Shown: positions 1-64,000 of the stretch, piece after piece
How the letters are laid out: every line of letters starts with the position of its first letter
How positions within the stretch are numbered: position 1 is the stretch's first letter
Source: Geobacteraceae bacterium
GTDB taxonomy: Bacteria > Desulfobacterota > Desulfuromonadia > Geobacterales > DSM-12255
Direction: 5' to 3'
Length of the DNA: 64,000 nucleotides
Assembly: GCA_013377075.1 (NCBI GenBank)
Contig: JACABD010000013.1
Location: 6,462-70,461, forward strand
The notes under the pieces: model-generated
Seen by the model: the letters and a program-made list of their open reading frames with translations, nothing else
The model's database searches: none
What the model was told of the DNA's origin: nothing
Position numbers and translations under genes: made by a program

Positions 1-366
1 CTTAACGCCTCGATCACCGGACTTTACAAAGAGGTCTTTCCGACCCGTGCCAAGGCGGTTGACGAAGTCTCCGAGCTGAAGGCGGAGATAAAGAAACTTG
101 GTGCGAGCGGCTCCGATGGGGCGCTTTCTGTTCTGAAAAAACTGACCGATGCCAAGGGGGATGATCCGAGGGAGATTTATGAGGTCGATTTTGACGGCAC
201 TACGGTGAGTGGCCGCGGTTATGACCGCTCCGTCCAGACCGTGAGCGACTTCAAGACTAAGGCGCTGCTGCAGTTTGCAACTTTCGAGGTGAGCGAGATC
301 AAGAGCAGACCCGATGGTTCGGTGAGCTTTGCCTTTCGCGGCGCACTCAAAGGAGGTGGCAAATGA
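1..366 (+). CDS. gspL: Type II secretion system protein GspL, C-terminal part (5' truncated by window)
   Basis: Frame 1 is open from base 1 to TGA at 364-366 and overlaps the gspM start (ATGA). The translation (LNASITGLYKEVFP...FEVSEIKSRPDGSVSFAFRGALKGGGK) resembles the periplasmic GspL domain, and gspM/gspN follow. Confidence 0.75.
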   Translation, partial: LNASITGLYKEVFPTRAKAVDEVSELKAEIKKLGASGSDGALSVLKKLTDAKGDDPREIYEVDFDGTTVSGRGYDRSVQTVSDFKTKALLQFATFEVSEIKSRPDGSVSFAFRGALKGGGK

Positions 367-899
367 GCCTGACAGAGCGCTTTAACGAGATGGATCAGGC
401 CGCACGGCTGAAAGTCGGTTATTTCATAGCAGCTCTTCTTGTTCTTGCCATCGGCTACTCTGCCATTAATGACAGGATTATCAAGCTGGAGAAGAAGAGG
501 GGGAGTCGACAGGCCGATCTGGCTGAGATGATGCTCCTCAAACAAAGGCACCGCGAGGCGAGTTCCGGGGCGCAGAAGCTTGCCAATCGGCTCTCTGCAG
601 TAACTCCTGATGATTCCGTTGCCAAGCTGATTGACGAGATCGGCATCAAAGGGAAGAGCAGCCAGATCAAACCGCTGAAAGGTGAGGATAGACCCGGCTT
701 CATGGAGGATGCCGCTGAAGTCAGGATTGAAGGGCTCTCAGCCAATGATCTGGTGAATCTGCTCTTCCGTCTTGAAAAAGGGGTTAAGCCGGTGGTAATC
801 AAGAAGGCCAACTTCAAGGCAAGATACGATGATCCTTCCAAGCTGGATATCTCCTTGAGCGTTGCCCTGCTTAAGCCTGCACCGCAGGAGAAAAAATGA
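363..899 (+). CDS. gspM: Type II secretion system protein GspM-like
   Basis: 178 aa with one N-terminal TM segment and a coiled coil, located between gspL and gspN. Confidence 0.7.
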   Translation: MSLTERFNEMDQAARLKVGYFIAALLVLAIGYSAINDRIIKLEKKRGSRQADLAEMMLLKQRHREASSGAQKLANRLSAVTPDDSVAKLIDEIGIKGKSSQIKPLKGEDRPGFMEDAAEVRIEGLSANDLVNLLFRLEKGVKPVVIKKANFKARYDDPSKLDISLSVALLKPAPQEKK

Positions 900-1738
900 T
901 CCTGGTGAAGGTCTGCCGGAATTTCGGGCTTGCCATTGGCGGGCTCATCCTGTTTGTCTTTTTGACGATCATGTTTGTTCCTGCTTCCACCCTGCTGAGC
1001 GCTGCCAACGGCGGCCTCTCGGGCTACGGCCTCAGGCTTGAGGCGATGAAGTTCGGCAAGGCTCTGCCGCTCGGTATCAAGGGTGAGGGTTTTGTCCTCT
1101 CTTCCGAGTCGGGCGAGCTGCTCAAGGTGAGGACGGGGAGGATAACCCTGGATATCCTGCCGTTACTTGCCGGGCGGGCGAACATCTCCATCAGCGCCGA
1201 TATCGGCTCCGGCACATTTGACTCGTCTCTTTCGCTCCTCCGCGCACCATCAACCGCTGTGACAGTCAAAAATGTACCCTTGGAGGATATCCCCTTTTTC
1301 CAGACCGTGGCCGGGATGAAAGCAACCGGGCTGCTCTCCGGCAGGGTATCGCTAAAGGGTTCTTTGGCTAAGGCAAAGGGTGAGGTGCAGCTTGAGATTC
1401 AGGGCGCGGAGCTGGCCGGGATAAAGCTCGGCGAAATGCCGCTGCCTGACGCGGCCTACCGCAGCGTACAGGGGATGGTCAGGGTGGAAAACGGCAAGGG
1501 GATGATCGAGAGTTTTGCTCTTCAGGGGGACGACATCTACGTACGGCTCAAAGGGGGGCTGCCTCTCGTCGATCCACTCCCGGCAACGCCTCTTGATCTG
1601 TCTTTGGAGATCATGCCAAAGCCGGAGCTGCTGGAGAAGCAGAAGCTGATCTTTCTGCTTCTGCTTAAATTCCAGGATACACCGGGCCACTACCTGATCC
1701 CGGTGAGAGGGACCCTCGGCAAACCCCAGGTATTGTAA
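896..1738 (+). CDS. gspN: Type II secretion system protein GspN
   Basis: 280 aa with N-terminal TM and AsmA/GspN-like beta-rich sequence; overlaps gspM by 4 bp. Confidence 0.7.
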   Translation: MILVKVCRNFGLAIGGLILFVFLTIMFVPASTLLSAANGGLSGYGLRLEAMKFGKALPLGIKGEGFVLSSESGELLKVRTGRITLDILPLLAGRANISISADIGSGTFDSSLSLLRAPSTAVTVKNVPLEDIPFFQTVAGMKATGLLSGRVSLKGSLAKAKGEVQLEIQGAELAGIKLGEMPLPDAAYRSVQGMVRVENGKGMIESFALQGDDIYVRLKGGLPLVDPLPATPLDLSLEIMPKPELLEKQKLIFLLLLKFQDTPGHYLIPVRGTLGKPQVL

Positions 1739-1768
1739 TCTCGGTTCTATAACGTTATTGCCCAATAA

Positions 1769-1802
1769 AAAGGGGTTGCTACATTTCTGTAGCAACCCCT
1801 TT
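1769..1802. terminator. Bidirectional intrinsic terminator between convergent gspN and DEAD-box helicase genes
   Basis: Perfect 14-bp inverted repeat aaaggggttgctac / gtagcaaccccttt with a 6-nt loop. Confidence 0.8.
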
Positions 1803-1825
1803 GCTTTCCGGAAGCGGGTAAAACC

Positions 1826-3175
1826 CTACCTCTGCCCTCTCTGGTGCTCACCAGCAGGTCTTCTGTACTCAACAAGTACATCTTTTGGTGACTTTGGTGC
1901 GCCCCATTTCTTGCGGCGGTCAGCGGAAGGTGCGCCGCTTGTCTCTTTACTGAATCCTTTGCCGGCTGCATTTGATACACCCGGTCTTCTGCCGCGTCCT
2001 GGAGCGCCTTTGCCGCCAACAGGAAGTCGCGGTAGTTCGCGGGTTGGCTCAAGTCCTGCTATGACCTGACGCGGAAGTTTCTGACCGATGTACTTTTCGA
2101 TCTTGTCAAGGTAGCTAAGTTCATTTATTGAAACAAAAGATATTGCAGTGCCGCTGGCACCGGCTCTTCCGGTTCTGCCGATGCGGTGAACATAGTCTTC
2201 GGCAAAACGTGGCAGATCGAAGTTTATTACATGGCTAATACCGTTAACATCGAGTCCACGAGCTGCTACATCAGTTGCAACAAGAAGTTTTACGCGGCCG
2301 CGGCGAAGATCGGAAATCGTCCTGTTTCTTGCCCCTTGAGTCATGTCACCGTGAAGGGCGGCTGCAGCATGACCACGGCTGTGGAGATCCTGTGCAAGGG
2401 CGTCTGCATCCTTTTTAGTGGCAGAGAAGATGATCGCTGTGGAGAGATCCGTATCAGCAATGAGGTGTTGCAGCAGCCTGTTTTTGTGCTGAAAATTATC
2501 GGCAACGTGAAGTCTCTGCTCGATCTCGTCAAGTGTTACCTTCTTGCCGGCAATCTCAACGCGCTGCGGATCTTTAAGCATCCGTGAGGCAAGTTTTGTG
2601 GCTGCTGCGTCCATGGTTGCAGTAAACATGAGGGTCTGGCGGCCTTCAGGCGTTGCCGCAGCAATTTTGTCCATGTCCTCGCTGAAGCCCATGTCGAGCA
2701 TTCTGTCAGCTTCATCAAGTATCAGCATTTCAAGGCGGCTGAAGTCGATACGTCTGTTTTCCAGATGGTCTACAAGCCGTCCCGGTGTTGCCACGATGAA
2801 ATCAACCGGCTGTGAAAGCAGGCGCAGCTGATCGCGGTATGACATGCCGCCGAGGATAGCGCCGCTTTTTACGCGGCTGAAACGGCCGTAATTCTTGACT
2901 GCTTCAGTTACCTGATTAGCCAGTTCCCGTGTCGGAGTCAGAACAAGGATACGTGGCCCTCTTCCTTTAAGTGTTGAAGGGGTTGAAAGCCTCTGGAGCG
3001 CAGGAAGGACGAAGCTGGCTGTCTTGCCGGTTCCTGTCTGGGCTGAGCCGATAAGGTCATGGCCTGCAATTGCAAGGGGGATGGCCTTTTCCTGGATCGG
3101 CGTCGGTGTTGTGTAGCCGCAGGCGGAAATTCCTTTCAGTATCAGCGGCGAGAGGTTGAGTTCTTCGAATGTCAT
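1826..3175 (-). CDS. rhlE: DEAD/DEAH-box ATP-dependent RNA helicase (RhlE-like)
   Basis: Contains AQTGTGKT, PTRELA, DEAD, SAT-type and HRIGRTGRAG motifs. Confidence 0.93.
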   Translation of the reverse strand: MTFEELNLSPLILKGISACGYTTPTPIQEKAIPLAIAGHDLIGSAQTGTGKTASFVLPALQRLSTPSTLKGRGPRILVLTPTRELANQVTEAVKNYGRFSRVKSGAILGGMSYRDQLRLLSQPVDFIVATPGRLVDHLENRRIDFSRLEMLILDEADRMLDMGFSEDMDKIAAATPEGRQTLMFTATMDAAATKLASRMLKDPQRVEIAGKKVTLDEIEQRLHVADNFQHKNRLLQHLIADTDLSTAIIFSATKKDADALAQDLHSRGHAAAALHGDMTQGARNRTISDLRRGRVKLLVATDVAARGLDVNGISHVINFDLPRFAEDYVHRIGRTGRAGASGTAISFVSINELSYLDKIEKYIGQKLPRQVIAGLEPTRELPRLPVGGKGAPGRGRRPGVSNAAGKGFSKETSGAPSADRRKKWGAPKSPKDVLVEYRRPAGEHQRGQR

Positions 3176-3443
3176 CTTAATTCCTTTATATTACGGCAAG
3201 TCGGGCGAATGTCTGAGCGGCACACCAGTGGGGCGCAGAAATCCAGAAGAGTTCACAGGGCTGCGCTGATGACATCTTGCCTTAAGGTCATCCGGACAGT
3301 TCTTGTGAAGCAGGGCGGCTTTGGCATCGTCGCCAACCAGACTTGTAGCTGCGTTGTCAGGAATTACTGATCTGCAGGGGGGTCAGTGAGCGATGGGAAA
3401 GGGAGGGCTATTCGAAAGCTCTCCGCCTGAATGAGAAACCATA

Positions 3444-4193
3444 CTACTTTTTTACTACAGCATCCTCCATGATGACGCCATACTGATAGCCACCACCAAA
3501 GTCTACGTTATTGTGAAGCACTCCGCTGAAGGTAACTATGTCACCATTGTTCGGAGATTCCTGTGTTGTTATGACAAGCTTGTTAATATCGTTGTTGGTA
3601 CCATCTTTGATGTGAACCCAGTTCTTGTTCATGACACCTGTCGTGATCTTTACAACCTGACCGCGCACCAGAATGACCTTGTTCTGAAGCTCTTCTCTTT
3701 TGGCAAAAAGCTCAGTCAGGTCATAGGCATTTATTCCAATTGCCTTTTCAACCTTGAGCCCTTCGATGATTTTACCTTCAGACTTCTTGTTTCCCGGTGC
3801 AGGCTCACTCATATTGACACCTTTGTGAGCGTTTGTTTTTCGCCTTTCAGTGTATTTATCAGTTGGTCCGCCTGAAAAAGTAATGTTTTTGAATGTTCTG
3901 TCCAGGGTTTTGCTCTTCCAGTCACCCATTGAGTAGCCTGCAGCAAGCTCGACCTCTTCTCCGACACTTATGATGGTTTCAGGAATTGCAACCCAATCCT
4001 TGAACCCGTCCGAATTCTCAATAAGCAGGTATGTATAGCCGCCGCTATTAATGACTTCAACAGCTTTTCCCGTAATTGGCTCTGCTTTGACAGAGACTGT
4101 GTCTGCAGGTTGTTTCATGTCAGGCATTGCATATGAAAAAGTGGCTGTTGCCAGTGAGAGTATTATTGTTGCAAGAGCTATTCTGGTATTCAT
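3444..4193 (-). CDS. Exported OB-fold-like hypothetical protein
   Basis: 249 aa with signal peptide and two OB-like segments (GKAVEVINSGGYTYLLIEN..., VRGQVVKITTGVMNKNWVHIKDG). Confidence 0.6.
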   Translation of the reverse strand: MNTRIALATIILSLATATFSYAMPDMKQPADTVSVKAEPITGKAVEVINSGGYTYLLIENSDGFKDWVAIPETIISVGEEVELAAGYSMGDWKSKTLDRTFKNITFSGGPTDKYTERRKTNAHKGVNMSEPAPGNKKSEGKIIEGLKVEKAIGINAYDLTELFAKREELQNKVILVRGQVVKITTGVMNKNWVHIKDGTNNDINKLVITTQESPNNGDIVTFSGVLHNNVDFGGGYQYGVIMEDAVVKK

Positions 4194-4208
4194 TTATGCT
4201 CCTTACGG

Positions 4209-4249
4209 ACAACAAAAAAGACCCGGGTCACCCAGGGTCTTTTTGTTGT
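4209..4249 (-). terminator. Intrinsic terminator downstream of tRNA-Glu
   Basis: Long inverted repeat acaacaaaaaagaccc...gggtctttttgttgt with A/T tracts on both sides. Confidence 0.75.
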
Positions 4250-4255
4250 CAGAAT

Positions 4256-4333
4256 TGGCGTCCCCTGCCGGATTTGAACCGGCGTCGCCGCCGTGAAAGG
4301 GCGGTGTCCTGGGCCGGGCTAGACGAAGGGGAC
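4256..4333 (-). tRNA. tRNA-Glu (anticodon TTC), CCA encoded
   Basis: Reverse complement GTCCCCTTCGTCTAGCCCGGCCCAGGACACCGCCCTTTCACGGCGGCGACGCCGGTTCAAATCCGGCAGGGGACGCCA folds as a cloverleaf with TTC in the anticodon loop and a GGTTCAAATCC T-arm. Confidence 0.95.
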
Positions 4334-4565
4334 ATAAAACATTTATAAATCCGCTACCGCCTTTTAATTGGCTAAAGAAATCATCTTATATCCCAATAAG
4401 CTTGCCAAGTCAATAAGATAATGAGAATTGGCAGAGTGGTAATAGAAGCCTGGTGTATGTAAATGAAGTGTGTTTCTAATCGGACAAAAATTATCCTGTT
4501 GACTTTGCTGGTATTCTGAAGTAAGTTTACTGCAAAATAAAATACCTGTTTGGAGGTTTAGCCAG

Positions 4566-5018
4566 ATGAATTTTGTTACTCTTGAAGAGATAATCAGCTT
4601 TGCTGTTGAGCGCGAAGAGACTGCCTATCAGCTTTACAAGCGTGCTGCCGAACTGAGCACAAGTATTGCGTCACGAAAAATGTTCGAAGAGATGGCTTCC
4701 GAGGAGGCAGGGCACAAAGAGGTTTTCAGTCGTATTGATACTGACAAGGCTGCCAATCACAAAGGGGTAAAGATCCCTGATATGCAGATATCCCAGTATC
4801 TGGTTGATGTTAAGTTCCGCAAGGATATGACCTATCAGGAGATCCTTACTTTCGCGATGAAGGCTGAAGAATCTGCCTACAAACTTTACGAGGCTGCATC
4901 TAATGCGACCGACGACCCGAAACTGAAAAACGTTCTTAAGGTTTTTGCAGATGTTGAGCGTGGCCACAAGGCGAGAATCGAGCAGTTGTACGAAGATCAT
5001 GTGTTGACTGAAGGGTAG
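4566..5018 (+). CDS. Ferritin-like / rubrerythrin-type diiron protein
   Basis: Two helical repeats with E...ExxH patterns (EEMASEEAGHKEVF; VFADVERGHKARIE). Confidence 0.8.
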   Translation: MNFVTLEEIISFAVEREETAYQLYKRAAELSTSIASRKMFEEMASEEAGHKEVFSRIDTDKAANHKGVKIPDMQISQYLVDVKFRKDMTYQEILTFAMKAEESAYKLYEAASNATDDPKLKNVLKVFADVERGHKARIEQLYEDHVLTEG

Positions 5019-5023
5019 GTCAA

Positions 5024-5791
5024 ATGAGTTTCCCTAATTCCAAATTTATCTTTATGTTTATCGCAGCCGTCCTTTATCTGCTTACATCAGCAGGTGCGGT
5101 GCTGGCTACTCCGGTTGTTCTGATCGACCAGTCCCATGATCAACGATTTGTCATCGAGAAAGATGGGCCGCTGTATCTTTCATCGTTTGCAGCGATCCTC
5201 AAGGATGAAGGGTTATTGGTGAAAAGTTCCACTGAGCCTCTTTCTGACGAGTCTTTGAGTGGTGTTGACATCGTTGTAATATCCGGTCCGTTCAGGAGTA
5301 TTGCCCCTGCAGAGATTGAATCGCTGCTGCGTTTTCTTAAGCACGGTGGACGTCTCTCTGTAATGCTGCACATCGGCCCTCCATTTTCTGACCTGCTGCA
5401 TCGGCTTGAGGTTGATTTCTCTAATGTTGTCCTTAACGAGCAGGAGAATGTCATAGATAATGATACAAAGAATTTTCAGGTAAAGGCTCTGGGAACTCAT
5501 CCGCTTTTTGCAGGATTAAATCATTTTTCACTTTACGGCGGCTGGGCTCTGATGAATACTGCGCCTTCAGCAAGGATAATCGCTTCAACATCTCCCAGGG
5601 CATGGGTTGACCTAAATGGAGATGGAAAACTGTCAGACGGGGATGTTATGGACTCTTTTGGTGTAGTGGTGGCAGGAGAATTCGGCGCCGGGAGGTTTAT
5701 CGTGTTTGGTGATGATGCAATCTTTCAGAATAAATTCCTTGACGAAAGTAACCGTCAACTTGCAAAAAATCTTGCCAGGTGGCTTAAATAA
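5024..5791 (+). CDS. Secreted DUF4350-like hypothetical protein
   Basis: Signal peptide, then a GATase-like fold pattern (VVLIDQSHDQRF...VVISGPFRS...LLRFLKHGGRLSVML). Confidence 0.55.
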   Translation: MSFPNSKFIFMFIAAVLYLLTSAGAVLATPVVLIDQSHDQRFVIEKDGPLYLSSFAAILKDEGLLVKSSTEPLSDESLSGVDIVVISGPFRSIAPAEIESLLRFLKHGGRLSVMLHIGPPFSDLLHRLEVDFSNVVLNEQENVIDNDTKNFQVKALGTHPLFAGLNHFSLYGGWALMNTAPSARIIASTSPRAWVDLNGDGKLSDGDVMDSFGVVVAGEFGAGRFIVFGDDAIFQNKFLDESNRQLAKNLARWLK

Positions 5792-6660
5792 TGCGCACGG
5801 ACGGAATCATCTCACCATCGACACAACTATGTGCCGTTATCGGTAATCCGGTTGGCCATTCTCTTTCACCTGCTCTTCATAATGCTGCTTTCAACGCACT
5901 TGGCCTTGATTTCTTGTATGTGGCGTTCAGAGTCGAAGATCTGAAAAGCGCAATATGTGGTATGCGGGCTTTGCAGAACTTCCGCGGCCTGAGCGTGACA
6001 ATCCCGCACAAGATTGAGATAATCGACTATCTTGACGAGGTTGCCGAGGTCGACAGATTCATAGGCTCTGTCAATACCGTGATAAACGAGAATGGCAGGC
6101 TCTGCGGTTTCGGTACGGACGGGCCGGGGGCACTGAAGGCCATTCTTGATTCAGGTGTAAACCTTGATGGTGCAAGGGTTCTGATGCTTGGGGCAGGCGG
6201 GGCTTCAAGGGCTATAGCGTTCACCCTTGCTGCGTCAGCTCAACTTGAAGGCCTGGTCGTTATGGATATAAATGAGCCAGTCATGAACTCTCTTGCTGCT
6301 GACCTCAGGGCAGGAACCGCTCTGAATGTAGAGACATCTTCCCTTGATGATGCTACTATATCCGCCAGAGTTCCGAAGGCTGACATAATCATCAACTGCA
6401 CGCCTGTCGGTATGCATCCGAAAGAGGATGCCACTCTTGTTCCCGCAGGGATAATGAGAAGTGACCAGGTGGTCTTTGATGTTGTCTATACACCGCTTGA
6501 AACAAGGCTGTTAAAGGATGCCGCTTCAAGAGGTTGCCGCACAATTTCGGGAGTCGAGATGTTTATAAATCAGGCTGTGCTGCAGTTCGAGCGGTTCACC
6601 GGTGAATGTGCACCTGTAGAGGTGATGCGTCAGGTCGTAATGGAGCGTCTCAAGGGATGA
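5791..6660 (+). CDS. aroE: Shikimate dehydrogenase
   Basis: Motifs GNPVGHSLSPALHNAAF, SVTIPHK, GAGGASRAIAF, NCTPVGM. Confidence 0.95.
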   Translation: MRTDGIISPSTQLCAVIGNPVGHSLSPALHNAAFNALGLDFLYVAFRVEDLKSAICGMRALQNFRGLSVTIPHKIEIIDYLDEVAEVDRFIGSVNTVINENGRLCGFGTDGPGALKAILDSGVNLDGARVLMLGAGGASRAIAFTLAASAQLEGLVVMDINEPVMNSLAADLRAGTALNVETSSLDDATISARVPKADIIINCTPVGMHPKEDATLVPAGIMRSDQVVFDVVYTPLETRLLKDAASRGCRTISGVEMFINQAVLQFERFTGECAPVEVMRQVVMERLKG

Positions 6661-7181
6661 ATATTGTTCTCATAGGTTATCGCGGTACTGGAAAGAGTCA
6701 TGTCGGCAGAGTTCTTGCCGATAAACTCTTTTTCCCATATGTCTCTATCGACAAGGCTATTGTCCTCCGGGCGGGTATGAGTATCCCGGAAATTGTGGAG
6801 CTTTTTGGCTGGCCCGGATTTCGCGACAGGGAAACAGTTGAGGTCAGGGAGATTTCCGTCTGGGACAGTATTGTCATTGATAGCGGCGGCGGCGTTATTG
6901 AAAGACCGGAAAACATTGAACTGCTGCGCGAAAACGGACTCGTAATCTGGCTGAAAGCCTCTGTGCCAACAATTGTCAAGCGGATCGAGGGTGGGATTGA
7001 CCGTCCTGCACTGACCGAAGGCAAAAGTTTTACCGAGGAAGTGTCAGAGGTTCTGGAGCGGCGCACACCGTTGTACCGGAGTGCTTCCATGCATGAGATC
7101 GACACTGACACTCTTGAGCCGGAAGAGATAGCTTCTCAGATAATTCTGCTCTGGCAGAAGCGCTCTGAAAGGAGTTTGTGA
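6657..7181 (+). CDS. aroK: Shikimate kinase
   Basis: MNIVLIGYRGTGKSHVGRVLA Walker A, GGGVIERPEN, ERRTPLYR; ATGA overlap with aroE. Confidence 0.9.
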   Translation: MNIVLIGYRGTGKSHVGRVLADKLFFPYVSIDKAIVLRAGMSIPEIVELFGWPGFRDRETVEVREISVWDSIVIDSGGGVIERPENIELLRENGLVIWLKASVPTIVKRIEGGIDRPALTEGKSFTEEVSEVLERRTPLYRSASMHEIDTDTLEPEEIASQIILLWQKRSERSL

Positions 7182-7261
7182 AAAAGGTTTCATTTGTCTC
7201 AGGTATTTGCTAAAAATAGCGGGAATTTACAATTTTTGCAGTTGTCTGTACTGGAGAGGAC

Positions 7262-7606
7262 ATGGAAAAACAGCAACTTCTTGATCAGGCAAAAGACAAG
7301 CTGACTCCCCTTGAAACCGGCAATATAGTTAACTTTGTTCAGAATATGTCAATGCAGTCTTTGATGGATCATCCATTAGTTCTTCTGGTTTTAGCGATCA
7401 TCGGCTTTTATGCAATAGTCAGAAAGTCTAAATTTGTACTACTTTTTCTCTTTGCAGCAATATCGATAATGCTGCTTATTAAATTTACACTCGCCCCGGA
7501 TATTGTCGGGAGTGAGCTATCCATTCGATCATTACTCCCTTTTGTCGCCGGAGGTTTGGTGATTGGCGGGGCGTTGATATATTTTACTTTCATCAAGAGT
7601 GAGTGA
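7262..7606 (+). CDS. Small membrane protein of unknown function
   Basis: 114 aa with about three hydrophobic segments; GGAG-type RBS just upstream. Confidence 0.6.
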   Translation: MEKQQLLDQAKDKLTPLETGNIVNFVQNMSMQSLMDHPLVLLVLAIIGFYAIVRKSKFVLLFLFAAISIMLLIKFTLAPDIVGSELSIRSLLPFVAGGLVIGGALIYFTFIKSE

Positions 7607-7627
7607 CACATTTTCGGAGGTTATTCC

Positions 7628-7909
7628 TTGAAAATCGGTAAACGTGACTGGATTTTTCTAGCAATAGTAGCAGCTGTTCTTCTTGTCTTTATAGCTATTT
7701 CAGGAAAAGAAAAGACCAAGAAACTCCCTGTTGACGCGACTCATCAGCAGTTCAACGATATGCTGAATGCCGGCAAGAAAAAGATTGAAGTTGATCCTCT
7801 GTGTGAATCATGCCATGACGGTGTGAAGGTGAAGTTCCCGCCAAATCATCCTGCCAAGCCTGGCGGGGCACCGATGCGTTGTCTTTTCTGCCATAAGCAG
7901 CAAAAATAG
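7628..7909 (+). CDS. Small membrane-anchored di-heme cytochrome c-like protein
   Basis: N-terminal TM followed by CESCH and CLFCH heme-binding motifs. Confidence 0.75.
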   Translation: MKIGKRDWIFLAIVAAVLLVFIAISGKEKTKKLPVDATHQQFNDMLNAGKKKIEVDPLCESCHDGVKVKFPPNHPAKPGGAPMRCLFCHKQQK

Positions 7910-7946
7910 CACTTTCCGGCAGGCGCCTGAGATATGGCCCCAATCC

Positions 7947-8528
7947 ATGACTACACTCAATCTGACAGCAGAGCTGGAGCGCCTCATAGCCGACATAACG
8001 GCAAGACATGAGGCGTTTTCGCATATTGATCCTTCCCGGCTGATGGTCTGCATTAACTCTTCCCGAAGCAGCAGTTGCGGCCTTTTCGCGAAAATCCATC
8101 CCTTGAGATTTCCGGGCGGTGAAAGAGTCCGAACGGTAAAGCGGGGCCGCTTTACTTATCGCTGCACCATGCCTGATGTTTCCCATAAAGAGGTGGAACT
8201 TCTCTACGTGATTTACTTTGCAATGCCGAGGTTTTTCGACAGGCCGTTGAAAGAGAAGCTGATCACGGTGTTTCACGAACTTTATCATGTCTCTCCCCAG
8301 TTTGATGGGGATATCCGCCGTTTTACCGGCCGCAATTATGCCCATGGCGGCTCAACAAAAAAGTACAACAGGCTGATGGAGGGCTTTGTGGAGGAGTATC
8401 TGCAAACCCCTTATGCAAGGGAGTTGACAGGTTTTCTTGACCATGGGATGGCAGATATGAGGGAGAACCATCGGGCTATTGTGGGGAGAAGAATGGCCAT
8501 GCCGAAGATTAGGGTGGAGCGACTATAG
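7947..8528 (+). CDS. Putative zinc metallopeptidase
   Basis: HELYH motif in KLITVFHELYHVSPQFDGD with a downstream conserved E (EGFVEEYL). Confidence 0.65.
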   Translation: MTTLNLTAELERLIADITARHEAFSHIDPSRLMVCINSSRSSSCGLFAKIHPLRFPGGERVRTVKRGRFTYRCTMPDVSHKEVELLYVIYFAMPRFFDRPLKEKLITVFHELYHVSPQFDGDIRRFTGRNYAHGGSTKKYNRLMEGFVEEYLQTPYARELTGFLDHGMADMRENHRAIVGRRMAMPKIRVERL

Positions 8529-8560
8529 GGGCGGACTTCATGACCGCCCCCTTGGTGTTG

Positions 8561-9217
8561 TCAGATCAGCTCAATAACTGCTTTAACGCACTTCTCAATC
8601 CCTGCTGCTGCTTCACCGATTGAGCCGGCAAGCATGTAGGCCGGAGTTGAGACGATTTTGTTCTTCTTGTCGATGATAAATTCTTTGACGGGACAGTTGA
8701 CATGGCTGCTGCCGGTGGCATTGATGGCCGCTGCCGTCCCTTCATCTGTGCCGATCGTTACTTCTGGTGCGAACTCCTTGCCAAGGGTGGCGGCAATCAG
8801 GGCAGGTGCGATGCAGATTGCGCCGACAGGTTTCTTTGCTGCTATCATCTCTTTGAGGAGCCTTGCAACTTCAGGTTGAACAGAGGCCCCAGCCCCTTTG
8901 AAAGCAAAATCACAGAGGTTCTTTGCCGCACCGAATCCGCCGGGGAAGATTATGGCGTCAAGATCAGCAGCCGTGACTTTGGCAATATCAGTTATCTTCC
9001 CCCTGGCGATCCGTGCCGATTCAACAAGGACATTTCTCTTTGCGCCGGTAGGCTGGCCTGTTAGATGATCTACTTCGGCCAGTTCCATGTCAGGTGCCAT
9101 ACAGATGGCCTCTGCACCGTTTTTGTCGATTTCCAGCAGGGTCAGCACGGCCTCATGGATTTCACTGCCATCGTAGACTCCGCATCCTGAAAGAACAACC
9201 CCGATCTTTTTTCCCAT
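8561..9217 (-). CDS. elbB: Isoprenoid biosynthesis glyoxalase ElbB (DJ-1/PfpI superfamily)
   Basis: MGKKIGVVLSGCGVYDGSEIHEAVLTLLEIDKNGAEAICMAPD... typical of ElbB. Confidence 0.92.
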   Translation of the reverse strand: MGKKIGVVLSGCGVYDGSEIHEAVLTLLEIDKNGAEAICMAPDMELAEVDHLTGQPTGAKRNVLVESARIARGKITDIAKVTAADLDAIIFPGGFGAAKNLCDFAFKGAGASVQPEVARLLKEMIAAKKPVGAICIAPALIAATLGKEFAPEVTIGTDEGTAAAINATGSSHVNCPVKEFIIDKKNKIVSTPAYMLAGSIGEAAAGIEKCVKAVIELI

Positions 9218-9234
9218 TGTCTGCGACCTCCGGA

Positions 9235-9825
9235 TTATTTTAAGTAAAGCACTGCAACGGCTTTAGCTCTCTCATTCCCCAGGGAGATGTAGCCGTGGGA
9301 TTCAGATGAATCATAGTAGATGCTGTCGCCTGGTTTCAAAACCATTGTCTCAGAACCGTAGTGAAACTCAAGTTCGCCGGAGAGCATATAGATAAACTCC
9401 TCACCTTCATGCTTGTAGAGAAGGGAGTCGTTCCATTCGCCATCTTCGAACTCGATGAGGAAAGGCTCCATTGACTTGTGGCGCATGCCCGGAGCAAGCG
9501 TGTGGTAGAGGTAGTTCTGGGGAGAGTCGTTGCCAGCCCTTCTGCGGCTTGATTTATGGTTGTCGCTTCGCAATAGCACAAATTTCTGCCGATCTTCCTC
9601 TTCTTCAAAGAAGAAATGTATACCGACTTTGAGCCCTTTTGCAATTTTCAGTAGTGTTGCAATCGGCGGAATGACTTGATCATTTTCGATCTGCGAAAGA
9701 AGTGGTTTTGAAAGCCCTGACAGATCGGAAAGATCCTGTAGAGTGAGTCGTTCCTCTTTCCTCAGTTTCCTGATTTTCTGTCCGATATTGAGTTCTTTGA
9801 CGTCAGGGTGATTGCTCATATTCAT
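9235..9825 (-). CDS. XRE-family HTH regulator with C-terminal cupin domain
   Basis: HTH (LRKEERLTLQDLSDLSGLSKPLLSQIEN) plus cupin (EGEEFIYMLSGELEFHYGSETMVLKPGDSIYYDSSESHGY). Start assigned at MNMSNHPDV, which has an RBS; the ORF track start is longer. Confidence 0.88.
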   Translation of the reverse strand: MNMSNHPDVKELNIGQKIRKLRKEERLTLQDLSDLSGLSKPLLSQIENDQVIPPIATLLKIAKGLKVGIHFFFEEEEDRQKFVLLRSDNHKSSRRRAGNDSPQNYLYHTLAPGMRHKSMEPFLIEFEDGEWNDSLLYKHEGEEFIYMLSGELEFHYGSETMVLKPGDSIYYDSSESHGYISLGNERAKAVAVLYLK

Positions 9826-9982
9826 TTTTCTCCTAGGCGCTTTATATTCCAAAGCTGAGAAAGGGTCAACAGAGTTTTGCAAGTAGCTTTTTGGCTGGTA
9901 AATGCCTTGACATTGCAGGAGGCAGTGGCATAACATTCTAAATTTAACAGCTTGGGGAAAGTCGCAGGTTTTTGGAGGGAGT

Positions 9983-10810
9983 TTGAGCTGGAAAGCCATT
10001 GGTATATTCGATTCAGGCGTTGGCGGGTTAACCGTGCTGCGGGAGATCATCAAGACCCTGCCCCAGGAGGATACGGTCTACCTTGGGGATACCGCCCGTG
10101 TTCCCTACGGCACAAAGTCACCTGAAACTGTTGTCCGCTTTGCCAGGCAGATTACCTCTTTTCTGGTGAGCCGCGATATAAAGCTGCTGGTGGTCGCCTG
10201 CAATACTGCCTCTGCCGTTTCACTTGATGAGCTGAAAGCCGAGTTTCCGATTCCGATTGTCGGTGTTATTGAGCCTGGTGCGGCCCAGGCCGCGAAAGTT
10301 ACCAGAAGCGGCAGGGTCGGTGTCATCGGCACTGCCGGGACAATCCGGAGCAGCGCCTATACAAAGGCGATTAAGAAGATAAATCCGGATATCGAGGTTA
10401 TTACCGCCGAGTGCCCGATGTTCGTGCCGCTTGTTGAAGAGGGGTGGACTGATAATGAAGTTGCAAGACTTACCGCAGGCATTTATCTGAAAAAACTTAA
10501 AGAGAGCTCAGTTGATACCCTGGTGCTTGGCTGCACCCACTATCCTTTGCTTAAGGGTATAATCAGCGAGGTTATGGGGGATGGTGTTACTCTTGTCGAT
10601 TCGGCAGAGGAGACAGCACGGGTCGTCAGGGAGATCCTTGCTGAAAAGGGAGAAACACGGCCGGTTGAAGAGAAGGGGAATCATCACTTTTTCGTCACAG
10701 ATGTGCCAGCAGGTTTTGTCCGAGTTGGCAACCGTTTCCTGGGTGGTGCCCTTGGTGATGTCTACCAGGTGGATCTTGAAAAAGAACTCCTGCAAGGGGG
10801 TAGGGTATGA
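9983..10810 (+). CDS. murI: Glutamate racemase
   Basis: IGIFDSGVGGLTVLREI, VVACNTASA, LGCTHYPLL; TTG start. Confidence 0.95.
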   Translation: MSWKAIGIFDSGVGGLTVLREIIKTLPQEDTVYLGDTARVPYGTKSPETVVRFARQITSFLVSRDIKLLVVACNTASAVSLDELKAEFPIPIVGVIEPGAAQAAKVTRSGRVGVIGTAGTIRSSAYTKAIKKINPDIEVITAECPMFVPLVEEGWTDNEVARLTAGIYLKKLKESSVDTLVLGCTHYPLLKGIISEVMGDGVTLVDSAEETARVVREILAEKGETRPVEEKGNHHFFVTDVPAGFVRVGNRFLGGALGDVYQVDLEKELLQGGRV

Positions 10811-11418
10811 AGGGGCGCAAGAGTCCAAGACGGGGTGTATGGGTAATCGGGCTGGCATTTCTGATTCTGGCAATGTTTCTCGGTGCACTCATATTCAGAA
10901 AGCATGAAAGGGCGGCAACTCCTCCGTCAATCCCTGCTGCCAGCCAGAATGCAGGCCTTGTGACAGTGACACTCTTTTTTGCCTCACAGTCAGGCGACGG
11001 ACTGGTTCGGGAAGGGCGGGAGATTGACCCCTGTGATGAGCTTTCCGTATGTTTTGAAGAGATTCTCGAAGAGCTTATCAACGGCCCTATCGGGGATCTT
11101 GCCCCGGTCTTGCCCCTTACCGGCATGTTTAACAGTGTCAGGCTGGACAATGTTACGGCGAGGGTAGATTTTGCCCAGGAGCTTCTTGATGCCCTGCCAT
11201 CCGGCAGTAACAGCGAGCTCTATGCCGCCTATGCTGTTGTCAACTCCATTTGCATGAACTACCCACAGGTGCAGCAGGTCGTATTTACCGTAGACGGTAA
11301 GCCGCTGGCTACGCTGAAAGGACACCTTGATACAAGCAGTCCCATAACTCCAGACTTCTCACTTGAAAAAGGGGCGGCAAAGCCTCCGGCCAAGAAGGTG
11401 AAAAATGAAAAAAAGTGA
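10807..11418 (+). CDS. GerMN-domain lipoprotein/membrane protein
   Basis: N-terminal TM and a GerMN-like region (VTLFFASQSGDGLVREGREI...LINGP...VDFAQELLDALPSGSNSELYAAYAVVNSI). Confidence 0.75.
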   Translation: MKGRKSPRRGVWVIGLAFLILAMFLGALIFRKHERAATPPSIPAASQNAGLVTVTLFFASQSGDGLVREGREIDPCDELSVCFEEILEELINGPIGDLAPVLPLTGMFNSVRLDNVTARVDFAQELLDALPSGSNSELYAAYAVVNSICMNYPQVQQVVFTVDGKPLATLKGHLDTSSPITPDFSLEKGAAKPPAKKVKNEKK

Positions 11419-13822
11419 TTTCATGCAGGTGCTGAAAGAGCATGTTCTGATCCTTGACGGTGCAATGGGGACCATGCTTCAGGCACGCGGGCTTAAAGCC
11501 GGGCAATCGCCTGAAGAGATGAATCTGACCATGCCTGAGGTGGTTGCTGCTATTCATCAGGAGTACCTCGATGCCGGGGCTGGCATAATTGTCACCAACA
11601 GTTTTGGTGGAACCCGGGAGAAACTCTCTCACTATGGCCTTGAAGACCGTCTGGTTGAGATTAATGCCGCTAGCGTCCGGATCGCCAGAAAAGTTGCCGG
11701 TGACAAGGCGTTTGTAGCCGCATCAATCGGCCCGACAGGTCGCTTTGTCGAGCCTGTGGGCGATCTTACCTTTGACCAGATGGCTGATCTTTTTCGTGAG
11801 CAGGCAAAGGCACTTATAGATGCAGGGGCTGACCTTATCACCCTTGAGACCTTTCTCGATATCAAGGAAATTCGTGCCGCGGTTATTGCCATACGCGAGC
11901 TGTCGCAGACGATTCCGGTCATTGCCATGCTCACCTTTGACAATAACGGCAGAAGCGTTCTCGGTACCTCACCGGAAGCTGCTGCCATAACTCTCGAAGC
12001 TGTTGGCGCCGATATTGTCGGCTCTAACTGCGGTCTCGGTGTTGACGGCATTTACGACATTCTTGCTGCCATGCGCAAGGTGACCTCCCTGCCGCTCATT
12101 TCCCAGGCAAATGCAGGACTGCCGGTTCTTGTCAATGGCGAGACAGTCTTCCCCGGCACTCCAGACGAAATGACTGCCTACCATGAACGCCTGATTGCTC
12201 TTGGCGTCAGGGTAATCGGCGGCTGCTGCGGTACGACACCGGCCCATATAAAGGCGATGAAGGCTGCACTTGCAGGTAATCCGCAGAAGCAGACAGTTGC
12301 CGGTCCGGCAGCAGGTGTGACCTTTCTTTCCAGTCGTAGCGGTTACGTGGCAATCGGTGGCAATAATCCGACCGCAATCATCGGGGAGCGGATCAATCCG
12401 ACCGGCAAGAAGGCTTTTGCGGCAGAGCTGCGCGAAGGGAAGATCGGCTACATCAGGCGCGAGGCGGTCGAACAGGTGGCTGCCGGAGCTACACTGCTTG
12501 ATGTTAATGTCGGCACTCCGGGGATTGACGAGCCTGCAGCCATGGAGAGGGCAATATTCTCTGTTACCGATGCTGTGCAGGTTCCTCTGGTGATCGATTC
12601 TTCAAGCCCGGAAGCTCTTGAGCGGGGGCTCAAGGCGGCTGACGGCAAGGTGCTGGTAAACTCTGTATCAGGCGAAAAGAAGAGCCTTGAGCGGATACTG
12701 CCTCTAGTGAAAAAATATGGCGCGGCTGTCATCGGTCTGGCCCTTGATGAAACCGGAATTCCGCCGACTGGTGAAGAGCGCTGCGCGGTTGCCGGGCGGA
12801 TAATTGCTGCTGCCGAAGGGGCAGGTGTTTCCCGCAACAATGTTGTCATCGACTGTCTCACTCTGACGGTGAGTGCAGAGCAGAAAAGGGCACTTGAGAC
12901 AATTAAGGCAGTGCGAGAGGTAAAAGCGCAGTTTGGCGTCAATACGGTTCTTGGAGTCAGCAATATTTCGTTTGGACTGCCTGCAAGGCCGTTGATTTCA
13001 TCAACATTTTTTGCAATGGCCATAGCAGCAGGGCTTGATGCGGCAATTATAAACCCCAAGGAAGCGCCGATGATGGCTGCTTTCCGCTCTGCCATGGTGC
13101 TTCTTGGTCGCGATGTGGACTCCGCCGAATATGTTACCGCATACAGTGGCGTTCAGGCTGAAGCCGTAAAGGCGGATTCCCCCGGCGAACCGGCTGATAT
13201 CCGCAAACGTCTGGGACAGGCCGTCATAGCCGGGGATGTCGAGGGGGTTACTCCTCTGGTTGAGGCTGCTCTTGCCGACGGATTGACAGCAATGCAGATC
13301 AGCAGTGAAGGTCTTTTGCCCGGTCTTGAAGAGGTCGGCAGGCGCTTTGAGAAGAATCAGGTGTTTCTGCCCCAGGTGATGCGCTCGGCAGAGGCCATGC
13401 AGACAGCATTCACAAGACTAAAAAGCGAGCTTGCCGGGGCAGGGATAGAGCCTCTGGCGAAAATCCTCATGGCAACCGTGGAGGGTGACATCCACGATAT
13501 CGGCAAGAATATTGTCTGCACCCTTCTGGAAAACCATGGTTTCGAGGTTATTGATCTCGGCAAGAATGTATCAGCAGAGCGGATAGTTTCCGAGGCAAAG
13601 TCCAGGGGGGTCGATGCAGTAGGTCTGTCTGCGCTCATGACAACGACCATGTCGGAAATGGAGAGTGTTGTCGCTAAGCTGAAAGCTGCCGGAGTAAAGA
13701 CTTTTACCATGGTCGGCGGTGCTGTTGTTACACAGGAATATGCCGAGAGTATCGGTGCAGATCTTTATGCAAAGGATGCAATGGAGGCTGTTGCCCGGAT
13801 CAAAAAGCTTTTGGAAAAGTAA
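11405..13822 (+). CDS. metH: Homocysteine S-methyltransferase / pterin-binding / cobalamin-binding protein (MetH-like, lacking reactivation domain)
   Basis: LDGAMGTMLQ, GGCCGTTP zinc site, NPTAIIGERINPTGKK, and B12 domain EGDIHDIGKNIVCTLLENHGFEVIDLGKNV; 805 aa ending after the B12 domain. Confidence 0.88.
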   Translation: MKKSDFMQVLKEHVLILDGAMGTMLQARGLKAGQSPEEMNLTMPEVVAAIHQEYLDAGAGIIVTNSFGGTREKLSHYGLEDRLVEINAASVRIARKVAGDKAFVAASIGPTGRFVEPVGDLTFDQMADLFREQAKALIDAGADLITLETFLDIKEIRAAVIAIRELSQTIPVIAMLTFDNNGRSVLGTSPEAAAITLEAVGADIVGSNCGLGVDGIYDILAAMRKVTSLPLISQANAGLPVLVNGETVFPGTPDEMTAYHERLIALGVRVIGGCCGTTPAHIKAMKAALAGNPQKQTVAGPAAGVTFLSSRSGYVAIGGNNPTAIIGERINPTGKKAFAAELREGKIGYIRREAVEQVAAGATLLDVNVGTPGIDEPAAMERAIFSVTDAVQVPLVIDSSSPEALERGLKAADGKVLVNSVSGEKKSLERILPLVKKYGAAVIGLALDETGIPPTGEERCAVAGRIIAAAEGAGVSRNNVVIDCLTLTVSAEQKRALETIKAVREVKAQFGVNTVLGVSNISFGLPARPLISSTFFAMAIAAGLDAAIINPKEAPMMAAFRSAMVLLGRDVDSAEYVTAYSGVQAEAVKADSPGEPADIRKRLGQAVIAGDVEGVTPLVEAALADGLTAMQISSEGLLPGLEEVGRRFEKNQVFLPQVMRSAEAMQTAFTRLKSELAGAGIEPLAKILMATVEGDIHDIGKNIVCTLLENHGFEVIDLGKNVSAERIVSEAKSRGVDAVGLSALMTTTMSEMESVVAKLKAAGVKTFTMVGGAVVTQEYAESIGADLYAKDAMEAVARIKKLLEK

Positions 13823-13907
13823 CCGCAACACGATTACATCTGTTGCAGTTGGCAGATTAAAATGGTAGTTTGCAACTATTACGTCATTTGGCGGACAGGT
13901 AGAGCGG

Positions 13908-14408
13908 ATGCTGGTCGGCTATAATCACAATATCAGATATAAGGGTGAGGTTTTCCATGTCCAGACAGAGGACAGTGGAATAAATACGCCTCACATCATC
14001 ACGCTTCTCTATCGTGGCGGCAATATCATTGCGTCAAAGAAGACCAGTTACGCAGATATAGTCAAAATGGGGAACCTCAACCAGATTGTTGAGGAGTTGA
14101 TGAAAGACCAGCACAAGGATATGCTCCGACGTCTTAAAAGTGCGGAGTTTGATGCAAGGCTTGGACTTGAAGGTGTTTTCGAGACCCCACCTGCACATGC
14201 TCCTGAGCCGCCTGCGCCTGCTTACGTGCCACCTTTGCCTGTTCCTAAGATTGAGGTTGCCCCTGTGCCAAAGGTTGAAGCTTCGCCTGAGCCTGAGCCA
14301 AAAGTTGAGGCAGCGCCTGTCACTCCCAAGCTTGAAACTCCTGTCAGAAAACAGAACCTGGATGATCTTATATTTGATTTTCTATCCACAGGTGATGAAA
14401 GGCATTAA
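13908..14408 (+). CDS. Conserved hypothetical protein with Pro/Glu-rich C-terminal linker
   Basis: Conserved-looking N-terminus (VGYNHNIRYKGEVFHVQTEDSGINTPHIITLLYRGG), then PKIEVAPVPKVEASPEPEPKVEAAPVTPK. Confidence 0.65.
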   Translation: MLVGYNHNIRYKGEVFHVQTEDSGINTPHIITLLYRGGNIIASKKTSYADIVKMGNLNQIVEELMKDQHKDMLRRLKSAEFDARLGLEGVFETPPAHAPEPPAPAYVPPLPVPKIEVAPVPKVEASPEPEPKVEAAPVTPKLETPVRKQNLDDLIFDFLSTGDERH

Positions 14409-14429
14409 AACAATGAAAGGATCTTATTT

Positions 14430-15269
14430 GTGAACGAAACCGTTGCAACACTCCAGAAGAAAGCTCGAAAGCTGCGGGTCGATATTATCAAGACCCTGCA
14501 CCGCTCAAAATCCGGCCATACCGGCGGCTCCCTCTCCGTAATCGACCTGGTTACTACGCTCTACTACCACAAGATGCGCCATAATCCTGCTGATCCAAAG
14601 TGGGCGGGGCGTGACAGGTTTGTCCTCTCCAAAGGGCACGCAGCGCCTGCCCAGTATGTAGCGCTTGCAGACTGTGGCTATTTCCCTGCTGAGGATCTCG
14701 GTATGCTCCGCCAGCTCGGCAGCCATCTCCAGGGGCACCCTGACAGCAAAGGTACACCTGGTGTTGAGGTTTGTACCGGCTCCCTCGGACAGGGTCTCTC
14801 CATGGCTAACGGCATGGCTTTGGCCTTGAGGCTAGATAAAAGCAATAGCAGAGTCTACGCCATACTAGGTGATGGTGAGCTTCAGGAAGGGCAGATATGG
14901 GAGGCGCTCATGGCAGCCTGTCATTACCGTCTTGACAACCTCTGTATCATGATAGATGCAAACGGTCTGCAGATTGACGGTGAAGTTGCCAAGGTCATGA
15001 ATGTTGAGCCGATTCCGGAAAAGCTTCGTGCGTTTGGTTGCAACGTTATCGAGATAGATGGCCATGACATCAGCCAGATCATCTCGGCACTCGATGCGGC
15101 TGAAACGGTAAAAGGGCAGCCTACTGCCATTGTGGCAAGAACGGTAAAGGGGAAAGGTGTATCTTTCTTCGAGAACAAGGCATCGTATCACGGGGTCACC
15201 CCGTCTGACGAAGAGCTTCCAAGGGCGCTTGAATGCCTTGGAGAGGACTGCAACGGGGGAGAAAAATGA
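14430..15269 (+). CDS. Transketolase, N-terminal (TPP-binding) subunit
   Basis: SKGHAAPAQYVAL, GSLGQGLSMANGMALA, GDGELQEGQIWEA. Confidence 0.92.
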   Translation: MNETVATLQKKARKLRVDIIKTLHRSKSGHTGGSLSVIDLVTTLYYHKMRHNPADPKWAGRDRFVLSKGHAAPAQYVALADCGYFPAEDLGMLRQLGSHLQGHPDSKGTPGVEVCTGSLGQGLSMANGMALALRLDKSNSRVYAILGDGELQEGQIWEALMAACHYRLDNLCIMIDANGLQIDGEVAKVMNVEPIPEKLRAFGCNVIEIDGHDISQIISALDAAETVKGQPTAIVARTVKGKGVSFFENKASYHGVTPSDEELPRALECLGEDCNGGEK

Positions 15270-16201
15270 GCATGATAGCAACACGTGACGCCTATGGTGA
15301 GGCGCTGGCAAAACTTGGAGAAGAAAACGACAATATTGTTGTACTTGACGCCGACCTTTCCGGCTCTACCAAAACATCGCTCTTTGCGAAGAAGTTTCCT
15401 GAGCGTTTTTTCAATATGGGGATCGCTGAAGCCAATATGATCGGTACTGCTGCCGGTCTTGCTGCTGCCGGCAAGATTCCGTTTGCATCTACCTTTGCCA
15501 TCTTTGCCGTAGGTCGGGCATGGGAGCAGGTTCGCCAGTCAGTTGCCTATCCAAAGGCCAATGTAAAGATCGTCGCCACCCACAGCGGTATTACCGTTGG
15601 TGAGGACGGCGGTTCACACCAGTCTGTAGAAGATATTGCCATTATGCGTGCTGTCCCCAATATGACAGTGATTGTCCCTGCAGACGGCATCGAGACTGCC
15701 CTGGCAGTCAAGGCTGCTGCCGACTTCAAGGGACCTGTCTATGTCCGCCTTGGTCGCAACAAGGTGCCGACAATTTTTGACGACACCTACAAGTTTGAGA
15801 TTGGCAAGGGGGTCATGCTCCGCCCTGGCACAGACATCACTTTTATCGGCACCGGTCTTATGACTGCCCAGGCACTAGTTGCGGCGGATCTTCTTCAGGC
15901 AGAAGGTATTTCTGCCAGAGTAATTCACATTGCAACCATCAAGCCTCTTGACGAGGAGATCATCCTCGCTGCGGCCCGTGAAACAGGTGCCATAGTTACT
16001 GCTGAAGAGCATTCGATCATCGGTGGACTTGGCGGTGCTGTTTCCGAACTCCTTTCCGAGAAATGTCCGACAAAACTCAAGCGGGTCGGCATCAAGGACC
16101 GCTTTGGCCTGTCCGGCAAAGGGGACGAACTGCTCAAGTATTTCGGACTTCTTCCTGAAAATCTGGTTGAGGCTGCAAAAGAGATACTTGCGGAGAAATA
16201 G
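15266..16201 (+). CDS. Transketolase, C-terminal subunit
   Basis: MSMIATRDAYGEALAKLGEE...VVLDADLSGSTKTSLF, GIAEANMIGTAAGLA; overlaps the upstream subunit gene by 4 bp. Confidence 0.92.
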   Translation: MSMIATRDAYGEALAKLGEENDNIVVLDADLSGSTKTSLFAKKFPERFFNMGIAEANMIGTAAGLAAAGKIPFASTFAIFAVGRAWEQVRQSVAYPKANVKIVATHSGITVGEDGGSHQSVEDIAIMRAVPNMTVIVPADGIETALAVKAAADFKGPVYVRLGRNKVPTIFDDTYKFEIGKGVMLRPGTDITFIGTGLMTAQALVAADLLQAEGISARVIHIATIKPLDEEIILAAARETGAIVTAEEHSIIGGLGGAVSELLSEKCPTKLKRVGIKDRFGLSGKGDELLKYFGLLPENLVEAAKEILAEK

Positions 16202-16771
16202 ATGCTGCCTGGGCTGATCAGATCCAAGTCAGGATTCACCTATATCGCGGCGCTTTTCATGGTTGTGATTATGGGAATCCTGATGGGGGCAGTCGGCCAG
16301 AGCGTCAAAGTCATCATGAAGCGGGAGCGGGAGAAGGAGCTTATCTTCAGAGGTCTTCAGTACCGTGACGCAATCGAACGCTGGAACAAGAAACCGAATC
16401 CTCAGCCGCTCAAGGATCTTAAAGATCTGGAAAAATTGACCCAGAGCAGCAATGTGGACCGAAGTAAAGACAGTCTGATCCGCAAGCTTTACAATGATCC
16501 TGTTACCGGTGGCGAATGGAAGGCTCTGCCAACTCCCCCTGATCCGATCCAGGGTATATGGGGGGTTGCAAGCACAAGTGGTGACGAGCCTTTCAAACAG
16601 GCAAATTTCCCTGAAGTGATAAAAAACTTTGAAGGGAAGAAAAAGTATAGTGACTGGGAATTTGTCTATAAAAGGACACCGGCTGGGGCAGCGCCTGCAC
16701 CCGGATCTCCGGCTCGGGCTGGCAACGCTCCCCAGATATCGTTTCCGCTTTCAACTCCCGAGACAAACTGA
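16202..16771 (+). CDS. Type II secretion pseudopilin-like protein
   Basis: Prepilin-like N-terminus (SGFTYIAALFMVVIMGILMG) and IMKREREKELIFRGLQYRDAIERW. Confidence 0.7.
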   Translation: MLPGLIRSKSGFTYIAALFMVVIMGILMGAVGQSVKVIMKREREKELIFRGLQYRDAIERWNKKPNPQPLKDLKDLEKLTQSSNVDRSKDSLIRKLYNDPVTGGEWKALPTPPDPIQGIWGVASTSGDEPFKQANFPEVIKNFEGKKKYSDWEFVYKRTPAGAAPAPGSPARAGNAPQISFPLSTPETN

Positions 16772-16826
16772 ATATGCGGGTAATTGCTGCAACAAAAGCC
16801 TCTAACGAGTCTTTTGCGGAGTCTGA

Positions 16827-18326
16827 TTGATAATAAAGAGCCTGACATCGAAAGTAATAATTATCTCAATTGCCCTCCTTGCCTTTGGTATAAGTGTGTT
16901 TGCACTTTTGAATCTTAGCCGCGAACGTGCCCAGCTTATAACATCAGCCAGAGAGAGTTCAGAACTCCTGCTTCAGACCATCGAGCGAAGTATCTACAAT
17001 TCGATGCGTATCGGCAACACCGAGGAGACGCAGTCAATACTGGAGATGGTGGCCCAGAGTAAAAAACTTCTCTCGGTCAGAATTTTCCACCCCCATGGCG
17101 TTGTACTCAAATCTTCACTTCCAGGCGAAATCGGCAAACCCGTAGATTTTGAAGATTACCAGCTCTACCTGAACAACAGAAACGAGGGTATCACCTATGC
17201 TGACCAGCATGGTGAAGTCCTCAGGATGATAAAGCCGATCTACAATACGGCACAGTGCCATACCTGTCACGGGCACAAGACAAAGGTTATTGGCGTTCTT
17301 GATGTCAATTACTCCCTCGCAGAGACAAAGAAAAGAATGTTTGAGGTTACGAAGCTCTTTGCATTCTCTACCATTGCTACAATTGCCTTCCTTTCACTCT
17401 CCATCGCCTTTGTCATGTTCCGGCTGGTTCGCTCACCGCTTAACCGGATGATAGAGAAAATGGCAGAAGTGGAAGAAGGTGATCTCACGGTCAGGATAGC
17501 CCACCCGACCAAGGATGAGGTCGGGCGCTTGACGAATAGTTTTAATTCGATGATAGAGAGACTGGAGACTGCCAAGAAAGAGCTTGATATCTATCACTTC
17601 AATCAGATGGAACGTGCTGACAGGCTTGCTTCAATAGGTGAAATGGCTGCCGGTATAGCCCATGAAATAAAAAATCCGCTAACCGGCATTGCATCGGCGA
17701 TTACGATAATTAGTGATGATTTTAACTCTTCCGATCCGAGAAAGGAGATTCTGGGGGAGGTGCTTGAGCAGGTTAAACGCCTTGATAAGACAGTGAACGA
17801 TCTGCTCTTTTTCGGCAGACCAACTGAGCCTGAGCCTGTCTGCACAGATCTGAACGCGGTATTACGAAAAACACTGCTCTTTGCTTCCCAGCACCGGGGT
17901 AGTAAAGGCGGGCTGATCGAGAAAGTACTTGATCTTCAGGGAGATATTCCTCCTGTATATGTTGATCCAAAGCAGATTCAACAGGTTTTTCTCAATCTGA
18001 TCCTTAATGCAATCCAGGCAATGCAGAATGGTGGTGTTCTCACCATAAAAACTGCCCTGATACAGGAGTCCGGCAGTGGCTGGGTTATTGCGAGCATCTC
18101 TGATACCGGGCAGGGGATACCGGATCAGATTCTTGGCAAGATATTTACTCCGTTTTTCACTACGAAAGCTCAAGGAACAGGTCTCGGCCTTGCAATATGT
18201 CACAAGCTTGTTGCCCAGCAGGGTGGAACAATCAGGGTTGAGAGCGATGATGGCAAAGGGACAGTTTTTACAATTGAGCTCCCGGCAACATCAACAGACG
18301 ATCACTGTGATCCACTACTAACTTAG
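16827..18326 (+). CDS. Membrane sensor histidine kinase with periplasmic c-type heme motif
   Basis: Periplasmic CHTCH, HAMP, H-box (IAHEIKNPLTGIA), N/G boxes (NLILNAIQAM; DTGQGIP; GTGLGLAI). Confidence 0.92.
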   Translation: MIIKSLTSKVIIISIALLAFGISVFALLNLSRERAQLITSARESSELLLQTIERSIYNSMRIGNTEETQSILEMVAQSKKLLSVRIFHPHGVVLKSSLPGEIGKPVDFEDYQLYLNNRNEGITYADQHGEVLRMIKPIYNTAQCHTCHGHKTKVIGVLDVNYSLAETKKRMFEVTKLFAFSTIATIAFLSLSIAFVMFRLVRSPLNRMIEKMAEVEEGDLTVRIAHPTKDEVGRLTNSFNSMIERLETAKKELDIYHFNQMERADRLASIGEMAAGIAHEIKNPLTGIASAITIISDDFNSSDPRKEILGEVLEQVKRLDKTVNDLLFFGRPTEPEPVCTDLNAVLRKTLLFASQHRGSKGGLIEKVLDLQGDIPPVYVDPKQIQQVFLNLILNAIQAMQNGGVLTIKTALIQESGSGWVIASISDTGQGIPDQILGKIFTPFFTTKAQGTGLGLAICHKLVAQQGGTIRVESDDGKGTVFTIELPATSTDDHCDPLLT

Positions 18327-18345
18327 GAAATAGAAAGGGTTTACG

Positions 18346-19719
18346 ATGAGAAAAATTAAAATCCTTGTTGTTGATGATGAACATCTGATTCGCTGGTCAC
18401 TTGAACAGAATCTCAAGAAGCAGGGATATGAAGTGTTTACTGCAGGTAGTGGCGAAGATGCGCTGCGACTTGTCAGGGAGGATCCGCCTGATCTCGTTCT
18501 TCTTGATATACAACTACCCGGAATAAGCGGCCTTGAAGTCCTTGAAAAGATCAAGGAGATTGACGAGGATATCATTGTAATCATGGTTACGGCCCACGGC
18601 GGGCTCGAAACTGCGGTGACAGCAATGAGGATTGGTGCATACGACTATCTGAACAAGCCCTTCAATCTTGACGAGATGGCTATAGTCATAAGAAAGGCTC
18701 TCGAAACATCAGATCTCAGGCGGGAAGTCGCAAGCCTGAGGGTTGAGCATAAAAAAATAGGTCCGCCTAACATTATCGGTGCCAGCCAATGCATGCAGAG
18801 CATTCTCGCCATGATGGAAAAGGTCGCGCGTAGCGAGGCGGCAACTGTTTTGATCCAGGGGGAGTCTGGCACCGGTAAGGAGCTTGTGGCAAAGTGGATT
18901 CACTACAAGTCTAATCGCGCAGAGAAACCGTTTATGGCAATAAACTGCGCTGCTGTTCCGGCAACTCTCCTTGAGAGTGAGCTGTTTGGCCATGAAAAGG
19001 GTGCTTTTACCGATGCGAAGGTGACAAAAAAGGGACTTTTTGAGCTGGCAGACGGCGGTACAGTGTTCCTTGACGAGATCGGTGATATGGAGATGGGTAT
19101 GCAGGCGAAACTGCTCCGTTTTCTGGAAGACCGGACTTTTAGAAGAATTGGCGGAGCAAAGGTTAATACAGTTGATGTGCGGATTATCTCCGCAACTAAT
19201 AAGGATCTTATAAAAGCCATTGAATCCAAGGACTTCAGGAATGACCTTTATTACCGGCTTCAGGTCATTCCGATATTCCTTCCACCACTCAGGGATCGCC
19301 GCGAAGATATACTATCCCTTGCCAAGCATTTTATCGACACCTATAAACGTGAATTTGCAAAGCATGTAAGCGGCATATCTCCCCAGGCGGAAAGATTGCT
19401 GGTTGATTACAACTGGCCTGGTAATATCAGGGAACTTAAAAATGTTATCGAGAGGGCTATAATTCTTGGTAACCAGGATACTGTTACGGTTGATCACCTG
19501 CCACCTGAGATAACTTCACGTATGGCAACAGCAGCAGTAACGGCACTGGTAACATTCAAGCTCCCTCCTGAAGGTATCGATATAGAAGAGGTAGAAAAGG
19601 AACTTATCCGTCAGGCTCTGGAAAACAACGACTGGAATCAGTCAAAGGCTGCTAAAAAACTGAATCTTGGAGTAGATGCTTTTAGGTACAGAATGAAAAA
19701 ATTCGGTTTCTTGAAATAA
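18346..19719 (+). CDS. Sigma-54-dependent response regulator (NtrC family)
   Basis: Receiver (VVDDEHLIRWSLEQ, LLDIQLPG), AAA+ (GESGTGKEL, GAFTDA, FLDEIGDM), C-terminal Fis-type HTH. Confidence 0.95.
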   Translation: MRKIKILVVDDEHLIRWSLEQNLKKQGYEVFTAGSGEDALRLVREDPPDLVLLDIQLPGISGLEVLEKIKEIDEDIIVIMVTAHGGLETAVTAMRIGAYDYLNKPFNLDEMAIVIRKALETSDLRREVASLRVEHKKIGPPNIIGASQCMQSILAMMEKVARSEAATVLIQGESGTGKELVAKWIHYKSNRAEKPFMAINCAAVPATLLESELFGHEKGAFTDAKVTKKGLFELADGGTVFLDEIGDMEMGMQAKLLRFLEDRTFRRIGGAKVNTVDVRIISATNKDLIKAIESKDFRNDLYYRLQVIPIFLPPLRDRREDILSLAKHFIDTYKREFAKHVSGISPQAERLLVDYNWPGNIRELKNVIERAIILGNQDTVTVDHLPPEITSRMATAAVTALVTFKLPPEGIDIEEVEKELIRQALENNDWNQSKAAKKLNLGVDAFRYRMKKFGFLK

Positions 19720-19778
19720 ATGTCACAAAGCTGCAGAAAAAAGCAAAAAAAAACGTTAGGTAATCATGTCTGTAACGC

Positions 19779-19792
19779 GCTGTAATAACAGC
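19779..19792. promoter_or_regulatory. Candidate enhancer (activator-binding) site
   Basis: Inverted repeat GCTGT-aata-ACAGC about 112-125 bp upstream of the -24 element of the sigma-54 promoter. Confidence 0.35.
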
Positions 19793-19902
19793 AAACTTGA
19801 AGGTGTTATGGTAGGTGATTATTCCTTTAGCTGTCCCGGTCGAGGTAATAAGCTCATTATAAATCGCTGGCAGCCCGAACATTGGCAGTTCCTTCTTTAG
19901 GT

Positions 19903-19918
19903 GGGCACTGATGTTGCA
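19903..19918 (+). promoter_or_regulatory. Sigma-54 (-24/-12) promoter
   Basis: GGGCACTGATGTTGCA: GG-N10-GC spacing matches the TGGCAC-N5-TTGCA consensus; about 85 bp upstream of the 20002 start codon. Confidence 0.75.
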
Positions 19919-20001
19919 GTATAAGTCGTGTAGTGCAAAACTGTCAGGCATTCCCTGATAAAGAAAATCTCGACATCTCCATTAAACGCGGAGGCTTTCA
20001 T

Positions 20002-22905
20002 ATGGTATCCAGTACAACAAGAAAGATAATCTCGCTCGCCATCTCACTGTTGGTCGTGGTTATTTCACTGACAGGTGTAGCGCTGGGAGCGACTACACCA
20101 GCTGTTTCAAGTCCGACGCGTTATACGCCCGGCTTTAAAGGTGCGCCAGGTAAAATGGCTCGCGACATGGCAGGTAACTTCTATGTCACGGATTTCTGGG
20201 GCAAGCAGATTGTCAAGCTCGACAGTAATCTGGCTAACCCGGTATATTTGCCGACAAGTGGCAGGCCTTCTGCTGTGGCTGCACTGGCCGATGGAAGGCT
20301 TGTGGTGGCGATGGCCAAGCCGACACCTAAAGTTGTTTTCTATTCACCGGTAAATGCCAGTGAGGTGTCATTCGCGGCTCCGGCATATCCTCTGTTTAAT
20401 CCGAATGCCGTTACTGTTGATGCTTCTGGCAATATTTATGTGCTTGATTCAGGTAATAGCTCTAGTGATGCGGTTGTTGTTGACCCCAACTTCGGCAGGG
20501 TGAGGGTTTATAGCTCATCAGGTGCTTATCTTTATTACTTCGGCACCAGAACGACGTCAAACTCTAATTTTTCAGTTGGTGGGAATTTCAAGCTGCCAGC
20601 AGGTATTGCCTATGAAAAAGAGGCAAATCAGGTGGTTGTGGTTGATACCTTGAATGGAATGCTTCAGTATTTCACAGCATGGAATAATGTTTCCTGTGAC
20701 TTTGTTAAAGCGATTGGCGGGACGGCTGGTAGGACTGCGGCTTCTATCGGAGGTTCTGTCACTTTTTATAATCCTGTTGATATCGCATTTGAATATAGCG
20801 GGACTGCTCTTTACAGGGCGTATGTGCCACAAAGAGGTACAAACGAGGTAGCTGTTGTTGATACTGATACGGCAGGTGGCGCTTACGGTACTTATTTAAG
20901 TGTTATAAACGGATCGACAGTAACGGGAGCTGATTTAAAACTCCCGAATGCAGTTTCGTTTGAAAAAACTGCAACCGGTGGAGTTCTTTATGTTGGCAGT
21001 GATGCAACATCAACTGCCGCAGCTAATATTCTTAAACTTTCGGTAGCCGGCGGATCTGTTCCGCCTCAGACTGTTGCCATGACCATGTCGACTGTGCCAC
21101 CGACTTCACCGTCATCACCAATTAGCGTTACTGTTACAACATCTCCAGCCAACCCCGTAACATGCACTGTTAACGGCAGTGGCACTGGTGTTGTAATTAC
21201 CGGCGGTCCAGCAACCTGGAACGCGTCACTTCCTCTTACTTCAGGAAATAATCATATACTCTGCAAGAGCACACTTGGCGGAGTGACCAGTTTTAAAGAG
21301 GCGGATACCTTCCTTGGAGCGCTTCCGCCGGATAGTGTCGGAATTACACTTCCTGCAGCTGGTCTTTACACAAATGCTACCTCGGTAACTGTTTCAGGTA
21401 CTACAGGCAGCGCTAACGCATCTGTACAGCTTACCAATAGCCTTGGCGGAACCGTTACTGCTCAGAGTGATGCAAGCAAGAACTGGAGTGCAGTGGTAAA
21501 TCTGCTTGAAGGTAGCAATGCTATAACTGCAACCGCCTGGAAGACAGGTACAACCAGTGCGAGTCCTACCGCATCGGTTACCGTTGTTGCTGACTATACC
21601 CCGCCAAACATGACAGGAACGGTTTCCTTCTTGAACAGCGGTGCTGTTACAAACAATGCAATCCAGAATATTGACGGTATTGTTCTTGATGCAAACCTCG
21701 CATCAGTTCAGGTTAGTGTTAATGGAGTTACTTCTGTTAACGTCAATGTCCCATCAAGTTCAACTGTAGCCCTTGGTGGCAATAATACCTATTTCTCTGC
21801 TCCGGTAACTCTGGTTCGCGGTAGCAATACGATAACTGTCAAAGCAACTGACAAGGCCAATAACTCTACTACATTTACCCGAACAGTAACACTGAAGCCA
21901 GAGGCAGTCGGAATAGCTGTCGCTCTTCCGGCAGACAACTCATACATGTCGGCACCAGGTTCTGTGACAGCAAGTGGTGCTTCAGATGCAGGCCTTACTT
22001 CGGTTAACGCAGCTGGAACAGTTGTAACTCCTGCATCAGGCAGCTGGTCAACAGCTGCAATGAATGTCACAGCAGGATTTGGATCATACCAGTTTGTGGC
22101 TTCAGGTGCAGGACTTGACACTGTGACTGTAAAACGTACAATTAATACCAATGCAACTTATCAGCAGGTAGCAATCACATCGCCTGCTTCTGATATTGCT
22201 ACTAGTGCTACTTCGTTTGCAATTTCCGGGACTGTGCCGGCAAACAGTACGATACCTCAAATTTCCATTAATGGTGCGGCTGCTGTTAATGTCGGAAATT
22301 ACACTCTCATTTCAGGTGCTTTCAGTCACACCGTTGCGCTGGCTCAGGGCCTTAATACGGTCAAGATAGTTTCAGCCAACGGCACAACAGCGGTTCGTAA
22401 CATCATTCTTGATACAACCGCCCCAGATCTTGGTATGCAGGCAGATTCCGCCCCTGCGCCTACAATTATTACCGGTTCACTTGAGCCAAGTGCAAAATTG
22501 ACTGCGATAACTGCAAATCCAGGTAATGTAAGTATCCCTCTTTCTATTGTTACCTTTGATACTTACGATGGTTCTGGTACAGTAATCTGGCATGCAAATC
22601 TCTCCGGTTATTCGTACAGTACTGTAGATTTCACGGCTGCTGATCCGGCTGGTAATACAACTAAGCTTTCCTACAAGAAAGGTATACCAACGGGTGATAT
22701 AGACGGTGACGGTGTTGTAAGGCTAGCTGATGCACTTGCTGCTCTCCGCCATGTTGCTGGTACAGACATTATCGCTGATCCGGATAAGTTCTTTAACGGT
22801 GACGTAGGTGGACTCATTAACGGTCGTGTTGCAAGGGACGGACTTATCGATATTCAGGATTCCGTACTTATTCTCAACAAGGCATACGGCCTGATGAACT
22901 TCTAG
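20002..22905 (+). CDS. Secreted NHL-repeat/Ig-like protein with C-terminal dockerin-type calcium-binding repeat
   Basis: Signal peptide (KIISLAISLLVVVISLTGVALGA), NHL-like repeats, several Ig-like repeats, and C-terminal GDIDGDGVVRLADALAALRHV...DGLIDIQDSVLILNKAYG. ATG at 20002 has a GGAGG RBS. Confidence 0.8.
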   Translation: MVSSTTRKIISLAISLLVVVISLTGVALGATTPAVSSPTRYTPGFKGAPGKMARDMAGNFYVTDFWGKQIVKLDSNLANPVYLPTSGRPSAVAALADGRLVVAMAKPTPKVVFYSPVNASEVSFAAPAYPLFNPNAVTVDASGNIYVLDSGNSSSDAVVVDPNFGRVRVYSSSGAYLYYFGTRTTSNSNFSVGGNFKLPAGIAYEKEANQVVVVDTLNGMLQYFTAWNNVSCDFVKAIGGTAGRTAASIGGSVTFYNPVDIAFEYSGTALYRAYVPQRGTNEVAVVDTDTAGGAYGTYLSVINGSTVTGADLKLPNAVSFEKTATGGVLYVGSDATSTAAANILKLSVAGGSVPPQTVAMTMSTVPPTSPSSPISVTVTTSPANPVTCTVNGSGTGVVITGGPATWNASLPLTSGNNHILCKSTLGGVTSFKEADTFLGALPPDSVGITLPAAGLYTNATSVTVSGTTGSANASVQLTNSLGGTVTAQSDASKNWSAVVNLLEGSNAITATAWKTGTTSASPTASVTVVADYTPPNMTGTVSFLNSGAVTNNAIQNIDGIVLDANLASVQVSVNGVTSVNVNVPSSSTVALGGNNTYFSAPVTLVRGSNTITVKATDKANNSTTFTRTVTLKPEAVGIAVALPADNSYMSAPGSVTASGASDAGLTSVNAAGTVVTPASGSWSTAAMNVTAGFGSYQFVASGAGLDTVTVKRTINTNATYQQVAITSPASDIATSATSFAISGTVPANSTIPQISINGAAAVNVGNYTLISGAFSHTVALAQGLNTVKIVSANGTTAVRNIILDTTAPDLGMQADSAPAPTIITGSLEPSAKLTAITANPGNVSIPLSIVTFDTYDGSGTVIWHANLSGYSYSTVDFTAADPAGNTTKLSYKKGIPTGDIDGDGVVRLADALAALRHVAGTDIIADPDKFFNGDVGGLINGRVARDGLIDIQDSVLILNKAYGLMNF

Positions 22906-22971
22906 TTGTCTGATTTTAAGGTATTTTAGGAATTCTTTTAACTTTCTTATAAGCTGTGTTAGGAGTGTACT

Positions 22972-25900
22972 ATGAACAGGTTATTTATCGTAGCAGTGCT
23001 CACGGTAACGATGACTGTAATGATGGCTACTGCTGGGTTTGCTCTCTCGGATCCGCATAACCTATCCTGTGACAACTGTCACGGAAAGTTTCTGGGCGAT
23101 TCTTTTGTTGATCCTGCTAATGCCAACAATGCTTGTGTCACATGTCACTCAAGCAATGGTGAAGCATCCAGAATGCCGGTTAATACCGGTGACATGGCGA
23201 ACTATTTTGGACATGTTTCTGGTCAACCGGCAACCGGTTCAAGAAGTACACACACATGGGGTGCTTCGACAACATCGCCACAGGCTAATGTTCAGGAGCC
23301 TGCCGTTTTGAAGCTCGGCTATTCAAATGTGCCGCTTGCTAATACAGTTTTGTGTATCAGGTGTCATGATGTAAAAAATGGTAATAATGTGCTGAATGTC
23401 ACTAAGCCATTTCTCAGGGCAACTAATGTAAATGATGCACTTTGCCTTACCTGCCACAGTGCAAGGCAGACAACTACATCTACAACTGGTTCTCACCCTG
23501 TTGCTTACAGAGCCTATTCAACAGTATATAAATCGAATACGACGGCATTCAGAAGAAAGCCATTGGCTGGCAACACCAACAATGCTTCTTCAAACCCTGG
23601 TAACTATCTAAGCAGCGGCAAAATTGTCTGCAGTACCTGTCATGCACCACACTATGCTGATTCAAGCAGCGCGTCTTATGGTAACAGAAGTACTGCAAAC
23701 GGTTCAGGTCAAGATGACGCAGCCAAGGGGATTAAGGGGCAGCTTCAGAACTCAAAGGGAACTCTTTTGCGTACTGACCCGATCGCTTCTTCCGCAACTG
23801 CCATAAATGCTTGTTCAAGTTGTCATAAAGAGACTGCTAACAGTAATCACAATGGTAAAGGCCAAAATGTTCAGTGCGACCACTGCCACGGTGCTCACGT
23901 CGACTATACCGGGGACGGTAGCTCTCCAAACCTTCACCTTGTCAGAAGAGATTTCTCCGGCATGTCAACAGCCAAGGTCAAGCTTGGTGCAAACGTAAAG
24001 GTTCTTTATAACTCTGCAACTTCACTCAGATTCAAGAGAGCAGACAGCAAAGGTATCTGTCAGGTCTGCCATACACCGACTCCTGGTGTTGCAATTCACG
24101 ATGTTGCTGATACAAAGGCTGCAGATTGTATTGTCTGCCACAAACATTCAAACGGATTTTCAGCTGCCGATTGTACTTCCTGCCATGGCCAGCCACCTGT
24201 AACCAGTCTCGTAGGTGGACCAAATGGCAAGGCTTCAAGTGCATACACTCTTGATGAAGCTCTTACTCCTCACGCAACACATGCTGATAAGGCATATTAC
24301 AATTACGCATGTAAAAACTGTCACTATGACGGAACAAGACAGGATAGTCATAACACCGCCACAGCTACATTTCAGTCAGTTTTTGTTGAAACAGCCGGAT
24401 CAGTAAGTGAGCCTTACAGAAAGAATACTGCTTCCGACTACAATCCTGTAAGCAGAAGATGCTCTGGTGTATACTGCCACAGTAACGGTAGTCCGCGCGG
24501 TGCCTTGCTTGCTTGGAAATCTTACTCCACACCTTCTTGGCAGTATGGTAGAAATAAAATACTCGGTACTGCTTCCGAGTGTACAACCTGTCACGAAAGT
24601 GGTGCTACACTCGTAACAAATGCACACTTTAAACACGTATCGACCAACTCCATGGCTTGCAACGTATGCCATGCTGCAACTGTAAGCAATTCCGGTGCAA
24701 TCATCGACCGTACAAAGCACGCAAACGGTGTTAAGGATATTAAGTTCGTAACGCGTCCACAAAACTTCTTCGGAGTATTCTCCTCATCGTGGAATCCGAC
24801 TACTGCAACATGTAACAACTCCTGTCACTCTAATGGTTTCGGTGGTTCACCGGTTTCAACACCAAAGTGGACAGATTCAGCAACCGGTGCCTGCGGACAA
24901 TGCCACGCACTTGATCCAGATCCAGGCGTTAAGCTCCATACATTCCACTTTACTGATCCTGTAGGTCCACAGCTGGGTGCTCCAACATCCTTAAATGCAA
25001 CTGGAATTTGTACAAGCTGTCACAACTTCGCAGTAGGGGCTAAAACCCATGCGAACGGTTCAGTAGATTTCAAAAACGCAACTCCATGTGCTCCTTGTCA
25101 CCAGGGATCAACACCATCATTCATTGTCGGTACAAAAGTAACCTGCGAATCCTGCCATACAGGTACAGCATCAATCGTCACCAACCTGCTTGGTAACTAC
25201 ACAGCACCGCTGAAGAACAGCAATGCTACACTCGGCCATGGTAAATACGCAATGGCTGCTCAGTGTACAAACTGCCATAATGGTACCGCTCCACACATCG
25301 GTGCAGCACCGACTGAGAAGCGTCTGACTGCTTCAGGAAATGCTGTTTGTACAACCTGCCACGTCAATGCAGTCATGGGAATTGCCTCAACTGCCCGTGC
25401 CAACCTGTTGGTTCATGGTGGGTTAGTAAATCCATTCAACACGTATACTTCAGCGGCGAATAAAACTAATATTGCGGCTATTCGTGCCGATGCCTGCGCA
25501 GGTTGCCACGATACACATGGCACAACTAATTTGATGAGTATCAGAACAGTAATCAACGGTCAGACAGTTACGCTGACTAACACTTCAAGTGGATTCATTG
25601 CTAAAACAAAAACCAATGGTAAATATAATGGTTTCTGTCAGGTCTGTCACACTAAGGCTAAGCATTTTAATAACTTTACAACTCCGGAACTCAGTCATAT
25701 GAGTTCCAATGGGAAGAATTGTCTAACTTGCCATACTCATAAGGGTGGCAAGTTTGCCTTCGCACCTAATGGTGGTGCTGGTTGTAACGGATGCCACGGT
25801 TATCCACCTGCTAAAAATATGACAGGTATTGGCATTATGAATAATTATACCGACGCCAAACTTGAGTATAATGCGGGTGCAGGTGGTGCTCACACAGTTG

Positions 25901-26142
25901 CCGGTCACATTCCGAAGACTGCCAAGCAGTCTCAGACTTGGGCAAACTGTTCTAACTGCCACTTTAACCAGGGTGCGACACATATGAATGGCGGAACACC
26001 GGTTAAGACTCAATACGTTGACGTCGTTGTTAATCCGGTATACAAGTTCAACAGCATGTCTTCTATCAAGTACAATGCAAAGACCTGCTCCAATGTCAGC
26101 TGTCACTTCAAACCGACACCTAACTGGACAACCGGACTCTAA
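22972..26142 (+). CDS. Large multiheme cytochrome c, 27 candidate heme motifs
   Basis: Signal peptide; manual count of 24 CX2CH, 1 CX3CH (CNNSCH) and 2 CX4CH (CSGVYCH, CSNVSCH). Confidence 0.93.
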   Translation: MNRLFIVAVLTVTMTVMMATAGFALSDPHNLSCDNCHGKFLGDSFVDPANANNACVTCHSSNGEASRMPVNTGDMANYFGHVSGQPATGSRSTHTWGASTTSPQANVQEPAVLKLGYSNVPLANTVLCIRCHDVKNGNNVLNVTKPFLRATNVNDALCLTCHSARQTTTSTTGSHPVAYRAYSTVYKSNTTAFRRKPLAGNTNNASSNPGNYLSSGKIVCSTCHAPHYADSSSASYGNRSTANGSGQDDAAKGIKGQLQNSKGTLLRTDPIASSATAINACSSCHKETANSNHNGKGQNVQCDHCHGAHVDYTGDGSSPNLHLVRRDFSGMSTAKVKLGANVKVLYNSATSLRFKRADSKGICQVCHTPTPGVAIHDVADTKAADCIVCHKHSNGFSAADCTSCHGQPPVTSLVGGPNGKASSAYTLDEALTPHATHADKAYYNYACKNCHYDGTRQDSHNTATATFQSVFVETAGSVSEPYRKNTASDYNPVSRRCSGVYCHSNGSPRGALLAWKSYSTPSWQYGRNKILGTASECTTCHESGATLVTNAHFKHVSTNSMACNVCHAATVSNSGAIIDRTKHANGVKDIKFVTRPQNFFGVFSSSWNPTTATCNNSCHSNGFGGSPVSTPKWTDSATGACGQCHALDPDPGVKLHTFHFTDPVGPQLGAPTSLNATGICTSCHNFAVGAKTHANGSVDFKNATPCAPCHQGSTPSFIVGTKVTCESCHTGTASIVTNLLGNYTAPLKNSNATLGHGKYAMAAQCTNCHNGTAPHIGAAPTEKRLTASGNAVCTTCHVNAVMGIASTARANLLVHGGLVNPFNTYTSAANKTNIAAIRADACAGCHDTHGTTNLMSIRTVINGQTVTLTNTSSGFIAKTKTNGKYNGFCQVCHTKAKHFNNFTTPELSHMSSNGKNCLTCHTHKGGKFAFAPNGGAGCNGCHGYPPAKNMTGIGIMNNYTDAKLEYNAGAGGAHTVAGHIPKTAKQSQTWANCSNCHFNQGATHMNGGTPVKTQYVDVVVNPVYKFNSMSSIKYNAKTCSNVSCHFKPTPNWTTGL

Positions 26143-26152
26143 TTGCTGTAGA

Positions 26153-26173
26153 CGGGGGCTGATAAGGCCCCCG
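26153..26173. other. GC-rich hairpin between the two cytochrome genes
   Basis: cgggggctgataaggcccccg inverted repeat with no strong T-tract; possible attenuator or mRNA-stability element. Confidence 0.4.
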
Positions 26174-26225
26174 CACCCAAACTTTGCACATGAACTGTTT
26201 ACAGTTTTCGATAAGGAGTTTACCA

Positions 26226-28352
26226 ATGAAAAATCATTACGAGGTGGGACACTTCAAATACAGGTTGATGATGGTTCTGCTTTCACTATTTGCTTTAATC
26301 GTGACAGCCGGGCAATCATTTGCAGCTACTACCTGTAGCACCTGCCACGGTATGCCTCCGCTGGATAGTGCTGATGGTACGAGAAATCCGGCCACAGGTG
26401 CTTTCAAGGGTAGCCACCAGACTCACGTCAGTCCTGCTGGAGCCGTTGCCGAGTGTAATAAATGCCACAACAGTTCTGGCCATACAAATTCACACGCTGC
26501 AACTGATGGCTATAATATAAGCCTGGCATCAAATATCTACAGCTCACCGTCAACTGCAAAATACAGTAAAGGTACTTCGTTCCCCACATCGCCAACCCCG
26601 ATACTTGGTACCTGCCGCAATGTAAGCTGTCACTTTGAATCCCCTACGCCTACATGGGGAAAGGCTCCAGCTGCTGCACCGGCAACAGACTGTAACATGT
26701 GCCATGCTACACCACGAGGCAACAGCGGAAGTCACCTTAAGCACGAAGCAATGGTAGTCGCTGGCGTTGCTTACAACGGTATTAATGCCTGTTCCCAGTG
26801 TCACCCATATTACGGATTTGGTAGCTACAGTACTACAGCAAGTGAATCAAAGTTCAGCCATGCTACCAGCGTCGGCAGACATAAAATTGTAACAAAATCA
26901 TTCCTTACCTATAGCGGTGGAAGTCTTACAAGTGTTCTGCCAAGCCAACCAAACAACTACGGTTCTTGCCGTGCCACCCAGTGCCACGATACAGGTCGCG
27001 ATAATCCGCGTACAGCCGTATGGAGCACCACAAAAGCTAGCTGTACAGCCTGCCATGCTCTTGAGCCAGCAACCTTCTCTCATACCAAACATTTGACCGG
27101 TCTTACTGGTAGTTTTAAACAGAATGCAGTTTGTGGCGACTGCCATAAAGGTTACGTAAAAGGTTCTGCTCTTTCTGCAACACCTGCTGATCATATCGAT
27201 GGCAATGTAGATGTTTACTTTGCAACCCCGGGCGATCTCGGTTATCCGGTAAATAAAGCTAAAGGAACTGCAGTCGGTTCATGTTCCACATCAAATTGCC
27301 ACAGCAGTGGTGCAAGTGTATTCAAATCTGCAACTTGGGGCGGTATTTCTACGGGTTGTGACTTCTGTCACCCGATTGCCAATCTATCAGCTGGGCATAT
27401 TGCTCACGTAGGTTCTTTCCCTGCTGCTTTGAAATTTTATAGCTATACTGCTAATAAGTCATCAGGAACTTCATATACATTCGGTTGCGGCTCATGCCAT
27501 CCCAATTCTGTTTCCAGCCACCTTGACGGCATAATAGAGGTTGATCTTGTTCCTGCCGTTGCCGGCGGATCTCTTAAGGCTAAGAATCTTTCAGGTGCTA
27601 CAATAAATGGCTCCAAGAAATGTAATAATATTTACTGCCATTCAAACGGATATTCGGCAAATTTTAAATGTATAACCACACTAGCATGGACTGACAAGTT
27701 CATTAACTACACTGCAGCTTCCAAAGGTAGCAAAGACAAGTGTGCATGGTGCCACGGCAATTCACCAAATAGCAATGCTACAAGAATTGGTTCACCTGCG
27801 CACACGGCACACGTTGTAGGTATTCACTTTGATGACATTTTTAACGGTGTCAGCAAGAAGCTTCCTATCAGCGGTCCTGCCAGCGTGAATGCTGCTCATG
27901 GTAAGGATAGTCGCTCTACTACAATTAACTGTAATATCTGCCACGCAGCTACTATGACAACTTCAGCAAACGATAAGAACACCAACTGCGTTGGTTGCCA
28001 TGTAGGATCATATGCCAAAAACCCTGTCAGCCTGATTTCAGACACTTCAAAGCACGTAAATGGTACTGTCGATGTCGCCTTTGCAGCACAGAAGATCTCT
28101 ACCAAGGCACAGGTTGTAAATTCATCATTTGCAGCATACACTGCCAACTCATCAGGATGGACTCGTCGCAGCAATGCTATGTCGTTCAAGACATATACAA
28201 GCAGCTATGACACAACCAAAAACACGCTTGCATCTGCCGCATCTCCTTACACTCCGGCAGCAGGCTGTCTGAATATTGCATGTCACGCAAGTATTTCTGT
28301 TAAATGGACAGATACTGTATCATGCTCAAGTTGTCATACCCGTCTCAAGTAG
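26226..28352 (+). CDS. Multiheme cytochrome c (CX4CH/CX2CH family), 17 candidate heme motifs
   Basis: Manual count of 12 CX2CH and 5 CX4CH (CRNVSCH, CRATQCH, CSTSNCH, CNNIYCH, CLNIACH); start at MKNHYEVGH with AAGGAG RBS. Confidence 0.92.
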   Translation: MKNHYEVGHFKYRLMMVLLSLFALIVTAGQSFAATTCSTCHGMPPLDSADGTRNPATGAFKGSHQTHVSPAGAVAECNKCHNSSGHTNSHAATDGYNISLASNIYSSPSTAKYSKGTSFPTSPTPILGTCRNVSCHFESPTPTWGKAPAAAPATDCNMCHATPRGNSGSHLKHEAMVVAGVAYNGINACSQCHPYYGFGSYSTTASESKFSHATSVGRHKIVTKSFLTYSGGSLTSVLPSQPNNYGSCRATQCHDTGRDNPRTAVWSTTKASCTACHALEPATFSHTKHLTGLTGSFKQNAVCGDCHKGYVKGSALSATPADHIDGNVDVYFATPGDLGYPVNKAKGTAVGSCSTSNCHSSGASVFKSATWGGISTGCDFCHPIANLSAGHIAHVGSFPAALKFYSYTANKSSGTSYTFGCGSCHPNSVSSHLDGIIEVDLVPAVAGGSLKAKNLSGATINGSKKCNNIYCHSNGYSANFKCITTLAWTDKFINYTAASKGSKDKCAWCHGNSPNSNATRIGSPAHTAHVVGIHFDDIFNGVSKKLPISGPASVNAAHGKDSRSTTINCNICHAATMTTSANDKNTNCVGCHVGSYAKNPVSLISDTSKHVNGTVDVAFAAQKISTKAQVVNSSFAAYTANSSGWTRRSNAMSFKTYTSSYDTTKNTLASAASPYTPAAGCLNIACHASISVKWTDTVSCSSCHTRLK

Positions 28353-28370
28353 TTAAGATTTTAAAGATAA

Positions 28371-28402
28371 AAAAAGGCCGCTTTTTTAAGCGGCCTTTTT
28401 TT
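28371..28402. terminator. Intrinsic terminator after the cytochrome genes
   Basis: aaaaaggccgctt / aagcggccttttt perfect stem followed by T residues. Confidence 0.85.
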
Positions 28403-28582
28403 GTGCAAAAATCGCTTTGATGGTTTTCAATGCGTAGCTGTTTGCCAGCCTTTTTTAGACTGATTAAGTTAAAATCAGATTGTATCCGGGGTGTCAAATT
28501 GAGTTTATAAGTGATTTGGAATGTGATTTTTAACAGGGATATTTTAGGAGTTATTCAGGTAATTTCGACGGTTAAATATGAT

Positions 28583-30232
28583 TTAAGCCCAGAATCTCTT
28601 TTCGAGCTCTGCAATAAGTGGTGTAAGGGATTTTCTGTCAAGTGCACTTATCATGTGAGCACCAAGTAGTGCAGAAGAGTGTTTTGTCTTCATGAATGCC
28701 AGTGGATTGTTTACTTTCAGCTCATTCATTCTGTCGCATTTATTGAAAATGAGGAGACGTTCTTTGTTTGCCAAGCCAAGATTGTCGAGGACCTTTTCAA
28801 CCTCACTCACGTGCTCGCGAAATTTCGGATTTGAGCAGTCGACCACATGGAGAAGCAGGTTTGCATCGTTAAGTTCCTCTAGAGTAGATCTGAAAGCACC
28901 TAGCAGTGATTCTGGGAGAGAGCGGATAAATCCGACAGTATCTGTTATTATAACTTCACGATCCAGAGGAAATCGCAGGCGTCTTGTTGATGTATCAAGT
29001 GTGGCAAAAAGCAGGTCCTCAGTAAAAACATCACTCTGGGTAAGGGTGTTCAAAAGAGTTGACTTCCCTGCATTAGTGTAGCCGACTATTGATATAATCG
29101 GTAGGCCTGAACGGATCCTCTTTTGTCTGCGTTGCAGCCTGTTCTCGGAAAGCTCCTTAAGTGTTCGCTCGAGTTTACTGATCCTGTCCCGGATCCTTCT
29201 CCTGTCTTGCTCAAGTTTGGATTCACCCGGGCCTCTACCACCTATCCCACCCATGAGGCGTGACATGTGAATCCCCTGTCCACTCAGATGTGGCAGCATA
29301 TACTTTAACTGGGCAAGCTCCACCTGAACCTTGCCGTCGGATGTTTTGGCCCGTCTTGCAAAGATATCGAGAATAAGCTGTGTACGGTCGATAACTTTTA
29401 GTTCAGTAACTTTTGAAATAGATCTTGCCTGTGCTGGAGAGAGATTCTGGTCAAAGACAAGAAGTGTTGCGCCGAGCTGCAGGGCCTTTATTACAAGTTC
29501 ACGGATTTTCCCCTCACCAAGCAGATACTTGCCAGACATTTCTCTTGATCGCTGAACAATTGAATCCAGAACAGTGACTCTGGCTGTGCGGGCAAGCTCA
29601 CCAAGCTCATCCATTGAGTCAATAGCATCTTCCTGAGATTCGCAGTAAACAGAGACAAGAATAGCTCTTTCTTCTGTAGATGCCGGTGCTTTGGGCGTTG
29701 ACAGCTCAAGGCTTTTTTCAAGCATGTAAATGGTGCTCTCAAGATCTTGTTCTATTGAGCCAAGCTGGTGGTAAGGTGTCACTGTGTAGGGGAGTTTGTC
29801 TGTAAAAGATGGAGCAAGTGATGCCGTAGATATTGAGACTGTAGCCACAGCCGGGTCAGGTGAATAGATTGCTGCTAAAACATCAAGGCGAAGAAGCAAA
29901 AGATCGTTCAGGTCATCCTGGTTAATCACTTCACCTCTGAGGTGGGTATGAACAAGTCTAAGTCCGCGCAATCGCTTGCGCCCAAGAGGGAAGTCTTTCA
30001 GGTCAGGTATGAGAAGACTCTTGTTATCGCCGACTACAACGTACTCAATGGTTCCTACTCTTGAAATGAGTAAAGCAACCTGTCTACCAATTTCGATTGA
30101 AACGGATATTACTGCACGTGCAACGTCAAGTGAAACGACTTCATATGGCAGGACTTTGCGTCTGTAGAGACGTTCAAGAGCTGTCAGTTGCAGCGGTTTA
30201 AGACCCGTTAGATTTCCGAAAGGTTGCTTGAT
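28583..30232 (-). CDS. hflX: GTPase HflX; N-terminal start codon uncertain (no ATG/GTG/TTG upstream of 29971)
   Basis: GTPase motifs (GYTNAGKSTLLN, DTVGFI, NKCD) and HflX GGRGPGESKLE. In-frame conserved-looking N-terminus KPIKQPFGNLTGLKPLQLTALERLYRRKVLPYEVVSLDVARAV...VGTIEYVVVGDNKSLLIPDL extends to the fabI stop. Given start is a possible ATC at 30230-30232. Confidence 0.8.
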   Translation of the reverse strand: MKQPFGNLTGLKPLQLTALERLYRRKVLPYEVVSLDVARAVISVSIEIGRQVALLISRVGTIEYVVVGDNKSLLIPDLKDFPLGRKRLRGLRLVHTHLRGEVINQDDLNDLLLLRLDVLAAIYSPDPAVATVSISTASLAPSFTDKLPYTVTPYHQLGSIEQDLESTIYMLEKSLELSTPKAPASTEERAILVSVYCESQEDAIDSMDELGELARTARVTVLDSIVQRSREMSGKYLLGEGKIRELVIKALQLGATLLVFDQNLSPAQARSISKVTELKVIDRTQLILDIFARRAKTSDGKVQVELAQLKYMLPHLSGQGIHMSRLMGGIGGRGPGESKLEQDRRRIRDRISKLERTLKELSENRLQRRQKRIRSGLPIISIVGYTNAGKSTLLNTLTQSDVFTEDLLFATLDTSTRRLRFPLDREVIITDTVGFIRSLPESLLGAFRSTLEELNDANLLLHVVDCSNPKFREHVSEVEKVLDNLGLANKERLLIFNKCDRMNELKVNNPLAFMKTKHSSALLGAHMISALDRKSLTPLIAELEKRFWA

Positions 30233-30241
30233 AGGTTTTCC

Positions 30242-31012
30242 CTAGAGACCGATAATATTGTAGCCGTTATCGACAAAATGAATTTCACCTGTGACGCCGC
30301 ATGCAAGATCACTTGACAGATAAAGAGCAGCATTTGCCACATCAGCCTGAGTGATATTCTTTCTTAAGGGCGCCTTGGATTGAACTACACTGGCGATTTG
30401 ATTAAAGCCGTTAACACCGGCGGCAGCAAGGGTCTTGATAGGTCCGGCGGAAATAGCATTAACCCTGATTCTTTCCGGGCCGACAGCTTCAGCAAGGTAG
30501 CGTACAGACATCTCTAGTGCAGCCTTTGCAACTCCCATGACATTGTAGCTTGGAAATACCTTCTGTCCGCCATAATATGATAGAGAAAGTGCGGAGGGGT
30601 TAGCACCTGACATTAAGGGTTTAGCAGCTCTAAGGCATGCTATGAAGGAATAAGCGCTAATGTCAAGTGCCGTGGAAAATCCTTCCCGAGTGGTGTCAAG
30701 AAATGATCCCTTAAGTTCATCCTTATTTGCAAAAGCAATCGAGTGAACCAGTATGTCGAGAGAGTCCCAGTGAGTAGACAGCTCGGTAAACGCAGCAGCT
30801 ATATCATCATCGTTTCTGACGTCACAGGGGATAACTATTTTAGATTGAATGCTCTCTGCAAGAGGCTGGACTCTTTTTGCAAAAGCATCTCCTGCATAGG
30901 TAAGAGCAATTTCGGCACCCTCCTGCTTGAATGCCTGAGCAATCGACCATGCAATGCTCTTGTCATTTGCCACTCCCAGAATCAAAGCTCTTTTGCCCGT
31001 AAGCAAACCCAT
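30242..31012 (-). CDS. fabI: Enoyl-[acyl-carrier-protein] reductase (NADH)
   Basis: MGLLTGKRALILGVANDKSIAWSIAQAF...LSYYGGQKVFPSYNVMGVAKAALE. Confidence 0.95.
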   Translation of the reverse strand: MGLLTGKRALILGVANDKSIAWSIAQAFKQEGAEIALTYAGDAFAKRVQPLAESIQSKIVIPCDVRNDDDIAAAFTELSTHWDSLDILVHSIAFANKDELKGSFLDTTREGFSTALDISAYSFIACLRAAKPLMSGANPSALSLSYYGGQKVFPSYNVMGVAKAALEMSVRYLAEAVGPERIRVNAISAGPIKTLAAAGVNGFNQIASVVQSKAPLRKNITQADVANAALYLSSDLACGVTGEIHFVDNGYNIIGL

Positions 31013-31186
31013 TTCAAACCTCCATAAGATAAAATCAGCTCTTCATAAGTATATAAATCTTTAAAACTTTCAGGAATATAGGGAAAAAAAATTAAAAAAT
31101 CAAGTGCGGGCGTAGACGGAAATCATTCAGAAGATTGGCTGTCAAGGCATTTTCGATTGAAGCGAGGCGGCATTCGATATTCTAAG

Positions 31187-31312
31187 TCAGGCCTGAACCT
31201 CATCAATTCGTCTTTTTATGACAATAATTATAAAAGACAGTATGAACCGAATGGTAGTAAGGAAGAGATCGGCTATCCGGAGAAAGATCTTTAACCCGCC
31301 GAATAGTTCCAT
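31187..31312 (-). CDS. Possible 41-aa small membrane protein (not in ORF track)
   Basis: Manual reverse-strand translation MELFGGLKIFLRIADLFLTTIRFILSFIIIVIKRRIDEVQA; RBS-like AGGGA upstream, one hydrophobic segment, Arg/Lys-rich end. Confidence 0.4.
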   Translation of the reverse strand: MELFGGLKIFLRIADLFLTTIRFILSFIIIVIKRRIDEVQA

Positions 31313-31438
31313 CAATTGTGTTCCCTAGTCATGTTTATGGGAAAAAGTAGCGGTTAAAAACGGAAAAGTCAATCAGGTATAGCCCTTGTGTGACAAAACT
31401 GTTTCTGTGGCTGTAAAAGATGTGTATACTCTCAGGTT

Positions 31439-33268
31439 ATGGCCAGAAGCTGGGAGCAGAAATTACATCAATCAAAGGCAATTTTTTGCGAAGGTCGTGG
31501 CAGATATTCGCAATTTGTCAAATATCTCCCGATTCTGCTACTTGGGTTTCTTGCCTACAGCAACACATTTACATCACCTTTTATCTTTGATGATCTCCCA
31601 AATATCAGTGCAAATCCGCTAGTCAGGGATTTTTCCTTGCATGCCATAAGGGATGCCTTTACCACCCGGCGTGGTGTGGGCATTGTGACGTTTCAGTTGA
31701 ACTACCTTCTGGCAAAAGATAGCGTTGTTTTCTATCATCTGACCAATCTTCTTATACACCTGGGCAATTCTATACTTGTATTGCTACTGTTAAGGCTAAT
31801 GCTGAAAACAGCAACTTATGGAGCGCCTAAAGGCGGGGGCTCGCAGGCATCATTTCCCCTCCCTTTTTTTGTTGCACTGTTATTTGCAGTCCACCCTTTG
31901 CAGACACAGGCTGTGACCTACATTATTCAGCGTTTCGCCTCACTTGCAACACTCTTCTACCTCCTTGCTGTATTTACCTATCTGAAAGCTCGGGTTGAAC
32001 AGAAGGAAAGCGGAAGAGCATTTACTGCAAGATCGCTCGTTTTTATGTGTGTTACCGCGTTATCGGCATTCCTAGCGGTCAACACAAAAGAGATTGCGTT
32101 CACTATCCCGGCGGCGATTGTATTGACTGAGCTGGTTTTTTTCGGTGCTTCGCCAAGAAAGCTCTCTCTAATTGGTTTTGGTGGCGTTTCGTTGCTTGCA
32201 GCTTTGCTGATTAAGCTTTCAACGTACGGAACAAGTGTGCTAACTGCTCTTAATGATGCTACCAGAGTGCAGAGTATTGCGTCCCGTACAGACTACATGT
32301 TTACCCAGTTCAGGGTGATTGTTACCTACATCAGGCTAATTTTCTTTCCGGCTAATCAGCGAGTTGAATATGACTATCCACTGTTGAAATCATTTCTTGA
32401 CTGGAGGGTTTTTTGTTCTTTCCTGCTGATTGTGTTGCTAATTGGCCTGGCCGGATATCTATTAAAAAGCGATGCGGACAGAACTTCTCCATACAGGCGT
32501 ATTGCAGCGTTTGGTATACTATGGTTTTTTCTGACGCTTTCTATTGAATCAAGCTTTATTCCGATAATTGATCTGATCTTTGAACATAGGGTCTACCTGC
32601 CGATGTTTGGAGCACTGACTACGATTATATCTTTAGTTTCCATCCTTGCCGAAAAAAGCGGTTTCGGATTGGCAAGGCTTTGCAGGGTACTGTTTCTTAT
32701 CGCAATAATTTTCGGAGGAGCAACTTTTGCAAGGAACAGTGTATGGGGGAGCGAACTTTCGCTATGGACTGACAATGTTGCTAAAAGCCCCCAGAGCGGC
32801 AGGGCATGGCATCATCTTGGCGCAGCATACATAAGTAAACGAAACCCGTCAGAGGCTCTGGCTGCAACTGTAAGATCTATTGAACTGGATAAGTCAAGTG
32901 CTGCCACTTGGAACAACCTCGGTATAGCGCTTGATCTTTTCGGGGTTTACAGTGACAGGTTTAACAGAACTACAGAAATGTTCAGCGAACCGGGAGCAAT
33001 CACATCCGTAAATGTCGGCAGGTGGAAAAGTGATGTAAACAACAACCTCGGGCTTTCTTATGAGATACTTGGGAACCTTCAAAATGCAGCTGATTGTTAC
33101 AGAAATGCAGTCGGCTATAACCCGTCAATGGGGCTGGCATACTACAACCTCGGAATATTGAACGCAAAAAGTGGTGATCAGTCAGGATATGCAGTGCAAC
33201 TACAGATTCTAAGGATGGTAGATCCTGCCTTGGCTAAGCGACTTCAGGCCAGAGTCGGGGCGAGGTGA
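31439..33268 (+). CDS. Multi-pass membrane protein with C-terminal TPR repeats (PMT-like)
   Basis: Many TM segments, FIFDDLPNI...NYLLAKDSVVFYHLTNLLIHLGNS, then TPR-like WHHLGAAYISKRNPSEAL. Confidence 0.8.
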   Translation: MARSWEQKLHQSKAIFCEGRGRYSQFVKYLPILLLGFLAYSNTFTSPFIFDDLPNISANPLVRDFSLHAIRDAFTTRRGVGIVTFQLNYLLAKDSVVFYHLTNLLIHLGNSILVLLLLRLMLKTATYGAPKGGGSQASFPLPFFVALLFAVHPLQTQAVTYIIQRFASLATLFYLLAVFTYLKARVEQKESGRAFTARSLVFMCVTALSAFLAVNTKEIAFTIPAAIVLTELVFFGASPRKLSLIGFGGVSLLAALLIKLSTYGTSVLTALNDATRVQSIASRTDYMFTQFRVIVTYIRLIFFPANQRVEYDYPLLKSFLDWRVFCSFLLIVLLIGLAGYLLKSDADRTSPYRRIAAFGILWFFLTLSIESSFIPIIDLIFEHRVYLPMFGALTTIISLVSILAEKSGFGLARLCRVLFLIAIIFGGATFARNSVWGSELSLWTDNVAKSPQSGRAWHHLGAAYISKRNPSEALAATVRSIELDKSSAATWNNLGIALDLFGVYSDRFNRTTEMFSEPGAITSVNVGRWKSDVNNNLGLSYEILGNLQNAADCYRNAVGYNPSMGLAYYNLGILNAKSGDQSGYAVQLQILRMVDPALAKRLQARVGAR

Positions 33269-33987
33269 GCAACTTGTCTGATACAATTGTCATAATTCCT
33301 GCCTTTAACGAAGAGCATGGGATAGCATCAGTAATCTCGAAGATCAAAGCACATGCCCCTGATTTTGATGTTCTTGTTATTAATGACGGCTCAGCAGATA
33401 GAACCAAAGCAGTGGCTAAGGAAGCCGGTGCTATTGTGCTTACCCATAACTTCAACATGGGATATGGTGTAGCTATTCAGACCGGCTACAAATTCGCCCA
33501 TGAAAAGGGTTACAGTTACATAATACAGATTGATGGTGACGGTCAGCATGATCCGACCTTTATCAGTGAGCTGCTTGAACCGGTAAAAAACGGTGATGTC
33601 GATTTTGCCCTTGGCTCAAGATTTCTCTGGTTTGACAGTTACAGACCTTCATTCACCAGGCGGCTTGGGATACTCTTCTTCCGCAAGCTGGTGACAGTGA
33701 TAATCGGTCGGGAGATTACAGATCCGACATCAGGCTATCAGGCCTTCAACAGGGACGTAATAAAGTTCTTCACAACTGACGTATTCCCGTGTGACTATCC
33801 AGATGCGGACATGCTGATAACCCTTAATCTGGCTGGTTTCAGAGTGCGAGAAGTTCCGGTAAGAATGTTTGCAAACCCGACCGGCAAGACAATGCACAGC
33901 GGAGCCAAACCTCTTTATTACATGATAAAGATGTGCCTTTCGATATTTGTGACGCTTTTGCGAAACCGGAAGTTGTACCGGAGATAG
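33265..33987 (+). CDS. Glycosyltransferase family 2 (dolichyl-phosphate mannose synthase-like)
   Basis: VIIPAFNEEHGI, VINDGSADRT, QIDGDGQHDP. Confidence 0.9.
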   Translation: MSNLSDTIVIIPAFNEEHGIASVISKIKAHAPDFDVLVINDGSADRTKAVAKEAGAIVLTHNFNMGYGVAIQTGYKFAHEKGYSYIIQIDGDGQHDPTFISELLEPVKNGDVDFALGSRFLWFDSYRPSFTRRLGILFFRKLVTVIIGREITDPTSGYQAFNRDVIKFFTTDVFPCDYPDADMLITLNLAGFRVREVPVRMFANPTGKTMHSGAKPLYYMIKMCLSIFVTLLRNRKLYRR

Positions 33988-33990
33988 TCT

Positions 33991-34365
33991 ATGACACTAA
34001 AACAGCAGATATTTTCCATAATCGTCAGCCTTGTCGTGTTTTTCTTTACCATTGACCTGGTCAGAAAAAAACGACTGCGTGAAGAGTATTCACTTCTTTG
34101 GCTCGGTACGAGTATACTTATGCTTGTCCTTATTATCCGCTATGACTGGCTACTTTATCTTACAAGTTTAATTGGAGCAGTACTGCCGACAACTACGCTT
34201 TTCCTCGGCTCTATTTTGTTCCTTGTGCTGCTTGCTGTGCAGTTTTCGATTAAAATATCCAGGCTTTCCAATCAGGTTAAAGATCTTGTTCAGGAAAATG
34301 CCTTGCTTAGGTATGAGTTTGAAAAGTCCCGCATAGCGAATGAACAGGTTGTAAAAGAAAATTAA
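33991..34365 (+). CDS. DUF2304-like membrane protein
   Basis: Three TM segments plus C-terminal coiled coil (LSNQVKDLVQENALLRYE). Confidence 0.75.
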   Translation: MTLKQQIFSIIVSLVVFFFTIDLVRKKRLREEYSLLWLGTSILMLVLIIRYDWLLYLTSLIGAVLPTTTLFLGSILFLVLLAVQFSIKISRLSNQVKDLVQENALLRYEFEKSRIANEQVVKEN

Positions 34366-34390
34366 ATTAACCTTTCCAGGGGGTGAAGCA

Positions 34391-35347
34391 GTGGACTTAA
34401 GTGTAGTTGTCCCCATATATAATGAAGAAGAGAATGTGGCGCTTTTGTATGAGCGGGTTACCGCGGCTCTGGCTGTCACAGATCTTTGCTATGAGTTGAT
34501 TCTTGTCGATGACGGCTCCAGTGATCGCTCTTATTTACTGCTGAAAGATATTGCTTCTCAAGATCAGCGAGTCAAGGTGATCCGTTTCCGTCGTAATTTC
34601 GGCCAGACAGCGGCCATGGCAGCTGGATTTGATGCGGCTTCAGGCAGGGTTGTTGTCCCTATGGACGGAGATTTGCAAAACGATCCTACCGATATACCTA
34701 GACTGCTTGCAAAGATAGATGAAGGCAACGATGTCGTCTCCGGATGGAGAAAGGACAGGCAGGATACATTCATCAACCGCAAACTGCCGTCGATGATCGC
34801 CAACGGCCTCATCTCCCGCTTCACTGGGGTTCATCTTCACGACTACGGCTGCACCCTGAAGGCCTATAGAAAAGAAGTTCTTGAAGGGATTAACCTCTAC
34901 GGCGAGATGCACAGGTTCGTTCCAGCCCTGGCCTCACAGGTCGGCGCCAAAGTCACGGAAATCCCGGTAAAGCACCATCCACGCCTCTATGGAACCAGTA
35001 AATATGGCATTTCGCGGACGGTCAGGGTTGTGCTTGACCTGATGACGGTCAAGTTTCTCCTTCAATACTCGACAAAACCGATTCAGCTCTTTGGCAAATG
35101 GGGAGTCTACACCATCTTCGCCGGTATGATGAGCGGCCTGGCAACCCTATACATGAAAATCTTCGAGCATATGAGCATGAACCGTAACCCTTTGTGGATA
35201 CTTACGGTCTTCCTTGTCTTCATGGGGGTACAGTTCATTGTTCTCGGCCTTTTGGGTGAACTGAATGCGAGGACTTATTACGAAGCCCAGGGGAAACCGA
35301 TCTATGTAGTTCGGGAGAGGCTGAATATTGAGCGGGAAGCGCTCTGA
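34391..35347 (+). CDS. Glycosyltransferase family 2 with C-terminal TM helices
   Basis: VVPIYNEEENV, LVDDGSSDRS, MDGDLQNDP, RRNFGQTAAMAAGF. Confidence 0.92.
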   Translation: MDLSVVVPIYNEEENVALLYERVTAALAVTDLCYELILVDDGSSDRSYLLLKDIASQDQRVKVIRFRRNFGQTAAMAAGFDAASGRVVVPMDGDLQNDPTDIPRLLAKIDEGNDVVSGWRKDRQDTFINRKLPSMIANGLISRFTGVHLHDYGCTLKAYRKEVLEGINLYGEMHRFVPALASQVGAKVTEIPVKHHPRLYGTSKYGISRTVRVVLDLMTVKFLLQYSTKPIQLFGKWGVYTIFAGMMSGLATLYMKIFEHMSMNRNPLWILTVFLVFMGVQFIVLGLLGELNARTYYEAQGKPIYVVRERLNIEREAL

Positions 35348-35365
35348 TATGAGCAGGTATTTGCA

Positions 35366-36541
35366 ATGAAAATTCTTCTTATTGCACCGCAGCCGTTTCT
35401 GGAAAAACGTGGGACTCCACTGGCTGTCCTGCAGCTGCTTAAGGCCTTTAGCGAACTTGGTCATCAGGTTGATCTTGTCAGTTATCATCTTGGCGAAGAT
35501 GTGGATCTGCCAGGTATGCGGCACTGCCGGGCGCTTCGCATTCCATTTATAAATAGTGTTGCCAAGGGGATGTCTGCTACCAAGCTGTTTCTGGATATTT
35601 TCATTTTTCTGCGTGCATTAGGTCTGTTGCTTTCCAACCGCTATGACTCAGTTCATGGAGTGGAAGAGGGTGCAATAATGGGTGGCGTGTTGACCCTTTT
35701 CTGGCGTACTCCGCTTGTCTACGACATGGACTCAAGCATTCCCGAGCAGTTGGAAGAGTCTGGTAACAGGCTTTGGGGTGGTAGTGTCATGGTGGGGGTG
35801 GCAACTCTTCTTGAACGCTGGACAATAAACCGTGCTGCCGTAGTTCTCCCAGTGTGCAGTTCTCTGGCGGAAAGGGTTCGCAGGGTTTCGCCAGCCAAAC
35901 CGTTACAACTCCTTGAAGATATTCCCAATGTTGAAGAGTTTGCTGCCGGTCAGCTAAAGGAACTGGAACGACTGCGCCAGGAGCTGGGGCTTTTTGGCAG
36001 GAAAATAGTTCTCTATACCGGCACATTCGAAGGCTATCAGGGAATTGACCTGCTGCTTGATGCAATTCCAATGGTTGTTAAAAGCTTTCCGGATACAGTT
36101 TTTGTTCTTGTTGGCGGCGAACCAGCCCAGGTAGAGGAGAAAAAAGCTGTTGTCGTCAGTCTTGGGGTGGCTGCAAATGTGATGATTCTTGGGAAAAGGC
36201 CACTTGAAGAGATGCCGCTCTTTATGGAGATGGCTGATATTCTTGTTTCGCCCCGCAACAAGGGGACAAACACGCCGATGAAGATCTACACCTACCTTCA
36301 GTCAGGAAGACCGGTTGTGGCAACCCGCCTCCCTACCCATACACAGGTGTTGACAGATGAGAACTCTGTGCTGGTTGAGCCTGTTGCCAAGGAGTTTGCC
36401 AATGGTGTTGTGCGTCTTCTGGCGGAGCCGGAGATTGGCCTATCACTGGGCAAGGCCGGTGCACAGCTTGTGAAGGATAACTACAGTTTTGACGGTTTCA
36501 GGAATAAAGTGGAGGGGGCATACCGCCAGATCCAGTCATGA
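35366..36541 (+). CDS. Glycosyltransferase group 1 (GT4)
   Basis: MKILLIAPQPFLEKRGTPLAV...ILVSPRNKGTNTPMKIYTYLQSGRPVVAT. Confidence 0.9.
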   Translation: MKILLIAPQPFLEKRGTPLAVLQLLKAFSELGHQVDLVSYHLGEDVDLPGMRHCRALRIPFINSVAKGMSATKLFLDIFIFLRALGLLLSNRYDSVHGVEEGAIMGGVLTLFWRTPLVYDMDSSIPEQLEESGNRLWGGSVMVGVATLLERWTINRAAVVLPVCSSLAERVRRVSPAKPLQLLEDIPNVEEFAAGQLKELERLRQELGLFGRKIVLYTGTFEGYQGIDLLLDAIPMVVKSFPDTVFVLVGGEPAQVEEKKAVVVSLGVAANVMILGKRPLEEMPLFMEMADILVSPRNKGTNTPMKIYTYLQSGRPVVATRLPTHTQVLTDENSVLVEPVAKEFANGVVRLLAEPEIGLSLGKAGAQLVKDNYSFDGFRNKVEGAYRQIQS

Positions 36542-37626
36542 TAAGAAAAATTCGTCAGACCATAAATGTACTTAAATTTGCACTTGGCAGCACCAGACCG
36601 TCTGCCGGACCGCTCAAGGTGCAGTGGGATATCCTTTACCGCTGCAATTCCAAATGCATAACCTGTGATCGCTGGATGGAGGTGGAGGGGAGAACAATCA
36701 TCCCCTTTGAAAGGGAAAAGCAGTTTCTCTCCGAGCTGGCTGATATGGGAACTTTCAGTGTGGCCTTCTCCGGCGGCGAGCCGTTTCTGCGCAAGGATAT
36801 CTTTGAGCTGATAAAAGAGGCTAAGCGGGTTGGGTTGACGACCAGCCTGAACAGCAATGGTCTGCTAATCAACGAAAAAATGGCGGACAGAATCATCGAC
36901 TCCGGTCTGGACATGATCTACTTCTCTCTTGATGGTGCAAAACCTGAAACAAATGATTATATCCGCGGAGTTCCGGGGGGCTTTGCCAAGACCTTTCAGG
37001 CTGTGCGGCTGCTCCGGGAAAAGCGTAGCGCAAAACCGAAGATCTTTATCAACTGCACGGTCAACAACATGAACGTCGGTGAGATTGTGGATCTGGCGCG
37101 GCTCTGCCGGGAGGCAAAGGTGGATGGTGTCACCATGCAGCCTGCACATAGCTGCGAAGGGATGGAATTTGCCATTCCCGAGGAGCTTAAACTTGGGGAG
37201 GCCAGTATTCCGGTTTTTCAGCAGCAGCTTGCAGTGCTGCTGAACGAGTACCGTGACATGTTCCCGATGATGGACGATTATTTTGCCCAGTTCGGGCAGT
37301 TTATCTCAAACCCCCAGGTTCTATACAAGTATCGCTGTGTGGCAGCCTACACCAGTGTTCAGATCCATCCGAACGGTGATATTTACTCCTGCCCGGTTGC
37401 TTTCGAGAAAATCGGCAACCTGATGGATGCCCCTTTCAAGGATATTTGGTTTTCCCCCAAGGCCGATGAATTGAGGGAAAAGATCAAAAACGGCCAGCAT
37501 CCCATGTGCTGGTTCACCTGTGTGGCACCGGCAAACATATTCCTCTCCTATCTCCACCCCTTCAGGCTCTACAAGCTCTTTCGACCGGAGATGCTCCGGC
37601 ATATACTTTTTAAAATGGGTGGTTAG
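36538..37626 (+). CDS. Radical SAM protein with SPASM-like C-terminus
   Basis: CNSKCITC (CX3CX2C), FSGGEPFLR, downstream Cys-rich YSCPVAF...CWFTCVA. Confidence 0.9.
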   Translation: MIRKIRQTINVLKFALGSTRPSAGPLKVQWDILYRCNSKCITCDRWMEVEGRTIIPFEREKQFLSELADMGTFSVAFSGGEPFLRKDIFELIKEAKRVGLTTSLNSNGLLINEKMADRIIDSGLDMIYFSLDGAKPETNDYIRGVPGGFAKTFQAVRLLREKRSAKPKIFINCTVNNMNVGEIVDLARLCREAKVDGVTMQPAHSCEGMEFAIPEELKLGEASIPVFQQQLAVLLNEYRDMFPMMDDYFAQFGQFISNPQVLYKYRCVAAYTSVQIHPNGDIYSCPVAFEKIGNLMDAPFKDIWFSPKADELREKIKNGQHPMCWFTCVAPANIFLSYLHPFRLYKLFRPEMLRHILFKMGG

Positions 37627-37632
37627 TATTAT

Positions 37633-37685
37633 GCAAATTTCATTTGCCCATTCATTATTTTTTCTGTAGTGTTCATAATATGAAC
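37633..37685. promoter_or_regulatory. Two 15-bp inverted repeats upstream of and overlapping the HTH regulator start codon
   Basis: GCAAAT-TTC-ATTTGC at 37633-37647 and GTTCATA-A-TATGAAC at 37671-37685; the second overlaps the ATG at 37680. Confidence 0.5.
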
Positions 37686-38273
37686 GATAGCGAAAAAACT
37701 CTCGACTCACATCGCTCCTTTATGCTCATGACCGAAATTGCCGGAGAGGAGCCGATTTCCCAGCGGGAACTGTCACGCCGCATGGGGATTGCTGTCGGCC
37801 TGGTAAACTCATACCTGAAAAATCTAGTGGCAAAGGGGTATGTCCGGATCAAGGCTTTCCCGAAAAACCGCTATTCATACCTTCTTACACCACAGGGACT
37901 TACCGAAAAGAGCCGTCTCGCCTATCAACATCTTTCATACTTTACCGGACTTTATACAGTTGCCCGTCAGGATTATCTGGATCTTTTCAGACGACTGGAG
38001 GCTGACGGCGTCAGTAAATTAGCTTTTTGCGGAGTTGATGAGGTTGCTGAGATTGCCTACCTTTCGTTGCAGGAGACAGGGATCGAGCTGGCTCTGGTAA
38101 TGGATCTTGCAGCCGATGGTGCCGTGTTCTTCGGTAACGCAGTACAACCGATCAATGTGGCGAGTAACCTGCCCGTTGTAATTTCCTCACTGAAACGTTG
38201 CGACTCTTTGGAAGAGGTATTGCTAAAGGCTGGAGTAACAAGAAACAGAATCTTCTCTTTAGGTAATATTTAG
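37680..38273 (+). CDS. Winged-HTH regulator with C-terminal Rossmann-like sensor domain
   Basis: QRELSRRMGIAVGLVNSYLKNLVAKGYVRIKAFPKNRYSYLLTPQG plus KLAFCGVDEVAEIAYLSLQETGIELALVMD. Confidence 0.75.
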   Translation: MNDSEKTLDSHRSFMLMTEIAGEEPISQRELSRRMGIAVGLVNSYLKNLVAKGYVRIKAFPKNRYSYLLTPQGLTEKSRLAYQHLSYFTGLYTVARQDYLDLFRRLEADGVSKLAFCGVDEVAEIAYLSLQETGIELALVMDLAADGAVFFGNAVQPINVASNLPVVISSLKRCDSLEEVLLKAGVTRNRIFSLGNI

Positions 38274-38292
38274 ATATTAAAGGGGCGCTGCG

Positions 38293-39060
38293 ATGAAAGT
38301 AGTAATACTTGCAGGGGGGCTTGGGACAAGGCTCAGCGAAGAGACAATTTTGAGGCCAAAGCCGATGGTGGAAATCGGTGGCAAGCCTATTCTCTGGCAT
38401 ATCATGAAGATTTACTCCCATTATGGGTTCAATGATTTTGTCATCTGTCTCGGCTTCAAGGGGTACATGATCAAAGAGTACTTTTCCAACTACTTCCTCC
38501 ATATGAGTGATGTCACCTTTGATATGTCAACTAACAGCATGGAAGTGCATCAGAAGAATGCTGAGCCGTGGCGTGTTACTCTTGTAGATACCGGGGCCGA
38601 ATCAATGACCGGTGGTCGGGTGAAGCGTGTTGCTCCTTATATTGACGATACTTTTATGCTGACCTACGGTGATGGAGTATCGGATGTGAACATCGCGGCA
38701 CTTGCAGAGTTTCACAGGAAGCATGGCAAGGAGGCTACAGTCACCTCAGTCCAGCCTTCAGGCCGATTCGGAGCGCTCAATATGGATCATAACGGTACTG
38801 TGCTCTCGTTTCTGGAGAAACCGGCTGGAGATGGATCATGGATCAATGGTGGGTTCTTTGTGTTGGAGCCAACAGTCCTTGAACGACTGAGCGGAGACGG
38901 CACCATATTCGAGAAAGAACCACTGGAAGGGCTTGCCAGGGATGGCCAGCTGCGTGCATACAAGCACGATGGTTTTTGGCAGCCGATGGACACTCTCAGG
39001 GATAAGACCCATCTGGAAGAGCTCTGGGACAGCGGCTCTGCTCCTTGGAAACTCTGGTAA
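38293..39060 (+). CDS. rfbF: Glucose-1-phosphate cytidylyltransferase
   Basis: MKVVILAGGLGTRLSEETILRPKPMVEIGGKPILWHIMKIYSHYG. Confidence 0.96.
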   Translation: MKVVILAGGLGTRLSEETILRPKPMVEIGGKPILWHIMKIYSHYGFNDFVICLGFKGYMIKEYFSNYFLHMSDVTFDMSTNSMEVHQKNAEPWRVTLVDTGAESMTGGRVKRVAPYIDDTFMLTYGDGVSDVNIAALAEFHRKHGKEATVTSVQPSGRFGALNMDHNGTVLSFLEKPAGDGSWINGGFFVLEPTVLERLSGDGTIFEKEPLEGLARDGQLRAYKHDGFWQPMDTLRDKTHLEELWDSGSAPWKLW

Positions 39061-40130
39061 TGGAAGTTTCTTTCTGGCAAGGGAAAAAAGTCTTTCTCAC
39101 CGGGCACACAGGTTTCAAGGGGAGCTGGCTCTCCATCTGGCTTCACAGTCTTGGCGCGCAGGTAACCGGCTATGCCCTTGCCCCCCCTACAGAGCCGAGC
39201 CTATATGTCCAGGCGAAAGTTGATGAGCTTCTAACCTCGGTAATAGCGGATGTACGCGATCTTGACCGCTTGAAAAACGAGATGCAGAAGGCATCTCCCG
39301 ACATTGTCATCCACATGGCCGCCCAGCCCCTTGTACGGGACTCATACAAGATTCCGGTCGATACCTATGCAATCAATATCATGGGCACTGTTCATCTGCT
39401 GGAGGCAGTTCGTTCGACACCATCAGTAAGAGCAGTTGTTAATGTCACCACTGACAAGGTCTACGAAAACCGTGAATGGGTCTGGGGATACCGTGAGAAC
39501 GAGCCATTTGGCGGCTATGATCCTTACTCCAATAGCAAAGGGTGTTCAGAGCTGGTGACTGCCGCATACCGTTCATCCTACTTCAATCCGAAAGATTATG
39601 AGCGTCATGGTGTTGCTTTGGCTTCCGCCCGGGCAGGAAACGTCATCGGTGGAGGCGACTGGGCCAATGACCGGCTGATCCCGGATGTCATTCGGGCTAT
39701 CCTTGCAAAAGAGCTGGTGCAGATTCGCAATCCAAATGCAATACGTCCCTGGCAGCATGTTCTTGAGCCTCTTTCAGGCTACATGCTTTTGGCGCAGCGT
39801 CTCTTTGAGGATGGTCCAGATTTCGCCGAGGGGTGGAACTTCGGCCCGGCAGATGAGGATGCAAAACCTGTAGAGTGGCTGGTCGCGCTGCTTTGTGGAG
39901 AGTGGGGAGACGGTGCATGTTATGAGATCGACAAGGGTGAGCACCCCCATGAAGCCCATTATTTAAAGCTTGATTGCTCCAAAGCCAGAATGCGCTTGGG
40001 GTGGCAGGCGAAATGGGGTCTGGATATGGCGCTTGAGAGTATCATTGACTGGACAAAGATTTATACAAACGGTGGCGATCTGCGAAGAGAGTGTCTGAGA
40101 CAGATCGGAGCGTACGGAGATGCAAGATGA
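39060..40130 (+). CDS. rfbG: CDP-glucose 4,6-dehydratase
   Basis: GHTGFKGSWLSIWLHSLGAQVTGYAL; YSNSKGCSELVTAAYRSSYF. Confidence 0.96.
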   Translation: MEVSFWQGKKVFLTGHTGFKGSWLSIWLHSLGAQVTGYALAPPTEPSLYVQAKVDELLTSVIADVRDLDRLKNEMQKASPDIVIHMAAQPLVRDSYKIPVDTYAINIMGTVHLLEAVRSTPSVRAVVNVTTDKVYENREWVWGYRENEPFGGYDPYSNSKGCSELVTAAYRSSYFNPKDYERHGVALASARAGNVIGGGDWANDRLIPDVIRAILAKELVQIRNPNAIRPWQHVLEPLSGYMLLAQRLFEDGPDFAEGWNFGPADEDAKPVEWLVALLCGEWGDGACYEIDKGEHPHEAHYLKLDCSKARMRLGWQAKWGLDMALESIIDWTKIYTNGGDLRRECLRQIGAYGDAR

Positions 40131-41479
40131 AGGCTAGTCCTGAAAGAGAAAAAGAGCTGCGCCAGACAGCAATAGACGCGGCAATTGCCTACTACAGAGA
40201 GTGTCATGCTCCAAAGAGCGAGTTTCGAGACGGAGACCGCATTCCTTATGCAGCGCGTGTTTTCAATGAAATCGAAATCAGCAATCTTATAGATTCCTCC
40301 CTTGATTTCTGGCTCACCACAGGGCGCTATGCCGAGAAGTTCGAACGGGAATTTGCCGATTTTCTTGGCGTACAGCACTGCTCACTCACCAACTCCGGTT
40401 CATCCGCCAACCTGCTTGCTTTCATGGCTCTAACCTCATCCAAACTTGGCGAGAGAAGAATAAAACCTGGAGATGAAGTAATCACCGTTGCCGCCGGCTT
40501 CCCGACAACCGTTGCCCCGATAATTCAGTACGGTGCAGTCCCGGTATTTATTGACGTATCATTACCCACATACAACCTTGATGTGACACAACTGGAAGCA
40601 GCTCTTTCTCAAAGAACCAGAGCAGTTATGGTCGCTCATACCCTAGGCAACCCCTTTGACCTTGAAGCGGTAAAGGCATTCTGCGACAAGCACGATCTCT
40701 GGCTTGTCGAGGATAACTGTGACGCTCTGGGCTCCCGTTATCTTTATAAGGGGGCATGGCAGTACACCGGCACAGTCGGTCATATCGGTACCTCTAGCTT
40801 CTACCCTCCACATCATATGACAATGGGGGAGGGCGGGGCAGTCTATACGGACGATCCGATGTTGAAGCGCCTCATAGAATCTTTCCGTGACTGGGGGCGT
40901 GACTGTTGGTGCCCATCAGGAAAAGACAACAGTTGCAGTAACCGATTTGGTCAGCAGTTCGGAGAGTTACCATTTGGCTATGATCATAAATATGTCTACT
41001 CCCACTTTGGCTACAACCTGAAAGTCACCGATATGCAGGCAGCAATAGGCTGTGCTCAACTGGAGAAGCTTCCGGCATTTATAGAAACGCGCAGGGAAAA
41101 CTGGCAATATTTACGTGACGGTTTAAGTGAACTTTCTAGCGCGTTCATCCTTCCGGATGCGACAGAAAATTCAGACCCATCCTGGTTCGGGTTTATGTTG
41201 ACAGTAAATGGCGGCACAGGTTTAAAGAGAGATAAAATTGTTAACTTCCTTGAGAGTAAAGGGATACAGACAAGAATGCTCTTTGCAGGTAACTTGATCA
41301 AGCACCCCTGTTTTGATGAGATGAGAAAGAGCGGTAAAGGATACAGGGTTGTTGGTGATCTGAAAAATACCGACAGGATCATGAACGATACTTTCTGGGT
41401 CGGGGTTTATCCTGGGATGAGTGAAGAGATGCTGGAGTTTATGGTAAGGCAGATAGCCGGATTTTGCCAGTCAGCATAA
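40127..41479 (+). CDS. rfbH: CDP-6-deoxy-D-xylo-4-hexulose-3-dehydrase (E1; PMP/[2Fe-2S])
   Basis: SSFYPPHHMTMGEGGA (His replacing the PLP Lys) and Cys-containing DWGRDCWCPSGKDNSCSNRFGQQ. Confidence 0.96.
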   Translation: MKASPEREKELRQTAIDAAIAYYRECHAPKSEFRDGDRIPYAARVFNEIEISNLIDSSLDFWLTTGRYAEKFEREFADFLGVQHCSLTNSGSSANLLAFMALTSSKLGERRIKPGDEVITVAAGFPTTVAPIIQYGAVPVFIDVSLPTYNLDVTQLEAALSQRTRAVMVAHTLGNPFDLEAVKAFCDKHDLWLVEDNCDALGSRYLYKGAWQYTGTVGHIGTSSFYPPHHMTMGEGGAVYTDDPMLKRLIESFRDWGRDCWCPSGKDNSCSNRFGQQFGELPFGYDHKYVYSHFGYNLKVTDMQAAIGCAQLEKLPAFIETRRENWQYLRDGLSELSSAFILPDATENSDPSWFGFMLTVNGGTGLKRDKIVNFLESKGIQTRMLFAGNLIKHPCFDEMRKSGKGYRVVGDLKNTDRIMNDTFWVGVYPGMSEEMLEFMVRQIAGFCQSA

Positions 41480-41521
41480 GTCGGAGAAATTAGGTCTGAT
41501 AACAGTTTTGGAGGCGTCTTT

Positions 41522-43309
41522 ATGAAAATGAGGGTAGCTGATTATATAGTAGACCGGTTGTACAGAGCTGGTGCAGAGCACTCCTTCTTGATAACCGGTG
41601 GGATGATTATGCATCTTACAGATGCACTGCTTCAGCATGGAAAACAGAAGTTCATCTGTTGTCATCATGAACAGTCTGCAACTATGGCTGCGGAGGCATA
41701 TGGCCGATATACCAATAAGCTGGGAGTTGCTTATGTTACTGCCGGTCCTGCTGCACTTAACACCCTGACCGGGGTCGTCGGTGCTTTTGTCGACAGGGCT
41801 CCTTGTATTATTGTTGCCGGCCAGTCAAAAGTATCTCAAGCAAAAGTGACCAAACCCAGGCAGTTTGCATTGCAGGGATTTAACACGTTGCCGATTTTCG
41901 AGAAAGTGACAAAATATGCGGTGATGCTGGATGATGTTGCTACTGTAAAATACGAAGTAGAGAAGTGTATTCATATCGCAATGTCTCATCCGGTTGGCCC
42001 GGTCTGGATTGAGTGCCCGATCGATATTCAGGGGGCCAGTTTTGATCCGGATGATTATGAAGGGTATCTACCGCCGCTTGAAAATGTTAACGCGTTGGCT
42101 AAATTAGAAGCGAAAGCCGAGGTTGTGGCGCAGGCAATCAAATCCAGTAAAAGACCTTTCTTTCTTTTGGGCGCAGGAGTTCGTCTTGCAGACGCTGTTG
42201 AAAAAACCAGACAGCTGATTGAATCTATCAGAGTGCCTGTGCTGACTTCACGTCTGGGTATGGATCTGATTGAACACGAAAGCCAATTTTACGTCGGCAG
42301 GCCTGGTACTTATGGTGACCGTGCTGCCAATTTCACAATCCAGAATGCTGATTTGATGATCGTTTTGGGGTGTCGTCTGAGCGTCGGCCTTATCGGCTAT
42401 GATTATAAGAACTTTGCCCCCCACGCGAAGAAGATTGTAGTCGATATTGATCCTCTTGAACTGGATAAACCATCCATTGTTCCAGATATCGCTATTTGCG
42501 GGGATGTAGGGGTTTTTGTCGAACTGCTTACAAAAAAGCTTTATGGGTTTGTCATGCAGAACAGCCAATGGTTGGCCAAAACTCAGGAGTGGAAGCACAC
42601 CTATCCGGTTGATCTCCCTGAATATGCAGACGAAAAAGAGGGGATAAACTCCTACCACTTCATGACACTGTTTTCCGAAAAAATGTCAGAAAATGCTCTT
42701 TTCGTCCTTGATACAGGCTCCTGTTTTCATGTTCATGCTCAGGCTTTTCGGGTAAAGCCGGGGCAGCGACATATAATAACCGGCGGCCTTTCAACCATGG
42801 GGTACATGCCGGGAGCTATCGGAGTGGCGGCGGCGAGTCGTGGGCAGGATGTGTACTGTGTCACAGGCGATGGCTCGATCCAGATGAATCTTCAGGAACT
42901 GGAGACCATTGCTCACAACAAGTTACCGGTAAAAATTGTGATTCTTAACAACAATGGTTACCTTTTGATAAGGCATTCACAGAATAATTTCATGGAAGGT
43001 AGACTCATTGGTGAGAGTTCGGCAACAGGGGTCAGTTTTCCTGACATGGAAAAGATATCCGCTGCTTATGGCATTCCATTTGTCCGGATTTCTGCCCTCG
43101 GGGAACTAAATGAGAAACTTGAAATTGTAAAAAATCATGTGGGTCCATTGATCTGCGAGGTCATCACACCGCAAAACCAGCTTTTGATCCCACGGGTCGC
43201 TTCAAAAGCTCTGCCAGATGGTTCCATGGTGTCAATGCCCTATGATGACATGTTTCCGTTCCTTTCGCGCGAAGAGTATGAAGCGAATTGTGTCCATGAT
43301 AAGCTGTAA
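41522..43309 (+). CDS. TPP-dependent acetolactate-synthase-like carboligase (YerE-like)
   Basis: HHEQSATMAAEAYGR, GPAALNTLTGVVGAF, and TPP motif GDGSIQMNLQELETIAHNKLPVKIVILNNNG. Confidence 0.85.
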   Translation: MKMRVADYIVDRLYRAGAEHSFLITGGMIMHLTDALLQHGKQKFICCHHEQSATMAAEAYGRYTNKLGVAYVTAGPAALNTLTGVVGAFVDRAPCIIVAGQSKVSQAKVTKPRQFALQGFNTLPIFEKVTKYAVMLDDVATVKYEVEKCIHIAMSHPVGPVWIECPIDIQGASFDPDDYEGYLPPLENVNALAKLEAKAEVVAQAIKSSKRPFFLLGAGVRLADAVEKTRQLIESIRVPVLTSRLGMDLIEHESQFYVGRPGTYGDRAANFTIQNADLMIVLGCRLSVGLIGYDYKNFAPHAKKIVVDIDPLELDKPSIVPDIAICGDVGVFVELLTKKLYGFVMQNSQWLAKTQEWKHTYPVDLPEYADEKEGINSYHFMTLFSEKMSENALFVLDTGSCFHVHAQAFRVKPGQRHIITGGLSTMGYMPGAIGVAAASRGQDVYCVTGDGSIQMNLQELETIAHNKLPVKIVILNNNGYLLIRHSQNNFMEGRLIGESSATGVSFPDMEKISAAYGIPFVRISALGELNEKLEIVKNHVGPLICEVITPQNQLLIPRVASKALPDGSMVSMPYDDMFPFLSREEYEANCVHDKL

Positions 43310-43328
43310 CTGGTGACATCTTCCGGAG

Positions 43329-44213
43329 GTGGTTATGAGTAAGATAAAGGTTGCAATTTTGGGGAGTGGGAACATCGGAACGGATCTGTTGTATAAGGTG
43401 CTGCGTTCAGAGTATCTGGAATGTTCACTTTTCATTGGCCGTAATCTGTCTTCCAAAGGCATGTCCAGAGCCGTCAGTCTGGGTGTTCCAGTTTCGGATC
43501 AAGGAATCCAGGCGATACAGAACAGGCCGGACTGCTGCGACATTGTGTTCGATTGTACTTCGGCCATGAGTCACAAGATACACGCAGCAATTTTGAACGA
43601 CCTGAATATCACGGCTATTGATCTGACACCTGCCAAGCTTGGCCCATTCTGTATTCCGGCAATAAATCTTGATGCCTGCAAGAGTGACAAGAATATCAAT
43701 ATGATAACCTGTGGAGGCCAGGCTTCTATTCCGCTTGCCCATGTGATCGGGCAGACGCAGAAAGAGGTAGATTATATTGAGGTTGTTTCGACGATCGCTT
43801 CAAAAAGTGCCGGTCCTGCGACCAGACTTAACCTGGATGAATATATCGAGACCACCGAAAAAGGGGTCAAAATGTTTTCCGGGTGCAAGAGGTCCAAGGC
43901 GATCCTGAACCTGAATCCTGCAGAACCCTGCATAGACATGCAGACAACCGTTTATGCCCAGGTAAGGAAACCTGATATGGAGGCACTTAAAAAAGGTGTC
44001 GACGAGATGGTGGCGAAGATTCAGAAGTATGTGCCAAGTTACCTGTTGGTAGTTCCGCCTACTTATGAAAACAACAGGATCATCATGACTGTAAGGGTTA
44101 AGGGGCTTGGAGATTTTTTGCCAAGTTATGCCGGTAATCTTGATATTATCAACTGTGCAGCTATTGCCGTTGCGGAAGAGTATGCCAAATCACTTCTGGA
44201 AAAGAGGGGTTGA
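43329..44213 (+). CDS. Acetaldehyde dehydrogenase (acylating), DmpF/MhpF family
   Basis: VAILGSGNIGTDLLYKVLRS; catalytic-Cys region NMITCGGQASIPLAHVIGQ. Confidence 0.92.
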   Translation: MVMSKIKVAILGSGNIGTDLLYKVLRSEYLECSLFIGRNLSSKGMSRAVSLGVPVSDQGIQAIQNRPDCCDIVFDCTSAMSHKIHAAILNDLNITAIDLTPAKLGPFCIPAINLDACKSDKNINMITCGGQASIPLAHVIGQTQKEVDYIEVVSTIASKSAGPATRLNLDEYIETTEKGVKMFSGCKRSKAILNLNPAEPCIDMQTTVYAQVRKPDMEALKKGVDEMVAKIQKYVPSYLLVVPPTYENNRIIMTVRVKGLGDFLPSYAGNLDIINCAAIAVAEEYAKSLLEKRG

Positions 44214-44214
44214 T

Positions 44215-45234
44215 ATGAAAAAAGTTATCATAAGTGATGCCACGTTGCGTGACGGATCCCATGCGATTTCTCATCAGCTGACAAAAGCTCAGATCACTAA
44301 ATATGCACAGGCTGCTGATAAGGCTGGCCTGCCTATCGTCGAAGTAGGCCATGGCAACGGGCTTGGTGCCTCGTCGCTTCAAGTCGGACTAAGTCTTCTT
44401 GACGATCGTGAAATGCTGGAGACTGCCCGTGCAAGCCTTACCAGATCAAAGCTGGGAATACATATTATCCCCGGTTTTGCCACCATAAATAATGATCTGA
44501 AGTTTGCTTTTGATTATGGCGTAGATGTCGTTCGGGTTGCGAGTCACTGTACTGAGGCTGATATCACAGAACGACATATAAGTTACACCAGGGAGCAGGG
44601 GAGAGAGGCCTATGGTGTGCTCATGATGAGCCATATGGCATCTCGTGAGGTGTTGCTTGATGAGGGGCTAAAGATGCAGTCCTATGGCGCTGAAGCGCTG
44701 ATTATCATGGACTCTGCAGGTGCATACCTGCCGACTGATGTTCAGGACAGAATAAGCCACCTTGTCGCAAACCTGAATATCCCGGTCGGGTTTCATGCCC
44801 ACAATAACCTGGGAATGGGGATAGCTAATTCAATTACCGCTGTTGAAGCCGGTGCCCAGATTATTGATGGCGCTTCAAGGGGGTTTGGTGCTGGTGCCGG
44901 GAATGCTCAACTGGAGGTTCTGGTTGCTGTGTTTGAAAAACTTGGGTTTAGCACAGGGATAGATCTATACAAGATGCTTGACGCTGCAGATATTGTCGAA
45001 AAAGAGATTATGCAGTCTACTCCCTGCGTTACAAGTGTAAGCCTTGTCAGTGGCCTTTCGGGTGTTTTTTCAGGTTTTGCTAAACACGTTTCGCTTGCTG
45101 CCAAAGAGTACGGAGTTGATCCGCGGGATATATTTTTTGAACTTGGCAGGAGAAAAGTTGTTGGCGGGCAGGAAGACAAAATTGTGGAAGTGGCCTTGGA
45201 GTTGCGCGAAAAAACAGAAGCGAGGACAAAATGA
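44215..45234 (+). CDS. 4-hydroxy-2-oxovalerate aldolase, DmpG/MhpE family
   Basis: ISDATLRDGSHAISHQ, VGHGNGLGASSLQ, GFHAHNNLGMGIANS, DGASRGFGAGAGNAQLEVLVAV. Confidence 0.94.
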   Translation: MKKVIISDATLRDGSHAISHQLTKAQITKYAQAADKAGLPIVEVGHGNGLGASSLQVGLSLLDDREMLETARASLTRSKLGIHIIPGFATINNDLKFAFDYGVDVVRVASHCTEADITERHISYTREQGREAYGVLMMSHMASREVLLDEGLKMQSYGAEALIIMDSAGAYLPTDVQDRISHLVANLNIPVGFHAHNNLGMGIANSITAVEAGAQIIDGASRGFGAGAGNAQLEVLVAVFEKLGFSTGIDLYKMLDAADIVEKEIMQSTPCVTSVSLVSGLSGVFSGFAKHVSLAAKEYGVDPRDIFFELGRRKVVGGQEDKIVEVALELREKTEARTK

Positions 45235-46271
45235 GATCACATCTGACTGATTTGATTAGAAGAGACTGCGAGGAGATATGCCCGTCGGCAGTTACCCTGT
45301 TGCAGGAGATAAAGAACCAGAAACTATATATTACCGGTGGGACAGGTTTTGTCGGTACATGGATAGCAGAACTTGTGACATGTCTGAACGATAAACACGG
45401 CTTTAATACAGGCCTTGTACTAGTCGCCCGTGATACCGATAGCTTCAGGGAAAGAGCTCCTCATATTGCTTCACGCAAGGACATTCAACTGGTATCGGCA
45501 GATGTCAGGAGGACGCTTGAGATTCCGGATGATGTGAGTTATCTGCTGCATCTGGCCGCATCTCCTGACAACCGGCAGCATGTGTCGAACCCTATCGTTA
45601 CAATGGAGACCATAACCGGAGGTACAGGAAATGTCCTGGATTCTGCCAGCAAACTTGCATCTCTTAAAAAGATACTGGTGGCGAGCTCAGGTCAGGTGTA
45701 TGGCAAACAGGGAAATGCAAAAATATCGGAAAATATGCCGGGCACTTTGAACAGTAATTCGATTACGTCAGTCTATCCAGAAGCAAAAAGATACGCAGAA
45801 ACCCTCTGCTGTGCCTACTGGAGCTCTTGCAAGCTTCCGGTTGTAATCGCCCGCCCTTTTTCCTTTATCGGTCCTTATCAGGGGCTTGACAAACCATGGG
45901 CGATAAACAATTTCATACGTGATGCATTGATGGACAATCCAGTGCGCATCATCGGTAATGGTATGCCGGTGCGGAGCTATATGTACCCCAGTGATATGGC
46001 TCTTTGGTTCCTTCGGATACTTACAAGTGGAACTGCTGGACTTGCTTACAACGTCGGTAGCCCTTCCGGCATTTCTCTTAAGGATGTCGCGGAAAAAGTG
46101 ATGCAATATTTCGGTGCTGCTGCGGATGTCATTATTAAAAACATGAATGATGATTTTTCCGCGTTTGTGCCGGACGATACGTTTTGCAGGGAAAGTCTTA
46201 ATCTCTCTGTCACTGTGCCGATTGACACTGCACTTAGACGCTCTCTTGAATGGTACAGGTCTTTGGAGTAA
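45231..46271 (+). CDS. NAD-dependent epimerase/dehydratase (extended SDR)
   Basis: LYITGGTGFVGTWIAELV; YPEAKRYAETLCCAY; ATGA overlap with the aldolase gene. Confidence 0.88.
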   Translation: MRSHLTDLIRRDCEEICPSAVTLLQEIKNQKLYITGGTGFVGTWIAELVTCLNDKHGFNTGLVLVARDTDSFRERAPHIASRKDIQLVSADVRRTLEIPDDVSYLLHLAASPDNRQHVSNPIVTMETITGGTGNVLDSASKLASLKKILVASSGQVYGKQGNAKISENMPGTLNSNSITSVYPEAKRYAETLCCAYWSSCKLPVVIARPFSFIGPYQGLDKPWAINNFIRDALMDNPVRIIGNGMPVRSYMYPSDMALWFLRILTSGTAGLAYNVGSPSGISLKDVAEKVMQYFGAAADVIIKNMNDDFSAFVPDDTFCRESLNLSVTVPIDTALRRSLEWYRSLE

Positions 46272-46277
46272 GTCAAA

Positions 46278-47201
46278 ATGCGTGTAGCCATACTCGGAGC
46301 GACAAGCCACATTGCCAAGAGTTTGATTCTAGAGTTTCACAAAACTGGAGAATGCGAACTATACTTATTCGCGCGTTCCTTGAATTCGGTTCAATCCTTT
46401 TTGGAATCAATTGGTGCGGCTAATAGTTTATTGATAAAAATTAAATCGTTCAGCGAATTTTCTGATAATGACTATGAAGCTGTCATTAATTGCGTTGGAA
46501 TTGGAAACAAGGCAACGCTAGCAAACGAATTTTCATCTATTTTTAATATAACAGAAATGTTTGATGACCTTGTTTTGACCTACTTGCAAAAACATCAACA
46601 AACTTATTATATCAATTTTAGCAGTGGGGCTGCCTACGGTGTTGATTTTTCAGTGCCTGTTGATGTGACAAGTCAGTCAAAATTCAATTTAAATTCAATT
46701 GCTGACAGTGAATATTACGGTATTGCCAAAATCAATTCTGAAGCAAAGCACCGCGTGTTTAAGCAGCTTAATATAATAGACCTAAGAGTGTTTGGTTATT
46801 TCAGCCGGTTTATTGATCTAAATGATAAGTATTTGTTAAGTGATATCATCAATTGTTTGAAAAATAACTTGGTGTTTGTTACTGGCCCAGGAACTATAGT
46901 TCGAGATTTTGTCCATCCGCAGGATCTTTTCAGCTTAATCAAGGCTTGTCTAAAGGTAAACCAGATCAATGATGTTTTTGATGTTTACAGCGCAAGGCCT
47001 GCCACCAAATTTGAGATAATTGACCACTTTGTTCTTCATCACGGATTGAAATATTCCGTGGAGACTTCGTATGTGGCTCTTAATGTTACTGGAGCAAAAG
47101 ATTGTTATTATTCAAATAATTTTAAAGCGTCTTCTATAGGTTATGAACCAAAGTTTTCCTCAATGGATGGAATTAAAGAAGAAATTAAATTTTTGTTGTA
47201 A
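46278..47201 (+). CDS. NAD(P)-dependent SDR/epimerase-like protein
   Basis: MRVAILGATSHIAKSLI nucleotide-binding start; YYGIAKINSEAKHR. Confidence 0.75.
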   Translation: MRVAILGATSHIAKSLILEFHKTGECELYLFARSLNSVQSFLESIGAANSLLIKIKSFSEFSDNDYEAVINCVGIGNKATLANEFSSIFNITEMFDDLVLTYLQKHQQTYYINFSSGAAYGVDFSVPVDVTSQSKFNLNSIADSEYYGIAKINSEAKHRVFKQLNIIDLRVFGYFSRFIDLNDKYLLSDIINCLKNNLVFVTGPGTIVRDFVHPQDLFSLIKACLKVNQINDVFDVYSARPATKFEIIDHFVLHHGLKYSVETSYVALNVTGAKDCYYSNNFKASSIGYEPKFSSMDGIKEEIKFLL

Positions 47202-47352
47202 ATATTGAGGCACTTATTGAGATCACGTCGGCTTACCTGTAATTTGTGGTTACTTTCTTAGAATGATTCTTATCAATATGATGTTGCGTTGCGAACCATT
47301 ATGTATCCAAAATTATTTACAATGCTAATTATGTCTTAAATGCGGGGGCAAA

Positions 47353-48504
47353 ATGTACAGTATTAAGAGATTGAGTCAAAAACTAAAGAAAAAACTGTTG
47401 CTTGCAATGGTTGTCTCTGAAAACCTAGCTTCAGACAAAAATTATAAAATTGAATTGGTTAGGAAAGGTTTTGCTGATCGGAAGGTCTGTTACGACGATT
47501 CTAAAACTGTTGAAAGAATTATTGAAGCTTACAATAAAGCTAAGCAAATCCAGTTAAAATCCGCGCCAGAGTACCAAGTTAGCAATGAATGGCTACCGCT
47601 CTATAGGCAATTCATGGGTGGAATAATGGATTCTCTGGCAACACGCAATGTTGACAGGGCTAAAGAAATTTACAATAATTTTATGCGTGAACCCTGCAGC
47701 GTAGGTTTACACGGACTTCCTGTTGATATGTTTAAACATTATTTCGGGAGTGATATAACTCGCACTTATAAGAGACTTTTCCTCTCCGATACGTTGCATC
47801 GTTATAATCTTTGGCTTAGCTTGGTCGGCCAGACCAACAAAGTTAATGACCTTGAGTCCCCACTAATCGGCAATCCATATGGATATTACTTTGATGGCGT
47901 CTTTGTGAAGGCAGGCTCAGACTATCTGCATTATTACGCAACGATAATAGGGAGATTGATCCGCAGTAATAACCAAAAAGTTGTTATGGAGTTGGGTGGC
48001 GGTTATGGCGGAATGGCATATTATTTAATGCGTGACAATGCAGACCTAACTTATGTTGATTTTGATCTTCCTGAAAATCTGGCACTTACTTCGTACTATC
48101 TCTTAACCGCATTTCCTGATAAAAAAATCGCTCTGTATGGTGAATTAGATTTGTCGTCAAGCAATATCAAAGACTATGATGCAGTGCTTTTGCCGAATTT
48201 CGAGATTGAAACAATGCAAAACAATAGTGTTGACCTGATTTTTAATTCATACAGTCTTGCGGAGATGTCTCGTGAAACAATTGTAAATTATGTTTCTCAC
48301 TTTAATCGAATAGCCGATAAATTTATCTTTCATGTAAATCACAACCGTGACAGCCTAGTGAAAGCTGATGAATTTAATATAGATCAAGGTAAGTTTGAAC
48401 TTTTGTACAGGGCTCCGGCACTTTGGAATAAGGGCCGTAATATTGATATGGATGAATTTGAGTATCTCTACAAAAGCAAAAAACTGGCCTTTAATGCCAT
48501 TTAA
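47353..48504 (+). CDS. Putative sugar O-methyltransferase
   Basis: SAM-binding MELGGGYGGMAYYLM...LTYVDFDLPENLALTSYYL...DLIFNSYSLAEMS. Confidence 0.8.
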   Translation: MYSIKRLSQKLKKKLLLAMVVSENLASDKNYKIELVRKGFADRKVCYDDSKTVERIIEAYNKAKQIQLKSAPEYQVSNEWLPLYRQFMGGIMDSLATRNVDRAKEIYNNFMREPCSVGLHGLPVDMFKHYFGSDITRTYKRLFLSDTLHRYNLWLSLVGQTNKVNDLESPLIGNPYGYYFDGVFVKAGSDYLHYYATIIGRLIRSNNQKVVMELGGGYGGMAYYLMRDNADLTYVDFDLPENLALTSYYLLTAFPDKKIALYGELDLSSSNIKDYDAVLLPNFEIETMQNNSVDLIFNSYSLAEMSRETIVNYVSHFNRIADKFIFHVNHNRDSLVKADEFNIDQGKFELLYRAPALWNKGRNIDMDEFEYLYKSKKLAFNAI

Positions 48505-48567
48505 AATTTGCAATCTATCGGTTAGTTTCATCTTGTTAGTATTTCATGCCTTGGATAAGGTGAATAG

Positions 48568-49938
48568 TTGACTGAGAAAGTAATAAAAATATTACGCATG
48601 TTGGGATTTAATCGTGCAGTTGGCTATGGTGTGTTAACGCGAGCCTGGGGAGTATTGGCCGGACCTATCAGCATAATGATTATTGCCATACGTTTTTCCA
48701 AAGAGCAGCAGGGCTTTTATTACACTATTAATAGCCTTCTTGCCATGCAGATATTTTTTGAGCTTGGTTTGACTGGAGTAATAGCCACTTTTGCCAGCCA
48801 TGAGTTTGCCAATCTAAGGTGGTGCGAACAAGGTCGAATTGAAGGTGACCCTCATAGTCTGTCTCGCTTTACAGGACTTTTATCCAAATCTTCCAAATGG
48901 TTCGGCATTGCAGCCATTCTACTTGCTGTAGCATTGATGCCTGTCGGGCTTATATTCTTTGGTACGGGGCAGAGCGCGTCATTAGATTTTGGTTGGCGCC
49001 TTCCTTGGATATTAGCTGTTCTCGGAACAGCTCTGAATCTCATGGTTGTTCCTTTCTTTGCAATTATTATGGGAAGCGGTGATGTGGTAGTTGTTAATCA
49101 CCGCGAAATGATAGGCGGGATCATAGGTTCCTGTATCTCCTGGTTGGTAATGGGTTTACACGGGGGGCTTTATGCAGCTTGCGCGGTCAGTTTTGGCAAT
49201 GTAATTATCTCTTGGTCATATCTTTTAAAGCAAAAGCCAGAACTGTTGAAATTGGCATGGCGCGGGTTATTTGCTAATTCAGAAGTCAGTAAATCATCAG
49301 TTGGGTTTTCTTGGAAAGATGAAATTTGGCCCCTACAGTGGCGCTCAGCGATAGCATGGTGTGCCGGCTATTTTATTTTTCAGATATTCACTCCGGTTTT
49401 ATTCAAATATCAAGGTGCGAGCGTTGCTGGGCAGATGGGGATGACTATGAGCGCTTGCAATGCCTTGCTTGCGGTATGCGTTACCTGGATCAGCGCCAAA
49501 AGCCCAGAGTTTGGGAAGCTTGTAGCACAAAGCCAATGGTTTGAACTTGATCAACTATTTTTTAGAGTTCTTAAGCAGTCGTTCATTATTGTTGCCGGTG
49601 GGGCTATATCCGGCTGGGGCTTAATTTTTATTTTGCAGCAGAACTTTCAAGTAGGTCAACGATTCTTACCCGCTCAACAGGTCGCCTTTCTACTTTTGTC
49701 AATCGTAATAATTACCGTCACGAATTGTTTTGCCATCTATCTTCGGGCACATAAACGAGAACCATTTATGTACTTAACAATATTTACATCAATTCTGAGC
49801 GGAATTTCAACTCTCGTCCTTGGTAAACTTTACTCCAGTTTTGGTATCATTTTGGGGTTCCTCGCCATAATGTTGTTCATAAGCCTGCCGACTATATATT
49901 ACATCTGGTCTAAATGCAGAATAGCTTGGCATGACTAA
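48568..49938 (+). CDS. Polysaccharide flippase-like membrane protein (Wzx-type)
   Basis: About 12 hydrophobic segments, RFSKEQQGFYYTINSLLAMQIFFELG; position in O-antigen-type cluster. Confidence 0.75.
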   Translation: MTEKVIKILRMLGFNRAVGYGVLTRAWGVLAGPISIMIIAIRFSKEQQGFYYTINSLLAMQIFFELGLTGVIATFASHEFANLRWCEQGRIEGDPHSLSRFTGLLSKSSKWFGIAAILLAVALMPVGLIFFGTGQSASLDFGWRLPWILAVLGTALNLMVVPFFAIIMGSGDVVVVNHREMIGGIIGSCISWLVMGLHGGLYAACAVSFGNVIISWSYLLKQKPELLKLAWRGLFANSEVSKSSVGFSWKDEIWPLQWRSAIAWCAGYFIFQIFTPVLFKYQGASVAGQMGMTMSACNALLAVCVTWISAKSPEFGKLVAQSQWFELDQLFFRVLKQSFIIVAGGAISGWGLIFILQQNFQVGQRFLPAQQVAFLLLSIVIITVTNCFAIYLRAHKREPFMYLTIFTSILSGISTLVLGKLYSSFGIILGFLAIMLFISLPTIYYIWSKCRIAWHD

Positions 49939-50021
49939 GACTATAGTCTTAATTAGGCGACATTATACAAAGCGCTGTTAATATTAATTAGAGTGACGAT
50001 TATATTCTGGACGGAGATAGT

Positions 50022-51596
50022 ATGAAAATCTTAATAGTAGCCCCCAAATTTGATATATTCCCGGTTGGATTAGCATACATAGCATCTTCGCTCAAACAGG
50101 CTGGGCATGAGGCGCTTTTATATGTTTTTACTAATGAGCAAAAAATGTTGGCTGAGCTAAGTAAAGCTAATTTTGATTTTGTTGCAACCGGGGGATTATC
50201 ATCACAATATCTCGATATTAAGAAAATTCTTTTTACCGCACGTAAATCCGGCATCAAAACAATTGCTGGTGGCGGAATAATTACTTCCGAGCCTGAATTA
50301 ATGCTAAGGGCTTTATGTCCTGACTTTGGTGTAATCGGGGAGGGGGAAGAGACAATTGTAGAATTCCTCCAGGCATTTGAAATGGGGCGAGAACTATCTG
50401 CGGTCAAAGGCATTTGTTATATAGATAACGACAAGTTTGTAGTCACTGAGAATAGAAAACAACTAGAGGAACTAGATACGCTTCCTTGGCCCGATTATGA
50501 TGGTTTTGGCTATAGCCAGTTTCTCGATTCAATGAAATCTTCAGATTCATATAGTTACGACCTCTTCGATTATCCTAGAGAATACCCGGTAATCACATCA
50601 AGATCATGCCCCTTTCAATGCACCTTTTGCTACCATCCTTCAGGGGATAAATACAGGCAGCGTTCAATGGATTCAATAATGGATGAGCTTATGACGGTTA
50701 TCCCCAAATATAAAATTAACATAGTTGCAATTTATGATGAGCTATTTTCGTTTGATGAGGCAAGAGTGTATGAATTTTGTGAAAAATTCAGAAAATTTAC
50801 TGACTCGTTGGACTGGGATGTGCGTTGGTCCTGTCAGATGCGCGTTGCAGGTTTAAAAGATTCGATGCTAGACGCAATGAAGGCTGCTGGTTGCTATTTA
50901 GTGAGTTATGGTTTTGAAAGTTATAATGCTGAAGTGCTAAATAGCATGAAAAAACACATTACGCCTGAGCAGATTCATAATGCTGTACATGCGACAATAG
51001 ATAGAAATATTTCAATTCAGGCTAATTTCATTTTCGGAGATCCCAAGGAAACTTGGGCGACCGCACTGCAAACGCTTACATTCTGGAAGGAGCATATTGA
51101 AGCGGGAATTTTGCTTTCGTTTATTCTTGCTTTTCCTGATAGTCCAATATATCAATTTTGCCAAAAAAAAGGGCTAATAAATAACAAGTTACACTATATT
51201 GAACATGATCTTTATAAAGTACTAAATATGACGGCTATGTCAGATCATGAATTCAGTAAATTAACTGTAATGGTTCAAAAGCATACTCTCAAATATTGCA
51301 ATTATGTAGTTCCTTTTGACCGAACAAGTAGTTCAGTAAGCGCAGTTTGCCCTCATTGCAATGTGTCTATTCAGTATAACAACTATTATACAAGCAACTA
51401 TAGATATACAAGAATGATGTATTGCCGGTCTTGTCGTAAGCGATTTTTTATTGCCAACAGATTATCGATGGTTATTATGAAAGTTAAATATTTTCTATTA
51501 TCACCCTTGTTCATGAAGTTATATGAGCGTGTACAGAAGCCTATGGCATTTATAAAAAAGCAAATTTTTAAATTCATACCTCTTTCTGACAGATAA
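50022..51596 (+). CDS. B12-binding-domain radical SAM protein with C-terminal zinc-ribbon-like motif
   Basis: VGLAYIASSLKQAGHEALLY, SCPFQCTFCYHPSG (CX3CX2C), and C-terminal CPHC...CRSC. Confidence 0.85.
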   Translation: MKILIVAPKFDIFPVGLAYIASSLKQAGHEALLYVFTNEQKMLAELSKANFDFVATGGLSSQYLDIKKILFTARKSGIKTIAGGGIITSEPELMLRALCPDFGVIGEGEETIVEFLQAFEMGRELSAVKGICYIDNDKFVVTENRKQLEELDTLPWPDYDGFGYSQFLDSMKSSDSYSYDLFDYPREYPVITSRSCPFQCTFCYHPSGDKYRQRSMDSIMDELMTVIPKYKINIVAIYDELFSFDEARVYEFCEKFRKFTDSLDWDVRWSCQMRVAGLKDSMLDAMKAAGCYLVSYGFESYNAEVLNSMKKHITPEQIHNAVHATIDRNISIQANFIFGDPKETWATALQTLTFWKEHIEAGILLSFILAFPDSPIYQFCQKKGLINNKLHYIEHDLYKVLNMTAMSDHEFSKLTVMVQKHTLKYCNYVVPFDRTSSSVSAVCPHCNVSIQYNNYYTSNYRYTRMMYCRSCRKRFFIANRLSMVIMKVKYFLLSPLFMKLYERVQKPMAFIKKQIFKFIPLSDR

Positions 51597-51613
51597 AATC
51601 TATTTTTTCGGAG

Positions 51614-52585
51614 TTGTCAGTGTCGAAATTGCTCACAATTGCAATCCCTACATATAACCGTGCAGCTTATCTTGGTTTGTGCCTTGATCAGATTTTTAAA
51701 CAAGTGAAACAGTATGAATCACAGATAGAAATAATTATTTCGGACAACGCTTCCACTGATAATACTTCCGACGTAGTTCGGAGTTATAAAGATAATGGGT
51801 TTATCTTCAGATATGTTTGTAATGAAGAAAACATCGGTGCGGATAGAAACTTTGCCCAATGTTTTACTTTTGCCTCCGGGAAATACGTTCTTGTTTTTGG
51901 TGACGACGATGTTCTGCTCGATGGTGCAATCGATAAAATACTTATGGTAATTAGATCTGGAGAATATGGAGTGGTATATCTGAACTCATATGGTTTCAGC
52001 GCTGATTATTTGTTTGAAGCGCCGCGAAAGGAAAAAAACGGAACGGTCATCTATTCTGATCAGTCAGGAATTATAAGAAAAATCAATTATTGGATAACCT
52101 TTGCTTCAGGGAACATCGTTAATAAGTCTCTGATTGATAACAAGTTTAACCCGGATGAATTTGTAGGCACTAATCTTGTCCAGCTTAACTGGGTCCTTTC
52201 TGCGATGCTTGCTGCAAAAGAAAATGTTGTGATTGAGGATTACATTGTCGCATATAAGTTGGCTAATACTGGTGGTTATCAATTGTGTCAAGTGTTTGCT
52301 GTAAACATGAACAGAATATTTGACTGCTTTATTGCAAAAGGTGTTGATCGCAAATATTTCGATATCTTAAACAGGAAATTGGTACAGACATTTTTCCCGA
52401 ATATGGTTCTAATCCAGAGAAAGCAGGTCGTTGGGTTTAACTTTGAGGCTGAAGATTATTTCAGCGTTCTTAAATCGGTATTCTCCAGATATCCAGCCTT
52501 TTGGCTGTTTACTGTACCAGTAATCAAGTTACCATTTCGCTTGGCTAAAATGTGGGCCATAATTGCTGCCAAGCTTTCAATATAA
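51614..52585 (+). CDS. Glycosyltransferase family 2 (RfbV/abequosyltransferase-like)
   Basis: LTIAIPTYNRAAYLGLCLDQI, SDNASTDNT, FGDDDVLLDGA. Start may be GTG at 51620. Confidence 0.8.
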   Translation: MSVSKLLTIAIPTYNRAAYLGLCLDQIFKQVKQYESQIEIIISDNASTDNTSDVVRSYKDNGFIFRYVCNEENIGADRNFAQCFTFASGKYVLVFGDDDVLLDGAIDKILMVIRSGEYGVVYLNSYGFSADYLFEAPRKEKNGTVIYSDQSGIIRKINYWITFASGNIVNKSLIDNKFNPDEFVGTNLVQLNWVLSAMLAAKENVVIEDYIVAYKLANTGGYQLCQVFAVNMNRIFDCFIAKGVDRKYFDILNRKLVQTFFPNMVLIQRKQVVGFNFEAEDYFSVLKSVFSRYPAFWLFTVPVIKLPFRLAKMWAIIAAKLSI

Positions 52586-52603
52586 TGATGAGGCGCTAAC
52601 TTT

Positions 52604-53215
52604 ATGAACCTTCTGGCTGGGCTCGTGTCGTATATATTTACTGATAGAATTATCAGATTTTTCAGCAAGTTCTATAAAAAAGTACGCTGGAATGGGATGA
52701 AGCGTCGCTTTGCGGCCGTTGGCAAAGGCTCATTCATCGAGGCACCATGGATAATTACCAACCCTCAGAATATAACTGTCGGGGAGAACTTTTTGGCATT
52801 ATCCACGTTGAGAATCGAAACATTTGAAGAGTACCTCGGGGAAAGGTTTACCCCGCAGATTATTATCGGTGATAACGTCGCTTTCAATAATGACTGTCAT
52901 ATCGGCTGTATAAACAGGATTGAAATCGGTAACAATGTACTTGGTGCCAGTCGTATTTACATTACCGATCACTATCATGGTCGGATTGAGCCTGAAGACC
53001 TTGAACATGTGCCGACTAAACGCCGACTATATTCCAAGGGGCCGGTGATCATCGGTGATAATGTCTGGATCGGTGAGAATGTGACAGTGTTGCCTGGTGT
53101 TACCATCGGTGAAAATGCAATTATCGGAGCCAATACTGTTGTAAATAAAAATATCCCTGCAAATGCTGTTGCTGCCGGTGTCCCGGCACGTATTGTCAGA
53201 TTGCTTGTAGACTAG
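52604..53215 (+). CDS. Left-handed beta-helix acyltransferase
   Basis: Hexapeptide repeats IIIGDNVAFNNDCHIG...PVIIGDNVWIGENVTVLPGVTIGENAIIGANTVV. Confidence 0.88.
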   Translation: MNLLAGLVSYIFTDRIIRFFSKFYKKVRWNGMKRRFAAVGKGSFIEAPWIITNPQNITVGENFLALSTLRIETFEEYLGERFTPQIIIGDNVAFNNDCHIGCINRIEIGNNVLGASRIYITDHYHGRIEPEDLEHVPTKRRLYSKGPVIIGDNVWIGENVTVLPGVTIGENAIIGANTVVNKNIPANAVAAGVPARIVRLLVD

Positions 53216-53223
53216 GGCGCGCA

Positions 53224-54411
53224 ATGAATACAACCGCTTTCTTTACTATTTCCTCTAAAAACTATCTGGCATATGCCCGGACGCTGTTTCAGTCTGTTCG
53301 GGAATTCCATGACGATGTAGACCAGTTTCTGCTACTTGCCGATAAGGTTGCCGGTGATTTTGATTCCGCATCTGAACCGTTTTCAGTTGTCGAGGTCAAC
53401 GAAATAGGTCTACCTGATTTTACTGCCATGACATTCAAATATGACGTGGTGGAGTTTAATACAGCCGTAAAACCGTTCTTTTTCAACTACCTCATGGAGC
53501 GCGGCTATAAGAAGATTATCTATTTCGATCCGGATATCATGCTGTTCCAGCGTGTTGATCTAATTCTCGACCTTTTGGACAGGCACTCAATTGTCCTTAC
53601 ACCGCACATTACCAGACCTATTCCTAAAGGGGATACATTCCAACCTTCTGAGCGCTCTCATCTCATATCAGGCACCTATAACCTTGGTTTTGTTGCCGTA
53701 TCTAACTGTGATGCCGGTCGTGAGTTCGCGACTTGGTGGAGCCAGCGTTGTACTGATTCTTGCTATAACGAGCCTGAAACCGGCATCTTTGTTGATCAAA
53801 AATGGGTCAATCATGCCCCCGGGCTTTTTGCGGATGTCTGCGTGTTGCGACATCCTGGATGCAACATGGCTTACTGGAACCTCCACGAACGCATGTTGAA
53901 CGGATTGATAGTCAATGGCGAATATCCGCTTATTTTCTATCATTTCAGTGGCATAAGTACAGATGATCTCGGCGCTCTCTCCAAGCATCAGGATAAGTAT
54001 AACCTGGCTATTCGCCCTGATTTACTGGCGATATTCGAGCAATATCGTGATCGCCTTCTGGACAATGGTCATGAGCAGGTGCGCAGGATGAAATATGCTT
54101 ATGCATGCTTTACAAACAGAGAGCGGATCGGGGTAGTTGCCAGAAGGCTTTATGCTCATGTAGCAGAGCAGTACCCAGATCCTTATGCTACTGGAGTTGG
54201 AAGCTATTATCAGCTAATTATGAGTAAAGGGTTGTTAGAAAAGGGCGGGTTTACACTTCCAAGTGGTTTGGCTGCAGTTTCCAAGGCGGGAAAGATAAAT
54301 ATTGTATTTAGGATCGCCAAAGTACTTCTGGGTGTAGACAAGTATGTTGGCTTGTTGAAATATTTGAACTACGTTTCGGTGCTGAGAAGGCAGGGGTTTC
54401 TGCTTAAATAA
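53224..54411 (+). CDS. Glycosyltransferase-like protein (nucleotide-diphospho-sugar transferase fold)
   Basis: FFTISSKNYLAYARTLFQSV...KKIIYFDPDIMLF...DQKWVNHAPGLF...YHFSG. Confidence 0.75.
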   Translation: MNTTAFFTISSKNYLAYARTLFQSVREFHDDVDQFLLLADKVAGDFDSASEPFSVVEVNEIGLPDFTAMTFKYDVVEFNTAVKPFFFNYLMERGYKKIIYFDPDIMLFQRVDLILDLLDRHSIVLTPHITRPIPKGDTFQPSERSHLISGTYNLGFVAVSNCDAGREFATWWSQRCTDSCYNEPETGIFVDQKWVNHAPGLFADVCVLRHPGCNMAYWNLHERMLNGLIVNGEYPLIFYHFSGISTDDLGALSKHQDKYNLAIRPDLLAIFEQYRDRLLDNGHEQVRRMKYAYACFTNRERIGVVARRLYAHVAEQYPDPYATGVGSYYQLIMSKGLLEKGGFTLPSGLAAVSKAGKINIVFRIAKVLLGVDKYVGLLKYLNYVSVLRRQGFLLK

Positions 54412-54429
54412 ATTCAACAGGTAGGCTGT

Positions 54430-55404
54430 ATGACCAAAAAAGCGCTCATTACCGGCATCGCTGGCCAGGACGGATCCTATCTGGCCGATCTGCTTCTCTC
54501 CAAAGGGTACGAAGTTCACGGTATAGTCCGACGTATTGCCATTGAGGATAGCGCCCATAAACTGAAAAATCTAGGACAGATCCAGGATAGGATAAAGCTC
54601 CATGTCGCTTCCCTTGACAATGTTCTCTCCTTGATTAAAACGATACGGGAGGTGATGCCTGATGAGTGTTATCATCTTGCTGCTTCCAGTTTTGTCAGCT
54701 ACTCATTTGAGGACGAGATGTCGATTCTCAATAATAATATCAATGCAACCCATTACCTCCTCGCTGCCTTGAAGGAATTTGTCCCAGCCTGCAGGTTCTA
54801 TTATGCCGGCTCCAGTGAGATGTTCGGGACGGTGACCAGTTCGCCTCAAGATGAGACAACTCCCTTCAATCCGCGGGCTATTTACGGCGTTTCAAAGGTT
54901 GCAGGTTATCATTTGGTGAAAAACTACCGCCAGCAGTATGGTATGTTTGCTTGCTCCGGGATTCTCTACAATCATGAGTCTCCGCGCCGTGGCTACGAAT
55001 TTGTTACCCGAAAGATTATCTCTTCTGCTGTAAGGATAAAGCTGGGATTACAGGATTCAGTTTCGCTGGGGAATCTGGACGCTCTCAGGGATTGGGGGTA
55101 TGCGCCTGATTATGTTAATGCTATGTGGTTGATGCTTCAAACTGAAAACCCTGATGATTATGTAGTTGCTACCGGGGAAACCCGCACAGTGCGTGAATTT
55201 GTTGATACCGCATTCAGCTGCCTTGGTCTGGATTATGATAAATATGTCCGTATTGATCCACAGTTTTTTCGCCCGGCTGAGCAGGTGCAACTATGCGGCA
55301 ATCCAAATAAGATTATGGCAAGGCTCGGATGGAAACGAACAAGGAGTTTCAAGGAGATTGTCCGTGAAATGGTGGATAGCGAATTAGCGTTGCTATCTAA
55401 ATGA
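54430..55404 (+). CDS. gmd: GDP-mannose 4,6-dehydratase
   Basis: ALITGIAGQDGSYLADLLLSKGYEVHGIVRR; YGVSKVAGYHLVKNYRQQYGMFACSGILYNHESPRRG. Confidence 0.95.
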   Translation: MTKKALITGIAGQDGSYLADLLLSKGYEVHGIVRRIAIEDSAHKLKNLGQIQDRIKLHVASLDNVLSLIKTIREVMPDECYHLAASSFVSYSFEDEMSILNNNINATHYLLAALKEFVPACRFYYAGSSEMFGTVTSSPQDETTPFNPRAIYGVSKVAGYHLVKNYRQQYGMFACSGILYNHESPRRGYEFVTRKIISSAVRIKLGLQDSVSLGNLDALRDWGYAPDYVNAMWLMLQTENPDDYVVATGETRTVREFVDTAFSCLGLDYDKYVRIDPQFFRPAEQVQLCGNPNKIMARLGWKRTRSFKEIVREMVDSELALLSK

Positions 55405-55413
55405 GGGGAATAG

Positions 55414-56550
55414 TTGAAAATCTGTATTGACGCACGTCCGGTGCAAAATTCAAATAGAGTTAGAGGGATAGGCGTTCTAATCGGCAAATTGCTACAGTCA
55501 ATGGGGCAAATTGATAAGTGTGATGAATTTGTCCTAATTACCCAGCATGGCCATGAGTTTACTCCGTATTTTGACAAGGAAGAGCGTATCGTGACGGTCA
55601 GGCCGGAACGCCCGAACCGTTTTAACTGGATTGCTGATCACTTCTTTTTGCCTGGGTTGGTACGCAAGAGCCGTGCAGATGTCTTTCTTGCCACAGACTT
55701 CAATAGTTATGTTGTTTCACTCCCACGAGCAAAGGTCATCTCCTTCGTTTACGACGTGATTCCACTGATTTTCCCAGAAGTAATGGCGGAGCAACCGTTA
55801 TCCATAAAGATCGGCTGGCCACTTAACTTTAATAAGTTGGCAAAGAGTGATCACATTATTACCATTTCGGCGGCAACCAGGGATGATATTGTAAAAGTGC
55901 TTGGCATACCACGTGAACGGATCTCTGTAGTCTATCCTGGTATCGATCATGGTTGCTTCAACCCGGTTACTGCTCTTAACGAGAGTGCTTTACGGCGGCT
56001 TAGGCATCGTTTTGCCATTGAGGGTAGCTATTTCATCTATGTTGGTGATACTGATTGGCGGAAAAACTTGAGGCGTGTACTGGCTGCCCATGCTTTACTG
56101 GCGAAAGATGTAAAGCTTTTGCTGATTGGCAAACGTGCTCTGCATGACAGGGTGCTACATGACTGGATAGTTGAGTTTGCTCTGGAGGGGAGGGTGGTGC
56201 TGACAGGTTTTGTCCCTGAAGAGGATCTCCCACCGCTATATGGTGGCGCACTCGCTCTGCTATTTCCTAGTATTTATGAGGGGTTTGGTTTCCCGGTGGC
56301 TGAGGCGATGGCCTGCGGTTGCCCCGTGATTACTGCCAATGTTTCCTCACTACCTGAGGTTGCCGGTGGTGCTGCTATTCTTGTGAACCCGGAAATGATT
56401 GGTGAGATCGTTGCAGCAATGGAGCAGATTATTACTGATATCAGTCTTCGTAGCCGTATGTCTCAGGCTGGTATATGTCAGGCAGCTAAGTTTTCCTGGG
56501 ATCGATGTGCAACCGAGGTGCTTGCGGTTCTGAAAAAGGTTGCCGGGTGA
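55414..56550 (+). CDS. Glycosyltransferase group 1 (GT4)
   Basis: SDHIITISAATRDDIVKVL...ALLFPSIYEGFGFPVAEAMACGCPVI. Confidence 0.93.
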   Translation: MKICIDARPVQNSNRVRGIGVLIGKLLQSMGQIDKCDEFVLITQHGHEFTPYFDKEERIVTVRPERPNRFNWIADHFFLPGLVRKSRADVFLATDFNSYVVSLPRAKVISFVYDVIPLIFPEVMAEQPLSIKIGWPLNFNKLAKSDHIITISAATRDDIVKVLGIPRERISVVYPGIDHGCFNPVTALNESALRRLRHRFAIEGSYFIYVGDTDWRKNLRRVLAAHALLAKDVKLLLIGKRALHDRVLHDWIVEFALEGRVVLTGFVPEEDLPPLYGGALALLFPSIYEGFGFPVAEAMACGCPVITANVSSLPEVAGGAAILVNPEMIGEIVAAMEQIITDISLRSRMSQAGICQAAKFSWDRCATEVLAVLKKVAG

Positions 56551-56554
56551 CCTT

Positions 56555-57658
56555 GTGAAGATCGGCATTACAACAGCTTTTTTCCAAAACTACCACGCCG
56601 GGACCTGGGTCTATGCAAGTAGCCTCTTGAAATCATTAGATGCTCAGGCAAAAGGCGACAACAGTTTTTTTACTCTGGATCGTCTGGACTCTTCGGTTGC
56701 CGGTCTTGTCAATATCCCGCACCTGACATATCCGATAGCTACCGGAAAGCTCGCAAAACTCAGTTGGCCGAATCTGGTGCTACCGCGTACCGCAGCCAGA
56801 GATGATTTTGACCTGATCCATTCCACTACCCACTACGGTACATTCGTCCCGTGCAAATACAAAAATGTCATCACCGTAACCGACGTATCGCCGCTGCTTC
56901 ATCCGGAGACCCACGGCAGGATGCAGGTGCTTTATCACCGCTATTTTCTGCCACAGGTTCTGAAGAGGGCTGATGCTGTGATCACCATAAGTGAAAGCTC
57001 CAAAAGAGATATCCTTGCCTGTTGTCCCATGCCGGAAGAGAAAATTCATGCCATCCCACTGGGTGTAGATCGCCGTTTCACGCCGGATGAGGCGTTGTTA
57101 AACGCTTTTGCCGAGACTTTGCCGAAGGAATACATCCTTTATATCGGTACCCTAGAGGCACGCAAGAACCTTCCCCGGCTTCTGGCCGCCTATGCAATAG
57201 CGAGGCGGAAAGGACTGTCCCAAAAGCTTCTTATCGGAGGTGCCAAGGGGTGGCGGCTTTCTTCGCTCGCAGCTGTTGTGGATGAATATACACTTCAGGA
57301 TCATGTGGTATTTCTTGGTTATGTGGCAGACGAGGAGTTACCGACTCTCTATGCACGGGCTGATTTCTTCGTCTATCCTTCACTTTACGAGGGGTTTGGT
57401 ATGCCAATTCTGGAGGCAATGGCCTGCGGCACGCCTGTGATCACCTCTGACTGTTCTTCAATGCCTGAGGTGGCTGGGGATGCCGCGCTCTTGATCGATC
57501 CACTGAATGTGGCAGATATTGCCGATAAAATGCTTGATCTGGCGGCCTCTCCAGAGCGTCGTGCCCTTTTGCGCAGTGCGGGTTTAGCACGTGCAGCACT
57601 TTTTTCCTGGCAGGAGACTGCCCGTCGGACCACGGATGTTTATCGGAAGGTCGTATGA
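56555..57658 (+). CDS. Glycosyltransferase group 1 (GT4)
   Basis: VYPSLYEGFGMPILEAMACGTPVITSDCSSMPEVAG; likely GTG start (VKIGITTAFF) just after the previous gene. Confidence 0.93.
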   Translation: MKIGITTAFFQNYHAGTWVYASSLLKSLDAQAKGDNSFFTLDRLDSSVAGLVNIPHLTYPIATGKLAKLSWPNLVLPRTAARDDFDLIHSTTHYGTFVPCKYKNVITVTDVSPLLHPETHGRMQVLYHRYFLPQVLKRADAVITISESSKRDILACCPMPEEKIHAIPLGVDRRFTPDEALLNAFAETLPKEYILYIGTLEARKNLPRLLAAYAIARRKGLSQKLLIGGAKGWRLSSLAAVVDEYTLQDHVVFLGYVADEELPTLYARADFFVYPSLYEGFGMPILEAMACGTPVITSDCSSMPEVAGDAALLIDPLNVADIADKMLDLAASPERRALLRSAGLARAALFSWQETARRTTDVYRKVV

Positions 57659-58647
57659 GGATTCTTGTACTCGCAAGTACCGGAGAATCATTGACAGGCG
57701 GTGGAACTTATCAGGCAAATGTCCTTCGGGAACTTGCCAAACGTCATGTGGTGAAAATCTATGAGTCAGAAGCTGATTTGCAAGAGGATTGGGACATTGC
57801 CCACTGTCTGAATCTGAAAAATCTCTCTTTGTCTCTGGCTCGCAAGCTCCGTTGTCCGTTGGTTGTAGATAGTCATGACTACTACTGGGTGCGTTATTTC
57901 CATTTTTTCTGTCCTGACTTTCCGGTGCGATTTTTGTTGCAGCGCTACCGCAAACTCAAATATAGTCAACTTTTTAATTTTATTAATGGAATAATATTAC
58001 ATGGCAAGTATGTTTATGACCTTTATGACCATCCGAATAAATACCTTAACTTTTACTATGGACTAGATTACAGCGAAATCGAGTCAACTCCCTGGGGTGA
58101 GCGGGAAAACCTGATTCTTTTTGTCGGCGGAGACTATTTTCGCAAAGGGATTCATCGACTGTTGCGAGCCTTGCCGTTGGTTCTTAAAAAGGTGCCTGAT
58201 GCCCGCCTGATGGTGATTGGCAATGATTATTGGTATGTGAAACTTTTCGCCCGGATACTGGCACTTGGTTTGCCGGTCGAATTTGTTTACGGTATGCCTC
58301 GTGCGGAGCTGTACAAAACCTATGGTAAGGCAAGAGTTTTTGTAATGCCGTCGGAGATAGAAGCGATTCCACTTGTCTCTACTGAAGCAACAATGGCCGG
58401 AATTCCACCGATTCTTTCAGATGCTGGTGGGAATCCAGAGATAGTTCTTGATGGTGAGACAGGCTTTATTGTGCCGCTTGACGATAATATCCTGCTTGCA
58501 GAGAGGATTGTTCAATGTCTGACTGAACAGGAACTTTCCGAAAGACTTGTTAGGCAGGGGAAAGAGTTTTTAAGCCGATTCACAGCTGAGAGCATGATAG
58601 ATCGACTTGACGAAATTTATCAGGACGTAATCGAAAAAACGGGGTAA
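57655..58647 (+). CDS. Glycosyltransferase group 1 (GT4)
   Basis: MRILVLASTGESLTGGGTYQANVLREL...VFVMPSEIEAIPLVSTEATMAGIPPILSDAGGNPE. Confidence 0.88.
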   Translation: MRILVLASTGESLTGGGTYQANVLRELAKRHVVKIYESEADLQEDWDIAHCLNLKNLSLSLARKLRCPLVVDSHDYYWVRYFHFFCPDFPVRFLLQRYRKLKYSQLFNFINGIILHGKYVYDLYDHPNKYLNFYYGLDYSEIESTPWGERENLILFVGGDYFRKGIHRLLRALPLVLKKVPDARLMVIGNDYWYVKLFARILALGLPVEFVYGMPRAELYKTYGKARVFVMPSEIEAIPLVSTEATMAGIPPILSDAGGNPEIVLDGETGFIVPLDDNILLAERIVQCLTEQELSERLVRQGKEFLSRFTAESMIDRLDEIYQDVIEKTG

Positions 58648-58706
58648 TAGGCAGTGAACGGTTTGTTAGCTGTCCGGTTTTGATTTTCGTTTTTTGAGGA
58701 GAGATA

Positions 58707-61172
58707 ATGACTGAAAAGCAGACTGGTATCTTCAACAGGGACTATTTTTATATCATTTTATTGGTAGTCATAATAGTAGGTTTTTTCAGCAGGATCCTGT
58801 TTACTGATCAGATAATCAGGGCTTCCGATGTCATTACCCAGTTTTTCTGGGGGGCAAAAGGACTCAAGGAGCAGTCTCTGATTCAGTTTTTTCAGGGGAT
58901 TCCATCAATTTTTCATGCAGAATGGGAGATGCTGACCGATGGTGGCCGAACTCTGGAGGGTGGCTGGAATGCGATCGGTTTGCTATTCCATCGTTACTTC
59001 ATTCAGCATTTCTTCCCTTTCCCGTCAAGCATTGCCTGGCTGGTAGTCCTTGCAATGTGCTGGGGGGCGATCGGAACATTTAAATATTGCCGGCTTATCG
59101 GTGTCAGTCGTATCGGAGCTTTTGCTGCTGGGCTTCTCTTTGTGATCTGTACCGAAAATTCATCGCTTATCAACGCCGGGCATATCCAGAAAACCGAGGC
59201 TATCTGCTGGTTCCCGTGGGTTTTTCTCTTCCTCGAAAAGGCAGTGCGTAGTGGCAGACTCTATCATTACGCATTAACCGGGTTGATGTTGGCGGTCCAG
59301 TTTTTTCATATGCACTGGCAGATATCGTTTTACTCGTGTATGGCTGTTGGCGTCTACTGGATCTGGTATGCAGCTGGTAAATTCAGGGAAAAAAAGAGCG
59401 CATATGCCAAGCAGTTTTCCAAGGATTTCCTCCTTGCTGTAGCAATGGTGGTGCTGTTTTTTACAACCGTTGCCATTTCGTTTGCACCTCTTTACAGCTG
59501 GTCAAAGCAGTCCGAAAGAGGCGATGCTGTGAGCAGTACAACTATGCAAGGTGGGATACAATCAGCGCAAAAGGGTATCGGCTATGAAGAGGGGATGAGC
59601 TGGTCTTTTCCTCCGGAAGAGATGCTGACTTTTTTTGTGCCTGGGCTATTTGGTTACTCGCGGCAGGAAGGCGGTGATGTTGTATCGCCTGGACAGGTAT
59701 ATTACTGGGGGAGGATGCGATTTACCCAGACAAATGATTATCTGGGACTGTTACCCTGGCTTCTCCTTCCTTTGCCGCTACTGTTCAGACGAGACCGTTA
59801 CACAGCGTTCATGATCTTTTTCATGGCAATAACAATGGTTATGGCGCTTGGAAAATACACCTTTGTCTATCGGCTCATGTTTGAATATCTCCCGGCTTTT
59901 TCCAGTTTCCGTGCACCTAAAATGATTCTTTTCCTGTTTGCTTTTGGTCTTGCGGTGCTGACAGGTCGTGCTATTGATGTGCTGGCTGACGAAACAGTGG
60001 AAAGAAAGCGGCTTGTTCGCTGGGTCTGGTGGACAGGTATAATGACTGCAGGAATCGGATTAATTGCACTGTTGACATTAACTGCCGGCCAACCAATCAT
60101 GGCAGCCATGGGAGAATTTATAGTAGCCCCTACACGCTATCAAAGCGGGCAGCAGCTGATTTTTGAGAGATTCAATCACATGTTCAGGGATGGGATTATT
60201 TCCTTCGGAGTTGCGATTGCATATTTTGTAGCGATTCTTTGCTGGTTTAAACGATGGCTGCCAACTAGGCTGTTTCTTCCCTTGTTGATAATTTTTCTGC
60301 TAAGTGACCTGTGGCGAGTTAACGACCGATTTCTTGTGTTGACTCCGCCGCCACCAGCAAAAAAAGAGGTAGCAAAGAACGATATTGTTGCTTTTCTCAA
60401 GCCTCGTATCGAACACTATCGGATGCAACCGATGAATGACGAAAATGCCCTTTTTTACTCAGATAACGGGTTTGCAAACCTTTCAGCATATGTGACCATT
60501 AGTGAACGTCGCTACAAACAATTCCTGGATGTATTTTCTTTGATGAGCCCAATGCCGGACATGATGAACCTGAAATATCTGCTCATGCCCGCATATGAAT
60601 TTGAAGCACAAAAGGGGGCGTTGTCGACAAAATACCAGCCGGTTTTCAGCTCATCAAACGGATCGGTGGTGCTGGAGAATAAAACTGTGCTCCCAAAGGC
60701 ATGGCTGGTGCCATCAGTGGCAGTAGTTGAGGATCTGCAGCAGCGACTGGGGATTCTCTCCAATTCCACTAACTTCAGGGCAGATCAGGTGGCTTTGGTT
60801 GAATCCAATCCGCCATTGCAACTGGATCCGCCGTCCCAGGTGGGGTCTCCAGCAGGGGGAGCCACTGTGACTCTTTACGAAGCAAACCGGATTGAGGTTC
60901 AAGCTCAGGCCCTTAAGAACAGCTTGCTGGTCATCGGTGAAAAGTACTACCGCTGGTGGACGGTTACGGTTGATGGGAAGAAGAGTGAGGTCGTTCCGGT
61001 AAATCATGTCCTCAGGGGTGTTTATCTGCCTCCGGGGAATCACAAAGTGGTGTTTGTCTTTGATCCCCTGCCGTTTAAAGTTGGCAAGTGGCTTACATTG
61101 GCATCATTGGCTTTTTTTGCTCTTTTGATCGTACGGGAGTGGCGGAGCAGAGGCAGGAACAGGGAACTGTAA
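58707..61172 (+). CDS. YfhO-like multi-pass membrane protein
   Basis: 821 aa, many TM segments, FRAPKMILFLFAFGLAVLTG, C-terminal soluble region EKYYRWWTVTVDGKKSEVVPVNHVLRGVYLPPGNHKVVFVFDP. Confidence 0.85.
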   Translation: MTEKQTGIFNRDYFYIILLVVIIVGFFSRILFTDQIIRASDVITQFFWGAKGLKEQSLIQFFQGIPSIFHAEWEMLTDGGRTLEGGWNAIGLLFHRYFIQHFFPFPSSIAWLVVLAMCWGAIGTFKYCRLIGVSRIGAFAAGLLFVICTENSSLINAGHIQKTEAICWFPWVFLFLEKAVRSGRLYHYALTGLMLAVQFFHMHWQISFYSCMAVGVYWIWYAAGKFREKKSAYAKQFSKDFLLAVAMVVLFFTTVAISFAPLYSWSKQSERGDAVSSTTMQGGIQSAQKGIGYEEGMSWSFPPEEMLTFFVPGLFGYSRQEGGDVVSPGQVYYWGRMRFTQTNDYLGLLPWLLLPLPLLFRRDRYTAFMIFFMAITMVMALGKYTFVYRLMFEYLPAFSSFRAPKMILFLFAFGLAVLTGRAIDVLADETVERKRLVRWVWWTGIMTAGIGLIALLTLTAGQPIMAAMGEFIVAPTRYQSGQQLIFERFNHMFRDGIISFGVAIAYFVAILCWFKRWLPTRLFLPLLIIFLLSDLWRVNDRFLVLTPPPPAKKEVAKNDIVAFLKPRIEHYRMQPMNDENALFYSDNGFANLSAYVTISERRYKQFLDVFSLMSPMPDMMNLKYLLMPAYEFEAQKGALSTKYQPVFSSSNGSVVLENKTVLPKAWLVPSVAVVEDLQQRLGILSNSTNFRADQVALVESNPPLQLDPPSQVGSPAGGATVTLYEANRIEVQAQALKNSLLVIGEKYYRWWTVTVDGKKSEVVPVNHVLRGVYLPPGNHKVVFVFDPLPFKVGKWLTLASLAFFALLIVREWRSRGRNREL

Positions 61173-61243
61173 AGTCAAAGGCCGGATCTATTATTGGATT
61201 GCCCAGTCACCGGATCCCGCCTTTGCCGTTACTGTTCTCTGCG

Positions 61244-62053
61244 TTACTTCCCTAGTTCCTTCGATCTTGCTGCTGCCGCATCCACAGCATTCATCACAGT
61301 TGCTCTGAAAGCCCCCTTTTCAAGAGCATGCAGCCCGGCTATTGTCGTTCCGCCGGGGGATGTCACCTTGTCACGCAGGCTCCCTGGGTGCTCGCCGGTT
61401 TCGGCAAGAAGCCTAGCTGTACCAAGCACTGTCTGCAAAGCCAGATTCAGAGCGGTGTCACGGGGGAGGCCGTTTTTTACCCCTCCATCGGCCAAGGCTT
61501 CGATGAATGTCAGTACATATGCCGGTCCGCTGCCTGAGAGGGCAGTTACAGCGTCCATCAGTTTCTCCTCAATCCGGTAGCAACAGCCGACTTTCGAGAA
61601 TATCCCTTCAACTTTTGCCATATCTTCAGATGTTGCCAGGCTACCGGCAGCTGCAGCTGCTGCACCGGCAAGTACCAAGCTCGGTGTGTTTGGCATAACC
61701 CTGATGACTCTCGGGCTGTTGGTGAAAAAACCTTCGATTGCAGCACAAGAGACCCCTGCCATTATAGATACCAACAGATGTTTTTCACTGAGCTCATTTT
61801 TCAATGGAGTGCAGACCGTTGCTGCCTGCTGCGGTTTTATGGCAAGAATAACTGTCTCGGAGGAGCGTACCACCTCCTCGTTACTGCCGGTTGTGCTTAC
61901 TCCATAAGTTGCCTCTAGAAAACTACGTCTGGCTTCTACCGGTTCCGATACAAGGATTGTTTCAGCAGTTGTTCCACCTGCTATCATCCCCTTGATTATT
62001 GCCTCTGCCATATTTCCGCCGCCGATGAATCCTAAAGTTATATTCTTAAACAT
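61244..62053 (-). CDS. proC: Pyrroline-5-carboxylate reductase
   Basis: LGFIGGGNMAEAIIKGMI; VIRVMPNTPSLV; ALSGSGPAYV; LRDKVTSPGGTTIAGLHALE. Confidence 0.96.
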   Translation of the reverse strand: MFKNITLGFIGGGNMAEAIIKGMIAGGTTAETILVSEPVEARRSFLEATYGVSTTGSNEEVVRSSETVILAIKPQQAATVCTPLKNELSEKHLLVSIMAGVSCAAIEGFFTNSPRVIRVMPNTPSLVLAGAAAAAAGSLATSEDMAKVEGIFSKVGCCYRIEEKLMDAVTALSGSGPAYVLTFIEALADGGVKNGLPRDTALNLALQTVLGTARLLAETGEHPGSLRDKVTSPGGTTIAGLHALEKGAFRATVMNAVDAAAARSKELGK

Positions 62054-62210
62054 GGCACTATCCTTTGTAAAAAAGCATGTAAATTAATGTAATTTCTTGA
62101 TAGGTAATAAATATCCTCGATAAAGTCAATCAGATTGCATATATTAAACAAATTATCGTAAATGGTTGTGAGAAAAAGATAAGTTCTTACGAGTCAGGAG
62201 GGTCATTGCA

Positions 62211-63620
62211 GTGAAAATTCTTTTTATCTATCCGGTTCCTCCTTCCTGCTTTATTCCCCGGGGATTTTCAAACGGGATAGCTTCAATATCCGCAGTGCTG
62301 AAAAGAGCCGGGCACACTACCGACCTTTTGTATGTCGAGTCGCTAAATGAAGAGGACCTCAACCGGAGCATTCTGGCAGGTGTGGATATAATTGCCATAT
62401 CTGCAACTACCGACCAGTTTGAGCTTGCCGGCAAAGTTGTTAATTTTATCAAGCTGAATTATGGCATTCCGGTAATCCTTGGTGGTGTCCATGCCACAGT
62501 CGCCCCGGAAGAGGCAATACAGCTTGATGGCTTGACGGGTATATGTATAGGTGAAGGTGAATTGCCCCTTCTAGAACTGGTAAATGCTCTCGGAGCTAAG
62601 AATGATTATCTGCATATAAATAATTTCTGGTTCAGAAATGGAACAGAAATTATAAAAAATCCGTTACGAAATCTCATCAGCAATTTGGATGAACTCCCTT
62701 TCCCTGACCGGGAACTTTTTGACTATCAACAGATTGTCAATGACAATTATGACGATGGTGCAGAATTCATGGTAGGCAGAGGCTGCCCATTCCTCTGTTC
62801 ATTCTGTATTAATAAGTCATTGCAGGATCTTTACAGGGGGAAAGGGACTTTTGTAAGATATCGTACAGTTGATAATGTGATTTCCGAAATCAGGCAGGTT
62901 GTCGCTAAATACAGCAATATATCTAAAATAACCTTTCAGGATGACATCCTTGCACTGAACAAAAAATGGCTGACCGAATTTTCCGGGAAATATGCAAGTG
63001 AGATAGGCATCCCTTTCAGGTGCAATCTCAGAGCTGATAATGTTGACGTCGAAACGTTATCCCTTCTAAAGCAGGCTAACTGTTCAGAACTATGGGTGGG
63101 GGTGGAAACTGGCAGTGAAAGGTTGCGCAACTCCCTGTTAAAAAAACAGCTTCCCACCGCAACTATAGTTGAGGCTTTTGACCTGATTCATCAATACGGG
63201 ATTAAAAGCAAGGCCTACAATATGCTCGGTCTGCCTGGGGAAACCTGTGATGACATTGAGGAAACTATTCGACTTAACAAAATGATCAAACCTGATCTCA
63301 AGAATATTACGATCTTCAGGCCTTATCCCGGAACAGAGCTTTATGAATACTGCAAAGAGAAAAACTGGATCAGTGACAGAAAGGTCTCCGGTTATTGGGA
63401 AGAGTCGATACTTGATCAGCCGAGTTTATCAAAGGAAGACACCTATTTTTACCAGTTGCTTTTTTACTATGAAAACAAGGCGCCTTGGTTGGCAAAAATT
63501 GCCCGGATTCTGAACAGTGTCAGAATAACACCACGAATTTCTCTTTTCCGGCTACTGCACAACAAGACTATTATGTACTCGCTTTATGCGATGATAAAAC
63601 GGTCAGGCAGGAAAATCTGA
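62211..63620 (+). CDS. B12-binding-domain radical SAM protein
   Basis: ISAVLKRAGHTTDLLYVE, GGVHATVAPEEAI, GRGCPFLCSFC (CX3CX2C). Confidence 0.92.
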   Translation: MKILFIYPVPPSCFIPRGFSNGIASISAVLKRAGHTTDLLYVESLNEEDLNRSILAGVDIIAISATTDQFELAGKVVNFIKLNYGIPVILGGVHATVAPEEAIQLDGLTGICIGEGELPLLELVNALGAKNDYLHINNFWFRNGTEIIKNPLRNLISNLDELPFPDRELFDYQQIVNDNYDDGAEFMVGRGCPFLCSFCINKSLQDLYRGKGTFVRYRTVDNVISEIRQVVAKYSNISKITFQDDILALNKKWLTEFSGKYASEIGIPFRCNLRADNVDVETLSLLKQANCSELWVGVETGSERLRNSLLKKQLPTATIVEAFDLIHQYGIKSKAYNMLGLPGETCDDIEETIRLNKMIKPDLKNITIFRPYPGTELYEYCKEKNWISDRKVSGYWEESILDQPSLSKEDTYFYQLLFYYENKAPWLAKIARILNSVRITPRISLFRLLHNKTIMYSLYAMIKRSGRKI

Positions 63621-63726
63621 TTCGGTGATAAGCATCAAGAAGCTTGACAAATAAACAATTATATCGAATTCTTTACAGTTTGAAGCATAAAGATCATCAA
63701 AGAGGAATTTGTAGAGGAGAGATTTA

Positions 63727-64000
63727 ATGAGCAAAGTACTTATTGTCGGCGCAGGCGGAGTCGGCCAGGTTGTTACCCATAAATGCGCCCAGCGCCGCGA
63801 TATTTTCAGCGAGATTACCCTCGCCTCAAGGACAAAATCCAAGTGTGACACCATAGCCGCTCAGCTTAACAACAGCATTGAGACTGCCCAGGTTGATGCC
63901 GACAATGTTCCCGAGCTCGTTGCCCTGATCAAAAAGGTGCAGCCGAAACTGGTGATCAATGTGGCGCTGCCTTATCAGGATCTGACCATCATGGATGCCT
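63727..64000 (+). CDS. Saccharopine dehydrogenase-like / carboxynorspermidine synthase-like (3' truncated)
   Basis: MSKVLIVGAGGVGQVVTHKCAQRRDIFSEITLASRTKSKCDTIAAQL...LVINVALPYQDLTIMDA. Confidence 0.88.
   Translation, partial: MSKVLIVGAGGVGQVVTHKCAQRRDIFSEITLASRTKSKCDTIAAQLNNSIETAQVDADNVPELVALIKKVQPKLVINVALPYQDLTIMDA

Follow-up and report, generated by a model that had tools for sequence, protein, structure and literature searches.

Positions 38293–47201 of the window (the whole 64,000-nucleotide stretch of Geobacteraceae DNA analysed here) very probably constitute a cassette for a rare surface sugar, an erwiniose-type CDP-3,6-dideoxyhexose branched at C4 by four carbons and destined for a surface polysaccharide. 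In the proposed route RfbF, RfbG and RfbH would supply CDP-4-keto-3,6-dideoxyglucose, while the dehydrogenase would convert acetyl-CoA to acetaldehyde and the aldolase would join the latter to pyruvate, giving 4-hydroxy-2-oxopentanoate. The TPP enzyme would decarboxylate this acid and attach the resulting 3-hydroxybutanoyl unit at C4 of the ketosugar, and one of two SDRs would reduce the new branch ketone to leave a 1,3-dihydroxybutyl branch. The genomes themselves show which genes are present, which residues are conserved, how the genes co-occur and how the proteins group in trees; the acyl donor and aldehyde, the direction of the reactions and the sugar product in the source organism are what we infer. 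In named relatives, RfbFGH chemistry, coupling by ErwE (with a substrate analogue) and the reversibility of BphI are established.

An enzyme of this four-carbon branching type is already known, and the cassette is a further case of it. In the plant pathogen Pectobacterium atrosepticum, ErwE reportedly rejects pyruvate and forms erwiniose from 4-hydroxy-2-oxo acids (PMC12247030), taking 4-hydroxy-2-oxobutanoate, -pentanoate and -hexanoate (Steitz 2022, reviewed in PMC12247030); an initial reading made from the sequence alone was thus mistaken in supposing that the C4 transfer had no assigned enzymology (PMC12247030). The two systems would have in common the CDP-4-keto-3,6-dideoxyglucose acceptor, a 4-hydroxy-2-oxo acid donor and a four-carbon branch, the cassette side being proposed from its genes, and the window TPP enzyme is likened to ErwE by genomic context. 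A literature text search gave no gene list for the Pectobacterium ErwE cluster, and in the open literature text the stereochemistry of erwiniose was not found, only caryophyllose being named. What is new here is a Phe/His signature in the aldolase, with its predicted 4R product, and the variability of donor genes in related rfbFGH–TPP loci. The cassette would bring together almost all the genes for making four-carbon-branched deoxysugars, those that supply the donor among them.

Organization of the cassette

Neighbouring genes of the run are separated by at most 42 bases or overlap by a few bases, and therefore form a tight co-directional run (Table 1). The sequence-only reading had described rfbF-rfbG-rfbH, a TPP carboligase, a dehydrogenase, an aldolase and an SDR as one packed run; family scores and coordinates bear out each of these genes, but the list ended too early, as SDR2 begins 6 bases after SDR1 and belongs to the same run. 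The aldolase start was taken as the ATG at 44215 rather than the mechanical TTG start at 44107.

Table 1. Features of the probable branched-sugar cassette, in window coordinates.
Feature	Position	Strand	Basis
rfbF, glucose-1-phosphate cytidylyltransferase	38293..39060	+	TIGR02623, 452 bits (cut-off 300)
rfbG, CDP-glucose 4,6-dehydratase	39060..40130	+	TIGR02622, 504 bits (cut-off 278)
rfbH, CDP-6-deoxy-hexulose 3-dehydratase (E1)	40127..41479	+	NF011936, 748 bits (cut-off 423)
YerE/ErwE-like TPP carboligase	41522..43309	+	acetolactate-synthase superfamily; best PDB match 8rph
Acylating acetaldehyde dehydrogenase (BphJ/DmpF type)	43329..44213	+	TIGR03215, 393 bits (cut-off 282)
4-hydroxy-2-oxovalerate aldolase (DmpG/BphI type)	44215..45234	+	TIGR03217, 406 bits (cut-off 286)
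Aldolase His83 codon (BphI Leu87 equivalent)	44461..44463	+	alignment to DmpG 1nvm
Aldolase Phe285 codon (BphI Tyr290 equivalent)	45067..45069	+	cassette vs catabolic aldolase comparison
SDR1, extended SDR, candidate branch-ketone reductase	45231..46271	+	YxxxK; adjoins trio in 18/18 other loci
SDR2, second SDR, alternative branch-ketone reductase (YerF-like by context)	46278..47201	+	YxxxK; 6 other cassette loci

All three enzymes of the CDP-3,6-dideoxyhexose pathway (RfbF, RfbG and RfbH) score above their family cut-offs, and RfbH has the 3-dehydratase signature, His-His in place of the PLP lysine, together with the cysteine cluster. The genome, which is 95% complete, yielded no RfbI-type reductase (E3) for RfbH. 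The single FAD_binding_6 match in this genome adjoins a sulfhydrogenase/sulfite-reductase-like subunit, and an unrelated reductase may serve RfbH in place of RfbI/E3.

Conservation across genomes

Close TPP homologues (61–76% identity) mark 18 further loci, every one of which has the complete set of TPP enzyme, dehydrogenase, aldolase and SDR1, and because the same set recurs in this way it is not a product of chance. Moreover, rfbF, rfbG and rfbH lie nearby in 16/16 of these loci that are not curtailed by contig ends. The sequence-only reading had staked its route on co-occurrence of the trio (TPP enzyme, dehydrogenase and aldolase) with rfbFGH, and these counts uphold it; the opposite pattern, a trio found mostly without rfbFGH, was not seen. 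One locus (L034) came to light by way of its aldolase, without recourse to the TPP gene. Carriers are labelled Desulfuromonadales, Myxococcota, Nitrospirota, Cyanobacteria, Actinomycetota, Bacillota, Planctomycetota, Verrucomicrobiota, Campylobacterota and archaea, with Geomonas limicola and Sulfurospirillum cavolei among the named isolates, which would extend to archaea and to numerous phyla from the environment a chemistry known from a small number of bacteria.

Aldolase selectivity and branch length

The catalytic cysteine of the dehydrogenase (Cys128) is kept in 19/19 cassettes, and the catalytic and metal residues of the aldolase (R12, D13, H16, H194 and H196) are intact, as in the DmpG/BphI family. 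The cassette pair has its family, its metal and catalytic residues and its gene pairing in common with DmpF–DmpG and BphJ–BphI, but differs from them in its proposed synthetic direction and in the replacement of Tyr290 by Phe and of Leu87 by His (BphI numbering). Phe occupies the Tyr290 position in 19/19 cassette aldolases and in 0/32 members of the catabolic clade, and the Leu87 position is mostly His in the cassette aldolases, including that of the window; the Leu87–Tyr290 pair is found in 31/32 of the catabolic clade, where the window aldolase has His–Phe. Engineered change at these two positions of BphI turns 4S into 4R selectivity. The His and Phe of the cassette aldolases are therefore signs of a predicted (4R)-4-hydroxy-2-oxopentanoate product, a configuration that we infer from the residue pattern, and the pattern marks out the cassette aldolases as candidates for natural enzymes that make (4R)-4-hydroxy-2-oxo acids, a selectivity that in BphI was obtained by engineering.

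It is unlikely, though conceivable, that another acyl-CoA and aldehyde (e.g. propionyl-CoA and propionaldehyde) are used, which would give a branch longer than four carbons. Propionaldehyde is also a good substrate of BphI (PMC3962088), 4-hydroxy-2-oxohexanoate is accepted by ErwE (PMC12247030), and the window aldolase has Ile at the position of BphI Leu89, which restricts chain length. However, Ile is not smaller than Leu, so that the pocket is not clearly widened, and the nearest characterised families are acetaldehyde enzymes by both name and score.

Proposed donor of the TPP carboligase

The TPP enzyme has Glu50 and the GDG motif intact, and the CDP-ketosugar acceptor genes rfbFGH adjoin it, as expected of YerE-like carboligases. 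Among PDB entries it matches JanthE (8rph) with 408 bits over 587 residues, ahead of 5ahk (234 bits), which we take to be PpYerE, and of acetolactate synthases (at most 220 bits). It scores under the cut-off of all acetolactate-synthase models listed, and a closeness test placed it nearer to YerE-like enzymes than to acetolactate synthases; in a plasmid collection the protein found matches at the acetolactate-synthase level only. JanthE, its nearest solved structure, takes 4-hydroxy-2-oxovalerate with benzaldehyde and also takes pyruvate, has CDG instead of GDG, and at the hot spots compared has Val, Pro and Lys where the window enzyme has Leu117, Gly289 and Arg558. The pocket thus clearly differs from that of JanthE, in ways that by themselves do not reveal the donor.

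Could the donor instead be pyruvate, with a two-carbon unit transferred as in yersiniose and the dehydrogenase and aldolase serving something else? YerE uses pyruvate (PMC12247030), and the YerE/YerF pathway, like PpYerE, has RfbFGH, a TPP carboligase and an SDR reductase in common with the cassette. Loci of the same family and order that carry rfbFGH, a TPP gene and, directly 3' of it, SDR2, but not the trio, were also found (L082 and L085), and SDR2 is present in the window. The yersiniose systems, however, have a two-carbon branch and neither aldolase nor dehydrogenase, and their TPP enzymes belong elsewhere: the window enzyme and the other cassette TPP enzymes form a clade of their own (support 100/100), separate from the PpYerE group that contains these yersiniose-like loci. 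Given that a pyruvate donor would also leave the aldolase purposeless in 19/19 cassettes, and that the ErwE precedent rules pyruvate out (PMC12247030), this reading is very improbable and was rejected.

Probable dedication of the aldolase to sugar synthesis

The aldolase is the only copy in its genome, and aldolase and cassette correspond 1:1 in 14 genomes. A DmpG-type aldolase exceeds the cut-off in 3/395 Desulfobacterota genomes, the two strong ones being cassette copies. The cassette aldolases split from the catabolic clade with 100/100 support, and no catabolic hydratase (FAH type) was found in the genome beyond a 57-aa fragment. Although the family names derive from meta-cleavage pathways, the missing hydratase, the single copy, the exchange of the catabolic Tyr for Phe in all cassettes, the clade split and the strict linkage to sugar genes make it scarcely credible that the pair degrades 4-hydroxy-2-oxopentanoate and lies beside sugar genes incidentally, and a catabolic role was rejected. 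The synthetic route through 4-hydroxy-2-oxopentanoate that had been deduced earlier gains support from the same absence of a hydratase, one dedicated aldolase per cassette and its place outside the catabolic clade, as well as from co-occurrence with rfbFGH, the TPP clade apart from PpYerE and the ErwE precedent.

Possible donor modules and branch reduction

Related rfbFGH–TPP loci bear NeuB-, HMGL-like or HpcH-type genes, which suggests that the donor module beside the TPP gene may be exchangeable among such loci. The donor enzymes meant are the aldolase with its dehydrogenase, an HMGL-like aldolase, an HpcH/HpaI aldolase and a NeuB-type synthase. We propose, with slightly less than even confidence, both that within the BphI/DmpG family the cassette aldolases make up a branch with natural 4R selectivity and that the neighbouring 3-deoxy-2-oxo-acid-forming enzyme sets branch length and pattern in YerE-like systems. 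Such a rule, if true, would allow sugar branches to be predicted from genomes.

Reduction of the branch by an SDR, as first suggested, fits the cassette, but there are two candidates for it rather than one. SDR1 carries SSGQVYG where 4,6-dehydratases carry a TDEVYG-type motif. The cassette holds two SDRs, though only one reduction is needed.

Gene content and distribution of the cassette

The genes that the sequence-only reading had named, rfbF, rfbG and rfbH followed by a TPP carboligase, an acylating acetaldehyde dehydrogenase, a 4-hydroxy-2-oxovalerate aldolase and an SDR (SDR1), are all present in the window in the order claimed (family models), and their interpretation as a pathway to an erwiniose-type sugar is supported. 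The rfb products, dehydrogenase and aldolase exceed the curated cut-offs of their family models, and the TPP enzyme lies under the cut-off of every listed acetolactate-synthase model. Adjacent genes overlap slightly or are separated by at most 42 bases. The neighbourhood has the look of a surface-polysaccharide locus, given the nearby O-methyltransferase, glycosyltransferases, hexapeptide-repeat transferase and GDP-mannose 4,6-dehydratase family protein.

Features of the cassette and its surroundings (window coordinates)
Feature	Position	Remark
rfbG	39060	refined start
rfbH	40127	refined start
Aldolase	44215	refined start
SDR2	46278-47201	second SDR; extends run beyond SDR1
Sugar O-methyltransferase	47353-48504	NanM family
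Radical SAM/SPASM protein	36538-37626	within polysaccharide locus
B12-binding radical SAM protein	50022-51596	within polysaccharide locus

Catalytic signatures are retained throughout: the catalytic Glu (50) and GDG of the TPP enzyme, Cys (128) of the dehydrogenase, the R, D, H and metal histidines of the aldolase, and YxxxK in both SDRs. RfbH has His-His at the position of the PLP lysine, together with a cluster of cysteines, as expected in an iron-sulfur 3-dehydratase (AscC/E1). The TDE-type motif typical of 4,6-dehydratases is absent from SDR1, a pattern consistent with a reductase.

A scan with the TPP protein (one genome per species) returned 17 loci at 61–76% identity, and in all 17 the dehydrogenase, aldolase and SDR1 genes lie beside the TPP gene. 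An independent search for the aldolase family in 395 Desulfobacterota genomes placed it above cut-off in three only, and the sole strong match apart from the window belongs to an 18th cassette (L034). Counting this locus, 16 of the 18 have rfbF, rfbG and rfbH all within the examined stretch; the exceptions, L020 and L029, sit on contigs 6.5 and 4.4 kb long. Seven loci have a divergent rfbG relative, for which the best family in the six tested was CDP-glucose 4,6-dehydratase, below cut-off. Hosts named in the records include Geomonas limicola Red745, Sulfurospirillum cavolei UCH003, an Oscillatoriales cyanobacterium, a planctomycete, Verrucomicrobia, Actinobacteria and Nitrospirae. Among archaea the records name Methanoregulaceae, Methanomicrobiales and Methanoperedens; the archaeal carriers (L017, L018, L020, L028) come from metagenome-assembled bins, with binning taken as labelled. 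The aldolase and TPP proteins of L017 and L018 are identical. Thirteen of the 14 carrier genomes have a single aldolase copy; the remaining one, a Deltaproteobacteria/Myxococcota bin, has two cassettes of differing gene order (L019, L027) and two aldolases. At L014:8894-10332 the cassette is followed by a further TPP gene that has diverged (pieces ~43% identical) and then by another SDR1-like gene.

The proposed carboligation and its donor

The closest solved relative of the window TPP enzyme is JanthE (8rph), followed by 5ahk, which we take to be PpYerE. In the tree, the TPP enzymes of the cassettes fall into a single clade (100/100), and PpYerE clusters with rfbFGH-TPP loci that have no dehydrogenase–aldolase set; in two of these SDR2 immediately follows the TPP gene, and these two look yersiniose-like.

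The sequence-only reading knew of no assigned enzymology for the carboligation, but the step does have an assigned enzyme: ErwE of Pectobacterium atrosepticum is reported in a review to join a hydroxy-functionalised 2-oxo acid to CDP-4-keto-3,6-dideoxyglucose to give erwiniose (in vitro, on a substrate analogue), using 4-hydroxy-2-oxobutanoate, -pentanoate or -hexanoate and not pyruvate, and the same review cites an in silico survey of >200 YerE-like enzymes (PMC12247030). This precedent strengthens the proposed 4-hydroxy-2-oxo acid donor route and removes most of its claimed novelty.

A catabolic role for the dehydrogenase–aldolase pair was rejected, because no FAH-type hydratase was found in the window genome beyond a 57-aa fragment, or in two archaeal carriers, and because the aldolase tree splits 32 catabolic-type sequences (Actinobacteria, plasmids and two solved structures, a sampling that leans to the first two) at 100/100 from a clade with all 19 cassette aldolases. 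That clade also includes seven others from plasmids, several near amino-acid or natural-product genes. Its members outside sugar loci (L035, L036, L037, L038, L039, L076, L077) mostly have a dehydrogenase partner, and some stand beside aminotransferases and NRPS or acyl carrier genes, as on plasmids of Streptomyces, Leisingera and Phaeobacter; they may supply 4-hydroxy-2-oxo acids to amino-acid or natural-product synthesis.

Sequence is compatible with either acetaldehyde or a longer aldehyde as aldolase substrate. An RfbI-type E3 reductase was not found in the window genome (95% complete), though RfbH is present. Since SDR1 occurs in every cassette, and SDR2 in the window, six other cassettes and the yersiniose-like loci, either could be the branch-ketone reductase.

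Predicted stereochemistry and possible donor modules

The specific new prediction is stereochemical. Wild-type BphI, a catabolic aldolase, makes only (4S)-4-hydroxy-2-oxopentanoate; Y290F loses stereocontrol, giving mixed selectivity, and L87N/Y290F and L87W/Y290F switch to 4R (PMC3962088, PMC4012138, PMC3962226). All 19 cassette aldolases have Phe at position 290, and at position 87 there are 15 with His, two with Leu and two with Phe, against Leu-Tyr in 31 of 32 members of the catabolic clade (Phe at 290, Fisher's exact p = 2e-14, a descriptive value as the sequences are related). With its polar or bulky residue at 87 next to Phe, the His-Phe pair found in nature is similar to the engineered ones, although His at 87 is not among the variants described in the reviews cited, and this likeness predicts a 4R donor. 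Phe at 290 is also common to some other relatives outside sugar loci. Under the systematic name 3,6,8-trideoxy-4-C-[(R)-1-hydroxyethyl]-D-gulo-octose, for which no confirmation was found in open-access text, C7 of erwiniose is R, which would fit a 4R donor.

Elsewhere in the phylum, YerE-like TPP genes, in many cases close to rfbFGH, have a different 2-oxo-acid-forming enzyme beside them in place of the aldolase–dehydrogenase pair: a NeuB-type synthase at L080, L081, L104, L107, L109, L110, L111, L113 and L114, an HMGL-like aldolase at L078 and L079, and an HpcH/HpaI-type aldolase at L103, with no obvious module at L105, L106, L108, L112 and L115-L117. Enzymes of the three families condense pyruvate or phosphoenolpyruvate with an aldehyde, giving 3-deoxy-2-oxo acids, the donor class preferred by ErwE. 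An exchangeable donor module would be a wider, testable rule; as NeuB in loci of this kind can also act in the synthesis of nonulosonic acids, it is a lead and not proof. The TPP phylogeny follows the module in part.
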